Source of the DNA: Pseudomonas mandelii
GTDB lineage: Bacteria > Pseudomonadota > Gammaproteobacteria > Pseudomonadales > Pseudomonadaceae
Direction of reading: 5' to 3'
Assembly: GCF_900106065.1 (NCBI RefSeq)
Contig: NZ_LT629796.1
Coordinates: 372,001-436,000 of the forward strand
Length of the DNA stretch: 64,000 bases
Shown here: positions 1 through 64,000 of the stretch, in pieces
How the letters are laid out: each line of letters begins with the position of its first letter
Position numbering within the stretch: the stretch's first letter is position 1
Program-made: the position numbers and the translations under genes
The notes under the pieces: model-generated
Databases searched by the model: none
Seen by the model: the letters and a program-made list of their open reading frames with translations, nothing else
Told to the model about the DNA's origin: nothing

Positions 1-20
1 GGGTTTTTTTTGCCTGCGAT

Positions 21-806
21 TCAGCCCTTCACATGCGCCAGCGGAAACAGGCGCTTGAAGTTTTCAGTGGTCTGCTCGGCAAATCGCTCGTAAGCCTCAC
101 CCCGCAACATTGCCAGAAACTCCGCCACCTCGCGCACGTACTGCGGCAGGTTGGGTTTGCCGCGATAAGGGATCGGCGCCAGGTACGGCGAGTCGGTTTC
201 TACCAGCAATCGATCAGCCGGCACTTTGCTGGCGACGTCACGCAGCGCATCGGCATTGCGAAAAGTGACAATGCCAGACAGGGAAATGTAATAGCCCATG
301 TCCAGCGCAGCCTTGGCCATGTCCCAGTCTTCCGTGAAGCAATGCAACACGCCCGCCTGAGGCAACGCAGCCTCGCGCAGCAAGCTCAACGTATCGGCAC
401 GGGCGCCACGGGTGTGGATGATCACCGGTTTGCCTGTTTGCTGAGCCGCCTGCAGGTGCAAGCGAAACGATGCCTGCTGCAACTCTGCCGCTTCCGGCTC
501 GTAGTGATAATCCAGGCCGGTTTCACCGATGGCCACGACACGGGGGTGATTGAGCTCACGCAACAACCAATCCAGCGCCGGAGCGGCACCCGGCTGTACA
601 TCCAGAGGATGCACGCCCACTGAACAGTCGACGTCGCCATAACGTTCGGCCAGGGCTTTGACATCCGCGGCATTTTCAACGCTGACGCCGATACATAAAA
701 AGTGCCCTACCCCGCGCTGCCGGGCCGCATCAAGCGCGGCATCCAGTGAGCCGTCGTGGGCGGCGAGGTCAAGACGATCGAGGTGACAATGGGAATCTAC
801 GAGCAT
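21..806 (-). CDS. TatD family metal-dependent hydrolase (YcfH type)
   Basis: A 261-residue protein of the TatD amidohydrolase superfamily, metal-dependent nucleases/hydrolases with a TIM-barrel fold in the cytoplasm. The metal-binding DSHCH motif sits at residues 4-8. Further ligand motifs are GETGLDYHYE with Glu95, His131 (IIHTRG), His155 (LHCF) and ETDSPYLAP near residue 205. Length matches E. coli YcfH (about 265). The start is an ATG that immediately gives the family N-terminus. It is the last gene of the minus-strand run, 14 bp after pilZ, as in other Pseudomonas and in E. coli, where ycfH follows holB. The exact substrate is not defined by sequence; a DNase or RNA-end-trimming role is known only for some relatives. 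Confidence 0.93.
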   Translation of the reverse strand: MLVDSHCHLDRLDLAAHDGSLDAALDAARQRGVGHFLCIGVSVENAADVKALAERYGDVDCSVGVHPLDVQPGAAPALDWLLRELNHPRVVAIGETGLDYHYEPEAAELQQASFRLHLQAAQQTGKPVIIHTRGARADTLSLLREAALPQAGVLHCFTEDWDMAKAALDMGYYISLSGIVTFRNADALRDVASKVPADRLLVETDSPYLAPIPYRGKPNLPQYVREVAEFLAMLRGEAYERFAEQTTENFKRLFPLAHVKG

Positions 807-820
807 AAAAGGGCTGCAAC

Positions 821-1177
821 TTACATCGTATGAGTGGGACGGTCGGACTTCAGGGCTCCGGCCAGATGGGTTTCGATTCGACTGCGCGCGGTGTTGTCGC
901 CGTCGTTGAATTGTACGCCGACCCCGGCAGCCCGATTGCCCTGCGCACCGTTGGGCGTAATCCAGGCAACCTTGCCGGCTACCGGAATCTTATCGACCTC
1001 ATCCATCAGGTTCAGCAGCATGAACACCTCGTCGCCCAACTTGTAGCTCTTGTTGGTCGGGATAAACAGGCCACCGTTCTTGATGAACGGCATGTAGGCC
1101 GCGTAAAGCACGGACTTGTCCTTGATGGTCAGGGACAAAATGCCGTTGCGCGGCCCCGGATTGACGGCTTCATTCAT
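821..1177 (-). CDS. pilZ: PilZ domain protein, type IV pilus assembly
   Basis: A 118-residue single-domain PilZ protein matching the founding Pseudomonas PilZ, which is needed for type IV pilus biogenesis. That member of the family lacks the usual c-di-GMP-binding RxxxR motif and acts through FimX and PilB (family knowledge). No convincing RxxxR/DxSxxG pair is visible here. Two ATGs are in frame; the inner one at 1177 is preferred because GGAGGT lies 5-6 nt upstream, whereas the ATG at 1189 is itself part of that Shine-Dalgarno region. Placement between holB and tatD is the usual Pseudomonas order. Confidence 0.92.
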   Translation of the reverse strand: MNEAVNPGPRNGILSLTIKDKSVLYAAYMPFIKNGGLFIPTNKSYKLGDEVFMLLNLMDEVDKIPVAGKVAWITPNGAQGNRAAGVGVQFNDGDNTARSRIETHLAGALKSDRPTHTM

Positions 1178-1219
1178 GCTGACCTCCATTGCTGATGATC
1201 AGAGTCTAGGCACAGACGA

Positions 1220-2840
<1,621 letters not shown>

Positions 2841-2850
2841 TTAATCAGAG

Positions 2851-4080
2851 TCATTGCGGGCTTTGCGGAGCCGGTGTGTCCGGCTCGGGCACGGGTTCGG
2901 GCGCCGGAGCGGGTTCTTGCGGCGCGTCTTGTGGCGCGTCTTGTGGCGCTACTTCTGGCAAAGCTTCGGGATCGGGATTGGGCGAAGCGGCCGGAATCGG
3001 CGCTTCGGCACCCGGTGTGTCGGCACTCGGAGTTTCTGGTGCGGAGACCGGTGCCGGACTGGACCGATAATCGGCACGACGCTTGAGCTGGAACTCGCGC
3101 ACCGCATTATTGTGGGCGTCCAGATCATCGGAGAACACGTGGCTGCCGTCACCGCGAGCCACAAAGTAGAGGCTGTTGCCTGCCACCGGGTTCAACGCGG
3201 CATGGATCGCTTCGCGGCCGACCATGGCAATCGGGGTGGGTGGCAGGCCCGAAATCATATAGGTGTTGTACGGCGTGGCCTCCTTGAGGTGGGCGCGGGT
3301 CAACTTGCCGCTGTAGCGATCACCCAGGCCGTAGATCACCGTCGGATCAGTCTGCAGCAGCATGCCCATCGCCATGCGTCGCACGAACACGCCTGCAATC
3401 TGCCCGCGCTCCTGGGGCACACCAGTTTCCTTTTCAACCAGCGAGGCCATGATCAGCGCCTGATAGGGTTCGGTGTACGGCAAATCAGCAGCGCGCTGCT
3501 CCCATTCCCTGGCCAGGACTTCGTCGAGGCGATCGTAGGCTTTTTTCAGCAGATCGACGTCGGTCATGCCCCGCACGAAGCGGTAAGTGTCGGGGAAGAA
3601 CCGGCCCTCGGGAAAGATCCCGGTATGGCCCAGCTTGGTCATCACTTCGCTATCGCTCAAGCCGTTGAGGGTCTGCTCGAGTTTTTCATCCTTGGCCAAT
3701 GCCGCCCGGACCTGATGAAAATTCCAGCCTTCGACCAGAGTCAGGCTGTACTGAACGATGTCCCCACGCTTCCACAGGTCGATCAGCCCTTCGACGGTCA
3801 TGCCGGGCTGCATGCGGTATTCGCCCTTGTGCAAGGGTTGTCCGGCCAGATTGAAACGCCAATACACGCGCAACCAGAAAGCGTCCTTGATGACGCCATC
3901 GGCTTCGAGTCGATAGAAGGTGCGGGTGGGTGTCGTGCCTTTAGGCACTTCCAGCAGTTCTTCCTGGGTGATGTTCAGCGGCTGATTCAGCGCCGTATGA
4001 ATCTTCCAGGCGGAGGCGCCCAGACACAGCCCTGCCAGAACCAATCCGGTTTCCAGCAGCAGCAACAATTTACGTCTCAC
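2851..4080 (-). CDS. mltG: Endolytic murein transglycosylase MltG (YceG)
   Basis: A 409-residue inner-membrane lytic transglycosylase that cleaves nascent glycan strands and so sets their length. One N-terminal membrane segment is seen at about residues 4-24. A LysM-like region follows, then the YceG catalytic domain with SLVEKETG containing the catalytic Glu216 (equivalent to E. coli Glu218) and QTDPTVIYG. The start is GTG. Unlike E. coli MltG (340 residues), it carries a low-complexity Pro/Ala/Glu tail from about residue 348 to the end, predicted to be disordered and periplasmic. It lies 3 bp after pabC, the same pabC-mltG-tmk-holB order as in E. coli. Confidence 0.95.
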   Translation of the reverse strand: MRRKLLLLLETGLVLAGLCLGASAWKIHTALNQPLNITQEELLEVPKGTTPTRTFYRLEADGVIKDAFWLRVYWRFNLAGQPLHKGEYRMQPGMTVEGLIDLWKRGDIVQYSLTLVEGWNFHQVRAALAKDEKLEQTLNGLSDSEVMTKLGHTGIFPEGRFFPDTYRFVRGMTDVDLLKKAYDRLDEVLAREWEQRAADLPYTEPYQALIMASLVEKETGVPQERGQIAGVFVRRMAMGMLLQTDPTVIYGLGDRYSGKLTRAHLKEATPYNTYMISGLPPTPIAMVGREAIHAALNPVAGNSLYFVARGDGSHVFSDDLDAHNNAVREFQLKRRADYRSSPAPVSAPETPSADTPGAEAPIPAASPNPDPEALPEVAPQDAPQDAPQEPAPAPEPVPEPDTPAPQSPQ

Positions 4081-4083
4081 GTA

Positions 4084-4899
4084 TCAAGCATCCAGTAGCG
4101 CATGGGCAATGGTTTGGAGTTTACGGGTGAGCGGCCCAACCGGCCAGCTCAGCGCAGCATAGGCGCGCACCGGCCAAACGCCATACACGCTGTTGCAGAC
4201 AAAGACTTCATCGGCCCATTGCAGCTGATCGAGGCTGATGTCGGTGATTTGCGTGGGGATCCCCAATGACTCGGCTTGAAACAATAATTCGGCACGCATC
4301 ACACCCGCCACGCCGCAGCGCTTCAAATCGGCTGTGATCAACACGCCATCGCGCACCAGGAAAAGATTACTGAATACGCCTTCGATCACCCGCCCTGTCC
4401 TGTCGAGCATCAAGCCTTCGGCATGCTCGGTGTCCTGCCATTCGGAACGGGCGATGACCTGCTCCAGGCGGTTCAGGTGTTTGAGGCCGGCAAGCAGTGG
4501 TTGCCTGGACAGTCGCGTCGCACACGGGAATAGGCGAACGCCCTGCTCGCCATGAACGGCAGGATAAGCAGCGGGGGGATTTCCTTGCAGAATACGTCGG
4601 GCCTGAGCCGAAGGATCGGGAGCGTAACCACGCAGACTGTCGCCGCGGGTGAGGATGAGCTTGAGCACACCTTGACCCAGTGCGGCGGCATAGGCCAGCA
4701 GCTCACTGCGGATCAACTCGTGATCGGCAGTGATCGCCAGCCGTGAACAGCCATCGGCCAGACGCGACAGATGTCGGTCCAGCAACAAGGGTTGCCCACC
4801 ACGCACGGCGATGGTCTCGAACAGACCATCACCGTAAGCCAGGCCGCGATCCTTCAGCGACAAAGCGTCAGCCGGCTGACCGTCGACCCAGCTGTCCAT
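4084..4899 (-). CDS. pabC: Aminodeoxychorismate lyase
   Basis: A 271-residue fold-type IV PLP enzyme that converts 4-amino-4-deoxychorismate to p-aminobenzoate and pyruvate in folate synthesis. The PLP lysine is Lys140 in GLKHLNRLEQ. The Glu of the fold-type IV signature is in DRTGRVIEGVFSNLF, and the N-terminal LAYGDGLFET motif is intact. Length equals the E. coli enzyme (269). The ATG at 4899 overlaps the fabF stop by one base, so the two genes are likely translationally coupled. A branched-chain aminotransferase-like role cannot be fully excluded by fold alone, but context supports PabC. Confidence 0.94.
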   Translation of the reverse strand: MDSWVDGQPADALSLKDRGLAYGDGLFETIAVRGGQPLLLDRHLSRLADGCSRLAITADHELIRSELLAYAAALGQGVLKLILTRGDSLRGYAPDPSAQARRILQGNPPAAYPAVHGEQGVRLFPCATRLSRQPLLAGLKHLNRLEQVIARSEWQDTEHAEGLMLDRTGRVIEGVFSNLFLVRDGVLITADLKRCGVAGVMRAELLFQAESLGIPTQITDISLDQLQWADEVFVCNSVYGVWPVRAYAALSWPVGPLTRKLQTIAHALLDA

Positions 4900-6143
4900 C
4901 AGTCAGCGAACCGGCGGAACACCAGCGAGCCGTTGGTACCGCCAAATCCGAAGGAGTTGGAGAGCACCACATCAATATCCATATTGCGCGCGGTGTGCGG
5001 CACGAAATCGAGATCGCAGCCTTCGTCCGGTTCATCGAGGTTAATGGTCGGTGGCGCTACCTGGCTGTTGATCGCCAGCACGCTGAAGATCGCCTCGACT
5101 GCGCCTGCTGCACCCAGCAAGTGACCGGTCATGGACTTGGTCGAACTGACGGCCAGTTTGTAGGCGTGATCGCCGAACACCGACTTGATCGCACAGGCTT
5201 CGGCGAGGTCGCCGGCCGAGGTCGAGGTGCCGTGGGCGTTGATGTACTGGACCTGATCGCCATTGATCCTGGCGTCGCGCAAGGCATTAGTGATGCAACG
5301 GGCAGCACCGGCGCCATCGGCGGGAGGCGAAGTCATGTGGTAGGCATCGCCGCTGGTGCCGAAACCGATCAGCTCGGCATAGATGGTCGCGCCGCGCGCC
5401 TTGGCGTGCTCCAGCTCTTCGAGAACCAGGGCGCCGGCACCGTCGGACAAAACGAAGCCATCACGGCCCTTGTCCCATGGACGGCTGGCACGGGTTGGCT
5501 CGTCGTTGCGGGTCGACAGCGCACGGGAAGCACCGAAGCCACCCATGCCCAGACCGCAAGCCGCCATCTCGGCGCCGCCGGCAATCATCACGTCGGCTTC
5601 GTCGTACATGATGTTGCGCGCAGCCATGCCAATGCAGTGCGTACCGGTGGTACACGCGGTGGCGATGGCGTAGTTAGGTCCCTGTGCACCCAAGTGGATG
5701 GACAGAAAACCGGAAATCATATTGATGATCGAGCCAGGCACGAAAAACGGAGAAATCCGTCGTGGCCCGGAATCATGCAGGGTGCGGCTGGTTTCTTCGA
5801 TATTGGTCAGACCGCCAATACCCGACCCCATGGCCACGCCGATGCGTTCACGGTTGGCGTCGGTGACTTCAAGGCCTGCGTTACGTACAGCCTGAAAACC
5901 TGCGGCCAGACCGTACTGAATGAACAGGTCGAGCTTTCGAGCTTCCTTGACCGACAGGTATTCCTCGACATTGAAGCCCTTTACCGAGCCGCCAAAACGG
6001 GTGGAATAGGCAGAAAGGTCGGTGTGTTCGATCAGACCAATGCCACTGCGGCCAGCCAGAATGCCCTGCCAACTGCTTGGCACATCCGTGCCCAGTGGCG
6101 ACAACATACCCATACCGGTGACTACGACGCGTCTACGCGACAC
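4899..6143 (-). CDS. fabF: Beta-ketoacyl-ACP synthase II
   Basis: A 414-residue condensing enzyme that elongates acyl-ACP with malonyl-ACP in type II fatty acid synthesis. The Cys-His-His triad is visible: Cys164 (ATACTTG), His304 ([11 protein letters not shown]) and His341 ([11 protein letters not shown]). The GTG at 6143 is chosen because it starts the family N-terminus SRRRVVVTG and is preceded by GGAGAG at proper spacing; the ATG 33 bp upstream would add unrelated residues. It is separated from acpP by a 108-bp gap holding a strong hairpin, so it is probably expressed by read-through or its own signal. Confidence 0.96.
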
Positions 6144-6187
6144 AGCACTCTCCTTTTTCAAATGACGACTTTGCATCAGGCCTAAAG

Positions 6188-6222
6188 AAAAAACCGCACG
6201 CCGTGATGGCAGTGCGGTTTTT
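6188..6222 (-). terminator. Terminator-like hairpin between acpP and fabF
   Basis: Perfect 9-bp arms AAACCGCAC (6191-6199) and GTGCGGTTT (6212-6220) are flanked by A/T runs. On the minus strand this is an intrinsic terminator just after acpP. Because fabF follows at once, it probably acts as a partial terminator that makes acpP transcript more abundant than fabF transcript. Confidence 0.75.
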
Positions 6223-6251
6223 CCATGACAGCAAGCAACGATTACAAGCTA

Positions 6252-6488
6252 TTAAGCCTGGTGGTTAGTAACGTAATCGATTGCGGCTTGTACAGTAGTG
6301 ATCTTCTCAGCTTCTTCGTCAGGGATTTCGGTCTCGAATTCCTCTTCCAGAGCCATCACCAGCTCAACGGTGTCAAGGGAGTCGGCACCCAGGTCTTCAA
6401 CGAAGGAAGCAGTGTTGACCACTTCTTCTTCTTTAACGCCCAGTTGCTCAGCAACGATTTTCTTGACGCGCTCTTCGATGGTGCTCAT
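6252..6488 (-). CDS. acpP: Acyl carrier protein
   Basis: A 78-residue, strongly acidic acyl carrier protein. The 4'-phosphopantetheine attachment site is Ser37 in [12 protein letters not shown]. It shuttles acyl chains between FabD, FabG, FabF and PlsX, whose genes surround it. The ATG at 6488 is unambiguous, and length matches E. coli AcpP (78). It sits in a longer than usual gap from fabG (about 190 bp), consistent with a separate strong promoter, and is followed by a hairpin that would isolate its high expression. Confidence 0.98.
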
Positions 6489-6679
6489 ACCTTGTTTTCA
6501 CTCCTAATGGACAAATTCAGGCAGCTGGCCAGTGGGTAAGTGTATAGAAAGACTTTTCAGTTTTTCAACTGAAAGCTTCACTCCTCAAACCCGACGGCCC
6601 TCTGCCTATAAATAGATTGCAGCTTTATAACGGATTTTAGACAGCTCGTATGACATTTTTTTGAAGCAATCCGTCACAT

Positions 6680-7423
6680 TTAACTCATGTACATCCCGCC
6701 GTTCACCGGGATTGTAGCCCCAGTAACGTAAGCCGCACCGTCGGATGCAAGAAAAGCGACCACAGACGCGATCTCTTGAGCTTGCCCCAGACGGCCCAGC
6801 GGAATCTGCGTCTGCAAGGCTTCACGCTGTGCCTCAGGCAGTTCGCGGGTCATATCGGTGTCGATGAACCCAGGGGCCACCGAGTTTACCGTAATCGAAC
6901 GCGAACCGACTTCACGCGCCAGTGCACGGCTGAAACCTTCCAGACCGGCCTTGGCGGCTGCGTAGTTTACTTGGCCTGCGTTGCCCATGGCACCCACAAC
7001 CGAGCCAATACTGATAATTCGTCCCCAACGGGCTTTGGTCATACCGCGCAAAACGCCCTTGGACAGGCGGAACAGACTGTTCAGGTTGGTATCGACGACG
7101 TCATGCCATTCGTCATCTTTCATGCGCATCATCAGATTATCGCGGGTGATACCGGCATTGTTGACCAGGATCGCCGGCGCACCGAACTGTGCTGTGATGC
7201 TCGCCAATACGGCAGCAACGGATTCGTCGCTGGTGACATTGAGTTCCAGACCAGTGCCTTGAATACCATTTTCTTTCAGGGTAGCGGCAATACGCTCGGC
7301 GCCGGAAGCGGACGTCGCGGTACCGACAACAATAGCGCCCTGACGACCCAGTTCCAGGGCGATGGCCTGGCCGATACCGCGGCTCGCACCGGTGACCAGT
7401 GCAACTTTACCTTGCAGACTCAT
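6680..7423 (-). CDS. fabG: 3-oxoacyl-ACP reductase
   Basis: A 247-residue short-chain dehydrogenase/reductase that reduces beta-ketoacyl-ACP with NADPH in fatty acid elongation. The cofactor motif TGASRGIG is at residues 11-18 and NNAG at 88-91. The catalytic Ser-Tyr-Lys set is Ser141, Tyr154 and Lys158 (GQVNYAAAKAG). The ATG at 7423 has AGGAGA upstream; an upstream in-frame extension lacks conservation. It lies 16 bp after fabD, in the standard plsX-fabD-fabG-acpP-fabF order. Confidence 0.97.
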   Translation of the reverse strand: MSLQGKVALVTGASRGIGQAIALELGRQGAIVVGTATSASGAERIAATLKENGIQGTGLELNVTSDESVAAVLASITAQFGAPAILVNNAGITRDNLMMRMKDDEWHDVVDTNLNSLFRLSKGVLRGMTKARWGRIISIGSVVGAMGNAGQVNYAAAKAGLEGFSRALAREVGSRSITVNSVAPGFIDTDMTRELPEAQREALQTQIPLGRLGQAQEIASVVAFLASDGAAYVTGATIPVNGGMYMS

Positions 7424-7439
7424 GCAAGTTTCTCCTGAT

Positions 7440-8378
7440 TCAGGCCAGCGCTGCACGGGCGGCAGCGAAAGCGTCTGGGGTATTGAGGTTGGATGTCGAC
7501 ACGCCTTCGGCGCAACGCTTGTTCAGGCCGGCGAGTACTTTGCCAGGGCCGCATTCGACCAGCTGGTTCGCGCCCTTGGCGGCCAGCGCCTGGACCGACT
7601 CAACCCAGCGTACAGGCTTGTAGAGCTGCTCAAGCAGATCGCGCTTGAGGGCTTCCAGATCGGCCGGCACATTGGCGCTGACGTTCTGCACCACAGGGAT
7701 CTGCGGAGCCTGCCAGTCAATGGCAGCGATCGACTCAGCGAAACGCTCGGCTGCCGGACGCATCAATTCGCAGTGGGACGGCACGCTGACCGGCAACGGC
7801 ATGGCACGCTTGGCACCACGAGCCTTGCAGCCTTCGATGGCGCGTTCGACCGCAGCTTTGGCACCGGCGATCACGACCTGGCCCGGGGAGTTGAAGTTGA
7901 CCGCGCTGACCACTTCGCCTTGCGCCGCTTCGGCACAGGCGGCCAACACGTCAGCATCTTCCAGACCCAGGATTGCGGCCATGCCGCCCTGCCCGGCCGG
8001 AACCGCTTCCTGCATCAACTGACCACGGCGCTCCACCAGTTTGACGGCGGCGCCCAGGCTCAGGCTGCCCGCCGCGACCAGTGCGCTGTACTCGCCCAGG
8101 CTGTGACCGGCAACGTAAGCCGGACGCGCGCCGCCTTCCGCCAGCCACAGACGCCACAAGGCGATCGAGGCAGTCAGAATGGCCGGCTGGGTTTTATCGG
8201 TTTGATTGAGTTGCTCTTCCGGCCCTTGCTGGGTCAGTGCCCACAGGTCGTAACCCAGAGCATCGGAAGCTTCTTTGAATGTTTCGAGGACAACCGGATG
8301 TTGTGCGCCCAACTCGGCCAGCATGCCGAGGGACTGCGAACCCTGTCCTGGAAAGACGAATGCGAGGGAAGCAGACAT
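7440..8378 (-). CDS. fabD: Malonyl-CoA:ACP transacylase
   Basis: A 312-residue acyltransferase that loads malonyl groups from CoA to AcpP. GQGSQ (residues 11-15) forms the oxyanion region, Ser93 in GHSLGEY is the nucleophile and His202 in PSHCELM is the catalytic base. Length matches E. coli FabD (309). The ATG at 8378 gives the conserved SLAFVFPGQGSQ N-terminus and has AGGGGC upstream. The 126-bp gap to plsX may hold a separate promoter; none was firmly assigned. Confidence 0.97.
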   Translation of the reverse strand: MSASLAFVFPGQGSQSLGMLAELGAQHPVVLETFKEASDALGYDLWALTQQGPEEQLNQTDKTQPAILTASIALWRLWLAEGGARPAYVAGHSLGEYSALVAAGSLSLGAAVKLVERRGQLMQEAVPAGQGGMAAILGLEDADVLAACAEAAQGEVVSAVNFNSPGQVVIAGAKAAVERAIEGCKARGAKRAMPLPVSVPSHCELMRPAAERFAESIAAIDWQAPQIPVVQNVSANVPADLEALKRDLLEQLYKPVRWVESVQALAAKGANQLVECGPGKVLAGLNKRCAEGVSTSNLNTPDAFAAARAALA

Positions 8379-8504
8379 GTAACAAGCCCCTAATGATCTT
8401 GTCGTCGGAGAATTTGACGTCCCGCTTGGGGGACGCAAGAAACTGACAGTTGGATGGCCAATTGAACTGAGCGGTCACATTTAAGCATTGTCCGACGAAA
8501 ACGC

Positions 8505-9515
8505 CTAAAGCAACAAATCCTCCAGACGACCGTGAATGCGTTCCGGAAGGTTTTCCTGGATCTCGATCAGCGCACGGGAAATGGCACTCTGAAAACCCTG
8601 AACCCCGGCCGAACCGTGGCTTTTCACCACAATCCCCTGCAAACCCAGGAAGCTTGCGCCGTTATGTCGCGCAGGCGCCAGATCGGCCTGCAAACGCTTC
8701 ATCAGGGGTAGCGCCAGCGCGCCGATCATTTTCGAGGCGAGGTTTTTCTTGAACAAGGCTTCGATGCGCCCGGCAATCATGGTCGCCAGGCCTTCGCTGG
8801 ACTTGAGCAGGATATTGCCGACAAAGCCGTCACACACCACCACGTCCGCCTCGCCCCGGTACAAACCGTCACCTTCGACAAAGCCGATGTAGTTGATGCC
8901 GCGAGCACTTTGCAACAAGGTCGCCGCCAGCTTGACCTGCTGATTACCCTTGATGTCTTCGGTGCCGATGTTCAGCAAGGCCACCCGTGGGCGAACAATG
9001 CCGAGGGTTTCTGCCGCCACCGAGCCCATCACCGCAAATTGCAATAAATGCTCGGCACTGCAATCAACGTTGGCGCCGAGGTCGAGCAACTGGCAATAAC
9101 CCTTCTGCGTTGGAATCGCCGCCACCATCGCCGGCCGATCGATGCCGGGCAACGTCTTGAGCACAAACCGCGACAACGCCATCAGCGCACCGGTATTGCC
9201 GGCACTGACACAGGCCTGAACCTTGCCATCACGCAACAACTCAAGCGCCACGCGCATCGACGAGTCAGGCTTGCCACGCAAGGCCTGGGCAGGCTTTTCG
9301 TCCATGGCGATGACTTCGGACGCCGGAGCAATCGACAGGCGCGAGCGATCCACAGCCGATTGGCCAGAGAGCAATTCTTCAAGAAGAGAGGGTTGACCGA
9401 CGAGGGTCAGGTGCAGCGAGGGCGTAGCAGACAGACAAGCAAGGCTGGCCTGAACAATGCTGCGGGGACCGAAGTCCCCGCCCATTGCGTCAATCGCGAT
9501 GACTTGAGCAGACAA
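8505..9515 (-). CDS. plsX: Phosphate acyltransferase PlsX
   Basis: A 336-residue PlsX that makes acyl-phosphate from acyl-ACP, the donor for PlsY in glycerophospholipid synthesis. [12 protein letters not shown] at the N-terminus and [16 protein letters not shown] are family signatures. The only usable start that keeps the conserved N-terminus is a TTG at 9515, 4 bp beyond the rpmF stop, with a weak Shine-Dalgarno. This suggests that translation depends on ribosomes finishing rpmF. Order rpmF-plsX-fabD is conserved across proteobacteria. Confidence 0.94.
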
Positions 9516-9519
9516 GTGA

Positions 9520-9702
9520 TTACTCGTCAGCGCCCTTGTCGATCACTTTACGGCCACGGTATACGCCTTCTGGCGATACGTGGTGACGCAGGTGAATTTC
9601 ACCGGTGGTTTTTTCTACAGACAGAGTGCTTGCCGTCAGGGCGTCGTGCGAACGACGCATGTCACGGGCAGAGCGGGATTTTTTGTTCTGCTGAACAGCC
9701 AT
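9520..9702 (-). CDS. rpmF: 50S ribosomal protein L32
   Basis: A 60-residue basic ribosomal protein of the large subunit. The N-terminus [20 protein letters not shown] is the L32 signature. No cysteines are present, so this is the zinc-free form usual in proteobacteria. It lies 13 bp after the YceD gene and 4 bp before plsX; yceD-rpmF-plsX is a classic operon that links translation to lipid synthesis. Confidence 0.97.
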
Positions 9703-9715
9703 AATTGATTAACTC

Positions 9716-10243
9716 CTAAACGTTTGGGTCACGCTTTAACTGCGCCAATACACTGAACGGGTTGGACCGCGTTACCTCGTCCTCGCTCGGTTCGGGCTCA
9801 TCGAGACCCGCCGGCTGCTGGCATTCTTCCGGATGATGAGCAGGCACAATGGGCAAGGCGAGCAGAAGCTCCTCCTCGATCAGTGACTGCAGATCCAATG
9901 GATCTTCGCCCAGTTCCAGCACGTCATAACCTTTCGGCAACGACTGGGTATTCGCACCCTCCTTCACCACAGCATAACTGCATTCGCTATGGATCGGCAG
10001 GGTGACCAGCTCAAGACAACGCTGGCAAACCATTTTGACTTCGGTGTCGATAAAACTGTGGATTACCACAGACTTACGTTCATCTCGTTCAAAAACGAAT
10101 TTAGCCTGCACCGTACCGACAGTATCGGAAAGCGGGTCGCAGAGTCTCTCCAAATCGGCCAGCAGCAGTTCACCTTGAAGGGTGGTGCCACGGTCAGCCA
10201 ATTTGCGCGGGTCAACGTGAGGTGGAATCGGGTCATTCAACAT
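9716..10243 (-). CDS. yceD: YceD (DUF177) family protein, 23S rRNA accumulation protein
   Basis: A 175-residue DUF177 protein. E. coli YceD and plant homologues are needed for normal 23S rRNA accumulation (family knowledge). A conserved CQRC motif appears in the middle and an acidic stretch in the C-terminal half. The ATG at 10243 (MLNDPIPPHVDPRKLADRG) is preferred over the ATG eight codons upstream because the conserved family N-terminus begins there. It is the first gene of the minus-strand rpmF operon and is divergent from maf-2. Confidence 0.9.
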   Translation of the reverse strand: MLNDPIPPHVDPRKLADRGTTLQGELLLADLERLCDPLSDTVGTVQAKFVFERDERKSVVIHSFIDTEVKMVCQRCLELVTLPIHSECSYAVVKEGANTQSLPKGYDVLELGEDPLDLQSLIEEELLLALPIVPAHHPEECQQPAGLDEPEPSEDEVTRSNPFSVLAQLKRDPNV

Positions 10244-10348
10244 AGGCGCAGCATTATAGGGATGCACCCAGCCATGTCAAAGGAAATTCAGCCCTGTCCG
10301 TCACTTGGAAGCCTCGGTAGAATTCGCGCCTGTCTTCCGGAGATGCGC

Positions 10349-10927
10349 ATGCTGCCTTTATTACTCGCTTCAAGCTCGGTTTATCGCCGGCAATTGCTGG
10401 CCCGCTTGCAGCTGCCATTCACCTGCAGCTCGCCGGATATCGATGAAAGCCATCGCTCCGGCGAGACGGCCATCGAACTGGTAAAACGCCTTGCCGAAGA
10501 AAAAGCCCGGGCACTGGCCGGCAGCCATCCTGCTCATCTGATTATCGGCTCCGACCAGGTTGCCGTCCTCGGCAATCGAATCATCGGCAAACCCCACACC
10601 TTCGAGAAGGCCCGCGAACAACTACTGGCATCCAGCGGTGCCAGCGTGACCTTCCTGACGGGCCTGGCGCTGTTCAACAGCCAGACCGGCGACTGCCAGG
10701 TCGACTGCGTGCCTTTCACCGTGCACATGCGCACCCTCGACCCGGCACGCATCGAGCGCTACCTGCACGCCGAACAGCCCTACGACTGCGCTGGCAGCTT
10801 CAAGGCCGAAGGCTTGGGGGTGAGCCTGTTTCAAAGCACCGAAGGCCCTGACGCCACCAGCCTGATCGGCCTGCCGCTGATTCGCCTGATCGACATGCTA
10901 CTGGCCGAGGGCGTGCAAATTCCCTGA
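10349..10927 (+). CDS. Maf-family nucleotide pyrophosphatase, YceF type
   Basis: A 192-residue Maf/HAM1-like pyrophosphatase, closest by motif to E. coli YceF, which hydrolyses 7-methyl-GTP. ASSSVYRRQLLARL at the N-terminus and GSDQVAVL with the conserved Asp are family signatures. Two ATGs occur 6 nt apart; the second (10349) is chosen because GGAG ends at 10342, giving a 6-nt spacer, while the first abuts it. It is divergent from yceD and followed by a strong terminator. E. coli keeps yceF next to yceD-rpmF as well. Confidence 0.93.
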   Translation: MLPLLLASSSVYRRQLLARLQLPFTCSSPDIDESHRSGETAIELVKRLAEEKARALAGSHPAHLIIGSDQVAVLGNRIIGKPHTFEKAREQLLASSGASVTFLTGLALFNSQTGDCQVDCVPFTVHMRTLDPARIERYLHAEQPYDCAGSFKAEGLGVSLFQSTEGPDATSLIGLPLIRLIDMLLAEGVQIP

Positions 10928-10931
10928 ACAC

Positions 10932-10960
10932 AAAAAACCGGCCACTGCGGCCGGTTTTCT
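10932..10960. terminator. Bidirectional intrinsic terminator
   Basis: Arms AAAACCGGCC (10934-10943) and GGCCGGTTTT (10949-10958) form a perfect 10-bp stem with a 5-nt loop. A/T runs on both sides can stop maf-2 on the plus strand and sppA on the minus strand. Confidence 0.85.
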
Positions 10961-10975
10961 GATGCAACCAAAGAA

Positions 10976-11965
10976 TCAACGCAACGAAGGCCCCTGGAAG
11001 CCCATCCACATCGCCAGTTGCTCAGCCACGCTGGCACCGAGCTTTTTCGAGAAACGATCAAATGGCGATTCCTGAACGGTGAAATCCACCAGCTCCTTCT
11101 CGCCAATTACATCGCGCGCCACCGAACTGGCACTCCCCAGGCCATCGATCAGACCCAGCGGCAACGCCTGCTCACCGTTCCAGACCAGCCCGGAGAATAA
11201 CTCTGGATGCTCTTTATCCTTGAGACGGTCGCCACGGCCCTTCTTCACGCTGTTGATGAACTGCTGGTGCGTGGTATCCAGAACGCCCTGCCAGAACTGA
11301 GTTTCCTCAGGCTTCTGCGGTTGGAACGGGTCGAGGAACGACTTGTGCTCGCCGGACGTGTAGGTCCGACGCTCGACGCCAAGCTTCTCCATGGTGCCGA
11401 CGAAACCATAACCGGCCGCCGTCACACCAATGGAACCGACCAGACTCGCCTTGTCGGCGTAAATCTGATCCGCCGCGCTGGCGATGTAGTAAGCACCGGA
11501 AGCGCCCAGGTCAGAGATCACCGCGTACACCTTGGTATCCGGGTGCAAGCCGCGCAGACGGACGATCTCGTCATACACATAACCCGACTGCACCGGACTG
11601 CCGCCCGGGCTGTTGATGCGCAGAACCACACCCTTGACCTTCTCATCCTCGAAGGCAGCACGCAGACTGCCAACGATGTTGTCGGCGCTGGCCGGCTCCT
11701 TGTCGGCGATCACGCCGGTTACATCGATCAACGCCGTGTAGTGGGAACCGCGGGTCGCGCTTTTTTCCATGTCCATGAGCGGCGTGAACAGAATCAACGC
11801 GCCAAACAGGTACACAAAGGTCAGCAATTTAAAGAAAATACCCCAGCGACGAGACCGGCGCTGCTCCTGGACACTGGCCAGCAGGGTCGTTTCCAGCAGC
11901 TTCCAGCTTTTTTCGTCACCGCTCTCTGCGCTCGCCTTGGCGGGCGCTTTCCATTCGTCGGTCAT
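10976..11965 (-). CDS. sppA: Signal peptide peptidase SppA (short form)
   Basis: A 329-residue inner-membrane serine protease of family S49 that degrades cleaved signal peptides. One membrane segment is at about residues 41-63. The catalytic dyad is Ser156 (LGASGAYY) and Lys208 (SGEHKSF). It is the half-length SppA form, not the 618-residue duplicated E. coli form. It starts with ATG 24 bp after the phosphatase gene and probably forms an operon with it and rluC, an arrangement usual in Pseudomonas. Confidence 0.94.
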   Translation of the reverse strand: MTDEWKAPAKASAESGDEKSWKLLETTLLASVQEQRRSRRWGIFFKLLTFVYLFGALILFTPLMDMEKSATRGSHYTALIDVTGVIADKEPASADNIVGSLRAAFEDEKVKGVVLRINSPGGSPVQSGYVYDEIVRLRGLHPDTKVYAVISDLGASGAYYIASAADQIYADKASLVGSIGVTAAGYGFVGTMEKLGVERRTYTSGEHKSFLDPFQPQKPEETQFWQGVLDTTHQQFINSVKKGRGDRLKDKEHPELFSGLVWNGEQALPLGLIDGLGSASSVARDVIGEKELVDFTVQESPFDRFSKKLGASVAEQLAMWMGFQGPSLR

Positions 11966-11989
11966 GACATCTACCCCAGCAAAAACCCG

Positions 11990-12652
11990 TTAAGCCCGCT
12001 GACCCAGCCAGGCATGCAATTCTGAAAAACGATCAATGGCCAGTCGCGGCTCGAACAGCTTCAGCGCGTCGATCGATTGCGCGCCATAACTGACTGCCAC
12101 CGAATCCATACCGGCGTTACGCGCCATCTGCAGGTCGAAGGACGAATCGCCCACCATCAGCGCCTGCTCCGGGCGAACCTCGCAATGCGCGAGAATCTGC
12201 TCAAGCATCAGCGGATGGGGCTTGCTGGCGGTTTCGTCGGCGGCGCGGGTGATATCGAAATAATCTTCCCAGCCATGGGCTTTCAGCACCCGATCCAGCC
12301 CGCGACGCGCCTTGCCCGTGGCCACAGCCAGATGATAACCCTCGGCGCGAAACGCCTCCATCGACTCGAGCACACCCTCGAACAGCGGTGAAGGCACAGC
12401 CTCTGCGGCGATGTAGTGATCCGCATAGTGTTGGCGGAACGCAACCAGCTCGGCATCGCCAATTTCGGGGTACAACGTGCGAATGGCCTCAGGCAGACCC
12501 AGACCGATAATGCCTTTGACGGCAAAATCATCGCGCAGCTGAAACCCGGACCGTTCGGACGCGACATGCATCGCCTCGACAATCCGACCAATGGAGTCAG
12601 CAAGCGTGCCGTCCCAATCGAAAATCAGCAGTTTGTAATCAGAGGGGTGCAC
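11990..12652 (-). CDS. HAD-IA family hydrolase (phosphoglycolate phosphatase-like)
   Basis: A 220-residue haloacid dehalogenase-type phosphatase. Motif I is [10 protein letters not shown], motif II/III residues include [11 protein letters not shown] and KPHPLML, and motif IV is [16 protein letters not shown]. The cap insertion between motifs I and II is of the alpha-helical C1 type, as in Gph and YieH. The GTG start at 12652 lies inside the end of rluC (14-bp overlap), so translation is probably coupled. The substrate cannot be fixed from sequence. Confidence 0.88.
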
Positions 12653-13601
12653 TCAGGCGCTCCACGGTCTTGGCCCACATTTCATCCACCGGCGCCTGCA
12701 ATTTCAGCTCGCCACCATCGGGCAGCGGCACAGTCAGCAGGTAGGCGTGCAGAAACAGGCGTTTGCCGCCCAAATCGCGAATTTCCTTGCTGAAACCTTC
12801 GTCGCCATACTTGGTGTCGCCAGCGATGCAATGCCCGGCGTGCAAGGTATGGACGCGAATCTGGTGGGTCCGGCCGGTAATCGGCCTGGCCTCAATCAGG
12901 GTGGCAAAGTCACCGAAGCGGCGCAGGACCTTGAACACGGTCACAGACTCCTTGCCCTCCTCCTCGTCGACCTCGACCATACGCTCGCCGGAACGCAGAT
13001 TGCTCTTGCCCAGCGACGCCCGGACCTGCTTGATCGAAGCCGCCCAGTTACCACGGACCAGCGCCATATAGCGCTTGTCGACGCCGTCGCCGCGCAAGGC
13101 CGTGTGCAAGTGGCGCAACATGCTGCGTTTCTTGGCGATCATCAACAGGCCGGAGGTATCACGGTCGAGACGGTGAACCAGTTCGAGCTCCTTGCAATCG
13201 GGACGCAACTGACGAAAGGCTTCGATCACCCCATAAGTCAGGCCGCTGCCGCCATGAACCGCAATGCCGCAAGGCTTGTTGATCACGATCAGCGCTTTGT
13301 CCTCGAACACAATCGAGGCTTCCAGGCGTTGCAGCAGGCCTTGGGCCAGCGGCACCGGCTCGTCGCGCTCAGGCACGCGAACCGGCGGCACGCGCACGAT
13401 ATCGCCCGCCTGCAGCTTGTATTCGGGCTTGATCCGACCTTTGTTCACTCGCACTTCGCCCTTGCGCAAAATGCGGTAAATCAAGGTCTTGGGCACGCCT
13501 TTGAGCCGAGCGAGAAGGAAGTTATCAATACGTTGGCCGGCATATTCCGGCGAGACCTCCAGCAGTTGTACGGCTGGGGTCGAAGGGGCAGTAGTCGTCA
13601 T
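12639..13601 (-). CDS. rluC: 23S rRNA pseudouridine synthase RluC
   Basis: A 320-residue RluA-family enzyme that makes pseudouridine at 23S rRNA positions 955, 2504 and 2580 (E. coli numbering). An N-terminal S4 RNA-binding domain (about residues 17-80) is followed by the catalytic domain with [11 protein letters not shown], where the Asp is catalytic, and RTHQIRVH near the C-terminus. It starts with ATG and is divergent from rne across a roughly 700-bp gap. The same rluC/rne head-to-head arrangement occurs in E. coli. Confidence 0.95.
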
Positions 13602-13630
13602 GCCGCGGATGATAACAATTTTTTATGGAA

Positions 13631-13659
13631 TTGAAGCACTTAATCATTGCTGCTATAGT
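13631..13659 (+). promoter_or_regulatory. Predicted sigma-70 promoter of rne
   Basis: TTGAAG (13631-13636) and TATAGT (13654-13659) are separated by exactly 17 bp. Transcription would start near 13666 and give an rne leader of about 636 nt. Long rne leaders mediate autoregulation by RNase E in E. coli. Confidence 0.6.
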
Positions 13660-14301
13660 CGCGAACGCCGCCAAAAGCGGCCTGGACAGCGGACTAACGG
13701 TCAAAAACCGGCCCTGACCAACGCAATTCACCAGGACGCGAGGCCGTCCTACGGGGCTTTCGCTACGTAACGGTGGAGTTTGCAGCTGTAACAAGCGCAG
13801 GTGACATGAGGCCTGAATCAAGCCGCAAAGCAGAGTTTTCACTCCCCTTGCGAGCCAATATTCATGGCCAGTTCACAAAGTGCAGTCAGCTAAGGACGAC
13901 CCCGAGCGAACGCTTCGGAAACAACGCCTAAATTAGCCATGATGCGTGACCTCCCCCTTCGGAGCTCACGGTAAATGCCAACCCGCTGCGGATTCTGCGC
14001 GCGGCAGCACCCGAATTATCAGGGATACGTGTAGGGTGGAGATGCACAACCGCTGGACTGTGTAGCAATAGGCTTTATCAAGACGCTTCATCTCGTCCAC
14101 AGCCGCTGGTTGATTCCTCCTCCTGACTGAGTGCTTAAGTAGCCACAGCAAGCAGGACGCGTAAGTCGCGATAACGGCCCAATTGGCCAGACATCGCTGG
14201 ACACGGGAATGGCCAACCACTCCCGACGCACCTGACACCGACCATGAGAAGTCGTGTGTGCCGAACGCCGTTTCCGGCAGCCCGGAAACCGACGGTACTA
14301 C
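13660..14301 (+). promoter_or_regulatory. Long 5' leader of rne (candidate autoregulatory UTR)
   Basis: The stretch between the predicted promoter and the rne ATG has no convincing reading frame on the plus strand. It contains several self-complementary blocks, for example CCGCCAAAAGCGG (13669-13681). RNase E binding to its own leader controls mRNA decay in E. coli; the same role is inferred here from position and length only. Confidence 0.5.
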
Positions 14302-17300
14302 ATGAAAAGAATGCTGATTAACGCAACTCAACCCGAAGAGTTGCGTGTTGCACTGGTAGATGGCCAACGCCTCTACGACCTGGACATCGAATCCGGTGCA
14401 CGCGAGCAGAAGAAGGCCAACATCTATAAAGGCCGGATTACTCGCATCGAACCAAGCCTTGAGGCTGCCTTTGTCGATTTCGGCTCTGAGCGCCACGGCT
14501 TCCTGCCCCTCAAAGAAATCTCCCGCGAATACTTCAAGAAAGCCCCTGAAGGCCGCGTCAACATCAAGGACGTCCTGAGCGAAGGCCAGGAAGTCATCGT
14601 TCAGGTCGAAAAAGAAGAACGTGGCAACAAGGGCGCTGCCCTGACCACCTTCATCAGCCTGGCCGGTCGTTACCTGGTGCTGATGCCGAACAACCCGCGT
14701 GCCGGCGGTATCTCCCGTCGCATCGAAGGTGAAGAGCGCAACGAACTGCGTGAAGCCCTGAACGGCCTGGTTGCACCAGCCGACATGGGCCTGATCGTTC
14801 GTACTGCCGGCCTGGGCCGCAGCAGCGAAGAAATGCAGTGGGACCTCGACTACCTGCTGCAACTCTGGACCGCCATCAAAGAAGCTTCGCTGGATCGCTC
14901 CGCGCCGTTCCTGATCTATCAGGAAAGCAACGTGATCATCCGCGCCATCCGCGATTACCTGCGCCAGGACATCGGCGAAGTGCTGATCGACAGCGTTGAA
15001 GCCCAGGACGAAGCCCTGACCTTCATTCGCCAGGTGATGCCGCAGTACGCCAGCAAGATCAAGCTGTACGAAGACAGCGTTCCGCTGTTCAACCGTTTCC
15101 AGATCGAAAGCCAGATCGAGACCGCTTTCCAGCGCGTCGTTGAACTGCCTTCCGGCGGCTCCATCGTTATCGATCCGACCGAAGCCCTGGTGTCCATCGA
15201 CATCAACTCGGCACGCGCCACCAAAGGCAGCGACATCGAAGAAACCGCCCTGCAGACCAACCTTGAAGCCGCCGAAGAAATCGCCCGTCAGTTGCGCTTG
15301 CGCGACATCGGCGGCCTGATCGTCATCGACTTCATCGACATGACCCCTGCCAAGAACCAGCGCGCCGTGGAAGAAAAAGTCCGCGAATGCCTGGAAGCCG
15401 ACCGCGCTCGCGTGCAAGTCGGTCGCATCTCGCGCTTCGGCCTGCTGGAAATGTCCCGTCAGCGCCTGCGTCCATCCCTGGGCGAAAGCAGCGGCATCGT
15501 TTGCCCGCGTTGCAACGGCACCGGCATCATCCGTGACGTTGAATCGCTGTCCCTGGCGATCCTGCGCCTGATCGAAGAAGAAGCCCTGAAAGACCGCACC
15601 GCCGAAGTTCGCGCCCAAGTGCCGATTCCGGTCGCAGCCTTCCTGCTCAACGAAAAACGCAACTCGATCACCAAGATCGAACTGCGCACCCGTGCCCGCA
15701 TCGTCATTCTGCCGAACGATCACCTCGAAACGCCGCACTTCGAAGTTCAGCGTCTGCGTGATGACAGCCCGGAAGCCGCAGTCGGCCAGTCCAGCTACGA
15801 AATCGCCGCAGCCGCTGCCGAAGTCGAAGAAGTCCAGCCAGCCGCCGCGACCCGCACCCTGGTTCGTCAGGAAGCCGCAGTCAAGACCGCGCCGGCCCGC
15901 GCCAACGCTCCGGTTCCGACCGAAGTCGTCGCTGCCGCACCTGTTGCTGCACCGATCGCCGTGCCAGAGCCAAGCCTGTTCAAAGGCCTGGTGAAGTCGC
16001 TGGTCAGCCTGTTTGCTACCAAGGAAGAGCCTGCTGCTCCGGTTGTGGTTGAAAAACCAGCGACCACCGAGCGCCCGGCCCGTAACGAAGAGCGTCGCAA
16101 CGGTCGTCAGCAGAGCCGCAACCGTAACGGTCGCCGCGATGAAGAGCGCAAGCCTCGTGAGGAACGTGCACCGCGTGAAGAACGCGCACCACGTGAGCCA
16201 CGCGAAGAGCGTCAACCACGCGAAGCCCGGGAAGAAACCCCGGTAGTCGCCCGCGAAGAACGTGCTCCACGTGAAGAGCGCGCACCACGCGCCCCTCGTG
16301 AAGAACGTGCACCGCGCGCACCTCGCGAAGACCGCAAGCCACGTGGCGAGCGTGAAGAGCGCGTGCGTGAACTGCGCGAACCTCTGGATGCCACCGCTCC
16401 AGCCGCTGCTGCGACCGCTGAAGAGCGTCCAGCTCGCCAGCCACGTGAAGAACGCGCTCCGCGCCCACCGCGTGAAGAACGCCAGCCACGTGCCGAGCAA
16501 GCCGCTGCCGCGGTTGCCGAAGAAGAACTGGTAACCAACGAAGAGCAACTGCAGGAAGACGGTCAGGAAGGCGCCGAAGGCGATCGTCCACGCCGCCGCT
16601 CCCGTGGCCAGCGTCGTCGCAGCAACCGTCGCGAGCGTCAACGCGATGCCAACGGCAACGTGATCGAAGGTTCGGAAGAATCCGAATCCGCCGAAGGCAG
16701 CGAAGCGGGCGAAAGCAACGAAGCGCCAAGCACTTCCGATCTGGCCGCCGGCCTGGCTGTTACCGCAGCCGTTGCCAGCACCGTGATCAGCGCGCCTGCT
16801 GAAGCCCAAGCCAACGAGCAAGCCGAACGCGCAACGGCCGCCACCCTGGAAACGGCTTCGGTCGAAGCGCCAGTGGTGGAAGCAACGACTCCGGTAGAAG
16901 CCACTGCGGCTCCGGAAATCGAAGTGGCGCCGGTTCGTGAAGCACAGCCTGAAGTTGAAGCGGCCCCCGAGCCAGTGTTTGCTGCCGAGCCAGCTGCCGA
17001 AACCTCCAGCGAAACCGTAACCGAAGCTGTCCGCGAAGTTCGTGAAGAACAAACCGCGTTCAACTGGGTTGCCGAGCCGGCTGCGGTTGAAGCGCCTGCT
17101 CCGGTTGCTGAAGCTCAGGTTGCTGAAGCCATGGTGTCCGAGCCAGTAGTTGTCGCCGCCGAGCCTGCTCCAGTGGTTGAAGCGCCGGTCGTTGCCGAAG
17201 TGGCTGCACCGCACGTCGAAGCCGCCCCAGTCAGCGCCCTGACGCCAAGCGGCCGTGCACCGAACGATCCACGTGAAGTGCGTCGTCGCAAGCGTGAAGA

Positions 17301-17514
17301 AGAGCGTCTGCAGAAGGAAGCCGAACTGGCTGCCGCTGCTGCTCCGGTTGAAGCGATTGTCGCTGACGAGCCTGCACCGGTTGTGGCTGAAGTGATCGAA
17401 GCGGCACCTGTTGCCGAATCGGTCATCGAAGAAGCACCGCGCTCCGTACAGGAAGCGGTCGAGCAACACGAACAAGCCCTGGAAAAAGAACACGAGCCTA
17501 AACCCCTCGTCTGA
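14302..17514 (+). CDS. rne: Ribonuclease E
   Basis: A 1070-residue endoribonuclease and degradosome scaffold. The catalytic half (about residues 1-515) has the S1 domain near residues 38-118, the DNase I-like metal site Asp300 (IDINS) and Asp343 (IDFIDM), and the zinc-link CPRCNGTG with Cys401 and Cys404. The second half is low complexity. It has an amphipathic segment ([14 protein letters not shown]) likely to bind the inner membrane, an Arg-rich block of repeated REERAPR units for RNA binding, and an Ala/Pro/Glu-rich tail expected to recruit partners. The start is the ATG at 14302 ([10 protein letters not shown]). Confidence 0.98.
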
Positions 17515-17530
17515 TTCCATCGGCCACTAA

Positions 17531-17568
17531 AAAGCCCCGCCTGGTGATCCAGGCGGGGCTTTTTTACA
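17531..17568 (+). terminator. Intrinsic terminator of rne
   Basis: Perfect arms AAAGCCCCGCCTGG (17531-17544) and CCAGGCGGGGCTTT (17549-17562) with a TGAT loop and following T-run lie 17 bp after the rne stop. The A-run on the other side could also stop minus-strand transcription from beyond mocA. Confidence 0.9.
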
Positions 17569-17622
17569 TCTGAGATAAAGCAAGTAAACCGCGTTATCGT
17601 TCTTCGCGGGCAAATCGGTATG

Positions 17623-18213
17623 TCAGGAAAATACTAATGCTGCAGGCACATCCACATCCCACAACACCCCGGCATCATCCACCGCCACTTCAACCACCCT
17701 GCCCTGCGCAAACAACGGCTTGGCCCCATGATCACCCGATAATGCCATCAACCCCGGCCCAAAACTGCGACCGAACCCAACCGGGTGTCCGTACTTCCCC
17801 GCATGCACCGGAACGCTGACGCAATCTTCCGCAACCCCGGCCACCACCCGCTCGATACTCGACGGTAAAATAAACGGCATATCCCCCAGCACAATCAACC
17901 AGCCACTGAGCTCTGGACACGCCGCCACCCCGGCGGCAATGCTATCGCCCATCCCGGCAGGCCCGATCTCCACACTCTCGAAACCGTACGCCTGAGCCAT
18001 GCGCATCACTTGTGGGCGATCTTCGGTCGTCACCAGCACACGCTTCCCAAGGTTGGCTGGCACACTCAGCAGCACGTGCTCGATCACCGACCGAACCGCG
18101 CCATCTCGCCCCGTGCAGTCGGCCAGCAGCTTGTCCTTGTCCGCTCCCGCCACCTCCCTGAAGCGTCTGCCCTGCCCCGCCGCCAGCACGATGACGCCGA
18201 TGGGTGCACTCAT
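17623..18213 (-). CDS. Molybdenum cofactor cytidylyltransferase-like NTP transferase (MocA/MobA fold)
   Basis: A 196-residue nucleotidyltransferase of the MobA/MocA fold. The nucleotide-binding LAAGQGRRF is at residues 10-18, and the acidic metal motif VLGDMPF follows. In operons with xanthine dehydrogenase-type enzymes this family usually turns molybdopterin into its cytosine dinucleotide (MCD). The ATG at 18213 overlaps the xdhC-like stop by 4 bp. A MobA (guanylyl) role is less likely because the neighbour enzyme family uses MCD. Confidence 0.83.
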   Translation of the reverse strand: MSAPIGVIVLAAGQGRRFREVAGADKDKLLADCTGRDGAVRSVIEHVLLSVPANLGKRVLVTTEDRPQVMRMAQAYGFESVEIGPAGMGDSIAAGVAACPELSGWLIVLGDMPFILPSSIERVVAGVAEDCVSVPVHAGKYGHPVGFGRSFGPGLMALSGDHGAKPLFAQGRVVEVAVDDAGVLWDVDVPAALVFS

Positions 18214-19193
18214 ACAACCTCCTGCAACGGCTTCTTCTGTTTAAGTTCGACGCCGTTCTTGATCGCCACGATCTCGGCCAGCAGCGACAAGGCGATTTCC
18301 GCGGGACTGTGGCTGCCAATATGCAAACCGATCGGGCCGTGCAGCCGCTCGATGGCCTGTGATGACAAGCCTAGCTGAGCCAGGTTTTCCCGCCGCTTCA
18401 GGCTGTTGACCCGCGAGCCGAGGGCGCCGACATAAAAAGCCCTGGAATCCAGAGCGGTCAGCAACGCCATATCATCCAGGCGCGGATCATGGGTCAGGGC
18501 GACAATGGCCGTGCGTTCGTCGGTCTCGATGGTCAGCACCGCTTCATCCGGCATGCCCGAGACGAAACGGCCGTGCTGCTCTTCCCAACCGTAGACAAAC
18601 TCGCTGCGCGGATCGCAGATCAGCACTTCGAAATCCAGCAGTCGCGCCATTTCGGCGACATACCGGGACAATTGCCCCGCACCGATCAGCAATAGACGCC
18701 AACGCGGACCGTAGATGGCGCGCAGGGTGTGGCCGTCAAAGCTCAGCACATCGCTTTTGTTCGCCGCCTGCAAAATCACTTCACCGGTCGCAATATCCAG
18801 CGAACGAGCCACTATTTCATGGGCCTCGCAGCGTTCCAGCAACTCGGCGACCCAACCTGGATCGCCGACCCGCTCCTCGGTCAGGCGCAAGGTGCCACCG
18901 CAGGGCAAACCAAACCGTGCGGCCTCCTCGCGGGTGACGCCGTAGGTGATCAATTGCACCGGCGGCCCGTCAGGTGGAATCCGCCCATCGTGCAGCCGGG
19001 CAATCAGATCATCCTCGACACAGCCGCCGGACACCGAGCCGATCACCACGCCATCTTCACGCAACGCCAGCATCGCGCCAGGCGCCCGGGGCGCAGTGCC
19101 CCAGGTCTGGACCACGCTGTACAACACCACCCGCCGACCGGCGCGACGCCATTCCAGCACGCTGCGCAGGACGTTCAGATCCGCGCTGTCCAT
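18210..19193 (-). CDS. XdhC family molybdoenzyme maturation factor
   Basis: A 327-residue XdhC/CoxI-type chaperone that binds molybdenum cofactor, aids its sulfuration and inserts it into xanthine dehydrogenase-family enzymes. The conserved GSVSGGCVEDD is at about residues 52-62, and a Rossmann segment (LLIGAGQLSRYVAEM) occupies the C-terminal half. The ATG at 19193 is chosen because it shares one base with the stop of the large subunit gene and begins the conserved domain; upstream in-frame codons lie inside that gene. Confidence 0.88.
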   Translation of the reverse strand: MDSADLNVLRSVLEWRRAGRRVVLYSVVQTWGTAPRAPGAMLALREDGVVIGSVSGGCVEDDLIARLHDGRIPPDGPPVQLITYGVTREEAARFGLPCGGTLRLTEERVGDPGWVAELLERCEAHEIVARSLDIATGEVILQAANKSDVLSFDGHTLRAIYGPRWRLLLIGAGQLSRYVAEMARLLDFEVLICDPRSEFVYGWEEQHGRFVSGMPDEAVLTIETDERTAIVALTHDPRLDDMALLTALDSRAFYVGALGSRVNSLKRRENLAQLGLSSQAIERLHGPIGLHIGSHSPAEIALSLLAEIVAIKNGVELKQKKPLQEVV

Positions 19194-21514
19194 CAGGCCT
19201 GCGCCTTCTGCCAACCTTGCAGCTGGAAGCGAACCGGCAAGTTGCGGATACGCTGGCCAGTGGCAGCGAAGATCGCGTTGCATAGCGCAGGCGCAATCGG
19301 CGGTACGCCTGGCTCACCGACTCCGCCCAACGGCACATTGCCCGGAGGCGTCACCAGATGCACCGCCACTTCCTTCGGCGCCAGCGACATGCGCGCCACT
19401 TCGTACATGTGGAAGTTGTCCTGCTGCACCTTGCCGTCCTTGAAGCTGATTTCCCCGACCACGGCATTGCCCAGGCCCATGACGCACGCGCCTTCGAACT
19501 GAGCGCGAATCCGTTCGGGGTTGATCTGCGGACCACAATCCACCGCGATGTCGGCCTTGTGCACGATCAACGTGCCGTCGTCTTTGACTTCGACTTCGAT
19601 CACCGCCGCCACATAGCTGACGAAGCTGTAATGCACCGCCAGGCCCAGGCCTCGGCCCTTGGGCAGCTCGCGCCCCCAACCGGCGGCCTTGGCGGCTGTT
19701 TCCAGTACCGTGCGCATCCGCCCGGTGTCGATCGGATAACGCTCGGGGGATTCGCCGTAGTTCCACTCTTCACTCAAGGTGCGCGGATCGATCTGACGAT
19801 CCGGGCCCAGCAGTTTGATCTGGTACTTGAGTGGATCCTGCTTGGCCTTGTGCGCCAGCTCATCGACAAAGCTCTGGATCGCAAACCCGTGGGGAATGTT
19901 CGACACCGAGCGATACCAGCCGACCCGGGTATGAATCGCTGCTTCGGGGTTTTCCAGGCGCACGTTGGGGATGGCGTAGGCCATGTTGGTAAAGCCCATG
20001 CCCAGCTCGAAAGCCGCCTCGTGGTTCATGCCCGGGGCGAACAGCGCGGTAATGCTCGGGGCCACGGTGCGGTGCAACCAGCCAGAGGGCAGCCCATCCT
20101 TGTCCAGGCTGGCCTTCAGGTACTCGGCGGACACGGTGTGGAAGTAGGAGCAGTGGATGTCGTCTTCACGGGTCCATTGCACCCGCACCGCTTTACCGGG
20201 GAATTCCTTGGCGAGGATCGCCGCTTCGATGACGAAGTCCGGCTTGGACTTGCGACCGAAACCGCCGCCAAGCAAGGTGACATTGAACGTGACCTTATCG
20301 AACGGAATACCAAGGCGTTCGCCAATCCGTTCCCGGGTGACCTGTGGCGCCTGACTCGGGGCCCAGGCCTCGCACACACCGTCTTTGAAGCGGGCGATGG
20401 CGACCATCGGTTCCATCGGCGCCTGCGCCAGGTGCGGCAGGTAATACGAGGCTTCGAGGGTGCTGTTGGCGCCTTTCATGGCGTCGTCGATGTTGCCGGT
20501 ATTGCGCACCACTTTGCCGGGCTTGAGGGACGCGGCTTCCAGTTCTTTGCGGTAGGCGATCGAGTCGTAACTGGCATTGGGGCCGTCATCCCACTCGATT
20601 TTCAGCGCTTCGCGGCCCTTGATCGCGGCCCAGGTGTTGCTGGCCACCACGGCCACGCCACCCAATGGCTGGAACTCGGATGGCAGCGGACGGCCTTCGA
20701 TCTGAATGACCTTGATCACGCCCGGGACTTTCATCGCCGCGCTGGAGTCGACGGATTTGACCGTGCCGCCATAAACCGCCGGACGCGCAATCACGGCGTA
20801 GAGCATGCCGTCGAAATGCACATCGGCCCCGTAAATGGCGCGGCCGTTGACGATGTCGGCACCGTCGATCGCCTTGGTGCCTTCCTTGCCGATGTAGCGA
20901 AACTCCGACGGTTGCTTGAGCCGCAGGCTGTCACGGGCCGGCACTGCCAGCGCACCCGCAGCGGCGGCCAGAGCGCCGTAGCCCAGTTCACGACCGCTCG
21001 GTTGGTGCACCACTTTATGCAGCTGCGCATGGCACTCGCTGACCGGCACTTTCCACTGCTCAGCCGCCGCTTGTTCCAGCATGGTTCGCGCGGCGGCACC
21101 GCAACGACGCATCGGCTCGTACCAGTGACGCATGCTGCGCGAACCGTCTGTGTCCTGGTTACCGAAGCGAACCTCGTCACCCGGCGCTTGCTGCACTTTC
21201 ATCATGGCCCAGTCGGCGTCCAGTTCATCGGCCACTACCATGGTCAGGCTGGTGCGCACACCCTGGCCCATTTCCGAACGGTTGCAGACCACGGTCACCA
21301 TGCCGTCAGCGGCAATGCTGATGTAAACCTTGGGATCATCGATCCAGCCATTGGGCATGCCGTCGGCGCCGAATTTTTTCTCTTTTTCTTCGGCGAACGC
21401 ATCTTGCCAGCCCCAGCTTGCTACCAGAACTAACGCACTGGTCGCACCGACGCCTTTAAGGAAGCCACGGCGGCTGAGGTTGCTCAGCGCAAAATCATTC
21501 GGTAACTGGCTCAT
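19193..21514 (-). CDS. Molybdopterin-binding large subunit, isoquinoline 1-oxidoreductase beta-like
   Basis: A 773-residue molybdenum hydroxylase subunit of the xanthine dehydrogenase family, nearest in layout to IorB and single-chain aldehyde dehydrogenases. A twin-arginine motif SRRGFLK (residues 14-20) followed by a hydrophobic stretch predicts Tat export of the folded cofactor-loaded enzyme. GGGFGRK and the C-terminal GEPGVPPIAPA (with the active-site Glu) are family motifs. It probably pairs with the adjacent [2Fe-2S] subunit and passes electrons to a cytochrome, since no FAD subunit gene is present. The substrate is unknown. Confidence 0.88.
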   Translation of the reverse strand: MSQLPNDFALSNLSRRGFLKGVGATSALVLVASWGWQDAFAEEKEKKFGADGMPNGWIDDPKVYISIAADGMVTVVCNRSEMGQGVRTSLTMVVADELDADWAMMKVQQAPGDEVRFGNQDTDGSRSMRHWYEPMRRCGAAARTMLEQAAAEQWKVPVSECHAQLHKVVHQPSGRELGYGALAAAAGALAVPARDSLRLKQPSEFRYIGKEGTKAIDGADIVNGRAIYGADVHFDGMLYAVIARPAVYGGTVKSVDSSAAMKVPGVIKVIQIEGRPLPSEFQPLGGVAVVASNTWAAIKGREALKIEWDDGPNASYDSIAYRKELEAASLKPGKVVRNTGNIDDAMKGANSTLEASYYLPHLAQAPMEPMVAIARFKDGVCEAWAPSQAPQVTRERIGERLGIPFDKVTFNVTLLGGGFGRKSKPDFVIEAAILAKEFPGKAVRVQWTREDDIHCSYFHTVSAEYLKASLDKDGLPSGWLHRTVAPSITALFAPGMNHEAAFELGMGFTNMAYAIPNVRLENPEAAIHTRVGWYRSVSNIPHGFAIQSFVDELAHKAKQDPLKYQIKLLGPDRQIDPRTLSEEWNYGESPERYPIDTGRMRTVLETAAKAAGWGRELPKGRGLGLAVHYSFVSYVAAVIEVEVKDDGTLIVHKADIAVDCGPQINPERIRAQFEGACVMGLGNAVVGEISFKDGKVQQDNFHMYEVARMSLAPKEVAVHLVTPPGNVPLGGVGEPGVPPIAPALCNAIFAATGQRIRNLPVRFQLQGWQKAQA

Positions 21515-21981
21515 GCCTTGGCCTCCTTCAGGTGAGTGGATGCCTGGCGGATGGCGGTCTTGATCCGGTTATAGGTGCCGCAACGGCAAATATTGCCGAC
21601 CATCGCCTCTTCGATCTGTGCGTCGCTAGGGTTCGGGTTGGTCTTGAGCAACGCCGTCGCTGACATGATCTGCCCGCCCTGGCAGAAACCGCACTGAGCC
21701 ACGGCGCTGTCGAGCCAGGCTTGCTGCACGACTTGCCCGACCGGGTCGACGTGCAGGTTATCGATGGTGGTGACGTTCTGGCCGACCACTGAACCGATCG
21801 GCGTGATGCAACTGCGCGCCGGAGCGCCTTCGATATGAATGGTGCAGGCACCACACAGGCCCATGCCGCAGCCAAATTTGGTGCCGTTGTAACCGGCCAC
21901 GTCGCGGATTGCCCAGAGCAGCGGCATATCCTCGGTGACGTCGAGTTGATGGTCTTGACCATTGAGCTTCAGGGTAATCAT
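21511..21981 (-). CDS. [2Fe-2S] small subunit, isoquinoline 1-oxidoreductase alpha-like
   Basis: A 156-residue electron-transfer subunit with two [2Fe-2S] clusters. The plant-type ferredoxin cluster uses Cys38, Cys43, Cys46 and Cys58; the second uses Cys97 and Cys100 (CGFC) with Cys132 and Cys134 (CRCGTY). The ATG at 21981 (MITLKLNGQ) is chosen as the family start. It overlaps the large subunit gene by 4 bp (ATGA), so the pair is translationally coupled. It has no signal of its own and would be co-exported with the Tat-signal partner. Confidence 0.9.
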   Translation of the reverse strand: MITLKLNGQDHQLDVTEDMPLLWAIRDVAGYNGTKFGCGMGLCGACTIHIEGAPARSCITPIGSVVGQNVTTIDNLHVDPVGQVVQQAWLDSAVAQCGFCQGGQIMSATALLKTNPNPSDAQIEEAMVGNICRCGTYNRIKTAIRQASTHLKEAKA

Positions 21982-22167
21982 GGGCACGCCCGCATATTTC
22001 TGGAGGTTATGGGGTCGAGCAATCTGCCGCCGAGACTTGGCGGTTGGCATCATGCAGATCGGCTCAGGCTAAGAGGCTCTCTTACGCGGACGGAAACGTC
22101 TGCATCGGGCCTTTGGTGGAGCAAATGCTTGCATCGTTAGGTGGCTAAGTTAACCCAGCATTAACAA

Positions 22168-22204
22168 AAAAGCCCTGCACAGTTGAAGGTGTGCAGGGCT
22201 TTGA
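22168..22204 (-). terminator. Intrinsic terminator after murB
   Basis: Arms AAAGCCCTGCAC (22169-22180) and GTGCAGGGCTTT (22191-22202) form a 12-bp stem with a 10-nt loop. The A-run at 22165-22171 is a T-run on the minus strand, 23 bp after the murB stop. Confidence 0.85.
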
Positions 22205-22226
22205 GATCAGCCATTAAAGCGTAGCC

Positions 22227-23246
22227 TCAATACTGATTCGGCTCCATTTCCAGGTCGACGTTGAAACGCTGGGAAATGTCTTTCTGAATCTGCTGCGCCA
22301 GGTGCAGCAATTGCAGGCCGGTGGCGCTGCCATAGTTGACCAGCACCAACGCCTGCAACTTATGCACGCCGGCATCGCCATCGCGAAAGCCTTTCCAGCC
22401 GGCCCGCTCGATCAACCAGCCCGCCGCCAGTTTCATCTGCCCATCGGGTTGCGCGTAGGCCACCAGGTCCGGGTATTGGCTTTTCAGCTGCGCGACCAGC
22501 GCGGTCGGCACCAGAGGGTTCTTGAAGAAGCTGCCGGCATTGCCGAGTACTGCCGGGTCCGGGAGCTTTTCATTACGAATACTGCAGATCGCCTGGCTGA
22601 CGTCGGTGGCAGTCGGCTGATCGATGCCTTGCTCGGTCAGGCGCTGGCGAACCGGGCCGTATTCCAGGTGCAGGTGCGCGGCGCGGTTTAGGGTGAAACG
22701 CACGCGCAGGATCAACCAACGCCCCGGTTCCTGTTTGAACAGGCTGTCACGGTAGGCGAAGTTGCATTCTTTCAGGGAAAAATCCCGCAGCTCGCCGGTC
22801 TGGCGATCCAGCGCGGTCAGGCCGGCGAAGACGTCCTTGATCTCGACGCCATAGGCACCGATGTTCTGCATCGGCGCCGCACCCACGGTGCCGGGAATCA
22901 GGCTGAGGTTCTCCAGCCCCGACAACCCCTGCGCCAGGGTGTGCTGCACGAACGGATGCCAAGGCTCGCCCGCCTCGGCTTCGATCACGACCTTGCTGCC
23001 ATTATCGCTCAGGATCCGAATCCCGCGCGTAGCCATGCGCAGCACCAGCGCCTGGACATTAGCGGTCAGCAGCAAGTTGCTGCCGCCACCGATCACCAGC
23101 AACGGCACATCATGGGCCGACGCATACGCCAGGGCTTCACGCACATCGGCGTCGCTGTGGGCCTCGGCGAACAACCGGGCCTGAACGTCGACACCAAACG
23201 TGTTGAACGGCTTGAGCGAAACCCGGGGTTGAACCTGCAAACTCAT
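22227..23246 (-). CDS. murB: UDP-N-acetylenolpyruvoylglucosamine reductase
   Basis: A 339-residue flavoenzyme that reduces UDP-GlcNAc-enolpyruvate to UDP-MurNAc with NADPH. The FAD-binding segment VIGGGSNLLL is in the N-terminal domain, IPGTVGAAPMQNIGAYG in the middle, and GNAGSFFKNP plus the C-terminal LEMEPN, bearing the catalytic Glu, complete the family pattern. Length equals type I MurB (E. coli 342). It ends a tightly overlapping minus-strand run and is followed by a terminator. Confidence 0.97.
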   Translation of the reverse strand: MSLQVQPRVSLKPFNTFGVDVQARLFAEAHSDADVREALAYASAHDVPLLVIGGGSNLLLTANVQALVLRMATRGIRILSDNGSKVVIEAEAGEPWHPFVQHTLAQGLSGLENLSLIPGTVGAAPMQNIGAYGVEIKDVFAGLTALDRQTGELRDFSLKECNFAYRDSLFKQEPGRWLILRVRFTLNRAAHLHLEYGPVRQRLTEQGIDQPTATDVSQAICSIRNEKLPDPAVLGNAGSFFKNPLVPTALVAQLKSQYPDLVAYAQPDGQMKLAAGWLIERAGWKGFRDGDAGVHKLQALVLVNYGSATGLQLLHLAQQIQKDISQRFNVDLEMEPNQY

Positions 23247-23707
23247 AACCGTCCCTTCAATTCGATCACCAGTCGATCACTGGCGCGCTCGATCAGGTCC
23301 AGCACCTGCTCGAAGCCTTGGTCCCCGTCGTAGTACGGATCCGGCACTTCATCGAGTTCTGACTCGTAGCGACGCAGGAACAGGTCCAGCTCGGCTTTGC
23401 CCTTGGCCGGTTGCAGGGCCTTGAGGTGGCGCAGGTTGCTGTTGTCCATCGCCAGTATCAGGTCGTAGGCGGAAAAATCGGCGCGGGTCACTTGCTGGGC
23501 GCGTTGGGCGGACAGGTCGTAACCGCGCAGCCTGGCGGCGGCCTGGCTGCGTTTGTCCGGCGCCTTGCCGACGTGCCAGTCACCGGTGCCGGCGGAGGCG
23601 ACTTCGATGTGATCGGCCAGCCCCGCTTCGCGCAATTTATGCCGCAGCACGCCTTCGGCCGTCGGGGAGCGACAAATGTTGCCCAGGCACACGAACAGAA
23701 CGCGCAT
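23243..23707 (-). CDS. Low molecular weight protein-tyrosine phosphatase
   Basis: A 154-residue phosphatase with the CX5R loop VCLGNICRSPT (Cys7, Arg13) at the N-terminus and the general-acid motif DPYYDG (Asp123). Cytoplasmic enzymes of this class dephosphorylate tyrosine kinases of polysaccharide export or small metabolites; the partner here is unknown. It overlaps murB by 4 bp and the kdsB stop by 1 bp. The kdsB-phosphatase-murB order is common in Pseudomonas. Confidence 0.92.
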   Translation of the reverse strand: MRVLFVCLGNICRSPTAEGVLRHKLREAGLADHIEVASAGTGDWHVGKAPDKRSQAAARLRGYDLSAQRAQQVTRADFSAYDLILAMDNSNLRHLKALQPAKGKAELDLFLRRYESELDEVPDPYYDGDQGFEQVLDLIERASDRLVIELKGRL

Positions 23708-24471
23708 CAGGCCTCCAGCAGGCGACGGACGCGCTCGAGGTCTTCGACGGTATCGACGCCAGTGGGCGGTGCGATCAGTGCGTCAGCGACGTGAATCCGC
23801 ACGCCGTGCCACAGGGCACGCAGCTGTTCCAAGGATTCAGTGTTTTCCAGCCAGCACGGGCCCCAGCTGACGAAGTCATGCAGGAAACCGGCGCGGTAGG
23901 CATAAATGCCGATGTGGCGGCGGTACGGCACGCCTTCCGGCAATTGCTCGCGGCTTTTGGCGAACGCGTCGCGGGCCCACGGCAACGTGGCACGACTGAA
24001 GGTCAGCGCCAAGCCATTAAGGTCGCTGACAACCTTGACCACGTTGGGATTGAACAGGGTTTCCACGTCTTCGATCGGCTCGGCCAGGGTGGCCATGCGC
24101 GCTTCGGCGTGGGCGGCCAGGTTGGCAGCCACCTGATCGATCACACTCGGCGGAATCAACGGTTCGTCACCCTGGACGTTGACCACGATGGCGTCGGCGG
24201 CCAGGCCCAGTTTCGCGGCGACTTCGGCCAGGCGATCGGTACCGGAATTGTGATCTTCGCGGGTCAGCACCACTTCGGCGCCAAACGCCTTGCACGCCTC
24301 AACAATGCGCACGTCGTCAGTGGCGACCACGACACGCTCGGCACTGCTTTTGCTCGCCTGCTCCCAGACGTGCTGGATCATCGGCTTGCCGGCGATCAGC
24401 AGCAGCGGTTTGCCCGGCAGACGGGTGGAGGCATAACGCGATGGAATGACAACGGTAAAGGCTGTGGTCAT
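23707..24471 (-). CDS. kdsB: 3-deoxy-manno-octulosonate cytidylyltransferase
   Basis: A 254-residue CMP-Kdo synthetase that activates Kdo with CTP for transfer to lipid [18 protein letters not shown] carries the nucleotide-binding Arg/Lys residues and [11 protein letters not shown] is the metal-binding motif. RHIGIYAYR and the C-terminal helical part fit the family, and length matches E. coli KdsB (248). The ATG overlaps the Trm112-like stop by 4 bp. The lpxK-trm112-kdsB order joins two lipopolysaccharide steps. Confidence 0.97.
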
Positions 24472-24653
24472 TTATCCAGGCGCTCGTCGGTGGTCAGGGT
24501 GCGGGCTTCGGTTTCGAGCATCACCGGGATGCCATCGCGAATCGGGTAAGCCAGGCCGGCGCCCTTACTGATCAGCTCGGTCTTGTCGGCGCTGAGTTTG
24601 AGGGGGCCTTTGGTGACCGGGCAAGCGAGGATGTCGAGCAATTTGGTGTCCAT
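24468..24653 (-). CDS. Trm112 family protein (YcaR type)
   Basis: A 61-residue protein of the UPF0434/Trm112 family. [18 protein letters not shown] is the signature; only one of the usual two N-terminal cysteines is present, as in E. coli YcaR. Eukaryotic Trm112 activates methyltransferases, but the bacterial role is not settled. The inner ATG at 24653 is preferred because AGGGA lies 8 nt upstream, while the ATG at 24659 would be only 2 nt from it. ycaR lies between lpxK and kdsB in E. coli too. Confidence 0.92.
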
Positions 24654-24678
24654 GAGCATTCCCTGGATAAAAACGGAG

Positions 24679-25689
24679 TTAAGGCAAAAGACGAGCCGGC
24701 AACAGGCGCATCAACTGCGTATCGAACCAGGCCACGAAAGCCGGCGATGGTGCAGCATCGACCGCCAGGTACCACCAATCGGCGGCGGCGAAGGCACGGC
24801 ACTTCACCGCGTCCTTTTCGGTCATCACCAACGGCAATGACGGCGTGAAATTCAAGGCCTGAACGCTGTATTCGGCGTGGTCGGCAAACGCATGCGGCAC
24901 TGGCTGCCAGTGTAGCGTTTCGAGGGTCGTGAAGAAACGCTGCGGATTGCCGATCCCGGCCACGGCGTGCAGTGCCTGACCTGCGGGGAAGTAGTCGAGG
25001 GGGCGACGCTCACCGCTTTGCAGGTTAACCAGTTCGGTAGGTTGCAGCTGGAAGGCAAAACCGTTTTCGCGATCATTGGCGGCGCCGTTGTACAGCACGG
25101 CATCGACGCTCTGAAGGCGTTCGACCGGTTCACGCAAGGGACCGGCCGGCAGGCAGCGTTTGTTGCCCAGGCCGCGGGCGGCGTCGATCAACACCAGTTC
25201 CAGGTCCCGGGCCAGCCGGTAATGCTGCATGCCGTCATCGGAGAGGATCAGATCCAGCGGCTCACTCGCCAGCAGCGCTTTGACGGCGCTGCTGCGATCC
25301 GGGTCGATCATCAATGGCACGCCCGTGCGCTGGACGATCAACAGCGGTTCGTCGCCGGCGATGTCCGCGCTCTGATCGGCCTCGACGCGCCACGGCAATT
25401 GCGGCGGTTTGGCGCCGTAACCCCGGCTGACCACGCCGACCCGCAAACCACTGCGCTGGCAATGCTGGATCATCCACAGAATCAGCGGTGTCTTGCCAGT
25501 GCCACCGACGGTGATATTGCCGACCACGATCAGCGGCACGGGCGGCTGATAGATCTCGCCCTCGCCCGCCAGAAAGCGCTTGCGCTTGTTCATGACGATG
25601 CGCCGGTACAGCCACTCCAGTGGCTGCAACAGTTTCAGGGCCGGATGACCTTGGTACCACGCGGCGAGCAAGCGATCGGACATGGCCAT
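24679..25689 (-). CDS. lpxK: Tetraacyldisaccharide 4'-kinase
   Basis: A 336-residue inner-membrane-associated kinase that phosphorylates the 4' position of the lipid A disaccharide. The P-loop VGGTGKTP is at residues 61-68, after an N-terminal hydrophobic/amphipathic helix. SDDGMQHY contains the conserved catalytic Asp pair region. The start is ATG at 25689 (MAMSDRLL), overlapping the exbD stop by one base; the second ATG 6 nt inside is also possible. Length matches the family (E. coli 328). Confidence 0.96.
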
Positions 25690-26120
25690 CAGGGCGCGGG
25701 CGGTGCCGCTTCGACCGTGGTCATGCGCAAGTGGCTGAAACCCAGCTTGCCGGCGGCGTCCATGGCGGTGATGACCGACTGATGCTGAGTCTTGCCATCC
25801 GCGCTGATGGACAGCGGCAGGTTGGTGTCGCCATTGGATTCTTTCTGCAGCGCCTCCATCAGCGTCGCGAGGTCGTTCTTCGGCAATAGCTGATTGTTCA
25901 CCGAGAACGCGCCTTCGGCACTGATGGCAACGTCCAGGTGCTTGACCTGCTGGTCTTCGGCAGGCGAACCGCTGACCGCTTCCGGCAGATCGACGCGCAA
26001 CTGGGTTTCACGGGTAAACGTAGTGGTGACCACGAAAAACAGCAGCAAGATAAACACCACGTCGATCAGCGACGCGAGGTTGATGTCGACCGTTTCCCGC
26101 GGTTTGCGGCGGAATTTCAC
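25689..26120 (-). CDS. exbD: ExbD/TolR family biopolymer transport protein
   Basis: A 143-residue inner-membrane protein with one N-terminal transmembrane helix (about residues 15-37) containing the conserved proton-path Asp in [16 protein letters not shown], then a periplasmic domain. With ExbB it forms a proton-driven motor that energises TonB or TonB-like partners. The GTG start overlaps the exbB stop by 4 bp. Its place ahead of lpxK rather than near tonB is typical of this second ExbBD set in Pseudomonas, whose client is unproven. Confidence 0.92.
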
Positions 26121-26752
26121 GCTTTGCCCTCGGCCAGGTCCACATCACGGTCGCCCTGAACCACTTCGACCAGTTTGATCGCTTCCTGCTCCATGCCCAC
26201 CACCAGTTCATCGATCCGGCGTTGCAGGAATCGGTGAAAGAATACTGCCGGGATACCGACCATCAGGCCAGCGGCCGTAGTGATCAGCGCCTTGGAGATA
26301 CCGCCCGCCAGCACCGCGGCATTGGTGCCCATGCCCGTGCCCATGAACGCGCTGAAAATGTCGATCATGCCCAGCACCGTACCCAACAGGCCCAGCAATG
26401 GGGCCATGGCGGCGATGGTGCCCAGCGCATTGATATAGCGTTCGAGTTCATGAACCACCCGTGCGGCGGCCTCTTCGATGCACTCTTTCATGATCTCGCG
26501 ACCATGTTTGGAGTTGGCAAGGCCCGCCGCCAGGATCTCGCCCAACGGTGAGTTGGCGCGCAGTTCCTTGAGTTTTTCTTTATTGAGCTGTTTGTCCTTG
26601 ATCCACACCCAGACCTGCCCGAGCAAATGCTCAGGGGTCACACGGCTGGCTCGCAGGGTCCAGAGACGCTCGGCGACGATCGCCATTGCCGCGATGGAAC
26701 TCAGAATGATCGGCAGCATCATCCAGCCGCCGGATTTGACCAATTCCCACAC
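26117..26752 (-). CDS. exbB: ExbB/TolQ/MotA-type proton channel protein
   Basis: A 211-residue three-helix inner-membrane protein of the MotA/TolQ/ExbB family. The first helix is near residues 12-30 (WMMLPIILSSIAAMAI). The second and third (about 115-135 and 155-175) include APLLGLLGTVLGMI and the conserved Thr-containing ALITTAAGLMVGIPA. The GTG at 26750-26752 is preferred: GAGGGGG lies at normal spacing and the family N-terminus starts there (WELVKSGGW). Because of the comEC frameshift, the frame stays open upstream into comEC, but this does not make a natural fusion likely. Confidence 0.92.
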   Translation of the reverse strand: MWELVKSGGWMMLPIILSSIAAMAIVAERLWTLRASRVTPEHLLGQVWVWIKDKQLNKEKLKELRANSPLGEILAAGLANSKHGREIMKECIEEAAARVVHELERYINALGTIAAMAPLLGLLGTVLGMIDIFSAFMGTGMGTNAAVLAGGISKALITTAAGLMVGIPAVFFHRFLQRRIDELVVGMEQEAIKLVEVVQGDRDVDLAEGKA

Positions 26753-26850
26753 AGTGACAGCCCCCTCGAAAAAGTGCGCCACTCTAACATAGGGGCCGGA
26801 TGCACCGAAGACCGTGATGTCGCATCCGGTCGGGCTTTCATAACTGGCGG

Positions 26851-29083
26851 TTATGGGCCCAACGGTGGCGGATCGCGCCAGAAACGCCGATCCAGACGCA
26901 TCGTCCATGGCGGCTTGAACCGTCCCAGTTGCAGACGAATGGCGCCGTGGGTGGCGCTGTCGTAGATCGCCATGCCTCGTTTTTGATAGCGCCATGACGG
27001 TGGGATGCGGGTGGCCAAAGGAATTGCCCTGGCCCCGGGAAATCAGCACAGCCCTGGGTTGCAACGCGGCGAGCAGCGCCATCGAAGAGGAACTGCGACT
27101 GCCGTGGTGAGGCGATTGCAGCCAATCGGTCGGCACGGCAAGCGGACTGTCGAGCAATGCCCGCTCGGCTGCCGCATCAATATCACCGGTCAGCAGCAAT
27201 CGCTCGCCACTGGCTTCGATCTGCAAGACACAGGATTTTTGATTGCTGTCGGCGGCGGATATCCATTGCCAGAGACGGAAGTCCACACCGTCCCAGGTCC
27301 ATTGCCGGCCGCTTTCACAGCCTTCGGCGCGCAATTCGGCTGGCAGCGCCTCGGGATCACCGCTCAGGACCCGCGCCACCGGCAATCCGTTGGCAACCGC
27401 ACGTGCACCGCCGGCGTGATCGGCGTCGGCGTGACTGAGCAGCATCAGGTCGATCCCGGACACGCCCAGTTTGCGCAATGACGGCAGCACCACCCGCTCG
27501 CCGAGGTCGAAATCGCCAAAACGCGGCCCGGCGTCATACAACAAGGTGTGATGGCGGGTGCGCACCAGGATGGCCAGGCCCTGGCCGACGTCCAGTTGCC
27601 AGACTTCGGCGACGCCTTCGGCAAGCATCGGGCGAGGTGGAAAAACCAGCAACAGCAGCAGCGGCCAACCCAACGGGCGCAACGGCACCCCTTTAGGCAG
27701 TAATAGAAGAAAGGCCCCCAGCGTACCGAGCGCCCAAATCCACACCGGCACCGCGACCGGCACCCAGGCGGGGAATCGCCCTGCCATCAAGGCCAGCCCC
27801 TTGAACAACAGGTCGACCAGACCGCCCGCCAGCCACAGCAACCCCTCGCCCACATAAGGGACGGGCAGTAACAACGTCCCGAGCAAGGCTGGCGGCAATA
27901 CCACCAGACTGACCCAGGGCACCGCCAGCAAATTGGCCACTGGTCCGCTGACGCTGATCGGCAAGCCAAGTATCAATAGCAATGGGCACAGTCCGATCGC
28001 GATCAGCCATTGCGCACGGGTCCACGTTTGCCACCAACGCCACGGCCCCAGACGCCCACCGAAAGTGAAGATCAACACCGCCACCGCTGCGAAGGACAAC
28101 CAGAACCCCGGTTGCAGGCTCGCCAGCGGGTCGAGCAGTAAAACGCCATTGAGCGCCAGCAAAAGCGGCCACCAGGCGCCAAGGTGCCGAAACCTTAGCC
28201 GCCACAACAACACCAGACCGATCATCACGCAGGCCCGGCGCACCGGCACCTCAAAACCGGCCAGCAACCCGTAACCCAGCGCAGCGGCAAACGCCAGTCC
28301 GCAGGCCCATGGCAGCCAGGGCAAACGGCTCGGCCACAGACCATAGCGCGCCAGCCCGGCGATCAGCAGATACACCAGCCCCGCCAGCAACCCGATGTGC
28401 TGCCCGGAAATCACCAGCAGATGCACGGTGCCGGTGTCTTGCAGCACTTGCCAGTCCTCGCGACTCAGCCCGCCGCCGTCGCCCAACACCAATGCGATCA
28501 GCGCCCCCGTCCGGCCTTGGGCATCGACGACCTGCAATTGCTGCCGAATGCTGTCACGCCAGGCCCATTGGGCGGCGGCCAGCCTATGGCCATCCTTGAC
28601 CGTACCGGTAGCGCCGATGCGTTGTGCCAGCAACCAGGCGTCGTAGTCAAAGGCATGCGGATTGAGCAGCCCGGCAGGACGCTTCAACTTGACCGCCAGC
28701 CGCCACCGTTCGCCGCTGTTGACGGGCGGTCCGTCATACCAGGCGAGGCGCAGATGCCGGGGCAGCCGGGTGCTTCGGGACTGACTGTCGGTCAACTCGA
28801 AGCGCACCACCCCTTCGGCATTCTGCGGCAGGCCCGTCACCCGACCTTCGACCCAACGAGTCTCGCCATCGAGCTTCAGCGACAGGCGATCATCCAGCGC
28901 CCACTGCGCACTCGCGCACGCCCAACTGAAGCCGAACAGAAAAAACGCCAACGGGTGAGTCCGAAACGGCAACAGCATCAAACCCACGACCGGCAGCAAC
29001 ATCCATAACCAGACCGGCGGTAAAACCGGTAAAAAACGCAGGGCCAGCAAACCCAACGCCAGCGCCATCATCCCTGTGCGCAT
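26851..29083 (-). pseudogene. comEC: ComEC/Rec2 DNA internalisation protein, frameshifted near its 3' end
   Basis: About 740 residues of ComEC, the inner-membrane channel that takes up single-stranded DNA in competence. The N-terminal half has a DUF4131/OB region, then the Competence domain with about ten hydrophobic helices. The C-terminal half is a metallo-beta-lactamase domain with LLSHADADHAGG and SPHHGSRSS. The frame breaks at about 26989-26993: after HPHPTVMA the reading continues in another frame as YQKRGMAIYDSATHGAIRLQ and stops at TAA 26851-26853. Loss of one GC dinucleotide from a GCGCGC run would explain it. Only the last 48 or so residues are affected, so partial function or a sequencing error are both possible. 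The start is ATG at 29083. Confidence 0.85.
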
Positions 29084-29218
29084 ACGCCCGTCCTTGAGAG
29101 TCCCACCCTAGGCATAGCTGCCCGACTGCACGCACACGGTTATTAATTGTCACAAAGTCTGAATGGGCGGTTCATAGAATCCAGACATACTTGCCGCCTT
29201 AACCGACCGAGAAGCCTT

Positions 29219-29737
29219 ATGCCCCGGCGCTTATTCAAACGTTACATGCCAGACCCGACCAGCATCAGGGAACACAAATCCTTACGCTTTCTCGGCACCC
29301 TGCTGCATGACCCGAACCTCTGGCACCTCAATCGTCATTCCGTCGCACGGGCCATGGCGGTGGGCCTGTTCGCGGCCTTCCTGCCCATTCCGTTGCAGAT
29401 GCTGGTCGCTGCCATTCTGGCGATCGTAGTGCGGGGCAACATGCCCATTGCCGTCAGCCTGGTCTGGCTGACCAACCCGATTACCATGCCAGCGGTGTTC
29501 TTCTGCACCTATCAGACGGGAGCGTGGTTAATGGACGTGCCGGCCAGGCATTTGCCGGACGAGCTGACCTGGGAATGGATCAGTGGCGAGCTTTCCACCT
29601 TGTGGCAGCCGTTTTTGCTGGGTTCAGTGGTGACGGGACTGGTGCTGGGCGCCCTCGCCTATTGCCTGGTGATGATGTATTGGCGCTGGTGGGTTGGGCG
29701 GCAGTGGAAGCGGCGCAAGAGAAACCGGATGCAGTAA
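29219..29737 (+). CDS. DUF2062 domain membrane protein
   Basis: A 172-residue protein with the DUF2062 domain. After a basic N-terminus (MPRRLFKRYMPD) come three hydrophobic segments: LFAAFLPIPLQMLVAAILAI, AVSLVWLTNPITMPAVFF and a C-terminal segment before a basic tail. The motif NPITMPAVF is characteristic. The function is unknown; the domain also occurs fused to glycosyltransferases. The ATG at 29219 begins the conserved part. It is divergent from comEC, as in other Pseudomonas, and is followed by a strong terminator. Confidence 0.86.
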   Translation: MPRRLFKRYMPDPTSIREHKSLRFLGTLLHDPNLWHLNRHSVARAMAVGLFAAFLPIPLQMLVAAILAIVVRGNMPIAVSLVWLTNPITMPAVFFCTYQTGAWLMDVPARHLPDELTWEWISGELSTLWQPFLLGSVVTGLVLGALAYCLVMMYWRWWVGRQWKRRKRNRMQ

Positions 29738-29741
29738 ATGC

Positions 29742-29774
29742 AAAACGGCCTCCATTGTTGGAGGCCGTTTTTTT
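29742..29774 (+). terminator. Intrinsic terminator of the DUF2062 gene
   Basis: Arms AAAACGGCCTCC (29742-29753) and GGAGGCCGTTTT (29760-29771) are followed by a T-run. The hairpin begins a few bases after the stop codon. Confidence 0.9.
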
Positions 29775-29794
29775 ATGGTGTTTGAGCTGACGCC

Positions 29795-29859
29795 TTCGCG
29801 GGCAAGCCTCGCTCCTACAGTTCACCATCAGACCTGTAGGAGCGAGGCTTGCCCGCGAA
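29795..29859. repeat. REP palindrome pair (REPIN-like)
   Basis: A 26-bp arm TTCGCGGGCAAGCCTCGCTC (continuing CTACAG) at 29795-29820 recurs as a perfect inverted copy at 29834-29859, with a 13-bp loop. The core is the common Pseudomonas REP sequence (GTAGGAGCGAGGCTTGCCCGCG). It lies between two converging genes. Confidence 0.9.
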
Positions 29860-29878
29860 GCAGGCGACGCGGCCTTTC

Positions 29879-30658
29879 TCAGGTACGCATCCCGCGCCCA
29901 CTGACCAGCAGCCGCGCACAACCGATGTATAGAACGACGGTCGCCACCAACATGAAAGTAATCGCCACGCTGATCCTGATGTCCGAAACGCCAAGAATGC
30001 CGTAACGGAAGGCGTTGACCATGTGCAGCACCGGGTTGGCCAGGGACACGGTCTGCCAGAACGGCGGCAGCAAGCTGATCGAGTAGAACACCCCGCCCAG
30101 GTATGTCAGGGGTGTCAGCACGAAGGTCGGGATGATCGAAATATCATCGAAGTTACGTGCAAATACGGCGTTGATGAAGCCCAGCAGCGAGAAGATCGTC
30201 GCCGTCAGCACCACCACCAGAATGGTCACGCCCAGGTGATGCACCTGCAATTCGGTGAAGAACAGCGACAACAGCGTCACGATCAGCCCGACCATCAAGC
30301 CCCGCAGCACGCCGCCCAGGGTGTAGCCAATCAGAATCGTATGCGGCGATACCGGCGACACCATCAATTCTTCGATGGAGCGCTGGAACTTGCTGCCGAA
30401 GAAACTCGACACCACGTTGCCGTAGGAGTTGGTGATCACCGACATCATGATCAGGCCCGGCACGATGTATTCCATATAGGTGAAGCCACCCATATCACCA
30501 ATCTGTCGACCGATCAGGTTACCGAAGATCACGAAGTACAGGACCATGGTGATGGCCGGCGGCAGCAGGGTCTGCGGCCAGATCCGGGTAAAGCGCTTCA
30601 CCTCGCGGTAAACGATGGTGTTGAGGGCAACGAGGTTGGGTTGCAGCTCGGAACTCAT
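29879..30658 (-). CDS. ABC-2 type transporter permease (YadH-like)
   Basis: A 259-residue inner-membrane permease with six predicted helices, of the ABC-2 family (E. coli YadH is 256). Recognisable parts are YIVPGLIMMSVITNSYGN and the SPVSPHTILIGYTLGG loop. It forms an exporter with the adjacent ATPase; YadGH-type exporters act on unknown, possibly envelope-related substrates. The ATG overlaps the ATPase stop by 4 bp, so the pair is co-translated. Confidence 0.92.
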   Translation of the reverse strand: MSSELQPNLVALNTIVYREVKRFTRIWPQTLLPPAITMVLYFVIFGNLIGRQIGDMGGFTYMEYIVPGLIMMSVITNSYGNVVSSFFGSKFQRSIEELMVSPVSPHTILIGYTLGGVLRGLMVGLIVTLLSLFFTELQVHHLGVTILVVVLTATIFSLLGFINAVFARNFDDISIIPTFVLTPLTYLGGVFYSISLLPPFWQTVSLANPVLHMVNAFRYGILGVSDIRISVAITFMLVATVVLYIGCARLLVSGRGMRT

Positions 30659-31587
30659 ACCGCCACCTTCGACAGATTTTTCTCCACCAGGGACACGAAC
30701 AACTCCTCGAGGCGATTGGTTTTGTTACGCAGGCTCAGCACTTCGATGTTCTGCTGCGCCAACTGGGTGAACAGCGCGGTGATGCCCATGGCCTTGTCGA
30801 CCTGGACTTCGAGTGTGTGGCTGTCGAGCAGCTTGGTCGGATAACCGAGCAACTGCGGCGCGACGTTCAGCGTGTTCTTGAGATCAAGCAGAAAGGTCTC
30901 CACATGCAGCTGGCCGAGCAGCTGTTTCATGCTGGTGTTCTCGACAATCGTGCCGTGGTCGATGATGCCGATGTTGCGGCACAACTGCTCAGCCTCTTCC
31001 AGGTAATGAGTGGTGAGGATGATGGTGATGCCTTTCTGGTTCAGCTCGGTGAGAAAGGTCCACATCGAGCGACGCAGTTCGATGTCCACACCCGCGGTCG
31101 GTTCATCGAGGATCAGCAGGCGCGGTTCGTGAACCAGTGCGCGGGCGATCATCAGGCGACGCTTCATGCCACCGGACAGCGAACGCGATGGCACATCGCG
31201 TTTGTCCCACAGCCCGAGCTGGGTCAGATACTGCTCGGCGCGTTCCTTGGCGATCTTCGGCGGGATGCCGTAGTAACCGGCCTGGGTCACGACGATGTCG
31301 AAGGTTTTTTCGAACTGGTTGAAGTTGAATTCCTGGGGCACCACGCCGATGCAACGCTTGAGCGCTGCCGGCTCCTTGTCCAGGTCGTGACCGAAGATAT
31401 TCACCGTGCCGCTGGTCTTGTTCACCAGGGTCGAGAGAATGCCGATGGTCGTGGATTTGCCGGCACCGTTAGGGCCGAGCAAGGCGAAAAAGTCACCTTC
31501 GGCGACGTCCAGATCGATACCACTCAGGGCCTGGAAACCGTTGCCGTAGGTTTTGGTTAGCTGCCGGATGGACAGAGCGGAACTCAT
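30655..31587 (-). CDS. ABC transporter ATP-binding protein (YadG-like)
   Basis: A 310-residue ATPase partner of the ABC-2 permease. Walker A GPNGAGKST is at residues 38-46, the signature LSGGMKRRL, Walker B LLILDEPTAGVD and the switch His in TTHYLEEAEQL are all present. A C-terminal extension of about 80 residues after the core matches the YadG/DrrA group. The ATG at 31587 (MSSALSIRQLTKTYG) starts the conserved domain; the 35 codons upstream are not conserved. Confidence 0.93.
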   Translation of the reverse strand: MSSALSIRQLTKTYGNGFQALSGIDLDVAEGDFFALLGPNGAGKSTTIGILSTLVNKTSGTVNIFGHDLDKEPAALKRCIGVVPQEFNFNQFEKTFDIVVTQAGYYGIPPKIAKERAEQYLTQLGLWDKRDVPSRSLSGGMKRRLMIARALVHEPRLLILDEPTAGVDIELRRSMWTFLTELNQKGITIILTTHYLEEAEQLCRNIGIIDHGTIVENTSMKQLLGQLHVETFLLDLKNTLNVAPQLLGYPTKLLDSHTLEVQVDKAMGITALFTQLAQQNIEVLSLRNKTNRLEELFVSLVEKNLSKVAV

Positions 31588-31720
31588 ATCGGATTTACGC
31601 ACCAAGAAGGGAAGAAAGGGATAACTATGGGCGGGCGGCGAGCAATGCAACCGCGGCGCACGAGCGCAATGGTGCTTGTCGCCGCCAAACAAGTACAGTC
31701 AAGTGTGTCGATAGTGAGTA

Positions 31721-32344
31721 TTAAGTCAACGCGGTCATAACGGCTTTTTTATACGCCGGACGCTGTTTCAGTCGTGCATACCAGGCTTCAAGATGCGGCT
31801 GCGGTGCACGCTCGATCGGCATCTCGAACCAGGCATAAATGAAACTGCCAAGGGGAATGTCGCCCATGCCGATTTCGTCGCCGGACAGATACGGCGCGGC
31901 CGCCAACGCCTGGTTCGCCATCGCCAACAGATCATCGCACTCCTTGATTGCGGCGTTGATGGCGGTCCAGTCCTGCTTGTCTTCAGGTGTGCGTAACACG
32001 CCCCAGAACACCGTGCGGAACGGGCCGGCAAAACTGGAGGTGGTCCAGTCCATCCACTTGTCGGCAGCGGCGCGAGCCTTCAGATCCGTCGGGTACCAGG
32101 CCGTGCCGTTGGCGTGCTGAGCCATCAGGTAGCGCACGATGGCGTTCGATTCCCAGAGCACGAAGCCGTCATCTTCGATCACCGGCACGCGACCGTTGGG
32201 ATTCATCGCACGATACTGCGGCGTATCGACTACACCGAAGGCGCCACCCGCATCGATGGCTTCATAGGCCAGGCCCAACTCCTCGGCGGCCCACAATGGC
32301 TTTCTGACATTCGACGAATTTTTCCGACCCCAGATCTTCAGCAT
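31721..32344 (-). CDS. Glutathione S-transferase family protein
   Basis: A 207-residue protein with a thioredoxin-like N-terminal domain (about residues 1-80: MLKIWGRKNSSNVRK, then PVIEDDGFVLWESNAIVRYL, the Glu-Ser glutathione-binding motif) and an all-alpha C-terminal domain. The SSNVRK segment supplies the likely active-site Ser, as in the E. coli GstB-like group. It probably conjugates or reduces electrophiles with glutathione; no substrate can be given. It is monocistronic, with a start ATG at 32344. Confidence 0.9.
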   Translation of the reverse strand: MLKIWGRKNSSNVRKPLWAAEELGLAYEAIDAGGAFGVVDTPQYRAMNPNGRVPVIEDDGFVLWESNAIVRYLMAQHANGTAWYPTDLKARAAADKWMDWTTSSFAGPFRTVFWGVLRTPEDKQDWTAINAAIKECDDLLAMANQALAAAPYLSGDEIGMGDIPLGSFIYAWFEMPIERAPQPHLEAWYARLKQRPAYKKAVMTALT

Positions 32345-32387
32345 GACCGCCTCTTTATGGATGAATGCGCAGGCAGCATACGCCGGA

Positions 32388-33047
32388 TCAGGCGCGGCTC
32401 AAATCACTCTGCATGTCACCCAGCAACGCCGGCAATGTGTCGCTGAACAAATGTGGGTAGCACTTTTCCAGGTGCTCGAAAAAGAACGTCTCAGGCACGT
32501 CGGTGAACTGGCCGTGGTCGACCAGGTACTCCATCAACTGCTCGCCGTCGCGGTTGAAGGGATGGAAAACACTGTCGTTGATGCCGTCGAACTCCAGCGG
32601 CGCGATATTGAACAGTTCGCAGAGTTGCTGGTTGAAGGCCGGCGTCGCCTTGACCCAGCGCCCGTTCAGAAACAACTCCGTATAGCCGTGCATGGCAAAC
32701 ACGTCGCTCCTGAGCAATTCGAGCAACCGCGGCGTCGACAGGTGATTGCGCACGTCCGCCAGACCGATCCGCGCAGGGATCCCGCAATGTCGCGCGGCAC
32801 CGGCCAGAAGCGTGGCCTTGGGCACGCAATAACTTTCCCCGGCCGCCAAGGCATAACTGCCGCGCAACGTATCCGGGTCGCGACTGAACGTGTAGGGGTT
32901 GTAGCGCACGGCCTCGCGCACCGCGTAATAGAGATTGATCGCCTGCTCAAGCGGATCGCGACTGGCGCCCCGGTGTTTTTCGGCGAACTCCACCACCGAG
33001 GGGTGGTCACTATCGATGAAGCGGCCGGGACTCAGATACTCGTGCAT
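32388..33047 (-). CDS. Transglutaminase-like domain protein
   Basis: A 219-residue protein with a transglutaminase-like (cysteine protease fold) core. The Cys motif is ESYCVPKATLLAGAARHCGI and the His motif is MHGYTELFLNGRWVKATPAFN. The third residue, usually Asp in a DPTYN-like motif, appears replaced (ATPAFN), so classic catalysis is uncertain. The ATG at 33047 (MHEYLSPGRFIDSDHP) has AGGAG 8 nt upstream; a longer open frame upstream is not conserved. It is divergent from fadE. Confidence 0.82.
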   Translation of the reverse strand: MHEYLSPGRFIDSDHPSVVEFAEKHRGASRDPLEQAINLYYAVREAVRYNPYTFSRDPDTLRGSYALAAGESYCVPKATLLAGAARHCGIPARIGLADVRNHLSTPRLLELLRSDVFAMHGYTELFLNGRWVKATPAFNQQLCELFNIAPLEFDGINDSVFHPFNRDGEQLMEYLVDHGQFTDVPETFFFEHLEKCYPHLFSDTLPALLGDMQSDLSRA

Positions 33048-33295
33048 GAGAACAATCTCCTGGGGAAGCCACGAGTCTAGCGACACCTTCAGCACAGAGA
33101 TAACGACGTTTCGGCCAAACATGGGCGTATTGCCGCGTAGGAAACGAACGATTTCCCGGGCGTGTTGCCAACCCAACCTACAAAACTCATCGATGGTTTC
33201 CCACGAATTCAATCACCTCGCTCCGACCACCCTGTTTTGCGGATGCCGTCTAAGCTCTGAAGGTTGGTTTTGCCCTGGTTCACGGAGGATTAAAT

Positions 33296-35743
33296 ATGCT
33301 GCTGTTGTGGATACTGGTTCTGGTTGTCGGGATAGCTTATTTAGCCCACCGTCGCATCGCCCCCCTGCCCGCCCTGTGCATCGTCGCTGCCTATATCGTC
33401 GCGATGGGTGCCTTCAGTCGCGCGCCAGGCTGGCTGCTGCTGGTTTTCTGGGTGTTGATTGCAGCCGTCGCGGCGCCGTTGTTGCTGCCCGACCTGCGTC
33501 GCAAATTCTTCAGCGCGCCGCTGTTCAGCTGGTTCCAGAAAACCCTGCCGCCAATGTCGCAAACCGAGCGCGATGCGATCGACGCCGGGACCGTGTGGTG
33601 GGATGGCGAACTGTTCAGCGGTCGCCCGGACTGGAACAAGTTGCTGTCCTATCCAAAAGTGCAGCTCAGTGAAGAGGAACAGGCCTTTATCGACGGCCCG
33701 ACCGAAGAGCTCTGCGCCATGGTCACCGACTGGCAGATCGGGCAAGACATGGACCTGCCGCCCGAAGCCTGGACCCACATCAAGGAGAACGGCTTCTTCG
33801 CGCTGATCATCCCCAAAGAGTTTGGCGGCAAGGGCTTCTCGGCCTATGCCCACTCCCAGGTGGCGATGAAACTGGCAACCCGCAGTGGCGACCTCGCGTC
33901 GACCGTAATGGTCCCTAACTCGCTGGGCCCGGCCGAACTGCTGCTGCATTACGGCACCGACGAACAACGCAACCATTACCTGCCAAGGCTGGCACGGGGT
34001 GACGATATCCCGTGCTTCGCATTGACCGGCCCACTGGCCGGCTCCGACGCTGGCGCCATGCCCGACACCGGGGTCATCTGCAAAGGTGAATGGGAAGGCA
34101 AGGAAACCCTCGGCCTGCGCCTCAACTGGGAAAAGCGCTACATCACGCTGGGCCCGGTCGCCACCCTCCTCGGCCTGGCCTTCAAGGCCTATGACCCGGA
34201 CCATTTGTTGGGTGACAAGGAAGACCTGGGCATCAGCCTGGCGCTGATCCCGACCGACACCGCCGGTGTCGAGATCGGCCGCCGCCATCTGCCGCTGGGT
34301 GCCGCCTTCATGAATGGCCCGAACTCCGGCAAGGACGTCTTCGTGCCGCTGGACTTTCTCATCGGCGGCCAGGAAATGCTCGGCAAGGGCTGGATGATGC
34401 TGATGAACTGCCTGTCAGTCGGGCGTTCGATTTCCCTGCCGGCGGTCGGCACCGGTGCGGCCAAGTTCACCAGCCTGGTCACCGGTCAGTACGCACAGGT
34501 TCGTGAGCAGTTCAACGTTCCACTGTCGGCGTTCGAAGGTATTCAGGAAGCCATGGCACGCATCGGCGGCAACGCCTGGATGATGGACGCCGCCCGAATG
34601 CTGACCGCCAACGCGGTGGACCTGGGCGAGAAACCGTCGGTGCTGTCGGCGATTCTCAAGTACCACCTCACCGAACGCGGCCGCGAGTGCATCAGCCACG
34701 CCATGGATGTTCACGGCGGCAAGGCGATCATCATGGGGCCGAACAACTACCTCGGTCGCAGCTGGAATGGCGCGCCCATTTTCATCACCGTGGAAGGCGC
34801 GAACATCCTCTCGCGCAACCTGATGATCTTTGGTCAGGGTGCCATTCGCTGCCATCCGTTCGTGCTGAAAGAAATGGCTCTCGCCGGCCGTGAAGACAAG
34901 GATCAGGCACTCACCGAATTCGATGGCCTGCTGCTCAAGCACATCGGTTTCGCCGTGAGCAACGCCGCCAGCACGCTGGTGTTGAACCTCGGCTTCGGGC
35001 ACCTGGAACATTCGCCGGGTGACAAGCTCAGTCAGGGTTACTTCCGTGCGCTTAATCGACAGGCGGCTGCGTTTGCCATGCTTGCCGACCTCAGCATGAT
35101 GTTGCTGGGCGGTGAACTGAAACGTCGCGAACGCCTGTCGGCGCGTCTTGGGGATGTACTCAGCAACATGTACCTCGCCTCCGCCGCGCTCAAGCGTTAC
35201 CACGACCTCGATTCGCCGGAGCACATGGCGCCGCTGTTCAAGTGGGCCATGGAAGAAAGCCTTGGCCAGTCGGAGCGTGCGCTGGATGAATTGCTCAGCA
35301 ACTTCCCGAACAAGGTGCTGGGTTGCCTGTTGCGGGTGATCGTGTTCCCGTTCGGCCGTCGCCACAAAGGTCCATCGGACAAACTCGGCGCCGAAGTCGC
35401 CGCAGTGATCGGACGCGCCAAGGGCGATCCAACCCTCGAAGAATTGCTCGGCGGTTGCTACCGCCCGCAATCGGCAGACGACGCGGTCGGTGCCCTGCAA
35501 CACGCCTGCAACCTGTTGAACGCGGCGCAGCCGTTACAGAAAAAACTGCACGTGGCGCTCAAGAGCGGTCAGGTCAAACCGGCGGCTGGGGAACATGTCA
35601 TCGATGCAGCGCTGGAGGCTGGAGTGTTGCAAGCGGGTGAGGCGCAGTCCCTGCGTGATGCCGAAGTAGCGCGGCGCAAGGTCATCGACGTCGATGATTT
35701 CGACAAAGACGAACTGGCACTGGCCGACGGAAAGGTCCGCTGA
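33296..35743 (+). CDS. fadE: Acyl-CoA dehydrogenase FadE
   Basis: An 815-residue acyl-CoA dehydrogenase for the first step of fatty acid beta-oxidation. Length equals E. coli FadE (814). Two N-terminal hydrophobic helices (about residues 1-60) anchor it. The dehydrogenase core includes DLPPEAWTHIKENGFFALIIP and FALTGPLAGSDAGAMPDTG, and a C-terminal DUF1974 extension follows from about residue 520. The ATG at 33296 is preceded by CGGAGG. It ends in a strong terminator. A FadR-type operator was not assigned. Confidence 0.95.
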   Translation: MLLLWILVLVVGIAYLAHRRIAPLPALCIVAAYIVAMGAFSRAPGWLLLVFWVLIAAVAAPLLLPDLRRKFFSAPLFSWFQKTLPPMSQTERDAIDAGTVWWDGELFSGRPDWNKLLSYPKVQLSEEEQAFIDGPTEELCAMVTDWQIGQDMDLPPEAWTHIKENGFFALIIPKEFGGKGFSAYAHSQVAMKLATRSGDLASTVMVPNSLGPAELLLHYGTDEQRNHYLPRLARGDDIPCFALTGPLAGSDAGAMPDTGVICKGEWEGKETLGLRLNWEKRYITLGPVATLLGLAFKAYDPDHLLGDKEDLGISLALIPTDTAGVEIGRRHLPLGAAFMNGPNSGKDVFVPLDFLIGGQEMLGKGWMMLMNCLSVGRSISLPAVGTGAAKFTSLVTGQYAQVREQFNVPLSAFEGIQEAMARIGGNAWMMDAARMLTANAVDLGEKPSVLSAILKYHLTERGRECISHAMDVHGGKAIIMGPNNYLGRSWNGAPIFITVEGANILSRNLMIFGQGAIRCHPFVLKEMALAGREDKDQALTEFDGLLLKHIGFAVSNAASTLVLNLGFGHLEHSPGDKLSQGYFRALNRQAAAFAMLADLSMMLLGGELKRRERLSARLGDVLSNMYLASAALKRYHDLDSPEHMAPLFKWAMEESLGQSERALDELLSNFPNKVLGCLLRVIVFPFGRRHKGPSDKLGAEVAAVIGRAKGDPTLEELLGGCYRPQSADDAVGALQHACNLLNAAQPLQKKLHVALKSGQVKPAAGEHVIDAALEAGVLQAGEAQSLRDAEVARRKVIDVDDFDKDELALADGKVR

Positions 35744-35750
35744 TCCTGTA

Positions 35751-35790
35751 AAAACGGGCGCAGGAGCTTTATACTCCTGCGCCCGTTTTG
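35751..35790 (+). terminator. Intrinsic terminator of fadE
   Basis: A perfect 16-bp stem, AAAACGGGCGCAGGAG (35751-35766) and CTCCTGCGCCCGTTTT (35774-35789), with a 7-nt loop ends 19 nt before the next gene, so that gene likely has its own promoter or depends on read-through. Confidence 0.88.
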
Positions 35791-35808
35791 CTCTTGAGGA
35801 CTTATCTC

Positions 35809-36216
35809 GTGTCCAACGTCGTTGCCGATCATCTTGTCTTGCTCGACCACTTGCGCAGCATCCTGGTCGCGGTAGGTGAGGCCGAACAGGTTCCCGAAGA
35901 AAGCCATGCCCTGTTCCTGGAGCGCTTCGATGAGCTGCGTGCGTTGCTGCCGGTCGACCCGATCGAAAGCCAATACCTGGGCCAGGACATTCTGTGCCAG
36001 GTGATCACCCGTTACCCGCAAATCGCCCACCTGGTCCCGCGCGACCTGTTGTGGTATTTCGCCGGTGACTGCCTGCATTACATGCCCGATGATGAAATCG
36101 ATTTGTACCAGGCACTGGAAGAGCGTCGTTTCGAAGCCGAACAGAACGACGAACCTTTCGACTGGAATCAGGAAAAACAGCTGCTGGCAATGTCGAACGA
36201 CGAGCCGAAGCACTGA
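35809..36216 (+). CDS. Conserved hypothetical protein (135 aa, acidic)
   Basis: A 135-residue acidic protein with no membrane segment or signal. I do not recognise a functional domain; it resembles a conserved Pseudomonas protein found next to acyl-CoA dehydrogenase genes. Features are a predicted all-helical fold, PVDPIESQYLGQDILCQVI and DCLHYMPDDEIDLYQALEERRFEAE. The GTG at 35809 is chosen because GAGGA lies 9 nt upstream; the open frame before it overlaps the fadE terminator. Confidence 0.8.
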   Translation: MSNVVADHLVLLDHLRSILVAVGEAEQVPEESHALFLERFDELRALLPVDPIESQYLGQDILCQVITRYPQIAHLVPRDLLWYFAGDCLHYMPDDEIDLYQALEERRFEAEQNDEPFDWNQEKQLLAMSNDEPKH

Positions 36217-36232
36217 TCACCGACTGGAATGC

Positions 36233-36268
36233 AAAGGGCCCGCATGGTTATTCATGCGGGCCTTTTTT
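36233..36268 (+). terminator. Intrinsic terminator
   Basis: The arm GGCCCGCATG (36238-36247) pairs with CATGCGGGCC (36253-36262) and is followed by TTTTTT. It lies just after the 135-residue hypothetical gene. Confidence 0.88.
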
Positions 36269-36299
36269 ATGGCATTGCCGAATACTGTGATGTCTGGCC

Positions 36300-36330
36300 G
36301 GGCCCTTCGCGAACAGGCTCGCCCCTCTGT
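36300..36330. repeat. Single degenerate REP element
   Basis: TTCGCGAACAGGCTCGCCCC with flanks is one half of the Pseudomonas REP palindrome without its inverted partner nearby. Confidence 0.6.
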
Positions 36331-36351
36331 TTTGTGTCACTGCTATTGACC

Positions 36352-36361
36352 TGTCTAGACA
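36352..36361. promoter_or_regulatory. Short perfect palindrome TGTCTAGACA, possible operator
   Basis: A 10-bp perfect dyad directly after a TTGACC hexamer (36346-36351), upstream of the small-protein gene at 36488. It resembles the TGT-N4-ACA form of GntR-family sites, but no adjacent regulator gene supports this. Confidence 0.25.
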
Positions 36362-36487
36362 ACTCCATCCGTCGAAACAAATGGATATAAAAGTCTGTTT
36401 GTCATTTCTCCTGCTGTATCCTGCCCAAGCTTTTTAAAAGCGCGGATCTACCAGATCTATCAACAGACTTTGCGAGGAGCGCGAACC

Positions 36488-36619
36488 ATGCACGAGATCC
36501 CTAATCTCCCCTTCCCAAGCCTGCACGAAACTGAGCAGACAACCACGCAACAAGCCGGTGCCCAACAGCCCGAGCCGAAAGAAGCCACTGAACGCCGCCA
36601 GGCCGACAGCGAAGACTGA
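36488..36619 (+). CDS. Small acidic hypothetical protein (43 aa)
   Basis: A 43-codon frame starting MHEIPNLPFPSLHETEQTTT and ending with the acidic RRQADSED, with GAGGAG upstream of the ATG. It has no hydrophobic segment; the Gln/Pro/Glu-rich second half is likely disordered. Codon use is GC3-rich like the neighbours and the ribosome binding site is strong, so it is probably translated. The function is unknown. Confidence 0.55.
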   Translation: MHEIPNLPFPSLHETEQTTTQQAGAQQPEPKEATERRQADSED

Positions 36620-36696
36620 AACACCTGCAATGCCAGACCGTGTGGAAAGCGCTAACATGCGCTTTCCACACCGCCTGAACCCTTGAGCTGCCCACC

Positions 36697-36879
36697 ATGA
36701 CCGACGACTTCACAGAGACCCAGGCCAGCGTCCTGATCGGCACCGCCGAGAAGATGATCGAGATCTGGAATCGCCTCTCCCCCGAGAAACAAGCCGCGTT
36801 GCTCGCCCGTTTCGGCACCGAAGAAAACGCCCTGGCCGCCCTGGTCACGACGCAACTGGTCGCCCCCGCAAAACCCTGA
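36697..36879 (+). CDS. Small hypothetical protein (60 aa)
   Basis: A 60-residue helical protein, MTDDFTETQASVLIGTAEKM at the N-terminus, containing IEIWNRLSPEKQAALLARFG in the middle. The ATG is 77 bp after the preceding small gene. No signal peptide or membrane helix is seen. Small proteins of this kind are conserved hypotheticals in Pseudomonas; no function can be assigned. Confidence 0.62.
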   Translation: MTDDFTETQASVLIGTAEKMIEIWNRLSPEKQAALLARFGTEENALAALVTTQLVAPAKP

Positions 36880-36983
36880 TTAACCCCCCGCACGGCAAAT
36901 AGTTTTACTTTTCCACGCCCACGGACGCTCGCGCCGCTATCATAAGCAGCCTATCTATCCTGCTTTCCCGTGGACCTTTACCC

Positions 36984-38198
36984 ATGTCTGAAAACCAGCG
37001 CCCCCTGGCGGTCACGCTGCAAGTCGTTTCCATCGTTCTCTTTACCTTCATCGGCTACCTGAACATCGGCATTCCCCTCGCCGTATTGCCCGGCTACGTC
37101 CACAGCGATCTCGGCTTCGGCGCAGTAATCGCGGGGCTGGTGATCAGCGTGCAATACCTGGCCACCCTGCTCAGCCGCCCTTATGCCGGGAAAATCATCG
37201 ACAATAAGGGCAGCAAACTCGCGGTGATGTACGGTCTCGCCGGTTGCGGTTTGAGCGGCGTGTTCATGCTGATTTCAGCCTGGACCCAAAGCCTGCCGAT
37301 GCTGAGCCTGATCAGCCTGCTGATCGGCCGCCTGGTGCTCGGCAGCGCGGAAAGCCTGGTGGGCTCCGGCTCGATTGGTTGGGGCATCGGCCGGGTCGGC
37401 GCGGCGAACACCGCCAAAGTCATCTCCTGGAACGGCATAGCGAGTTACGGCGCACTGGCAGTCGGCGCGCCGTTGGGTGTGTTGCTGGTCAGTCAACTGG
37501 GCTTGTGGAGCATGGGCGTGAGCATCGTGCTGCTGGCCGTCCTTGGCTTGGCACTGGCCTGGCCAAAAACCGCCGCGCCGATTGTGGTCGGTGAACGGCT
37601 GCCGTTCATGCATGTGCTGGGACGGGTGCTGCCCCATGGTTGCGGCCTGGCCCTGGGCTCGATCGGATTCGGCACCATCGCCACCTTCATCACGCTGTAT
37701 TACGCCACACAGCACTGGGACAACGCGGTGCTGTGCCTGAGCCTGTTCGGCGCCAGTTTCATCGGCGCGCGATTGCTGTTCGGCAACCTGATCAACCGCC
37801 TCGGCGGCTTTCGCGTGGCGATTGCCTGCCTGTCGGTGGAAACCCTGGGGCTGCTGCTGCTGTGGCTGGCGCCGGATGCACATTGGGCACTGGCCGGTGC
37901 GGCATTGAGCGGTTTCGGCTTCTCGCTGGTGTTCCCGGCGCTGGGCGTGGAAGCGGTCAACCTGGTGCCGGCCTCCAGTCGCGGTGCTGCGGTCGGGGCT
38001 TACTCGCTGTTCATCGATTTGTCGCTGGGGATTACCGGGCCGCTGGCCGGTGCGATTGCTGCAGGGTTTGGCTTTGCCTCGATCTTCCTGTTCGCCGCGA
38101 TTGCTGCATTGAGCGGTTTGGCGCTGAGCGTTTATTTGTACCGGCAGGCGCCGAAGCACTTGAGTGAAAAGTACCGCGAAGGGCGCGACGCTCGCTAG
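36984..38198 (+). CDS. MFS transporter, YhhS family
   Basis: A 404-residue major facilitator superfamily protein with 12 predicted helices. The segment [20 protein letters not shown] followed by [20 protein letters not shown] (helices 1-2 and the loop 2-3 motif) is the hallmark of the E. coli YhhS/arabinose-efflux-like group. It is likely a proton-driven exporter; the substrate is unknown. It starts with ATG and ends on a TAG shared, through a CTAG tetranucleotide, with the stop of convergent arfB. Confidence 0.9.
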
Positions 38199-38608
38199 AA
38201 ATCGATCTTGCCGCGCCCGGCCTTGATGCTGCCGCGCTTGGTCTTGGATTCCAGCCGACGCTTCTTCGAACCGAGGGTCGGCTTGGTCGGGCGGCGTTTC
38301 TTCTCGACTTTGGTGGCGCTGAGAATCAACTCGACCAGCCGCTCCAGCGCATCGGCGCGATTGGCTTCCTGCGTGCGGTATTGCTGGGCCTTGATAATCA
38401 ACACGCCATCGCTGGTGATGCGACTGTCACGCAGCGCCAGCAGCCGTTCCTTGTAGAACTCGGGCAAGGACGAGGCCGGAATGTCGAAGCGCAGGTGCAT
38501 GGCGCTGGAGACCTTATTGACGTTCTGCCCACCGGCGCCTTGCGCGCGGATGGCGGTCAACTCGATCTCGGCATCCGGCAGATGCACATTGTTGGAAATC
38601 ACCAGCAT
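38195..38608 (-). CDS. arfB: Alternative ribosome-rescue factor ArfB (YaeJ)
   Basis: A 137-residue peptidyl-tRNA hydrolase that frees stalled ribosomes without tmRNA. The catalytic GGQ is at residues 26-28 in [17 protein letters not shown]. The basic C-terminal tail ([20 protein letters not shown]) enters the mRNA tunnel in known structures. Length matches E. coli ArfB (140). The ATG at 38608 starts the conserved domain; the open frame upstream passes through a REP element and is not coding. Confidence 0.94.
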
Positions 38609-38669
38609 GGAAAAGCGTCCGTATTCAGAACGCGCAGGATACCGCGAATGAACTGAAAGCATGCGGTCC

Positions 38670-38763
38670 CTGTAGGAGCGAGGCTTGCCCGCGATAGCAG
38701 TGTTGTCAGTCGACATCTTTGTTGCCTGACACGACCCCATCGCGAGCAGGCTCACTCCTACAC
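38670..38763. repeat. REPIN: two inverted REP halves with a conserved spacer
   Basis: TGTAGGAGCGAGGCTTGCCC (38671 on) faces CGCGAGCAGGCTCACTCCTA (38751-38760 region). The spacer, with GTCGACATCTTTGTTGCCTG, is nearly the same as in the element at 44261, so this is one family of mobile REP doublets. Confidence 0.85.
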
Positions 38764-38787
38764 GGGGGTTGTGTGAAGCCTGAAAAT

Positions 38788-38820
38788 GACAAACCCGGCA
38801 CATGGCCGGGTTTGTTGTTT
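38788..38820. terminator. Terminator between arfB and the aroP-like gene
   Basis: Arms AAACCCGGC (38791-38799) and GCCGGGTTT (38805-38813) with a 5-nt loop lie 20 bp after the permease stop on the minus strand. The T-run is modest on both sides. Confidence 0.65.
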
Positions 38821-38833
38821 CTGCGAGCTGCGC

Positions 38834-40249
38834 TTACTTCGCGTTTGCAGCCTGCAACGCATGCTGAGCGCTGCGCTTGTTCTTGATCCCGTAGCACACC
38901 CACATGAACGCGACCCAAACCGGAATCGCATACACCGAGATCTGGATGCCCGGGATCAACAGCATTACGCCGAGAATGAACACCACGAACGCCAGGCAGA
39001 CGTAGTTCCCGTATGGGTACCACAGGGCTTTGAATAGCGGCGTCTGCTTGGTCTTGTCCATGTGCTGGCGGAACTTGAAATGCGAGAAGCTGATCATCGC
39101 CCAGTTGATCACCAGGGTGGCAACCACCAGCGACATCAGCAGTTCCAGCGCGTTTTGCGGGATCAGGTAGTTCAGCAACACCGCAATCAACGTCACCGCC
39201 GCCGAAGCGAGGATCGAACGCACCGGCACGCCGCGCTTGTCGATTTTCGCCAAGGCTTTCGGCGCATCGCCCTGCTCGGCCATGCCCAGCAGCATCCGGC
39301 TGTTGCAGTAAGTGCCGCTGTTGTACACCGACAGCGCCGCCGTCAGGACTACGAAGTTGAGGATGTGTGCGGCGGTGTCGCTGCCAAGCATCGAGAACAC
39401 TTGCACGAACGGGCTGCCGCTGTAGGAATCACCCGACGCATTCAGGGTCGCCAACAGGCTGTCCCATGGCGTCAGCGACAGCAGGATGACCAGCGCACCG
39501 ATGTAGAAAATCAGGATCCGGTAGATCACCTGGTTGATGGCTTTCGGGATCACGGTTTTCGGCTTGTCGGCTTCTGCTGCGGTGAAACCGAGCATTTCCA
39601 GGCCGCCGAAGGAGAACATGATGATCGCCATGGCCATCACCAGGCCGCTAACCCCGTTCGGGAAGAAACCGCCGTGGGCCCACAGGTTGGTCACCGAGGC
39701 TTGCGGGCCGCCGTGGCCGCTGACCAGCAGGTAGCTGCCGAGCGCGATCATGCCGACAATCGCCACGACCTTGATGATCGCGAACCAGAACTCGGCCTCG
39801 CCAAAGACTTTGACGTTGGCCAGGTTGATCAGGTTGATCAGGACGAAGAAGCCGGCGGCCGAGACCCAGGTCGGAATGTGTGGCGCCCAGTAGTGGATGT
39901 ATTTGCCGACCGCAGTCAGCTCCGACATGCCCACCAGGATGTACAGGATCCAGCAGTTCCAGCCCGACAGGAAGCCGGCGAACCCGCCCCAGTATTTATG
40001 GGCGAAGTGGCTGAAGGAACCCGCCACAGGCTCTTCGACAATCATTTCGCCGAGCTGGCGCATGATCATGAAGGCAATGAAGCCGCAGATGGCGTAGCCG
40101 AGGATCATCGACGGGCCGGCAGATTTCAGTACACCGGCCGAGCCCAGGAACAGCCCGGTACCGATCGCGCCACCGAGGGCGATCAGTTGAATATGGCGAT
40201 TTTTCAGGCCGCGTTTCAGCTCGCCTGAATGCGAGTTTTGTCCACTCAT
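38834..40249 (-). CDS. Amino acid permease, AroP type (APC superfamily)
   Basis: A 471-residue amino acid:proton symporter with 12 predicted helices. LIALGGAIGTGLFLGSAG is the helix 1 signature of the AroP/PheP/GabP family, GEMIVEEPVAGSFSHFAHKY follows, and TAALSVYNSGTYCNSRML lies in helix 8. Aromatic amino acids are the likeliest substrates, but related members take up proline, alanine or GABA, so the symbol is not assigned. The ATG at 40249 (MSGQNSHSGELKRGL) is the family start. It is followed by a terminator-like hairpin. Confidence 0.88.
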   Translation of the reverse strand: MSGQNSHSGELKRGLKNRHIQLIALGGAIGTGLFLGSAGVLKSAGPSMILGYAICGFIAFMIMRQLGEMIVEEPVAGSFSHFAHKYWGGFAGFLSGWNCWILYILVGMSELTAVGKYIHYWAPHIPTWVSAAGFFVLINLINLANVKVFGEAEFWFAIIKVVAIVGMIALGSYLLVSGHGGPQASVTNLWAHGGFFPNGVSGLVMAMAIIMFSFGGLEMLGFTAAEADKPKTVIPKAINQVIYRILIFYIGALVILLSLTPWDSLLATLNASGDSYSGSPFVQVFSMLGSDTAAHILNFVVLTAALSVYNSGTYCNSRMLLGMAEQGDAPKALAKIDKRGVPVRSILASAAVTLIAVLLNYLIPQNALELLMSLVVATLVINWAMISFSHFKFRQHMDKTKQTPLFKALWYPYGNYVCLAFVVFILGVMLLIPGIQISVYAIPVWVAFMWVCYGIKNKRSAQHALQAANAK

Positions 40250-40540
40250 GAAAAGGGTCTCACGCAAGGTTTGATGATGTTCGTTAGACGTTGCTGCTCG
40301 GTTGCGATTTCAAGCAGCGCCGATCAAACCCCAGCGAAGGCAAAAGGAGTTCAGCGTTTTTACAACGGTCATGCGTCACCTGTTTGTTTTTATCTGTGAC
40401 GAAATCGAACCCGACACGCTTGTGGCGCGGCGGAGTGAACAAGGCGGATAGCCTTGAGGTTTGCGCAGATGCGCAGGAGGTCACAGTTAAAACGCGGCGC
40501 ATTGTACACCTGTAACCCCCTGCTGCCAGACACCGCTGGA

Positions 40541-40687
40541 TCAGCGCGTCGTTTGCCGGGATTGCCTGTGTCCGCCCCGAGGGTCTCGGGCGGCTGCAAA
40601 AACTGGGTCAGACCTTTGCGGGTCTTCGACGGGGACGACGAACAAATCGCCCTCGGGGGAGAAGTGGAGATGAGTCACGGCGTTCAT
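40541..40687 (-). CDS. Possible small protein (48 aa), strong ribosome binding site
   Basis: A 48-codon frame beginning MNAVTHLHFSPEGDLFVVPV. AAGGAGG ends 4-5 nt before the ATG, and codon third positions are GC-rich as in true genes. It overlaps by ATGA with a preceding minus-strand frame that ends in HNKKEAQ, suggesting translational coupling. The C-terminal half (RGGHRQSRQTTR) is basic and unremarkable. It lies 291 bp upstream of the permease gene on the same strand. No family was recognised; it could be a remnant. Confidence 0.4.
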   Translation of the reverse strand: MNAVTHLHFSPEGDLFVVPVEDPQRSDPVFAAARDPRGGHRQSRQTTR

Positions 40688-40734
40688 TGCGCCTCCTTCT
40701 TGTTATGCACCTGCACGACAGGCATGGAGCGCAT
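40684..40734 (-). other. Upstream overlapping short frame (16 codons or more)
   Basis: Reads MRSMPVVQVHNKKEAQ and stops on TGA within the ATG of the 48-codon frame. The same frame stays open further upstream to about 40875 (for example ALARLFQRRWQGEMRSM) without an ATG, so this may be the tail of a decayed gene or a leader frame. Confidence 0.3.
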
Positions 40735-41047
40735 CTCACCCTGCCAGCGCCGTTGAAACAAGCGAGCCAGAGCCTTGCAGGGTGGTTGAGCGACGTGTTT
40801 GCGGAAGGATTTCCTTACACACCTTCCGTGGACGTCAATCCAAGGGCTCAGAGGCGATAATCCGTCAGCTTTTCTTTACAAGCCGTAACGCAGACTTTCC
40901 AAATCAGATCAATCCGTAGGACGACTGCAAATTGACGTTAGGAAGCTTCCTAAGGAAAAGGTCGAGTTAGTTTTTTGTTTTTAATCGATAAACAGGCCCT
41001 GATAAAACAGAATAAAAAGTTCAAATAAATCTAATTTGATTATTTTT
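40735..41047. other. Non-coding, partly AT-rich interval
   Basis: Apart from the minus-strand open frame reaching about 40875, no gene is seen. From about 40965 to 41065 base composition turns strongly AT-rich, with runs such as TTTTTTG and AATAAAAAG, unlike the rest of the window. This forms the upstream region of the micropeptide promoter. Confidence 0.6.
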
Positions 41048-41076
41048 TTGCAATTTAAAAAGCTCTGGACTAGGTT
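41048..41076 (+). promoter_or_regulatory. Predicted sigma-70 promoter of the micropeptide/M29 operon
   Basis: TTGCAA (41048-41053), a 17-bp spacer and TAGGTT (41071-41076) lie at the end of the AT-rich tract, which could act as an UP element or H-NS-like target. The start would be near 41083. Confidence 0.45.
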
Positions 41077-41081
41077 TTCAG

Positions 41082-41113
41082 CGACTTGCCGAGACGCATC
41101 GACCGGCAAGTTG
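41082..41113 (+). promoter_or_regulatory. Stem-loop in the micropeptide 5' UTR
   Basis: ACTTGCCG (41084-41091) pairs with CGGCAAGT (41104-41111), extended by a G-U and a C-G pair, with a 12-nt loop. It lies just after the predicted transcription start and about 70 nt before the peptide ATG; it may stabilise or control the mRNA. Confidence 0.5.
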
Positions 41114-41180
41114 GCACGTTATTCAATGACTGAAAAACGCGCCGCTGCACTTACCGAAAAAGTCATCTAGGAGATTCACA

Positions 41181-41318
41181 ATGCAAGCACTTGAAAAAGA
41201 CTTGGAAACTGAACTGCAACTGGACGATTGGTTTGAAGCACCGACCCATGAAGCCGCCGTTGAAATGATGCAAGCCGATGCGGTTGTTCCGTTCGGCACG
41301 GCGATGTGGCCTCTGTAA
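41181..41318 (+). CDS. 45-residue acidic micropeptide, candidate precursor or leader peptide
   Basis: Reads MQALEKDLETELQLDDWFEA, then PTHEAAVEMMQADAVV, ending PFGTAMWPL. There are ten acidic residues and one Lys, so residues 1-33 are strongly acidic and helix-prone. The last 11 residues (V35-L45) are hydrophobic with Pro, Gly and Trp, the leader/core layout of a RiPP precursor. AGGAG lies 8 nt before the ATG. A terminator-like hairpin follows 10 nt after the stop, then a gene for an M29-type metallopeptidase. No known family was recognised. Alternatives are a regulatory leader peptide or a small protein subunit of the neighbouring enzyme. Confidence 0.65.
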   Translation: MQALEKDLETELQLDDWFEAPTHEAAVEMMQADAVVPFGTAMWPL

Positions 41319-41327
41319 GGCCCACCC

Positions 41328-41366
41328 GGCAGGCACGATCCGGCCGGTTGTGCCTGCCACTTTTTC
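41328..41366 (+). terminator. Terminator-like hairpin between micropeptide and M29 genes
   Basis: Perfect 9-bp arms GGCAGGCAC (41328-41336) and GTGCCTGCC (41350-41358), with an inner CCGGCCGG, are followed by ACTTTTTC. It is likely a partial terminator giving more peptide transcript than enzyme transcript. Confidence 0.7.
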
Positions 41367-41388
41367 TCGGTTTGTCAGGGAGGACTAC

Positions 41389-42354
41389 ATGGATAAGCAA
41401 CGCGCCATTTCGCATTTCCTTTACTACCTCGAACACCACCCTGCCGTTGCCGGCATCAACCCGGCAAAGGTCTTGCTCGGCCACACCGCTGATTACGAGG
41501 CACTGACCGGCGCCATCGCCGAACAGGCCAGTGACAGCCAGCCCTTCCGTTTCAGCACCATGCGCCTGGACATCGAGCCGACAGAAAAGCTGGCCCAGGC
41601 GATTGCCGAAAGCGATCTGTACATTTTCTTCTACGACTCTTCCACCCTGCCCAATCCTCGCCCCGACGGCCCGGAGTTTGTCCGTGCGCTGCAAGGTGTA
41701 ATGGCCGAGAACTGGAAGAAGTCGCTGCTGTTCAAGGATTACGGCGATTACTTCTACGACACTTTCAGCGTCACTCCGCAGCGCATAGCGGGTTTGAACA
41801 GCCACTTGATCCAGCGCATGTCTCACGCGACAACGTTGAGTTTCAAAGATGATCACGGCTCGTGGTTTGAAACACCGCTGAACAGCATCAAGAAGTGGAC
41901 CGACATCAACGGCATCGGCAACTTTGATTTGGCCCCCGGTGAAATTGCCACGCACAGCGAAGCGATCAACGGCCGGGTGAAGTTCATGGGGACCTTCCTC
42001 AGCACCATTCCGTTTGCCCGCAAGTACGGGGTGCTGGATTCGCCGCTGGAGTTGTGGATCGAGAACTCGACCATCCACAAGATCGCCACGGAAGTGCCGG
42101 GACTGGAACATGATTTCAACAAGTACCTGGAGGCCAATCCGTCGAACCGGCGCATTGAGGAATTGGGAATCGGCACCAATGAAGGCGTGAAGGCGCTGTA
42201 TGCCCGAAATGCCGGGTTCGAGGAGCGCCATTGCGGGCTGCATCTGGGGTTGGGTGGTGGGGCCAAGGGCAGCCATCATCTGGACCTGATCTTCTCCAGC
42301 GGCGTGTTGGCGCTGGATGATGAGCCGGTGTTTGATGGGCGGTTTGTTTTCTAA
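41389..42354 (+). CDS. M29 (aminopeptidase T/AmpS)-like metallopeptidase
   Basis: A 321-residue cytoplasmic protein whose C-terminal half carries the metal-site motifs of family M29 aminopeptidases. These are APGEIATHSEAINGRVKF (Glu185), IEELGIGTNEGV (Glu258), FEERHCGLHLGLG (Glu278, His285) and GSHHLDLIF (His297, Asp299), then a C-terminal VFDGRFVF strand. True M29 enzymes have about 400 residues; here the N-terminal domain is shorter (about 175 residues) and not recognisable. GGAGG lies 6 nt before the ATG. It is co-directional with the micropeptide 70 bp upstream, so processing of that peptide is a fair inference. It could also be a general leucyl aminopeptidase or a non-peptidase relative. 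Confidence 0.78.
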   Translation: MDKQRAISHFLYYLEHHPAVAGINPAKVLLGHTADYEALTGAIAEQASDSQPFRFSTMRLDIEPTEKLAQAIAESDLYIFFYDSSTLPNPRPDGPEFVRALQGVMAENWKKSLLFKDYGDYFYDTFSVTPQRIAGLNSHLIQRMSHATTLSFKDDHGSWFETPLNSIKKWTDINGIGNFDLAPGEIATHSEAINGRVKFMGTFLSTIPFARKYGVLDSPLELWIENSTIHKIATEVPGLEHDFNKYLEANPSNRRIEELGIGTNEGVKALYARNAGFEERHCGLHLGLGGGAKGSHHLDLIFSSGVLALDDEPVFDGRFVF

Positions 42355-42366
42355 GCAACATGAACC

Positions 42367-42500
42367 CTGTGGCGAGGGAGCTTGCTCCCGTTCGACTGCG
42401 CAGCAGTCGCAAAACCTGCCGCCACGATTTGCCTGACACACCGGGGTAGAGGGTTTGGGGCCGCTTCGCGACCCAACGGGAGCAAGCTTCCTCGCCACAG
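42367..42500. repeat. REPIN of the GTGGCGAGGGAGCTTGCTCC family
   Basis: CTGTGGCGAGGGAGCTTGCT (42367 on) and the inverted AGCAAGCTTCCTCGCCACAG (42481-42500) flank a spacer with internal dyads (GACTGCGCAGCAGTC). A close relative is at 49928. Confidence 0.88.
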
Positions 42501-42536
42501 GTTTATCTGCATTCTGAAGACCGGCTTTTGCCAGAC

Positions 42537-42572
42537 CAAAAAAAACGCCAACCCGAGGGTTGGCGTTTTTTA
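42537..42572. terminator. Bidirectional terminator between the M29 gene and rluB
   Basis: A 14-bp stem AAAAACGCCAACCC (42541-42554) and GGGTTGGCGTTTTT (42557-42570). The T-runs work on both strands for the convergent genes. Confidence 0.88.
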
Positions 42573-42587
42573 TTCGGTGCTTACCGA

Positions 42588-43886
42588 TTACTCAGGCTTG
42601 CGACGACCAAAGCCCGGACGCTGGCCCGAACCGGCTGGCGCACCACGGCGTTTGCCTGATGGCGCATCCTTGTCGACCAGAACGATGCCTGGGCGCTTCT
42701 TCGCCGGTGCCTTGGCCGGGCGCTTGGTGTCGGAAGGACGGTCTGCCACTGGCGTACCGCGACCCGACTCACCACGAGACTCGCCACGACCGGCTGGAGC
42801 ACCGCGATCACTGCGACCACCACTTGGAGCACCACGGCCTTCGCCACGTTCAGTGCGACCGTTGGCCGGACGCGGCGTGCGTGGACCGCGCTCGCCATCA
42901 GCGCGTGGCGCTGCTGGTTTGCGGGCTGGACGCTCGCCTTCGATTTGCGGTTCACGGGAGTCACGCGGCGTAGCAGCGGTCTGGTTGCCGATGGCTGGAC
43001 GCAACGAACGCACGCGCTCGGTCTTGCCCATTGGACGCGACGATTTACGCTGCATGCGGTCGAGCTTGTCTTTGCTCTTGGCGTTCATTTGCGGCATGGC
43101 CACTGGGGTCAGGCCGACTTCAGCACTCAGAATGTCGACTTCGTACTGGCTCATTTCGCGCCAGCGGCCCATCGGCAGGTCGGAGTTGAGGAACACCGGA
43201 CCGAAACGCACGCGCTTCAGACGGCTGACCACCAGGCCCTGGGATTCCCACAGACGACGAACTTCGCGGTTGCGACCTTCCATCACCACGCAGTGGTACC
43301 AATGGTTGAAACCTTCGCCACCAGGTGCTTGCTTGATGTCGGTGAACTTGGCCGGGCCGTCTTCGAGGACGACGCCTGCCTTTAGACGCTCGATCATTTC
43401 GTCATCGACTTCACCACGGACACGTACCGCGTATTCACGGTCCATTTCGTAGGACGGGTGCATCAGGCGGTTGGCCAGCTCACCGTCGGTGGTGAACATC
43501 AGCAGGCCGGTGGTGTTGATGTCCAGGCGACCGATGTTGATCCAGCGACCTTCTTTCGGGCGCGGCATCTTGTCGAAAACGGTCGGACGGCCTTCCGGAT
43601 CAAGGCGAGTGCAGATTTCACCGTCGGGCTTGTTGTACATGATCACGCGGCGTACCGACTCGGCGGCTTCTTCGCGCTTGATCACCTTGCCATCAATGGT
43701 GATGGCGTCGTGCATGTCGACGCGCTGCCCAAGGGTGGCGTCTTTGCCATTGACCTTGATGCGGCCGTGGCTGATCCAGGCTTCCACGTCACGGCGCGAG
43801 CCGACGCCGATACGGGCGAGGACTTTCTGCAGTTTTTCGCCTGCTGGGCCGATTTCCTGGTCGTCTTTCTGGTCGTTGATACTCAT
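42588..43886 (-). CDS. rluB: 23S rRNA pseudouridine synthase RluB
   Basis: A 432-residue RsuA-family enzyme that makes pseudouridine 2605 in 23S rRNA (E. coli numbering). The S4 domain is at about residues 15-75 (LQKVLARIGVGSRRDVEAWI). The catalytic domain includes GRLDINTTGLLMFT with the catalytic Asp, and NREVRRLWESQG. From about residue 270 a low-complexity tail rich in Arg, Gly, Pro and Ser extends the protein, probably a disordered RNA-binding tail also seen in other Pseudomonas RluB. The ATG at 43886 starts the conserved part. Confidence 0.94.
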   Translation of the reverse strand: MSINDQKDDQEIGPAGEKLQKVLARIGVGSRRDVEAWISHGRIKVNGKDATLGQRVDMHDAITIDGKVIKREEAAESVRRVIMYNKPDGEICTRLDPEGRPTVFDKMPRPKEGRWINIGRLDINTTGLLMFTTDGELANRLMHPSYEMDREYAVRVRGEVDDEMIERLKAGVVLEDGPAKFTDIKQAPGGEGFNHWYHCVVMEGRNREVRRLWESQGLVVSRLKRVRFGPVFLNSDLPMGRWREMSQYEVDILSAEVGLTPVAMPQMNAKSKDKLDRMQRKSSRPMGKTERVRSLRPAIGNQTAATPRDSREPQIEGERPARKPAAPRADGERGPRTPRPANGRTERGEGRGAPSGGRSDRGAPAGRGESRGESGRGTPVADRPSDTKRPAKAPAKKRPGIVLVDKDAPSGKRRGAPAGSGQRPGFGRRKPE

Positions 43887-44043
43887 CTGGGCACCTCCCG
43901 GTGTGGTCTGTTCAGGCGGCCCTGAATTGAGCGTCCTGAAGCGATGTAAAACTGGGTACTTTGGCAAAGGGATCGCCAAAGGGTCGCGAATCATACGCTC
44001 ATGGAAGCGTTCGCGCATCAGAGACTAGCTGATGAATGGAGAC

Positions 44044-44235
44044 TTACTTGCCTTTCCGCCGACCGGCGGCGCCAAGTTTGATCAACCGCAGCGACGCTTC
44101 GGCCAGCACCGTGCGCTTGTCGGACTTGTCGAGTTTCTTCCAGGCCCTGATCTCGCGCTTGCTGCGGCCGCAGCCGAGGCAGATGTCATCGGCGAATTTG
44201 CAGACGCTGATGCAGGGGTCTTTGGTTGAGCTCAT
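44044..44235 (-). CDS. DUF1289 small protein
   Basis: A 63-residue protein with the DUF1289 cysteine pattern: DPCISVCKFADDICLGCGRS with four cysteines that may bind metal, followed by RAWKKLDKSDKR and a basic tail ending GRRKGK. The function is unknown. The ATG at 44235 is chosen; the codon just before is TTG. It stands alone between rluB and a REPIN. Confidence 0.87.
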   Translation of the reverse strand: MSSTKDPCISVCKFADDICLGCGRSKREIRAWKKLDKSDKRTVLAEASLRLIKLGAAGRRKGK

Positions 44236-44260
44236 CAAATTCTCCAGGCAACACAGAACC

Positions 44261-44352
44261 CCTGTAGGAGCGAGCCTGCTCGCGATGAGGGAGTGTCAAT
44301 CGACATCGTTTTGCCTGACCCACCGCTATCGCGAACAGGCTCACTCCCAAAG
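44261..44352. repeat. REPIN: two inverted REP halves with a conserved spacer
   Basis: CCTGTAGGAGCGAGCCTGCT (44261-44280) faces TCGCGAACAGGCTCACTCCC. The spacer has GTCAATCGACATCGTTTTGC, matching that of the element at 38670. Confidence 0.85.
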
Positions 44353-44378
44353 GGGAATCGGCGTCCACATGATCCGGG

Positions 44379-45365
44379 TCAGTCGTCGAATTCGCGGCGT
44401 TCGGCTTCGATGGCTTCGGCCAGAGCCCGGGCTTCGGCCTCTTCGTCGCTCAATTCGGGTTCGGGTTTGTGCTGTTCGAGGGCAGCCACAGCAGCCAGAA
44501 GTTTCTCCCGCGCTTCGGCGACACCCAGCACGTCATCTTCCAACTCTTCTTCCGGTTCTTCTTCGACTGTGGCTTCAGGCTCGACTTGAAGTTCAACTTC
44601 GATTTCAGGCTCAGGCTGATCCAGCACCTCTTCGGAATCCGTCACCGCACTATCACGCAGGATGTCATCGAAGTCGGTCTTGAGCCCCTCTTCCATGGTG
44701 TCCAGTTCCAGCAACAGCGTATGGAAACTGGTCTCCTCCTTGGGTTCTTCCGGTTCGGCACTGGCATCCGCCAGTTCCTGCAAGCCTGCCGGTACCGGTG
44801 CGTCGTCAAAATCGAGCACCGGATCAGGCTCCAGCTCTCGCAACTCAGCCAGTGGCGGCAAATCGTCGAGGTTCTTCAGGTTGAAGTGGTCGAGAAACGC
44901 CTTGGTGGTGGCGAACATCGCCGGTTTGCCAGGCACGTCGCGGTACCCGACGATACGAATCCACTCGCGTTCCAGCAGGGTCTTGACGATGTGACTGTTG
45001 ACCGCCACGCCCCGCACGTCCTCGATCTCGCCCCGGGTGATCGGCTGGCGATAGGCGATCAAGGCGATGGTTTCGAGCATGGCGCGGGAATAACGCTGCG
45101 GGCGTTCTTCCCACAAACGGCCTACCCACGGCGAGAACTTTTCGCGGATCTGCAGGCGATACCCGGAGGCCACTTCCTTCAGCTCGAAGGCGCGGCCGTC
45201 GCAGGACTTGGCCAGAATCGTCAGGGCTTTCTTGAAGACTGGCGGCTCAGGGCGCTCGCCCTCTTCGAAGAGTTCGAACAGGCGTTCAAGCGATTGCGGT
45301 TTTCCCGAGGCCAACAGAAAGGCTTCAAGCAATGGCGCCAGCTCGCGGGGTTCAGTCAGGTTCAT
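44379..45365 (-). CDS. scpB: Segregation and condensation protein B
   Basis: A 328-residue ScpB that works with ScpA and SMC-type ATPases in chromosome condensation. Two winged-helix domains are in residues 1-180 (LEAFLLASGKPQSLERLFEL; RYSRAMLETIALIAYRQPIT). The remaining 140 residues form a very acidic, low-complexity tail not found in the shorter Bacillus ScpB (197 residues) but usual in Pseudomonas. The ATG at 45365 is 11 bp after the scpA stop. Confidence 0.94.
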   Translation of the reverse strand: MNLTEPRELAPLLEAFLLASGKPQSLERLFELFEEGERPEPPVFKKALTILAKSCDGRAFELKEVASGYRLQIREKFSPWVGRLWEERPQRYSRAMLETIALIAYRQPITRGEIEDVRGVAVNSHIVKTLLEREWIRIVGYRDVPGKPAMFATTKAFLDHFNLKNLDDLPPLAELRELEPDPVLDFDDAPVPAGLQELADASAEPEEPKEETSFHTLLLELDTMEEGLKTDFDDILRDSAVTDSEEVLDQPEPEIEVELQVEPEATVEEEPEEELEDDVLGVAEAREKLLAAVAALEQHKPEPELSDEEAEARALAEAIEAERREFDD

Positions 45366-45376
45366 GATTCAACTCG

Positions 45377-46198
45377 TTATTCGGCTCGGGCTCGCACGTG
45401 GATCGCCGCGAACGGCTCATTCTGCACCAGCTCGACCAAAGATTCCTTGACCAGTTCGAGGATCGCCATAAAGGTCACCACCACCCCCAGGCGTCCTTCT
45501 TCAGCGGTGAACAGCTCGACAAAGGGCACGAAACCGCCGCCCTTGAGCCGGTCCAGCACATCGCTCATGCGTTCGCGGGTGGACAATGCCTCGCGACTGA
45601 CCTGGTGACTTTCGAACATGTCGCCACGGCGCAGGACTTCGGCCATGGACAGCAGCAGCTCTGACAAACGCACGTCCGGCAACAGCTTGCGCGCCCGCGC
45701 TTCCGGGGCATCCAGTTTGGGCACCACCACGTCACGCCCGACGCGAGTCAGGCCATCGATGCCTTCGGCCGCCGCCTTGAAGCGTTCGTATTCCTGCAAG
45801 CGACGGATCAGTTCGGCGCGCGGGTCATCTTCTTCGTCTTCGATGGTTTCGGCCCGCGGCAACAGCATCCGCGACTTGATCTCGGCCAGCATCGCGGCCA
45901 TCACCAGGTACTCGGCGGCCAGTTCCAGGCGCACCGACTGCATCAGCTCGACATAGCCCATGTACTGGCGAGTGATTTCCGCCACGGGAATGTCGAGGAT
46001 GTTGATGTTCTGCTTGCGGATCAGGTACAGCAGCAGGTCGAGGGGCCCCTCGAAGGCTTCGAGAAACACTTCGAGCGCATCCGGCGGGATGTACAGGTCC
46101 AGCGGCATTTCCATGACCGCCTGGCCATAGACCATGGCGAAGGGCAGCTCTTGCTGGGCGCCGGGCTGACTGTCGACAACGGGTTCTACTGCAGACAT
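45377..46198 (-). CDS. scpA: Segregation and condensation protein A
   Basis: A 273-residue kleisin-type ScpA that bridges SMC heads. FEGPLDLLLYLIRKQNINIL is the family signature at about residues 48-67, and the C-terminal winged helix ends with VTFMAILELVKESLVELVQ. The ATG at 46198 abuts the yciO stop (46199) with no gap. Pseudomonas lack the MukB system, so ScpAB serves Smc or a related complex. Confidence 0.95.
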   Translation of the reverse strand: MSAVEPVVDSQPGAQQELPFAMVYGQAVMEMPLDLYIPPDALEVFLEAFEGPLDLLLYLIRKQNINILDIPVAEITRQYMGYVELMQSVRLELAAEYLVMAAMLAEIKSRMLLPRAETIEDEEDDPRAELIRRLQEYERFKAAAEGIDGLTRVGRDVVVPKLDAPEARARKLLPDVRLSELLLSMAEVLRRGDMFESHQVSREALSTRERMSDVLDRLKGGGFVPFVELFTAEEGRLGVVVTFMAILELVKESLVELVQNEPFAAIHVRARAE

Positions 46199-46828
46199 CT
46201 ACGCCTCGGCCATGAACGGCGTAGGGTCGCCGCAACCGACGCGGATCACTTCCGGCTCGCCGTCGGCGAGGTTGATCACGGTGGACGCCTTGATCCCGCC
46301 GAAACCACCATCGATGATCAGGTCGACCTGATGCTCAAGCAATTGGCGCATTTCGTAAGGATCGCTCATCGGATCGGTGTCGCCGGGCATGATCAGGGTC
46401 ACGCTCATCAAGGGCTCGCCGAGCTCTTCCAGCAGCGCCAGGGCAATCGGATGACTCGGCACCCGCAGGCCGATGGTGCGTTTTTTCGGGTGCAACAACA
46501 GCCGCGGGACTTCGCGGGTGGCGTTGAGAATGAAGGTGTAAGGCCCCGGCAGGTGCGCCTTGAGCAAGCGGAAGGTGCCCGTGTCGATCTTGGCGAACAC
46601 CCCCAGTTGCGACAGGTCGCTGCAAATCAGCGCGAAGTTGTGCTTTTCATCCAGCCCACGCAAACGGCGCACGCGATCCACGGCATTCTTGTCGCCGATC
46701 TGGCAACCAATGGCGTAGGACGAGTCTGTGGGATAAATCACCACCCCGCCGCCGCGGATGATTTCGACAGCCTGTTTGATCAGGCGCGCTTGCGGGTTCT
46801 CCGGATGAATCTGGAAAAATTGACTCAC
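46199..46828 (-). CDS. yciO: YciO, Sua5/YrdC family protein (threonylcarbamoyl-AMP synthase-like)
   Basis: A 209-residue Sua5/YciO/YrdC-family protein. IIRGGGVVIYPTDSSYAIGC is the ATP/threonine-binding family motif, and KKRTIGLRVPSHPIAL follows. The family makes threonylcarbamoyl-AMP for tRNA t6A, but YciO members are paralogues with weaker proven activity. The GTG at 46828 is selected because the sequence after it (SQFFQIHPENPQ) matches the N-terminus of E. coli YciO and AGGTAGAGA lies upstream. Confidence 0.9.
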   Translation of the reverse strand: MSQFFQIHPENPQARLIKQAVEIIRGGGVVIYPTDSSYAIGCQIGDKNAVDRVRRLRGLDEKHNFALICSDLSQLGVFAKIDTGTFRLLKAHLPGPYTFILNATREVPRLLLHPKKRTIGLRVPSHPIALALLEELGEPLMSVTLIMPGDTDPMSDPYEMRQLLEHQVDLIIDGGFGGIKASTVINLADGEPEVIRVGCGDPTPFMAEA

Positions 46829-46841
46829 ATTCTCTACCTGT

Positions 46842-47705
46842 TCAGACGGCGGCAATAATTGGGTCATGTTTGAATCGACACCACAGTGGTGGCAGATCCT
46901 CCGGGAGCGGGCGGTACTCGCCGATCTCGGACCAGCCTCCAGGGCCATGAAAATCACTGCCGGCGCTGACCAGCAGACCGAACTCGCGGGCAAGAATCGC
47001 CAGGCTGCCCACTTGCTCGGCGGGCTGATGGCCATTGACCACTTCAATTGCGTGGCCCCCGGCTTGAATATAGTCAGAAATCAGGCGGCGACGCTTGCTG
47101 CGAGTGAAATCGTAGTGCCACGGATGCGCCAGGCTGACCCAGGCTTTCGCGGCTCGCAGCGTTTCGACCGTGTCTTCCAGGGTCGGCCAATGCTGCTTGA
47201 CGTCGCCCAGCTTGCCGGCGCCCAGCCATTTACGGAACGCTTCAGCGCGATCCTTGACGAAACCTTCACGCACCATCCAGTCGGCGAAATGCGGACGGGC
47301 CGGCGCATTGCCGCTGTCGCCCAGTTCCTGCTGGATCGCCCGGGCACCTTCCAGCGCGCCGGGCATGCCTTTCAATGCCAGCTTGCGGCTTATTTCTTCG
47401 GACCGTAGCCAGCGGCCATCGTGCAATTTGGCGATCGCCTCGACCAACGGTTCGGCATTGACATCAAATCCGTAGCCGAGCACATGAATGGTCGCGCCGC
47501 CCCAGGTGCAGGACAATTCGACGCCGTTGACCAGTTGCATCCCCAGCGAGGTCGCCGCACTGCGGGCCTCATCGAGGCCCTCGAGGGTGTCGTGATCGGT
47601 CAAGGCCAGGACTCGCACGCCTTTCTCGAACGCACGCGCCACCAGGACAGCAGGCGCGAGAGCGCCATCGGAGGCAGTGCTATGGCAGTGCAAATCAACA
47701 TTCAC
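46842..47705 (-). CDS. PHP-domain phosphoesterase, RNase AM type (YciV/TrpH)
   Basis: A 287-residue PHP-domain protein. [15 protein letters not shown] (residues 2-16) and [12 protein letters not shown] hold metal-binding His/Asp residues. [27 protein letters not shown] and the C-terminal [11 protein letters not shown] complete the trinuclear site. E. coli YciV (RnmA, RNase AM) is a 5'-3' exoribonuclease that matures rRNA 5' ends. The GTG start has GAGGT 9 nt upstream. It neighbours yciO and is divergent from yciB, similar to the E. coli trp-yci region. Confidence 0.9.
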
Positions 47706-47792
47706 GGGGATGTGTTACCTCAAATCAGCTGGCGCTATCGCGCGCCCATATGTTTGTTATTATGCCGCCACATCCTGCTTCTGGCTGCCACT

Positions 47793-48389
47793 GTGAAACA
47801 ATTCATCGATTTCATCCCGCTCCTGCTGTTTTTCATCGTTTTCAAAATTGATCCACGGGTCGTCGACATCGGCGGTCATCAACTGACTGTAGGCGGTATT
47901 TACAGCGCCACCGCGATGCTGATCATCAGCTCCCTGGTGGTTTACGGTGCGCTGTTCATCAAGCAGCGCAAGCTGGAAAAGAGCCAATGGCTGACCCTCA
48001 TCGCCTGCCTGGTCTTCGGTAGCCTGACCCTGGCGTTCCACAGCGAAACCTTCCTGAAGTGGAAAGCGCCGGTGGTCAACTGGCTGTTCGCCCTGGCGTT
48101 CATTGGCAGCCACTTCATCGGCGAGCAACTGCTGATCAAGCGCATCATGGGCCACGCACTGACCCTGCCGGACCAGGTCTGGACGCGACTGAACATCGCC
48201 TGGATCGGCTTTTTCCTGTTTTGCGGTGCTGCCAACCTGTTCGTCGCGTTCACGTTCCAGAGCTACTGGGTCGACTTCAAAGTCTTCGGCAGCCTGGGCA
48301 TGACGTTGCTGTTCCTGGTCGCACAGGGCATTTACCTGTCCCGCCACCTGCACGACGCCGATACCACCACGCCAAAAACCGAGGACTGA
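47793..48389 (+). CDS. yciB: Inner-membrane-spanning protein YciB (septation protein A)
   Basis: A 198-residue integral membrane protein with about five helices, starting [21 protein letters not shown]. coli YciB interacts with cell-division and elongation proteins and affects envelope integrity. The start is the GTG at 47793, which gives the conserved N-terminus, although a poor Shine-Dalgarno precedes it. It is one base apart from yciI, so the two form an operon. Confidence 0.92.
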
Positions 48390-48390
48390 C

Positions 48391-48690
48391 ATGCTTTACG
48401 CAATCATTGCCACAGACGTCGCCAACTCCCTGGAAGCCCGCCTGGCCGCACGGCCTGCCCACCTTGAGCGCCTGCAAGTGCTCAAGGGCGAAGGTCGTAT
48501 CGTATTGGCCGGCCCGCACCCGGCGGTCGACAGCAATGATCCGGGCGCGGCGGGTTTCACCGGCAGCCTGATCGTCGCCGAGTTCGATTCCCTGAGCGCA
48601 GCCCAGGCCTGGGCAGATGCGGATCCGTACATCGCCGCGGGCGTCTACGCCAACGTTTCGGTCAAGCCGTTCAAGCAAGTCCTGCCGTAA
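48391..48690 (+). CDS. yciI: YciI family protein
   Basis: A 99-residue YciI-like protein with a dimeric alpha/beta barrel. [20 protein letters not shown] and [20 protein letters not shown] are typical, with the conserved His-Pro in AGPHP and the later [12 protein letters not shown]. The family is related to muconolactone isomerase-like folds; the biochemical role of YciI is unproven. The ATG begins one base after the yciB stop. Confidence 0.93.
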
Positions 48691-48699
48691 ATCGCGCCC

Positions 48700-48728
48700 G
48701 CGCGATGAACCTTGCCGGTTCATCGCGC
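48700..48728 (+). terminator. GC-rich hairpin after yciI
   Basis: A perfect 12-bp stem GCGCGATGAACC (48700-48711) and GGTTCATCGCGC (48717-48728) with a 5-nt loop. No U-tract follows, so it may be an RNA-stabilising structure or a weak terminator. Confidence 0.5.
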
Positions 48729-48799
48729 GCTCAACGCTCATTATTCTCGTTCGCCGGCCGACAACCTGCCCAATACTCGTATTGGAATCAGGAGTGGCG

Positions 48800-49213
48800 A
48801 TGCGCAAAGGTCCGTTGTGTCTGATGTTGGTGACGTTGTCGATGGTAGCGCCGGCCCATGGTGAAGAAAGCGCCGAGGGCGGCAGTACGACGCCGCTGTC
48901 GCTGAGCGCCGGCAGCCAGATCACCGAGTTGCAGCAGCGCTTGAAGGTAAGCGAGCAGCAACGAGAAGAACTGAGCAAACAACTGCAAAATACCGACAGT
49001 GAACGCGAAAGCGCTCAGCTGGGCCGGTTGCGCCAAGAGAACCAGCGCCTCAAGCTGCAACTCAAGGAAGCCCAGGCGAGCAATCCGCTGCCACGTCTGC
49101 TGACTGATCAGCAGCAATGGTTCGTAATCGGTGGTGGAGTTGCGCTATTGGCCCTGCTCTGCGGTATCTTCGCCAGTGGTGCCACCAGAAAACGTCGGCA
49201 ATGGCTAAATTGA
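48800..49213 (+). CDS. Membrane-anchored coiled-coil protein at the Cpx locus
   Basis: A 137-residue protein with a signal peptide at residues 1-21 (cleavage after APAHG likely), a coiled coil from about 40 to 92 (ITELQQRLKVSEQQREELSK), and a C-terminal transmembrane helix (WFVIGGGVALLALLCGIFAS) with a basic end. It looks like an E. coli YgiM (TIGR04211) relative without the SH3 domain. It starts 110 bp after yciI and ends 7 bp before cpxR, so it is likely in the Cpx operon; the role is unknown. Confidence 0.82.
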   Translation: MRKGPLCLMLVTLSMVAPAHGEESAEGGSTTPLSLSAGSQITELQQRLKVSEQQREELSKQLQNTDSERESAQLGRLRQENQRLKLQLKEAQASNPLPRLLTDQQQWFVIGGGVALLALLCGIFASGATRKRRQWLN

Positions 49214-49220
49214 GTGAGTA

Positions 49221-49898
49221 ATGAGCGAGCTGTTATTAATTGATGATGACCAGGAGCTGTGCGAGCTCCTGAGCAGTTGGCTGAGCCAGGAAGGCTTTCA
49301 GGTCCGTGCCTGCCACGACGGCCAGAGTGCTCGCCGTGCGCTGGCCGAAACCTCCCCCGCCGCCGTGGTGCTGGACGTGATGCTGCCGGACGGCAGCGGT
49401 CTGGAATTGCTCAAGCAATTGCGCAGCGACCATCCGGACCTGCCGGTGCTGATGCTGTCTGCGCGTGGCGAACCACTGGATCGCATCCTCGGCCTGGAAC
49501 TCGGCGCCGACGATTACCTGGCCAAGCCGTGCGACCCGCGGGAACTGACAGCCCGTCTGCGCGCCGTACTGCGCCGCAGTCATCCGACGGCGGTGTCCAG
49601 CCAGCTCGAACTGGGCGACCTGTGCTTCAGCCCGGTGCGTGGCGTGGTCAGCATCGACGAACAGGAATTCACCCTCACCGTCTCCGAAAGCCGTCTGCTC
49701 GAAGCCCTGCTCAAGCAACCCGGCGAGCCGCTGGACAAACAGGACCTGGCGCAAATCGCCCTCGGCCGCAAGCTGACCCTGTACGACCGCAGCCTGGACA
49801 TGCACGTCAGCAACCTGCGCAAAAAAATCGGCCCACACCCCGACGGCCGCCCGCGCATCGTTGCCCTGCGTAGCCGCGGTTACTACTACAGCCTGTGA
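49221..49898 (+). CDS. cpxR: Response regulator, CpxR type (OmpR family)
   Basis: A 225-residue response regulator. The receiver domain has the acidic pair in LLIDDDQELCELL, phospho-acceptor Asp52 (VVLDVMLPDGSG) and Lys in LAKPCDPREL. The C-terminal winged helix includes LYDRSLDMHVSNLRKKIGPH. Its place next to a Spy/CpxP-like gene and a sensor kinase matches the Pseudomonas cpx locus, which reacts to envelope stress and can raise efflux pump expression. The ATG lies 7 bp after the preceding coiled-coil gene. Confidence 0.92.
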   Translation: MSELLLIDDDQELCELLSSWLSQEGFQVRACHDGQSARRALAETSPAAVVLDVMLPDGSGLELLKQLRSDHPDLPVLMLSARGEPLDRILGLELGADDYLAKPCDPRELTARLRAVLRRSHPTAVSSQLELGDLCFSPVRGVVSIDEQEFTLTVSESRLLEALLKQPGEPLDKQDLAQIALGRKLTLYDRSLDMHVSNLRKKIGPHPDGRPRIVALRSRGYYYSL

Positions 49899-49927
49899 GC
49901 ACCTGGAAGAACCGGATGGGAGCAAAC

Positions 49928-50021
49928 CTGTGGCGAGGGAGCTTGCTCCCGCTGGACTGCGCAGCAGGCCTTCTTTTGGGGCCGCTTCGCAGCCCGACGG
50001 GAGCAAGCGCCCTCGCCACAG
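49928..50021. repeat. REPIN of the GTGGCGAGGGAGCTTGCTCC family
   Basis: CTGTGGCGAGGGAGCTTGCT and the inverted AGCAAGCGCCCTCGCCACAG flank a short spacer. It interrupts the cpx locus between cpxR and the Spy-like gene. Confidence 0.88.
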
Positions 50022-50062
50022 GTCACTGCCAGCAAAGTTTGTAAGGACGCCACGAAATCGTC

Positions 50063-50078
50063 TTTACCCAAGCTTTAC
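50063..50078 (-). promoter_or_regulatory. Candidate CpxR-type direct repeat
   Basis: TTTAC-N6-TTTAC, that is GTAAA-N6-GTAAA on the minus strand, lies about 83 bp before the Spy-like gene. The E. coli CpxR box is GTAAA-N5-GTAAA, so spacing here is one base longer. Position fits activation of the chaperone gene. Confidence 0.45.
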
Positions 50079-50160
50079 GCTCCGCTGACCGCCGCTGACC
50101 TTGATCTGCGTATTCTGAACTCATCCGGAACGTACCGGGAACGAGACAAGGAGATTCACC

Positions 50161-50610
50161 ATGCGCAAGACTCTTATCGCTCTGATGTTCGCTGCCGCCC
50201 TGCCGACCGTTGCCATGGCCATGCCTGAAGGTTCCGGCCCGATGGATGGCCCGATGGACGGCCCGCGCCACGGCGGTCAGATGCACGGCATGCACGGTAA
50301 AGGCCCGTACAGCCAGCTGGACCTGAGCCGCGAACAGCGTGAGCAGATCCGCAAAATCATGGGCGAGCAGATGCACGAGCGTAAGCAAGTGGTCGAGAAG
50401 TACCTGGAGAAACTCTCGCCGGCCGACCAGAAAGCCATGAAAGATGAAATGGCCGCCAACCACAAAAAAGCCGAAGCCGATGTCCGTGGCCTGCTGAAAC
50501 CGGATCAACAGAAGAAATTCGACGAGATCCAGAAGAAGAAGGCTGAGCGCCGCGCCGAATGGGCCGAATTCAAGGCGTGGAAAGCGCAACAACCGCAAAA
50601 AGCGCAATAA
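50161..50610 (+). CDS. Spy/CpxP family periplasmic protein
   Basis: A 149-residue protein with a clear signal peptide (MRKTLIALMFAAALPTVAMA). The mature part opens with a Met/Gly/Pro/His-rich stretch that may bind metal, then has two LTxxQ-type motifs: LDLSREQREQIRKIM and RGLLKPDQQKKFDEI. This is the pattern of Spy chaperone and the CpxP sensor inhibitor. It lies between cpxR and the kinase gene, supporting a CpxP-like feedback role. A terminator follows the stop. Confidence 0.9.
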   Translation: MRKTLIALMFAAALPTVAMAMPEGSGPMDGPMDGPRHGGQMHGMHGKGPYSQLDLSREQREQIRKIMGEQMHERKQVVEKYLEKLSPADQKAMKDEMAANHKKAEADVRGLLKPDQQKKFDEIQKKKAERRAEWAEFKAWKAQQPQKAQ

Positions 50611-50623
50611 TGCACTGACCCCG

Positions 50624-50654
50624 GACCCGACGGCTAACCCCGTCGGGTCTTTTG
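50624..50654 (+). terminator. Intrinsic terminator of the Spy-like gene
   Basis: Arms GACCCGACGG (50624-50633) and CCGTCGGGTC (50640-50649) are followed by TTTT. Confidence 0.85.
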
Positions 50655-50658
50655 CCAT

Positions 50659-50712
50659 TGTAGGACCTGGCGGTGCGGGCAAGTCGGATCGCCGCACCGC
50701 TCGCTCCTACAG
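50659..50712. repeat. Degenerate REP-like palindrome
   Basis: TGTAGGA (50659-50665) and TCCTACA (50705-50711) enclose GGCGGTGCGGGC/GCCGCACCGC arms. It separates the Spy-like gene from the sensor kinase. Confidence 0.6.
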
Positions 50713-50758
50713 GTCGGCCCGCTCCCACATGGGATTTGTGATCGTTTGAGGATTTTCT

Positions 50759-52099
50759 GTGCGCTCATTGTTCTGGCGTATCCTGGCCAGCTTCTGGCTG
50801 GCCATCACTCTGGTTGCAGGGCTTTCCATTCTGTTGGGGCACATGCTCAACCAGGACGCGTGGATTCTCAGCCGCCACCCGGGCCTCAACACCCTGGCCG
50901 AACAGTGGACGCAAACCTACGAAGCCCAAGGTGAGGAAGCGGCCCAGGACATTCTGGAACAGCGCAAGCGCCAGTATCACATTGACGTTCAGGTGCTCAA
51001 CGAGAGCGGCGACCCGGTGGTGCGCGGTACCTTTCCCCGGCGTGCGGCGGCTTTCGAAGCACGGCAGAACAACGACGATCGCCGCCTGCCGTGGCGACGC
51101 CTGACCGACGAATACACCAGCGCCAAGACCGGCGACACCTACCTGCTTATCTACCGCATCCCGCACCCGGAACTGGACGCCTGGCACCGCGAAAGCCTGC
51201 TCTGGCCGCTAAGTGCGCTGGGCATTGCGCTGGTGGTGCTGACCCTCTTCAGCCTGTTCGTGACCTTGTCCATCACTCGCCCGCTGAACCGCTTGCGCGG
51301 CGCGGTGCATGACCTTGGGCAAACCACCTATCAGCAGAACAGCCTGGTGAAACTGGCCAACCGGCGCGACGAATTTGGTGTATTGGCCAACGACTTCAAC
51401 CGCATGGGTGCGCGCCTGCAAAGTCTGATCGGCAGCCAGCGACAGTTACTGCGCGACGTGTCCCATGAACTGCGTTCACCGCTGGCGCGACTGCGCATTG
51501 CCTTGGCACTGGCCGAACGGGCCACCCCCGAAGAACGGGAGAAGCTCGCGCCACGCTTGACCCGTGAGTGCGATCGACTAGAAGCCCTGATCAGTGAAAT
51601 CCTGGTACTGGCACGGGTCGATGCCGACAACGCCAGCGCTGAAGAAGTGGACCTGAATGCGCTGCTCAATACGCTGCAAAAAGATGCGCAACTGGCTTCA
51701 CCGGAGCAGACCGTTCACCTCGACGCCGAACCGCAGCTGAACCTCAAAGGCTGGCCGACGATGATCGAGCGTGCCGTCGATAACCTGCTGCGCAATGCCC
51801 AGCGCTTCAATCCCGCAGGGCAGCCGATTGAAATGCAGGCGGTGCGCCAAGGCGAGCGGATTGTGGTCAGCGTCAGGGACCATGGGCCCGGTGTCGATGC
51901 CGAGCATTTGAACCTGCTGGGTGAGCCGTTCTATCGGGCTCCGGGGCAGACGGCGGCCGGACATGGCTTGGGATTGGCGATTGCGCGACGCGCGGCAGAA
52001 CGGCATGGCGGGAGCCTGGTGCTGGCCAATCACCCGCAAGGCGGGTTCATCGCCAGCCTGGAATTACCGTTGGTGCCCGGCGCCGTCGTCCAGCCTTGA
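50759..52099 (+). CDS. Sensor histidine kinase, CpxA-like
   Basis: A 446-residue inner-membrane kinase. TM1 is at residues 7-29, the periplasmic sensor at 30-148, TM2 at 149-171, then HAMP, the dimerisation helix with His236 (RDVSHELRSPLARLR) and an ATPase domain with NLLRNAQRF, DHGPGV and GHGLGLAIARR. It should phosphorylate the CpxR-type regulator and is called CpxS in P. aeruginosa. The start is GTG at 50759. A REP-like element and a terminator lie before it, so it may be expressed apart from cpxR. Confidence 0.92.
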   Translation: MRSLFWRILASFWLAITLVAGLSILLGHMLNQDAWILSRHPGLNTLAEQWTQTYEAQGEEAAQDILEQRKRQYHIDVQVLNESGDPVVRGTFPRRAAAFEARQNNDDRRLPWRRLTDEYTSAKTGDTYLLIYRIPHPELDAWHRESLLWPLSALGIALVVLTLFSLFVTLSITRPLNRLRGAVHDLGQTTYQQNSLVKLANRRDEFGVLANDFNRMGARLQSLIGSQRQLLRDVSHELRSPLARLRIALALAERATPEEREKLAPRLTRECDRLEALISEILVLARVDADNASAEEVDLNALLNTLQKDAQLASPEQTVHLDAEPQLNLKGWPTMIERAVDNLLRNAQRFNPAGQPIEMQAVRQGERIVVSVRDHGPGVDAEHLNLLGEPFYRAPGQTAAGHGLGLAIARRAAERHGGSLVLANHPQGGFIASLELPLVPGAVVQP

Positions 52100-52103
52100 A
52101 AGC

Positions 52104-52129
52104 TTCGCGGGCAAGCCTCGCTCCTACAG
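52104..52129. repeat. Single REP element
   Basis: TTCGCGGGCAAGCCTCGCTC followed by CTACAG is one REP half, identical in sequence to the left arm at 29795. Confidence 0.8.
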
Positions 52130-52159
52130 GTCCTATGCCGAACACACTATCGAGGCACT

Positions 52160-52187
52160 GATCGTTCCCACGCGCGTGGGAACGATC
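52160..52187. repeat. Perfect 28-bp palindrome
   Basis: GATCGTTCCCACG followed by CG and CGTGGGAACGATC reads identically on both strands. It lies just after the nitroreductase stop on the minus strand and may act as its terminator or be a second class of Pseudomonas intergenic repeat. Confidence 0.8.
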
Positions 52188-52188
52188 C

Positions 52189-52752
52189 TTACTGACCGGG
52201 CCAGGCGCTGACGAACTCGGCCAGGTCAACCTTCTCGGCCACGCGCGGTTCTTTCTGCGGTGTGCCCAGGTACAGAAAGGCGATCACCTCTTCTCCTTCC
52301 GCCAACCCCAGCCCCTTGGCCACATGCGCCGAATAGGCCAGATCCCCTGTGCGCCACACCGCGCCAATGCCTTGAGCGTAAGCGGCCAGCAGAATCCCGT
52401 GAGCGGCACATCCTGCTGCCAGCAATTGCTCGGATTTCGGGTATTTGACGTGGTCCTGCAACCGCGCGATCACCACAACCACCAGCGGTGCGCGCAACGG
52501 ACCGTTACGCGCCTTGTCCAGCGCCGCCTCGGACACTTCGCTGTCTTGCAGCTTCGCCGCTTCGGCCAGCAACTCGCCCATTTGCTCGCGCGCCGCACCT
52601 TCGACTGTCAGGAAGCGCCAAGGCTGCAGGTGGCCGTGGTCCGGCGCACGCATCGCGGCAGAAAACAGCACTTCGCGCTGTTCTGCGGTGGGTGCCGGTT
52701 CGAGCAGTCGTGGAACGGAAACACGGTTGAGCAAAGCGTCGAGAGCCTGCAT
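52189..52752 (-). CDS. Nitroreductase family protein (YdjA-like)
   Basis: A 187-residue FMN-dependent oxidoreductase of the nitroreductase fold, the size of E. coli YdjA (183). FMN contacts are suggested by AMRAPDHGHLQPWRFL near the N-terminus and by the C-terminal FLYLGTPQKEPR. AAYAQGIGAVWRTG is the conserved middle segment. It reduces quinones or nitro compounds in general; the native substrate is unknown. It is divergent from trkH. Confidence 0.9.
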   Translation of the reverse strand: MQALDALLNRVSVPRLLEPAPTAEQREVLFSAAMRAPDHGHLQPWRFLTVEGAAREQMGELLAEAAKLQDSEVSEAALDKARNGPLRAPLVVVVIARLQDHVKYPKSEQLLAAGCAAHGILLAAYAQGIGAVWRTGDLAYSAHVAKGLGLAEGEEVIAFLYLGTPQKEPRVAEKVDLAEFVSAWPGQ

Positions 52753-52874
52753 CGGCCACCTCCTGAAAAATATGTGCGGCTATTCTAGCGGTATCTGGCG
52801 CGGGTATGCCGGTTTACATGCCCTGCCTCGCAGGTAGAATAGCGGCCTTCCCTTCTTCAGCCCGAGCGGACTTC

Positions 52875-54329
52875 ATGGCGTTGCCGACCTTACGGATTAT
52901 TGGTTTCATCATCGGCATCTTCCTGATCACGCTGGCCATCGCCATGGTCGTGCCCATGGCCACCCTGGTGATTTTCGAGCGCACGAGCGATCTGCCGTCG
53001 TTCCTCTGGGCGAGCATGATTACCTTCGTCGCGGGTTTGGCCCTGGTCATCCCCGGCCGGCCCGAACACATACACTTGCGCCCGCGGGACATGTACTTGC
53101 TGACCGTCAGCAGCTGGCTGGTGGTCTGCGTTTTTGCCGCGCTGCCGTTCTTGCTGACCCAGCACATCAGCTACACCGACTCGTTCTTCGAAAGCATGTC
53201 CGGCATCACGGCCACCGGCTCAACCGTACTCAACCACCTCGACGACATGTCCCCCGGCATCCTGATGTGGCGCTCGTTGTTGCACTGGATCGGCGGGATC
53301 GGCTTTATCGGCATGGCGGTGGCCATTCTGCCGCTGCTGCGCATCGGTGGCATGCGACTGTTCCAGACCGAGTCGTCGGACCGGTCCGAAAAGGTCATGC
53401 CCCGTTCGCACATGGTGGCGCGTTTGATCGTCGCGGCTTATGTGGGCATCACTATTCTCGGCAGCCTGGCGTTCTGGTGGGCCGGAATGAGCCCGTTCGA
53501 TGCGATCAACCACGCGATGTCAGCGATTTCCACCGGAGGTTTCTCAACGTCCGACCAGTCCCTGGCCAAGTGGACACAACCGGCGGTGCACTGGGTGGCG
53601 ATTGTCATCATGATTCTCGGCAGCCTGCCATTCACCCTGTACGTGGCGACCTTGCGCGGTAACCGTCGAGCGTTGATCAAGGATCAGCAGGTGCAAGGCT
53701 TGCTCGGCATGTTGCTGGTGACCTGGCTGGTGCTCGGCACCTGGTACTGGTGGACCACCCAGCTGCATTGGCTTGAAGCGTTGCGACATGTAGCGCTGAA
53801 CGTGACTTCGATCGTCACCACGACAGGATTTGCACTGGGGGACTACAGCCTCTGGGGCAACTTCTCGCTGATGCTGTTCTTCTATCTGGGGTTTGTCGGC
53901 GGTTGCTCAGGCTCGACGGCTGGCGGGATCAAGATTTTCCGTTTCCAGGTCGCCTACATCCTGCTCAAGGCCAACCTTAACCAATTGATTCATCCGCGCG
54001 CGGTGATCAAGCAGAAGTACAACGGCCATCGTCTCGACGAAGAGATCGTGCGTTCGATCCTGACCTTCTCGTTCTTCTTCGCCATCACCATCTGCGTGAT
54101 TGCCTTGCTGCTGTCGCTGCTCGGCGTCGACTGGATGACCGCCCTGACCGGCGCCGCCAGCACCGTGTCCGGTGTCGGTCCTGGCCTGGGCGAGACCATT
54201 GGCCCGGCGGGCAACTTCGCCACCTTGCCGGACGCTGCCAAGTGGATTCTCTCGTTCGGCATGTTGCTGGGCCGACTGGAGATCATTACGGTGTTTGTTC
54301 TGTGTATTCCTGCGTTCTGGCGGCACTGA
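52875..54329 (+). CDS. trkH: TrkH family potassium uptake protein
   Basis: A 484-residue K+ channel-like subunit with about ten helices and four pore loops. The selectivity segments are SMSGITATGSTV, MSAISTGGFST, VTSIVTTTGFALGDY and ASTVSGVGPGLGET. It works with the peripheral TrkA NAD-binding protein, not encoded here. Length matches E. coli TrkH (483). The ATG at 52875 starts the family N-terminus. Its last 44 bp overlap the 3' end of the convergent AraC-type gene. Confidence 0.94.
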   Translation: MALPTLRIIGFIIGIFLITLAIAMVVPMATLVIFERTSDLPSFLWASMITFVAGLALVIPGRPEHIHLRPRDMYLLTVSSWLVVCVFAALPFLLTQHISYTDSFFESMSGITATGSTVLNHLDDMSPGILMWRSLLHWIGGIGFIGMAVAILPLLRIGGMRLFQTESSDRSEKVMPRSHMVARLIVAAYVGITILGSLAFWWAGMSPFDAINHAMSAISTGGFSTSDQSLAKWTQPAVHWVAIVIMILGSLPFTLYVATLRGNRRALIKDQQVQGLLGMLLVTWLVLGTWYWWTTQLHWLEALRHVALNVTSIVTTTGFALGDYSLWGNFSLMLFFYLGFVGGCSGSTAGGIKIFRFQVAYILLKANLNQLIHPRAVIKQKYNGHRLDEEIVRSILTFSFFFAITICVIALLLSLLGVDWMTALTGAASTVSGVGPGLGETIGPAGNFATLPDAAKWILSFGMLLGRLEIITVFVLCIPAFWRH

Positions 54330-55347
54330 CCAGCGCCGGCGTTTCCATCAGCCGCGCCCGGTATTCGCCGGGCGTGGCGTCGAACCAGCGTCGAAAGGCG
54401 CGGAAGAAGTTGCTCGGATCGGCAAACCCCAACAGGTAGGCAATTTCCAGCAGGGTCATGGTGGGTTGCGCCAGGTACTGCTCGGCCAGTTCACGTCGCG
54501 TGTCGTCGAGCAAGGTTTGAAAACTCGTGCCTTCTTCCTGCAAACGGCGTTGCAAGGTGCGTTGCGACAGGTGCAGCGTCTGCGCCACCGTATCGCGCTT
54601 GGGTTCGCCCTGGGGCAGCAAACGGCACAGCACCTGGCGCGCCTTGTGGGTCACGCGGCTCTCGGAAAACCGCGCCAGGTACTCGCCGGCAAACCGGTCG
54701 TGCAACAGCGCCATCGCCTCGTTGGCCGTCGGCAGCGGCGCCTCCATGTCGGCGCGTTCGAAGATCAAGGCGTCATAGGGCGCGTTGAACACCAACGGCG
54801 CATGGAATGCTTGTTTATAGGGTTCGAGATCGACAGGCTGATCGCCCTGGATCAACACCTTGCGCGGTTGCAACGTGCGCCCGGTCAACCAGCCACACAG
54901 CGCCAGCGCGCAGGCCAGCGACGCTTCGGCGCTCTGTCGGGTCGGCGGCAAGTGATCGCCATGCACCGTCAGAATCAGCACATAACCTTCATCCAGCAGT
55001 CGGAAACTCAGGTCGGCACTTTCGGCGATGATCCGCTGATAACGCACCAGCCGCTGAAAGCCTTCGGCCAGGGTCTGACTGGACATCAGTGCGTAGCCAG
55101 CCACATGGAAGGACGCCGGTCGCACCACCTTGCCCATGTTCAGGCCAATCGCCGGGTTGCCGGACAGCTCGACCGCGCGCTGCCACAGGCGTGTCATGGA
55201 GTCTTGCGGGAAGCGCGCATCCGGATCATCCAGAGACGCGTAGTCGAGCCCCAGCTGCTTGAACAGAACCCGGCAATCCAGGCCGTCCATCTCCAGTGCT
55301 TTGACAATCCCCATCGCCCAGCTTGCAGAAGTCGTTCGTTCGCTCAT
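54286..55347 (-). CDS. AraC family regulator with arabinose_bd-type N-terminal domain (OruR/ArgR-like group)
   Basis: A 353-residue regulator. Residues about 20-215 match the PF12625 type sensor domain seen in OruR, Rv1931c and VirF-like members; the last 100 residues are a double HTH (VAQTLHLSQRTLQRRLQEEG; LLEIAYLLGFADPSNFFRAF). The effector is not known. The ATG is at 55347. The 3' end overlaps the trkH coding end by 44 bp on the opposite strand, and the upstream gene (Mpo1-like) is divergent. Confidence 0.9.
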   Translation of the reverse strand: MSERTTSASWAMGIVKALEMDGLDCRVLFKQLGLDYASLDDPDARFPQDSMTRLWQRAVELSGNPAIGLNMGKVVRPASFHVAGYALMSSQTLAEGFQRLVRYQRIIAESADLSFRLLDEGYVLILTVHGDHLPPTRQSAEASLACALALCGWLTGRTLQPRKVLIQGDQPVDLEPYKQAFHAPLVFNAPYDALIFERADMEAPLPTANEAMALLHDRFAGEYLARFSESRVTHKARQVLCRLLPQGEPKRDTVAQTLHLSQRTLQRRLQEEGTSFQTLLDDTRRELAEQYLAQPTMTLLEIAYLLGFADPSNFFRAFRRWFDATPGEYRARLMETPALVSAARTQEYTEQTP

Positions 55348-55510
55348 GGCGTTTTCTTACTGTTTTGTGAGCCGTCTACCGCGGCAAGTTTTCGAAGGAT
55401 ACTAAAGTGGCGCCCATTGTCACTGGCTGATGCCAATGATCACTCTAGACTCAAATAAGCTACCCGCAGAACAACTTGCAATCAGAACAACAACCACAGA
55501 GATCGCAGTC

Positions 55511-55822
55511 GTGGAAAACGTCAAACGTTTCAACAGTTTCGCTGAGTTTTACCCGTACTACCTCAGTGAACACAGCAACAGCACCTGTCGACGATTGCAT
55601 TTTATCGGCACCAGCCTGGTCATCTTCATTCTGGCGCTGACCATCGGCAAAGGTGCCTGGTTGATGTTGCTCGCCTTGCCGCTGGCGGGTTACAGCTTCG
55701 CCTGGGTCGGGCATTTCTTTTTCGAGAAGAACCGTCCCGCCACGTTTCAGCATCCTCTTTATAGCCTGCTCGGCGACTTTGTCATGTACCGCGACATGAT
55801 TCTGGGTCGCGTGCCCTTCTAG
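55511..55822 (+). CDS. DUF962 (Mpo1-like) membrane protein
   Basis: A 103-residue DUF962 protein. RFNSFAEFYPYYLSEHSNST with the conserved His, RRLHFIGTSLVI and WVGHFFFEKNRPATFQHPLY are the family motifs. Two hydrophobic segments are present at about residues 35-70. Yeast Mpo1 is an Fe-dependent dioxygenase acting on 2-hydroxy fatty acids; bacterial roles are unproven. The GTG at 55511 is preferred as it starts the conserved domain, but a longer form from the ATG at 55430 is possible. Confidence 0.87.
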   Translation: MENVKRFNSFAEFYPYYLSEHSNSTCRRLHFIGTSLVIFILALTIGKGAWLMLLALPLAGYSFAWVGHFFFEKNRPATFQHPLYSLLGDFVMYRDMILGRVPF

Positions 55823-55921
55823 GCTCCACTGGCCATCAAAGCGTCCTGCGCAGCCAGTGCGATGTTGGATCCAAGTCCTACACTCAAGACATCCCTTTCG
55901 ATTAGAACAAGAGGATAGCTG

Positions 55922-56512
55922 ATGAACGCCAATGCACGATTCACCCACATGCAGGATGGCACGCAGGAAGACTGGGCGATCATCGCCGCCGACTTCAGTG
56001 CCTACGCCAGGCAGTTGCCGTCACGGATTGTGGCGCACCTGAAATTGCTGGAGGGTGATTTTGGCGGCTTCCCGGTGGATCGGCTGACCCATTCCCTGCA
56101 GACCGCCAGCCGTGCCTGGCGCGATGGCCGGGATGAAGAATACGTGGTCTGCGCGCTGCTTCACGACATCGGCGACACGCTCGGTTCCTACAACCATCCG
56201 GACATCGCCGCGGCGATCCTCAAGCCGTTCGTCAGTGCCGAAAACCTGTGGATGGTGGAAAAGCACGGGATATTTCAGGGGTATTACTTCTTCCATCACC
56301 TGGGAATGGATCGGCATTTGCGCGAACAATTCAGCGGGCATCCGCAGTATCAGGCGACCATCGAGTTCTGCGCCAAATATGACGCGGCGGCGTTTGATCC
56401 GGCTTACGAGACGTTACCGCTGAGCTTCTTTGAGCCAATGATGGAGCGCTTGTTTGCGCAACCGAAGCATTCGATCTACAAGGCGGCGATGGAAGCATAT
56501 TCGCCAGCCTGA
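55922..56512 (+). CDS. HD domain phosphohydrolase
   Basis: A 196-residue HD-superfamily protein. The HD signature is ALLHDIGDTLGSYNHPDIAA, with an upstream His in DRLTHSLQTASRAW and a later FHHLGMDRHLREQF. The layout resembles small metal-dependent phosphohydrolases of unknown substrate. The ATG is preceded by AAGAGGATAG. It lies 99 bp after the DUF962 gene and is followed by a REPIN. Confidence 0.88.
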   Translation: MNANARFTHMQDGTQEDWAIIAADFSAYARQLPSRIVAHLKLLEGDFGGFPVDRLTHSLQTASRAWRDGRDEEYVVCALLHDIGDTLGSYNHPDIAAAILKPFVSAENLWMVEKHGIFQGYYFFHHLGMDRHLREQFSGHPQYQATIEFCAKYDAAAFDPAYETLPLSFFEPMMERLFAQPKHSIYKAAMEAYSPA

Positions 56513-56540
56513 CAGATCCGGGGGGACCGCTGCACGGTCC

Positions 56541-56625
56541 GTCGCGAGCAGGCTCGCTCCCACAGGTGTCAGAGTCCGTTAAGGTCAATACGGTCAAAAT
56601 TGTGGGCGCGTGCCTGTTCGCGATG
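56541..56625. repeat. REPIN (two inverted REP halves)
   Basis: GTCGCGAGCAGGCTCGCTCC followed by CACAG (56541-56565) faces TGTGGGCGCGTGCCTGTTCG followed by CGAT (56601-56624). Confidence 0.75.
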
Positions 56626-56649
56626 GGGCCAGACCAGGCACGCTGACTT

Positions 56650-57465
56650 TTATGCCGGCTCTGCGATCTTCAAGGCTTTCAATTCGGCCTCCCGCGCCTG
56701 GGCATCCGCCAACCGGTACAACTCGATCGACCCGTCCCAATGCTCGATCAACGCCGTGCACGACTCCACCCAATCCCCGCAATTGAGGTAATCCACCCCG
56801 CCGACCTTGCGAATCTCGGCATGGTGAATGTGCCCGCACACCACCCCATGCAACTCGCGTTTGACGCACTCGTGGGCGATGGCTTCTTCAAAGTCGCTGA
56901 TAAAACTGACTGCCGTTTTCACCTTGTGTTTGAGGTAGGCCGACAGCGACCAGTAGCCGTAGCCATAACGCGCGCGCCAGTGATTCAGCCAACGGTTGAG
57001 GGTCAGGGTGAATTCGTAGGCCGAGTCGCCGAGAAAGGCCAGCCAGCGGTGATACCGGGTAATTACGTCAAACTGGTCGCCGTGGATCACCAGCAGATGG
57101 CGGCCATCGGCGGTCACATGCACCGCTTCGTCCACCAGTTGGATGTTGCCCAGGATCAGCTTCGAATAGCGGCGCAGGAATTCGTCGTGATTGCCGGTGA
57201 CATAGATCACCTCGGTGCCGCGCTTACTCATGGTCAGCAGGCGGCGAATCACGTTGGTGTGCGCCTGCGGCCAGTACATGCCGCCGCGCAGTTTCCAGCC
57301 ATCGATGATGTCGCCGACCAGGTAGATCTTGTCCGCGTGGTAGCCCTTGAGAAACTGCGACAGGTGTTCGGCCTGGCAGTCCCGGGTGCCCAGATGCACG
57401 TCGGAAATCCACAAGGTCCGCACACGTTGCTTACGGCTGGGTTTGGCGAGCTCGGCGCTGGTCAT
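56650..57465 (-). CDS. LpxH-like metallophosphatase
   Basis: A 271-residue calcineurin-like phosphoesterase of the group related to UDP-2,3-diacylglucosamine pyrophosphatase. Metal motifs in order: ISDVHLGTRDCQ, VGDIIDGW, VTGNHDEFL, VIHGDQFD and CGHIHHAEI. The typical LpxH (about 240 residues) is usually encoded elsewhere in Pseudomonas, so this is likely a paralogue (LpxH2-like) with an unsettled substrate. The ATG at 57465 has GAGGG 7 nt upstream. It is divergent from the AraC-type gene at 57595. Confidence 0.88.
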   Translation of the reverse strand: MTSAELAKPSRKQRVRTLWISDVHLGTRDCQAEHLSQFLKGYHADKIYLVGDIIDGWKLRGGMYWPQAHTNVIRRLLTMSKRGTEVIYVTGNHDEFLRRYSKLILGNIQLVDEAVHVTADGRHLLVIHGDQFDVITRYHRWLAFLGDSAYEFTLTLNRWLNHWRARYGYGYWSLSAYLKHKVKTAVSFISDFEEAIAHECVKRELHGVVCGHIHHAEIRKVGGVDYLNCGDWVESCTALIEHWDGSIELYRLADAQAREAELKALKIAEPA

Positions 57466-57594
57466 TGGCAACCCTCAGGACAAGTTTTGGCAAGCTTGCG
57501 CGGTTCGGGTTAATGGCCCATGACAGCTGCGAGTCAATCCTGTGACAACACCCGGCCGGTGTAGACTGGCCGCATCTTGACCGGGAGACCTGCG

Positions 57595-58359
57595 ATGAGA
57601 CCGATCCTCACGCTGCGCCAATACACCAAGGACCTGATCGTCCACAGCCACGACCACGCACAACTGGTGTTCGGGTTGTCGGGTGCGCTGGACTTCGAGG
57701 TCGACGGGCATGGTAGCCAGGTGGTTCAGCAGAGTTTCGTGGTGGTGCCGTCGGGGTTTCATCACGCCTGCGGCAGCAGCAATGGCAGCCGCTGCCTGGT
57801 GCTGGATATACCGAGTGACCAATGGGTTTCGCAGTCCCTTGGCGATCACGCCGACGCCAGCCGCCGTTTGCTCGACAACGCTGGGCGCCTGCCGCTGGAT
57901 GCCGGGCAAAGCCAATTGGTGAGTTGGCTGGCGGGCAGCCAGGTCAGTGACCCGTTGATTGCCCAGCAAGGCGCGGTGCTGTTATTGGCCAGCCTCAATA
58001 ACGCCAAGCCTGAAATCGTGGGCGGTCGCCGTCTGCCATATGCGGCGTTGAATGCGCATATCGATCAGTACGCGGCGTATCCATTGCAGGTCGCCGACCT
58101 GGCGCGCGTTGCCGGGCTGTCCAGTGCCCGATTGCATGCGCGGTTTGTCGCTGAGTGCGGGCAGACGCCGATGGATTACATCCGCAGCCGGCGGCTGCAT
58201 AGTGCGGTAAGACTGCTGCGCGATTCGCCATTGCCCATCGGCGAGATTGCCAGTCGGGTCGGTTACAGTTCGCAGAGTGCCTTTGCCGCAGCGGTGTTGC
58301 GCGAGTTTAGTAAGACTCCGGGCGAACTGCGGCGCGAGGCTGGCGACAAAAGTCGATAG
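57595..58359 (+). CDS. AraC family transcriptional regulator (cupin sensor)
   Basis: A 254-residue regulator with an N-terminal cupin domain (HSHDHAQLVFGLSGALDFEV at about residues 17-36) and a C-terminal double HTH (VADLARVAGLSSARLHARFV; IGEIASRVGYSSQSAFAAAV). It most probably controls the DMT transporter gene that follows 72 bp downstream on the same strand. The start is the ATG at 57595, with GGGAGACC upstream. Confidence 0.9.
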   Translation: MRPILTLRQYTKDLIVHSHDHAQLVFGLSGALDFEVDGHGSQVVQQSFVVVPSGFHHACGSSNGSRCLVLDIPSDQWVSQSLGDHADASRRLLDNAGRLPLDAGQSQLVSWLAGSQVSDPLIAQQGAVLLLASLNNAKPEIVGGRRLPYAALNAHIDQYAAYPLQVADLARVAGLSSARLHARFVAECGQTPMDYIRSRRLHSAVRLLRDSPLPIGEIASRVGYSSQSAFAAAVLREFSKTPGELRREAGDKSR

Positions 58360-58431
58360 TCTGCCGACAGACTCAGCGAGTATGGCGCGGTTCAATGTCC
58401 CCCTCTGTTTGTCTTGTTGTTAAGGATCGCA

Positions 58432-59322
58432 ATGACTCCCCGTACCGCCCTTGGCGCCCTGCATATCGGCGCATTGATGTTCGGCCTGACCGGTGTGTTC
58501 GGCAAACTCGCTGCTGCCTCGCCCGCGGTCATCGTGTTTGGTCGCGCGGCATTTGCGGTACTCGCCCTGGCGGTGTTCGCGCGGTTTGCCAGCAGGACGC
58601 GCTGGTACACACTCGAAGCGCAGGACTGGCGCCGTCTGCTTCTCAGTGGCTTGCTGCTGGCCGGGCATTGGGTGAGTTTTTTCATTGCGGTTAAAGTCGC
58701 CGGAGTGGCGATAGCGACCCTGGGTTTCGCCAGCTTCCCGGCGTTTACCGTGATCCTCGAAGGGGTCATATTCCGGGAGCGGATCCGCGCCAATGAAATT
58801 CTGTTGGTGGTGCTGGTAAGTGTCGGGCTGGTGCTGGTCACGCCGGACTTCGATCTGGCAAGTGGCGCCACCACGGGCCTGCTCTGGGCGATCGGTTCAG
58901 GCTTGCTGTTCGCCCTGCTGTCGCTGACCAACCGCGCCAGCTCCGGCAGAATCCCGCCGGTGCAGGCCGCGCTGTGTCAGAACGTCGTGGTCGCGCTGTG
59001 CCTTCTGCCGGTGGCGGCGCCGCAGTTGAGCGACGTCCGCGCCATCGACTGGCTGTGGATCGGTTTGCTCGGGGTGTTCTGCACCGGCGTCGCTCACAGT
59101 CTGTTCGTCGCCAGCCTGGCGGTGATCAAGGCGCGCACCGCCGCCGTGGTGTTCGCACTGGAACCGGTGTATGGCATCACCGTGGCCTGGTTGTTGTTCG
59201 ATGAAAACCCGACGTTGCGCATGCTGCTTGGTGGCGCCTTGATCATCGTCGCGATTGTGGTCTCCAGCAGACTGTCCGGTTCAAGCAAAAAGACCGTGGC
59301 AGCCGAAGCCGCATCTCACTGA
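58432..59322 (+). CDS. EamA/DMT family transporter
   Basis: A 296-residue inner-membrane exporter with ten helices arranged as two EamA repeats (about residues 5-135 and 145-285). GALMFGLTGVFGKLAAASPA begins repeat 1, and ARTAAVVFALEPVYGITVAW is the conserved end of repeat 2. It probably exports an amino acid or related metabolite; the neighbour AraC-type gene likely controls it. The ATG is at 58432. Its last 7 bp overlap the convergent SelW-like gene. Confidence 0.9.
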   Translation: MTPRTALGALHIGALMFGLTGVFGKLAAASPAVIVFGRAAFAVLALAVFARFASRTRWYTLEAQDWRRLLLSGLLLAGHWVSFFIAVKVAGVAIATLGFASFPAFTVILEGVIFRERIRANEILLVVLVSVGLVLVTPDFDLASGATTGLLWAIGSGLLFALLSLTNRASSGRIPPVQAALCQNVVVALCLLPVAAPQLSDVRAIDWLWIGLLGVFCTGVAHSLFVASLAVIKARTAAVVFALEPVYGITVAWLLFDENPTLRMLLGGALIIVAIVVSSRLSGSSKKTVAAEAASH

Positions 59323-59603
59323 GTGCGGTCGTTGTGGCCGAGGTCGCGGTCCGGGTCGATCTGATCGCGGACCCGCTGCTTTAGCACCTTGGCTTCCGGG
59401 AAACCGCCGTCGGCCTTGCGCTCCCAGAGCTGCACCTCGTCACAAAAAATATGGAAAACCCCACCAGTGCCGGGCACCAGCGACACTTTGCCCAAGTCGT
59501 CGCCGAAGGTGCTCAGCAGCTCCTGGGCCAGCCAGGCCGCACGCAACAGCCATTGGCATTGCGTGCAGTAGGTGATGATGATTTCCGGTTTATGCGTGGT
59601 CAT
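59316..59603 (-). CDS. SelT/SelW/SelH family (Rdx-type) selenoprotein-like protein
   Basis: A 95-residue thioredoxin-like protein with the redox motif YCTQCQW near residues 12-18, where the second position of the CxxC is Cys, not Sec. It also has VPGTGGVFHIFCDEVQLWER and GGFPEAKVLKQRVRD, diagnostic of the SelW-like family. The function is probably redox-linked but unproven in bacteria. The ATG at 59603 is selected; the upstream in-frame codons lack conservation. Confidence 0.88.
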   Translation of the reverse strand: MTTHKPEIIITYCTQCQWLLRAAWLAQELLSTFGDDLGKVSLVPGTGGVFHIFCDEVQLWERKADGGFPEAKVLKQRVRDQIDPDRDLGHNDRTQ

Positions 59604-59648
59604 GACGGACAAGACTCCTGAGCCAGAGGGCGCCGCTATAGTAGTGGC

Positions 59649-61430
59649 TCAGCGGATCCCGGCCAACAGGCTCCGGGCGGTTTGCTTGAGCGGCTCATCG
59701 CCCTCCTTGAGCAGCTCGTTGAGCAGTTCGATGGCGCTGTCCAGGTCGCCATCATCGATGCAGGTCTGGGCTTGTTCCAGTTTACCGGCATTGGTCGGCT
59801 CGACAGGCTCCAAGGTCAGGGAGTCAAGCTCCAAGGACTGACCGGGATCGCTGAACTCGTCGAGAAAATCGTCGCTCAGCGCCTGTGAGTCCGGTTCGGC
59901 GACCCACTCAAGCTCTGGCTCATCCAGCGTCGGCTCTTCAGGCATCTCGAATACCTCGGGCAACACGTGCAGATTCGAGGTGAACGCCGGCTCTACGGCC
60001 TTGGGTGATTCGCCTGAAGGTTTAGCATTGTCGAAAGGGCTGATCAGGTCCCAGCTGGAATCCATGGACAGGTCATCCAGATTCAACTGGAACTCGTCGG
60101 CAGGTGCCGCTTGCGCGGAAGCGATGACTGCGACGGCTGCCGCTGGTGCCGCTGGTGCCGCTGGTGCCGCTGGTGCCGCATTGCTCAGTTTCGGGTGGCG
60201 GGCGCGGATGTCCTCAAGCTTTTTTTCGTCGAGCCCGCCGTCACGCAGGTTTTTTTCCTGTGCGTCATAGGCGGGAACATCCCCCTGTTTGCCGAGGATT
60301 TCCAGCAGTTGCACGCCCAGATCCGTGCGCTGCGGTTCCTTGACCAATGCTTCTCGCAACAACCCTGCGGCTTCGGAAAAACGGCCATACGCCAGGTAGA
60401 TGCCGACCCCTTCGAGCACATCGCCTGTCGGCGCCTCTTCACGATGATCCGGAGCGGGTTTCAGCATGGGCTGTTGCACCGACGGGTGCGCCGCACGCTC
60501 AAGCCCCGGCTCCTGTTTCAAGGGTGAAACGGGCAAAACGGGCGAAGGCTCGGGTAACGCCTGAACCTGCTGGCGTTGACGTCGAACAAACAGCCCCAGC
60601 AATACCAGCGCGATCAGCGCCAGCAAGCCGATAATCAGCGGCCAATGGCTGGCCTCGGGCTCTTCAACAACGACGGGGGCAGGTGCCACCGCTACCGGAG
60701 TCACCGGCGGCGCCTGATTGACCTCCGACAGCCGGGTTTGCAGTTCGCTCACCTGTTTCTTCTGGCCGGCGATCTGTTCATCCTGAGCCTGAAGCTTTGC
60801 ATTCAACTCATCGATGGTTTTTTGCAGCTGCTGGTTTTGCAACACGCTGGCGGCCAGTTGTTCGGCGGCAGGATCGGTGGCAGGTTGCACGACGGCCGGC
60901 GCCGGTGCGGACTTCTTCGCCGCCGGTGCCGGCGCAGTGGCCGGTTTGACGCTCGGGAATGGAGATCTCTGTGGGCTGGCGGCAGGTTCGTCTTCTGCCG
61001 GCACGATCCCCGGTGAACCCGGCGGATCGATCAGCACCGTGTACTCGCGCAGCAAGCGCCCATTGGGCTGATTGAGCTGCACCAGGAAATTCAGGAAAGG
61101 TTCATTGACCGGTTTGTTGGAGGTCACCCGGATCAGGCTGCGATTGCCCCGCAGGACCGGCGTGAACTTCAGGTCGTTGAGGAAGAACACCCGATCGACG
61201 CCGGCGCGGGTGAATTCCTCCGCTGTCGCCAGGCTGATCGAGAGTTCGCCCTCCTCCAGCCCGCCGACATCGACCAGGGCAATGTCAGCGCGCAACGGCT
61301 GATTCAACGCGGAATGAAGGGTAATGTCGCCCAATCCCAGCGCAGGGGCCAATGCCGAGTAAGTGACAGCACCACCGACCAGAAGCAGCCTGGCGCAACA
61401 CTTCAATACAACGTGCCAACTCTCGAGCAT
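59649..61430 (-). CDS. FimV-domain protein with LysM-like region, TM helix and C-terminal TPR-like part
   Basis: A protein of about 593 residues. Residues 1-30 look like a signal peptide; about 30-145 form the FimV N-terminal domain (LGDITLHSALNQPLRADIAL), followed by a Pro/Ala linker. A coiled coil is near 200-245, a TM helix near 273-290 (WPLIIGLLALIALVLLGLFV), then an acidic cytoplasmic region ending in a TPR-like FimV C-terminal domain. P. aeruginosa FimV (919 residues) is a polar hub for type IV pili; this one is shorter, so it is a FimV-like paralogue. The ATG at 61430 is preferred for spacing to AAGGG; the ATG at 61436 is an alternative. Confidence 0.85.
   Translation of the reverse strand: MLESWHVVLKCCARLLLVGGAVTYSALAPALGLGDITLHSALNQPLRADIALVDVGGLEEGELSISLATAEEFTRAGVDRVFFLNDLKFTPVLRGNRSLIRVTSNKPVNEPFLNFLVQLNQPNGRLLREYTVLIDPPGSPGIVPAEDEPAASPQRSPFPSVKPATAPAPAAKKSAPAPAVVQPATDPAAEQLAASVLQNQQLQKTIDELNAKLQAQDEQIAGQKKQVSELQTRLSEVNQAPPVTPVAVAPAPVVVEEPEASHWPLIIGLLALIALVLLGLFVRRQRQQVQALPEPSPVLPVSPLKQEPGLERAAHPSVQQPMLKPAPDHREEAPTGDVLEGVGIYLAYGRFSEAAGLLREALVKEPQRTDLGVQLLEILGKQGDVPAYDAQEKNLRDGGLDEKKLEDIRARHPKLSNAAPAAPAAPAAPAAAVAVIASAQAAPADEFQLNLDDLSMDSSWDLISPFDNAKPSGESPKAVEPAFTSNLHVLPEVFEMPEEPTLDEPELEWVAEPDSQALSDDFLDEFSDPGQSLELDSLTLEPVEPTNAGKLEQAQTCIDDGDLDSAIELLNELLKEGDEPLKQTARSLLAGIR
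60142..60177. repeat. Four perfect 9-bp tandem repeats within the FimV-like gene
   Basis: GCTGGTGCC is repeated four times without change, encoding the Ala/Pro run (PAAPAAPAAPAA). Because the unit is 9 bp, copy number change would lengthen the linker without frameshift. Confidence 0.8.
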
Positions 61431-61558
61431 GAGCATCCCTTAGATAACCAGAACCAACCTGTACGCGTTCGCACATCCGGTACGAACACGATATTGCCTA
61501 GTAGTTCTTTATAGTCTGCCCAACGGGGTATCTCAAAAAGCTGGCGCGTGGTTATGCC

Positions 61559-61993
61559 TCAAGATTTTTCCAGGTTGGCCAGAATGTGCCCGTGGACCCG
61601 CATGCACACCTTCAAATCCGCCTCATCGACGCCGTCGAACAGTTCGCGGCGCAGTTGAGTGGCAATGGTTTCAATTTGTTCGATCAGAGGACGGGCCGGA
61701 GCACAGAGGACGATTTTTTTCGCCCGGCGGTCTTCCAGCACGGATTGGCGCTGGACCAGACCCTGGGTTTCCAGGCTGTCGAGCAACCGGGCCAGGGTCG
61801 GCCCTTCGACGCCGACGCTTTGCGCCAGTTCACGCTGGGTCGGTGCTTCTTCGAAGCGCGCCAGGTGCAGCAGCACCAGCCAGCGCGCCTGGGACAGACC
61901 CAGGCCAGCCAGACGGCGATCCAGTTCGGCACGCCAGCCGCGCGACATCTGGGCCAGTTGCATGCCAAAACGGTGTTGATCGGTTAACGGCAT
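61559..61993 (-). CDS. MarR family transcriptional regulator
   Basis: A 144-residue MarR regulator, SlyA-like in layout. The winged HTH is QRELAQSVGVEGPTLARLLD with wing residues LEDRRAKKI. Dimer helices form the two ends. It lies between the FimV-like gene and recQ with an AT-rich upstream region that holds a perfect dyad, so autoregulation is likely. The ligand and other targets are not known. The start is the ATG at 61993. Confidence 0.92.
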   Translation of the reverse strand: MPLTDQHRFGMQLAQMSRGWRAELDRRLAGLGLSQARWLVLLHLARFEEAPTQRELAQSVGVEGPTLARLLDSLETQGLVQRQSVLEDRRAKKIVLCAPARPLIEQIETIATQLRRELFDGVDEADLKVCMRVHGHILANLEKS

Positions 61994-62027
61994 AAAAAAC
62001 TCATGATTAGACTGAAAATAGAGAAAA

Positions 62028-62040
62028 ACTAATTATTAGT
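62028..62040. promoter_or_regulatory. Dyad ACTAAT-T-ATTAGT, candidate MarR operator
   Basis: A perfect 13-bp inverted repeat 35 bp upstream of the marR-type ATG, in an AT-rich segment where the promoter should lie. MarR/SlyA proteins bind such dyads; this is inference from position. Confidence 0.55.
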
Positions 62041-62113
62041 CAGCTAAGCATGACCGTTGGCTTGAGGCAAGGTCTGGTCTGTAGTGAATCGTTACATCAC
62101 TGTAACAGGTCAT

Positions 62114-64000
62114 TTAAACCTCGAATTCGGATTGCAGCGCCGCCCGAACGCAGTACAAGACACCTTCCGGCACTCGCCCGGCGAACAGCGCGGCAATCTC
62201 CGACACTGGCGGCAACTCGCCCTCGCCATCGAGGAAGGCATCCTGAACTTCGCCCATCAATTCTTCGGGCAGGTCCAGCGCTTGTTCCAGCGACAACTGC
62301 TGCTTGCCGATGGCCTCGGCAAGCATGGTGTAGACATTCTTTTCCGAGCATTGCAGTTGGCCGGCGATCTGCAGCGGCGTCATGCCTGCGCGAGCGAGGG
62401 TGATCAACTCGTGGCGCACGTCGGCAACGACTTTCGGTGCCTCGACCTGACCGCCCAGCACTTCGAGGAAGGCTTCGCCGTAACGTTCGAGCTTGCGTGC
62501 GCCGACGCCGCTGACCGTGGCCATTTCCGCCAGCGAGGTTGGCTGGCTGCGGAGCATTTCCAACAGTGTCGAGTCGGGGAAGATGACATACGGCGGCACG
62601 CCATGTTCCTCGGCGAGCTTGCGACGCAAGGCACGCAAGGCTTCCCACTGTTCGCGTTCTTCGCCACGAACCAGCTGGCTCGCCTGGCTCTTGCTGCTTT
62701 TGGCGGTGGTCTGCGGCTTTAGGTCGCGGCGCAGTTCCAGGGTCACTTCGCCCTTGAGCAGCGGCCGGCAGGTGTCGCTCAGGCGCAGGCCGCCGTAGCC
62801 TTCGAGGTCAATGTCTGCCAGGCCACGGGCCACCAGCTGGCGGAACAGGGAGCGCCATTCGCTCTCGCCCATGGCCTTGCCAACGCCATACACCGACAGG
62901 TGTTGATGGCCGAAGCTGCGGATCTTTTCGTTGTCCTTGCCCAGCAGCACGTCCACCAGATGCCCGACGCCATAACGCTGGCCGGTGCGGTAGATTGCCG
63001 AGAGCGCCTGACGGGCCGGCTCGGTGGCGTCCCAAGTCTGCACGCCATCGACGCAGTTGTCGCAATGGCCGCACGGCTCGGGCATGTCTTCGTCGAAGTA
63101 GGCCAGCAAGGTTTGCCGACGGCAGCGGGTTTCTTCGCAGAGCGAGAGCATGGCGTCGAGCTTGTGTTGCTCCAGACGCTTGTGGCGCTCATCGCCTTCG
63201 GAGTTTTGCAGCATCTGCTTGAGCATCACCACATCTTGCAGGCCGTAAGCCATCCAGGCATCCGCCGGCAGACCATCACGGCCGCCGCGACCGGTTTCCT
63301 GGTAGTACGCCTCAAGGGATTTCGGCAAATCGAGGTGGGCGACAAAGCGCACGTTGGGCTTGTCGATGCCCATGCCGAACGCCACGGTGGCGACCATGAT
63401 CAGCCCTTCTTCGTTGAGGAAACGCTTCTGGTGATGGGCCCGGGTGTCGTTGGGCAAACCGGCGTGGTACGGCAGCGCCGGAAAACCTTGCTCGCTGAGG
63501 AACACTGCGACTTCGTCGACTTTCTTGCGCGACAGGCAATAGACGATACCGGCATCGCTGCGGCGCTCGGCAAGGAACGCCAGCAACTGCTTGCGCGGCT
63601 GCTCCTTGGGTACGATGCGGTAGAAAATGTTCGGACGGTCGAAGCTCGAGAGAAAGCGCTCGGCGTTCTGCAGATGCAAACGGTCGACGATTTCTTCGCG
63701 GGTGCGCTTGTCGGCCGTGGCCGTCAGGGCAATACGCGGGACGTTGGGGAACAGCTCCGCCAACTGGCCCAGTTGCAGGTATTCGCGACGGAAGTCATGG
63801 CCCCATTGGGACACGCAGTGTGCTTCGTCGATGGCGAACAGGGCGATTTCAAGGCTTTGCAGGAAAGCCAGCATGCGTGGCTGGACCAGACGCTCGGGCG
63901 CCAGGTACAGCATCTTCACTTCGCCGCGCTTGATCCGCGCGGCGAGATCACGCTGCTGCTCGGCGCTCAGAGTGGAGTTCAATGCAGCGGCGGCGACGCC
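62114..64000 (-). CDS. recQ: ATP-dependent DNA helicase RecQ (partial, N-terminus beyond window)
   Basis: 628 residues of a 3'-5' DNA helicase; the frame stays open to the last base, so roughly the first 80 residues (with Walker A) are outside. Visible are the DEAH box ([16 protein letters not shown]), [14 protein letters not shown], helicase motifs V/VI ([23 protein letters not shown]), the RQC zinc site ([17 protein letters not shown]) and the HRDC domain ([20 protein letters not shown]). The C-terminal extension of about 90 residues after HRDC is common in Pseudomonas. Confidence 0.96.

Follow-up and report, generated by a model that had tools for sequence, protein, structure and literature searches.

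The window analysed here, a stretch of 64,000 nucleotides of Pseudomonas mandelii DNA, belongs to a genome of 7.04 Mb assembled as a single contig, with near relatives in Pseudomonas (best 80 of 233). It contains two co-directional genes, a short one for an acidic peptide and a longer one for an M29-fold protein resembling CgnB of crocagin biosynthesis (Table 1). All features named in the original prediction (peptide ORF, hydrophobic end, ribosome binding site, 70-bp gap and co-directional gene) are present in the sequence. The leader-like part of the peptide has conserved positions at L14, W17 and M30, and residues 35-45 read VVPFGTAMWPL. For the M29-fold gene, a mechanical ORF list puts the frame start at 41278, which would yield 358 aa and an overlap with the peptide gene. 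We prefer the ATG at 41389 because it has a ribosome binding site and because close homologues measure about 321 aa (among the 120 of 151 that were listed).

Table 1. Features of the peptide/M29-fold locus and related loci. Positions refer to the window unless preceded by a locus name.
Feature	Position	Strand	Remarks
Amino-acid permease gene	38837-40267	-	flanking gene; PF00324
Nearly unchanged stretch between permease start and gene pair	40370-40420		about 50 bp
ACTAGGTTTTCAGC block	41069-41082	+	5' region of peptide gene
Inverted repeat ACTTGCCG...CGGCAAGT	41084-41111	+	5' region of peptide gene, after the block
RBS of peptide gene, AGGAG	41169-41173	+	7 nt 5' of ATG
Peptide gene	41181-41318	+	45 codons, 45 aa; N-terminal part acidic, leader-like; C-terminal part hydrophobic
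Intergenic hairpin, with ACTTTTTCTC after it	41328-41358	+	terminator/attenuator-like or mRNA-stabilising
RBS of M29-fold gene, GGGAGG	41378-41383	+	from sequence
M29-fold, CgnB-like metalloprotein gene	41389-42354	+	321 aa; 70 bp after peptide gene
Glu185 metal-ligand codon	41941-41943	+	by order, CgnB Glu161 (PMC10070186)
Glu258 metal-ligand codon	42160-42162	+	by order, bridging Glu252 of CgnB (PMC10070186)
Glu278, His285, His297 and Asp299 metal-ligand codons	42220-42285	+	motif E-x6-H-x11-H-x-D; by order, CgnB Glu274, His280, His291 and Asp293 (PMC10070186)
Two facing copies of GGGAGCTTGCTCCC-like palindrome	42365-42505		right after the gene pair
S4/pseudouridine-synthase protein gene	42591-44018	-	flanking gene; PF01479, PF00849
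Peptide gene of G397	L150, near 9730-9864		beside scraps of M29-fold gene
TPR-containing gene	L176:10998-12434		adjoins ATALWA-type pair
TPR-containing gene	L178:7788-9212	-	adjoins ATALWA-type pair
TPR-containing gene	L179:10996-12417		adjoins ATALWA-type pair
Distant M29-fold gene	L146:9352-10557	-	...GELGxGTN...ERxxGVHxGFGQHNQ...; group also in L147, L148

Judged by its conservation, the peptide ORF is a real gene that is absent from the annotation. The peptide was recovered in 141 of 398 Pseudomonas genomes (E<=0.01) and pN/pS over 36 codons is 0.060 (94 distinct alleles, 600 random pairs), which rules out a chance ORF. In the same alleles, the 24 codons ahead of the core give 0.063 and the last 12 codons 0.050; it has to be considered that alleles were gathered via the core pattern, which favours the core figure, not the leader figure, toward conservation. 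The remaining two frames of the same strand hold stops in 94/94 and 93/94 alleles. Loci L150 and L154 stand outside the allele sets behind these values and behind the hairpin statistics given below. Net charge ranges from -7 to -10 among 61 distinct peptides, a set in which the fixed T and W are partly forced by the core pattern and which leaves aside the ...ATALWA type described below. The C-terminal ends seen are WPL, WPF, WPV, WPM, WPI, WP and WA. The core is not wholly invariant either: the peptide of G202 reads VVAFGT (P37 changed) next to an intact partner gene.

The M29-fold gene, which is single-copy in the genome of the window, was found in 143 of the 398 Pseudomonas genomes (E<=0.001). 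Both genes occur together in 140 genomes, neither in 254, and one decayed partner alone in four. In two of these four (G033 and G198), what remains of the M29-fold gene is a stub for its last 29 and 21 residues, without the peptide, in between the permease and pseudouridine-synthase genes; in G270 the peptide is missing and the M29-fold fragment is interrupted; and G397 has the peptide beside scraps of the M29-fold gene, with A34 changed to T and V36 to M, two core positions unchanged in all other of the 61 distinct peptides. In G236 and G326 (2/140), the M29-fold match comes in two pieces beside an intact peptide gene, and a frameshift or a sequencing error is therefore possible. The expectation that the two genes form a unit, with a conserved peptide frame that co-occurs with the M29-fold gene, was borne out by these counts and by their adjacency at well-flanked loci; no broken peptide frame was seen beside an intact M29-fold gene. 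The peptide gene lies directly upstream, 63-93 nt away, in 80/80 loci (best 80 of 233 relatives), and in 79 of the 86 loci that have long flanks, those from other genera among them, the permease gene and the pseudouridine-synthase gene, the latter presumably RluB-like, are each no more than 5 kb away. Beside the pair, no other enzyme gene is conserved, and neither an exporter nor a dedicated regulator is linked to it. On sequence grounds, the data support an adjacent, co-inherited functional unit.

Two neighbouring sequence elements may be mentioned here. The short stretch upstream of the permease gene, on the side facing the pair, shows only 1.2-1.7% differences per site in about 100 distinct aligned relatives, with no codon-like pattern and nothing above a gathering score in Rfam; it may serve to regulate the permease gene. 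Right after the pair, the two facing palindromes look like a REP/REPIN element.

The six metal-site residues originally named (Glu185, Glu258, Glu278, His285, His297 and Asp299) were correctly assigned and are invariant in 32/32 aligned homologues. The assumption that an M29 enzyme is an aminopeptidase was not supported in this form. Neither Pfam, M29 included, nor NCBIfam returned a family for the protein at E<=1, so that by its profile, i.e. on sequence criteria, it is not a member of family M29. Many homologues are assigned to PF26231.1 (CgnE/B), e.g. P0003 with 80% identity, but not P0001 and P0002 (among 120 of 151 listed); our Pfam search returned this family neither for the window protein nor for any of five homologues. 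Among the homologues listed (120 of 151), the label 'leucyl aminopeptidase' is widespread and probably a misnomer. Sequence searches of the PDB with the window protein, P0096, A1, P0049 and L146 gave no relevant match, and profile A1 recovered neither CgnB nor CgnE among PDB sequences at E<=1. At the level of the fold, the protein does match CgnB/CgnE, whereas NicX (7cup, the closest solved structure by Z) and the aminopeptidases AmpT (2ayi), PepS (4icr) and AmpS (1zjc) fit better.

Could the protein still be a true M29-type aminopeptidase, with a peptide that inhibits or regulates its activity or expression, or that is degraded by it? The intact dinuclear ligand set and the close fold of AmpT, PepS and AmpS would agree with this, yet we regard it as decidedly unlikely. 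The protein measures 321 aa versus 397-413 aa for the solved aminopeptidases, the Pfam M29 and NCBIfam matches are absent, and it has a peptide gene of its own. Moreover, M29 peptidases carry their catalytic Tyr seven positions after the His ligand, and the residue seven positions after His285 is variable (A in 17/32 homologues). The published CgnB and CgnE lacked aminopeptidase activity (PMC10070186). NicX, a 2,5-dihydroxypyridine dioxygenase, is of similar length, and a NicX-type oxygenase could oxidise the Trp or another residue of the peptide, making a separate CgnC unnecessary. We consider this very unlikely, since all six ligands of the dinuclear site are present and Glu258 occupies, by order only, the position of NicX His265. 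NicX itself binds one Fe via His265, Ser302, His318 and Asp320, thus a mononuclear site with another ligand set, and acts on a small aromatic substrate, with no peptide partner reported in the accessible part of the paper (PMC7910607).

Upstream of the peptide gene, the ACTAGGTTTTCAGC block and the inverted repeat form the best-conserved stretch in an alignment of 17 chosen Pseudomonas loci; the CTTGC block is preserved and the inner part of the repeat varies, and AGGAGA in front of the start codon is kept in 17/17. The inverted repeat is weak by itself, as 13 of 200 shuffles of 41080-41180 fold equally well (z = -1.70). This region may be a promoter/start region with a 5' hairpin. The hairpin between the two genes was not part of the original prediction, nor was the CgnE/B assignment of the homologues. 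Taken by itself, the hairpin of the window is unremarkable (z = -1.72), but over 106 distinct intergenic regions the median z is -2.58 versus 0.14 for 61 coding controls. Compensatory changes were seen at 5 of its 14 pairs in an alignment of 28 sequences, chosen as alignable from 53 divergent hairpins. T-tract terminators were detected in 28/103 Pseudomonas loci versus 5/363 shuffles by a strict hairpin test, and in 41/103 versus 0/605 by a wobble-tolerant one. The hairpin is thus general, but a proper terminator is not. In Rfam, all six matches within 38500-42700 lie under the gathering score of their family. RiPP operons obtain more precursor peptide than enzyme via a hairpin downstream of the precursor gene, and the hairpin after the peptide stop could give an excess of peptide over M29-fold protein in the same way.

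A short ORF with Trp-Pro near its stop, followed by a hairpin and T-tract ahead of the next gene, is also what one would expect of a cis-acting regulatory leader peptide whose attenuator controls the M29-fold gene. We rate this as highly improbable. The peptide is conserved along its whole length, and the region has no surplus of terminator-like sites (2 found vs 3.0 expected). Furthermore, the peptide gene lies downstream of the M29-fold gene in five Xenorhabdus-type genomes, for which a plain cis-acting leader is refuted: the partnership persists through a change in gene order under which a leader acting in cis would no longer work.

Outside Pseudomonas, the pair is found at unrelated sites with a clearly recognisable peptide (genus labels ending in '-type' are inferred from the best named homologues). 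The Burkholderia-type peptide ...DAVVPFGTALWPV is present in 11 genomes among 150 sampled in the family, named carriers being B. arboris and B. cenocepacia. The Photorhabdus-type peptide ...QAIVPFGTALWP belongs to a pair located between riboflavin-synthase-like and CFA-synthase-like genes. In the genus with the Xenorhabdus-type peptide ...KAVVPVGTAMWPI, 9/30 genomes have the M29-fold gene, and the eight loci with flanks show the peptide gene upstream in three and downstream in five cases. A second peptide type, ...SAVIPFATALWA (...ATALWA), was found in G864 and as an extra copy in G949 and G1066, which have two pairs each, every M29-fold gene with its own peptide type. In total, the peptide was found at 25/26 non-Pseudomonas loci, the exception (G706) being a locus where only 5 bases separate the gene from a contig end. 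A search for the Enterobacterales-type gene order gave 2/197, both already in the set. A mobile or viral element was rejected as explanation: a scan of viral contigs yielded 66 pattern matches with no relative among them, and just three plasmid records were found, all of them large Burkholderia replicons.

The statement that no other tailoring enzyme lies next to the pair holds within the window, whereas two genome sets add a TPR-containing gene beside it. The TPR-containing proteins of the three ATALWA loci (G864, G949 and G1066) are 57% identical. In two of them, the C-terminal part matches glycosyltransferase-9 with 12.4 and 13.8 bits, below the Pfam cut-off of 22; this match is absent from the third. 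This gene hints at a decorated product of the ATALWA-type pair. In a search of 16 chosen genomes, the genome of the window (G000) and 9 other Pseudomonas gave no match to the TPR protein. Beside the G864 pair, we also observed a 2OG-oxygenase match of 24.2, again below its cut-off (27); this gene is unlinked to the pair in the other genomes. Among the 10 Pseudomonas, its protein is matched only in G000 and G010, at 34% identity, so that an unlinked oxygenase partner is possible in G000.

The closest known arrangement is that of CgnA and CgnB in the crocagin cluster of Chondromyces crocatus, where a short precursor-like peptide likewise adjoins an M29-fold protein. Both proteins lack the additional N-terminal part of the aminopeptidases and have six zinc ligands of matching order and similar spacing, and both peptides have a Trp near the C-terminus. 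The precursor CgnA is bound by both CgnB and CgnE, which showed no aminopeptidase activity; CgnB is thought to help ring closure, and oxidation is carried out by CgnC (PMC10070186). The original suggestion that the enzyme may trim or bind the peptide is in line with this precedent. The differences are considerable: here there is one copy, with no metal-dead CgnE within 2.1 kb (in G000; window), none of CgnC, CgnD, CgnL and CgnI is linked, and the peptide is acidic, 45 aa long, ends in W-P-x or W-A and is nearly invariant over genera, whereas CgnA is basic, 21 aa long and ends in Y-W. A CgnC-type 2OG-Fe(II) oxygenase is not in the cluster, which is flanked by the amino-acid permease and pseudouridine synthase. 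For lack of linked CgnE or CgnC, of a Tyr-Trp end and of a basic peptide, a crocagin cluster proper was rejected. PQQ and mycofactocin also arise from small, strongly conserved precursors whose C-terminal part becomes the product, but these pathways need a radical-SAM and further enzymes, none of which is linked to the pair.

Two real, adjacent and co-inherited genes, the fold and ligands of the protein and the lack of any further conserved enzyme gene are the computational basis of our proposal, to which we give roughly even chances, that the pair is a minimal two-gene RiPP-like module with the peptide as dedicated precursor and the CgnB-related protein acting on it. The acidic, Trp-containing N-terminal part (about residues 11-31) would serve as recognition leader and VVPFGTAMWPL as the segment acted upon. 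The M29-fold protein, a putative CgnB-related monomer with an intact dinuclear metal site, would recognise the conserved acidic part of the peptide, which includes L14, W17 and M30, and binding would place the C-terminal segment at the metal centre for hydrolysis or ring closure near G39-W43, as proposed for CgnB in crocagin formation. The pair would then work like the CgnA-CgnB partnership cut down to two genes. Binding, reaction, cleavage site, product and the role of the product are the inferred parts of this model. As the peptide is near-invariant over genera, a conserved cellular role is suggested rather than a fast-evolving antimicrobial; the product might be cofactor-, signal- or chelator-like. 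Several observations speak against the two-gene model: CgnB and CgnE were not found by the A1 profile and are surpassed by NicX and the aminopeptidases in fold, the pair lacks a linked exporter and a linked dedicated regulator, the core of G202 is altered, and the split M29-fold frames of G236 and G326 stand beside intact peptides. In addition, CgnB alone gave no observable product and CgnC, of which none is linked here, was required (PMC10070186).

Alternatively, the peptide could be a stable, unprocessed subunit or cofactor peptide that stays permanently bound and gates or shapes the active site of a two-subunit metalloenzyme with another substrate. The leader-like part is conserved nearly like the C-terminal part, the core scarcely differs between families, and the pair has no conserved neighbour encoding a protease, an exporter or a tailoring enzyme, all in agreement with such a subunit. 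We nevertheless consider it unlikely in view of the CgnB precedent, of the hairpin downstream of the peptide gene, which suggests unequal rather than 1:1 expression, and of the extra TPR gene of one peptide type, which fits peptide modification better. When peptide and protein were modelled as one fused chain with AlphaFold2, the peptide stayed unfolded and undocked (residues 1-64 with pLDDT below 50), which counts equally against a subunit and against processing.

If the RiPP-like module is real, the CgnB family would extend from one studied alkaloid pathway to a gene pair that is common, being present in about a third of the 398 sampled Pseudomonas genomes. The role of the CgnB metal centre would become testable in a two-component system, in harmless hosts that are easy to grow, such as the pair-carrying strains Pseudomonas fluorescens FW300-N2E3 (L099) and P. 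chlororaphis PCL1601 (L105), the label 'leucyl aminopeptidase' would be corrected and an unannotated small gene revealed. A further-reaching idea, which we hold to be doubtful, is that one M29-fold protein alone turns VPFGTA(M/L)W into a small conserved molecule, decorated by a third gene in one type; this would be a cofactor, signal or metal chelator of many Pseudomonas and scattered other Proteobacteria. As far as our literature search reaches, the conserved pair has not been described before, the CgnA-CgnB partnership being already known. Searches for the peptide motif and the pairing gave nothing relevant, and the supplement of the crocagin paper, which lay outside the search, may list the peptide. 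In that 2023 study, candidate precursors were sought starting from CgnB/E genes present as a single copy, and the main text names none of Pseudomonas, Burkholderia and Photorhabdus (PMC10070186).

Finally, L146, L147 and L148 hold M29-fold proteins of another group, more distantly related, near which a comparable peptide was not found. The gene in L146 is located near a DmpG-type aldolase gene, and the group perhaps represents NicX-like ring-cleaving enzymes.
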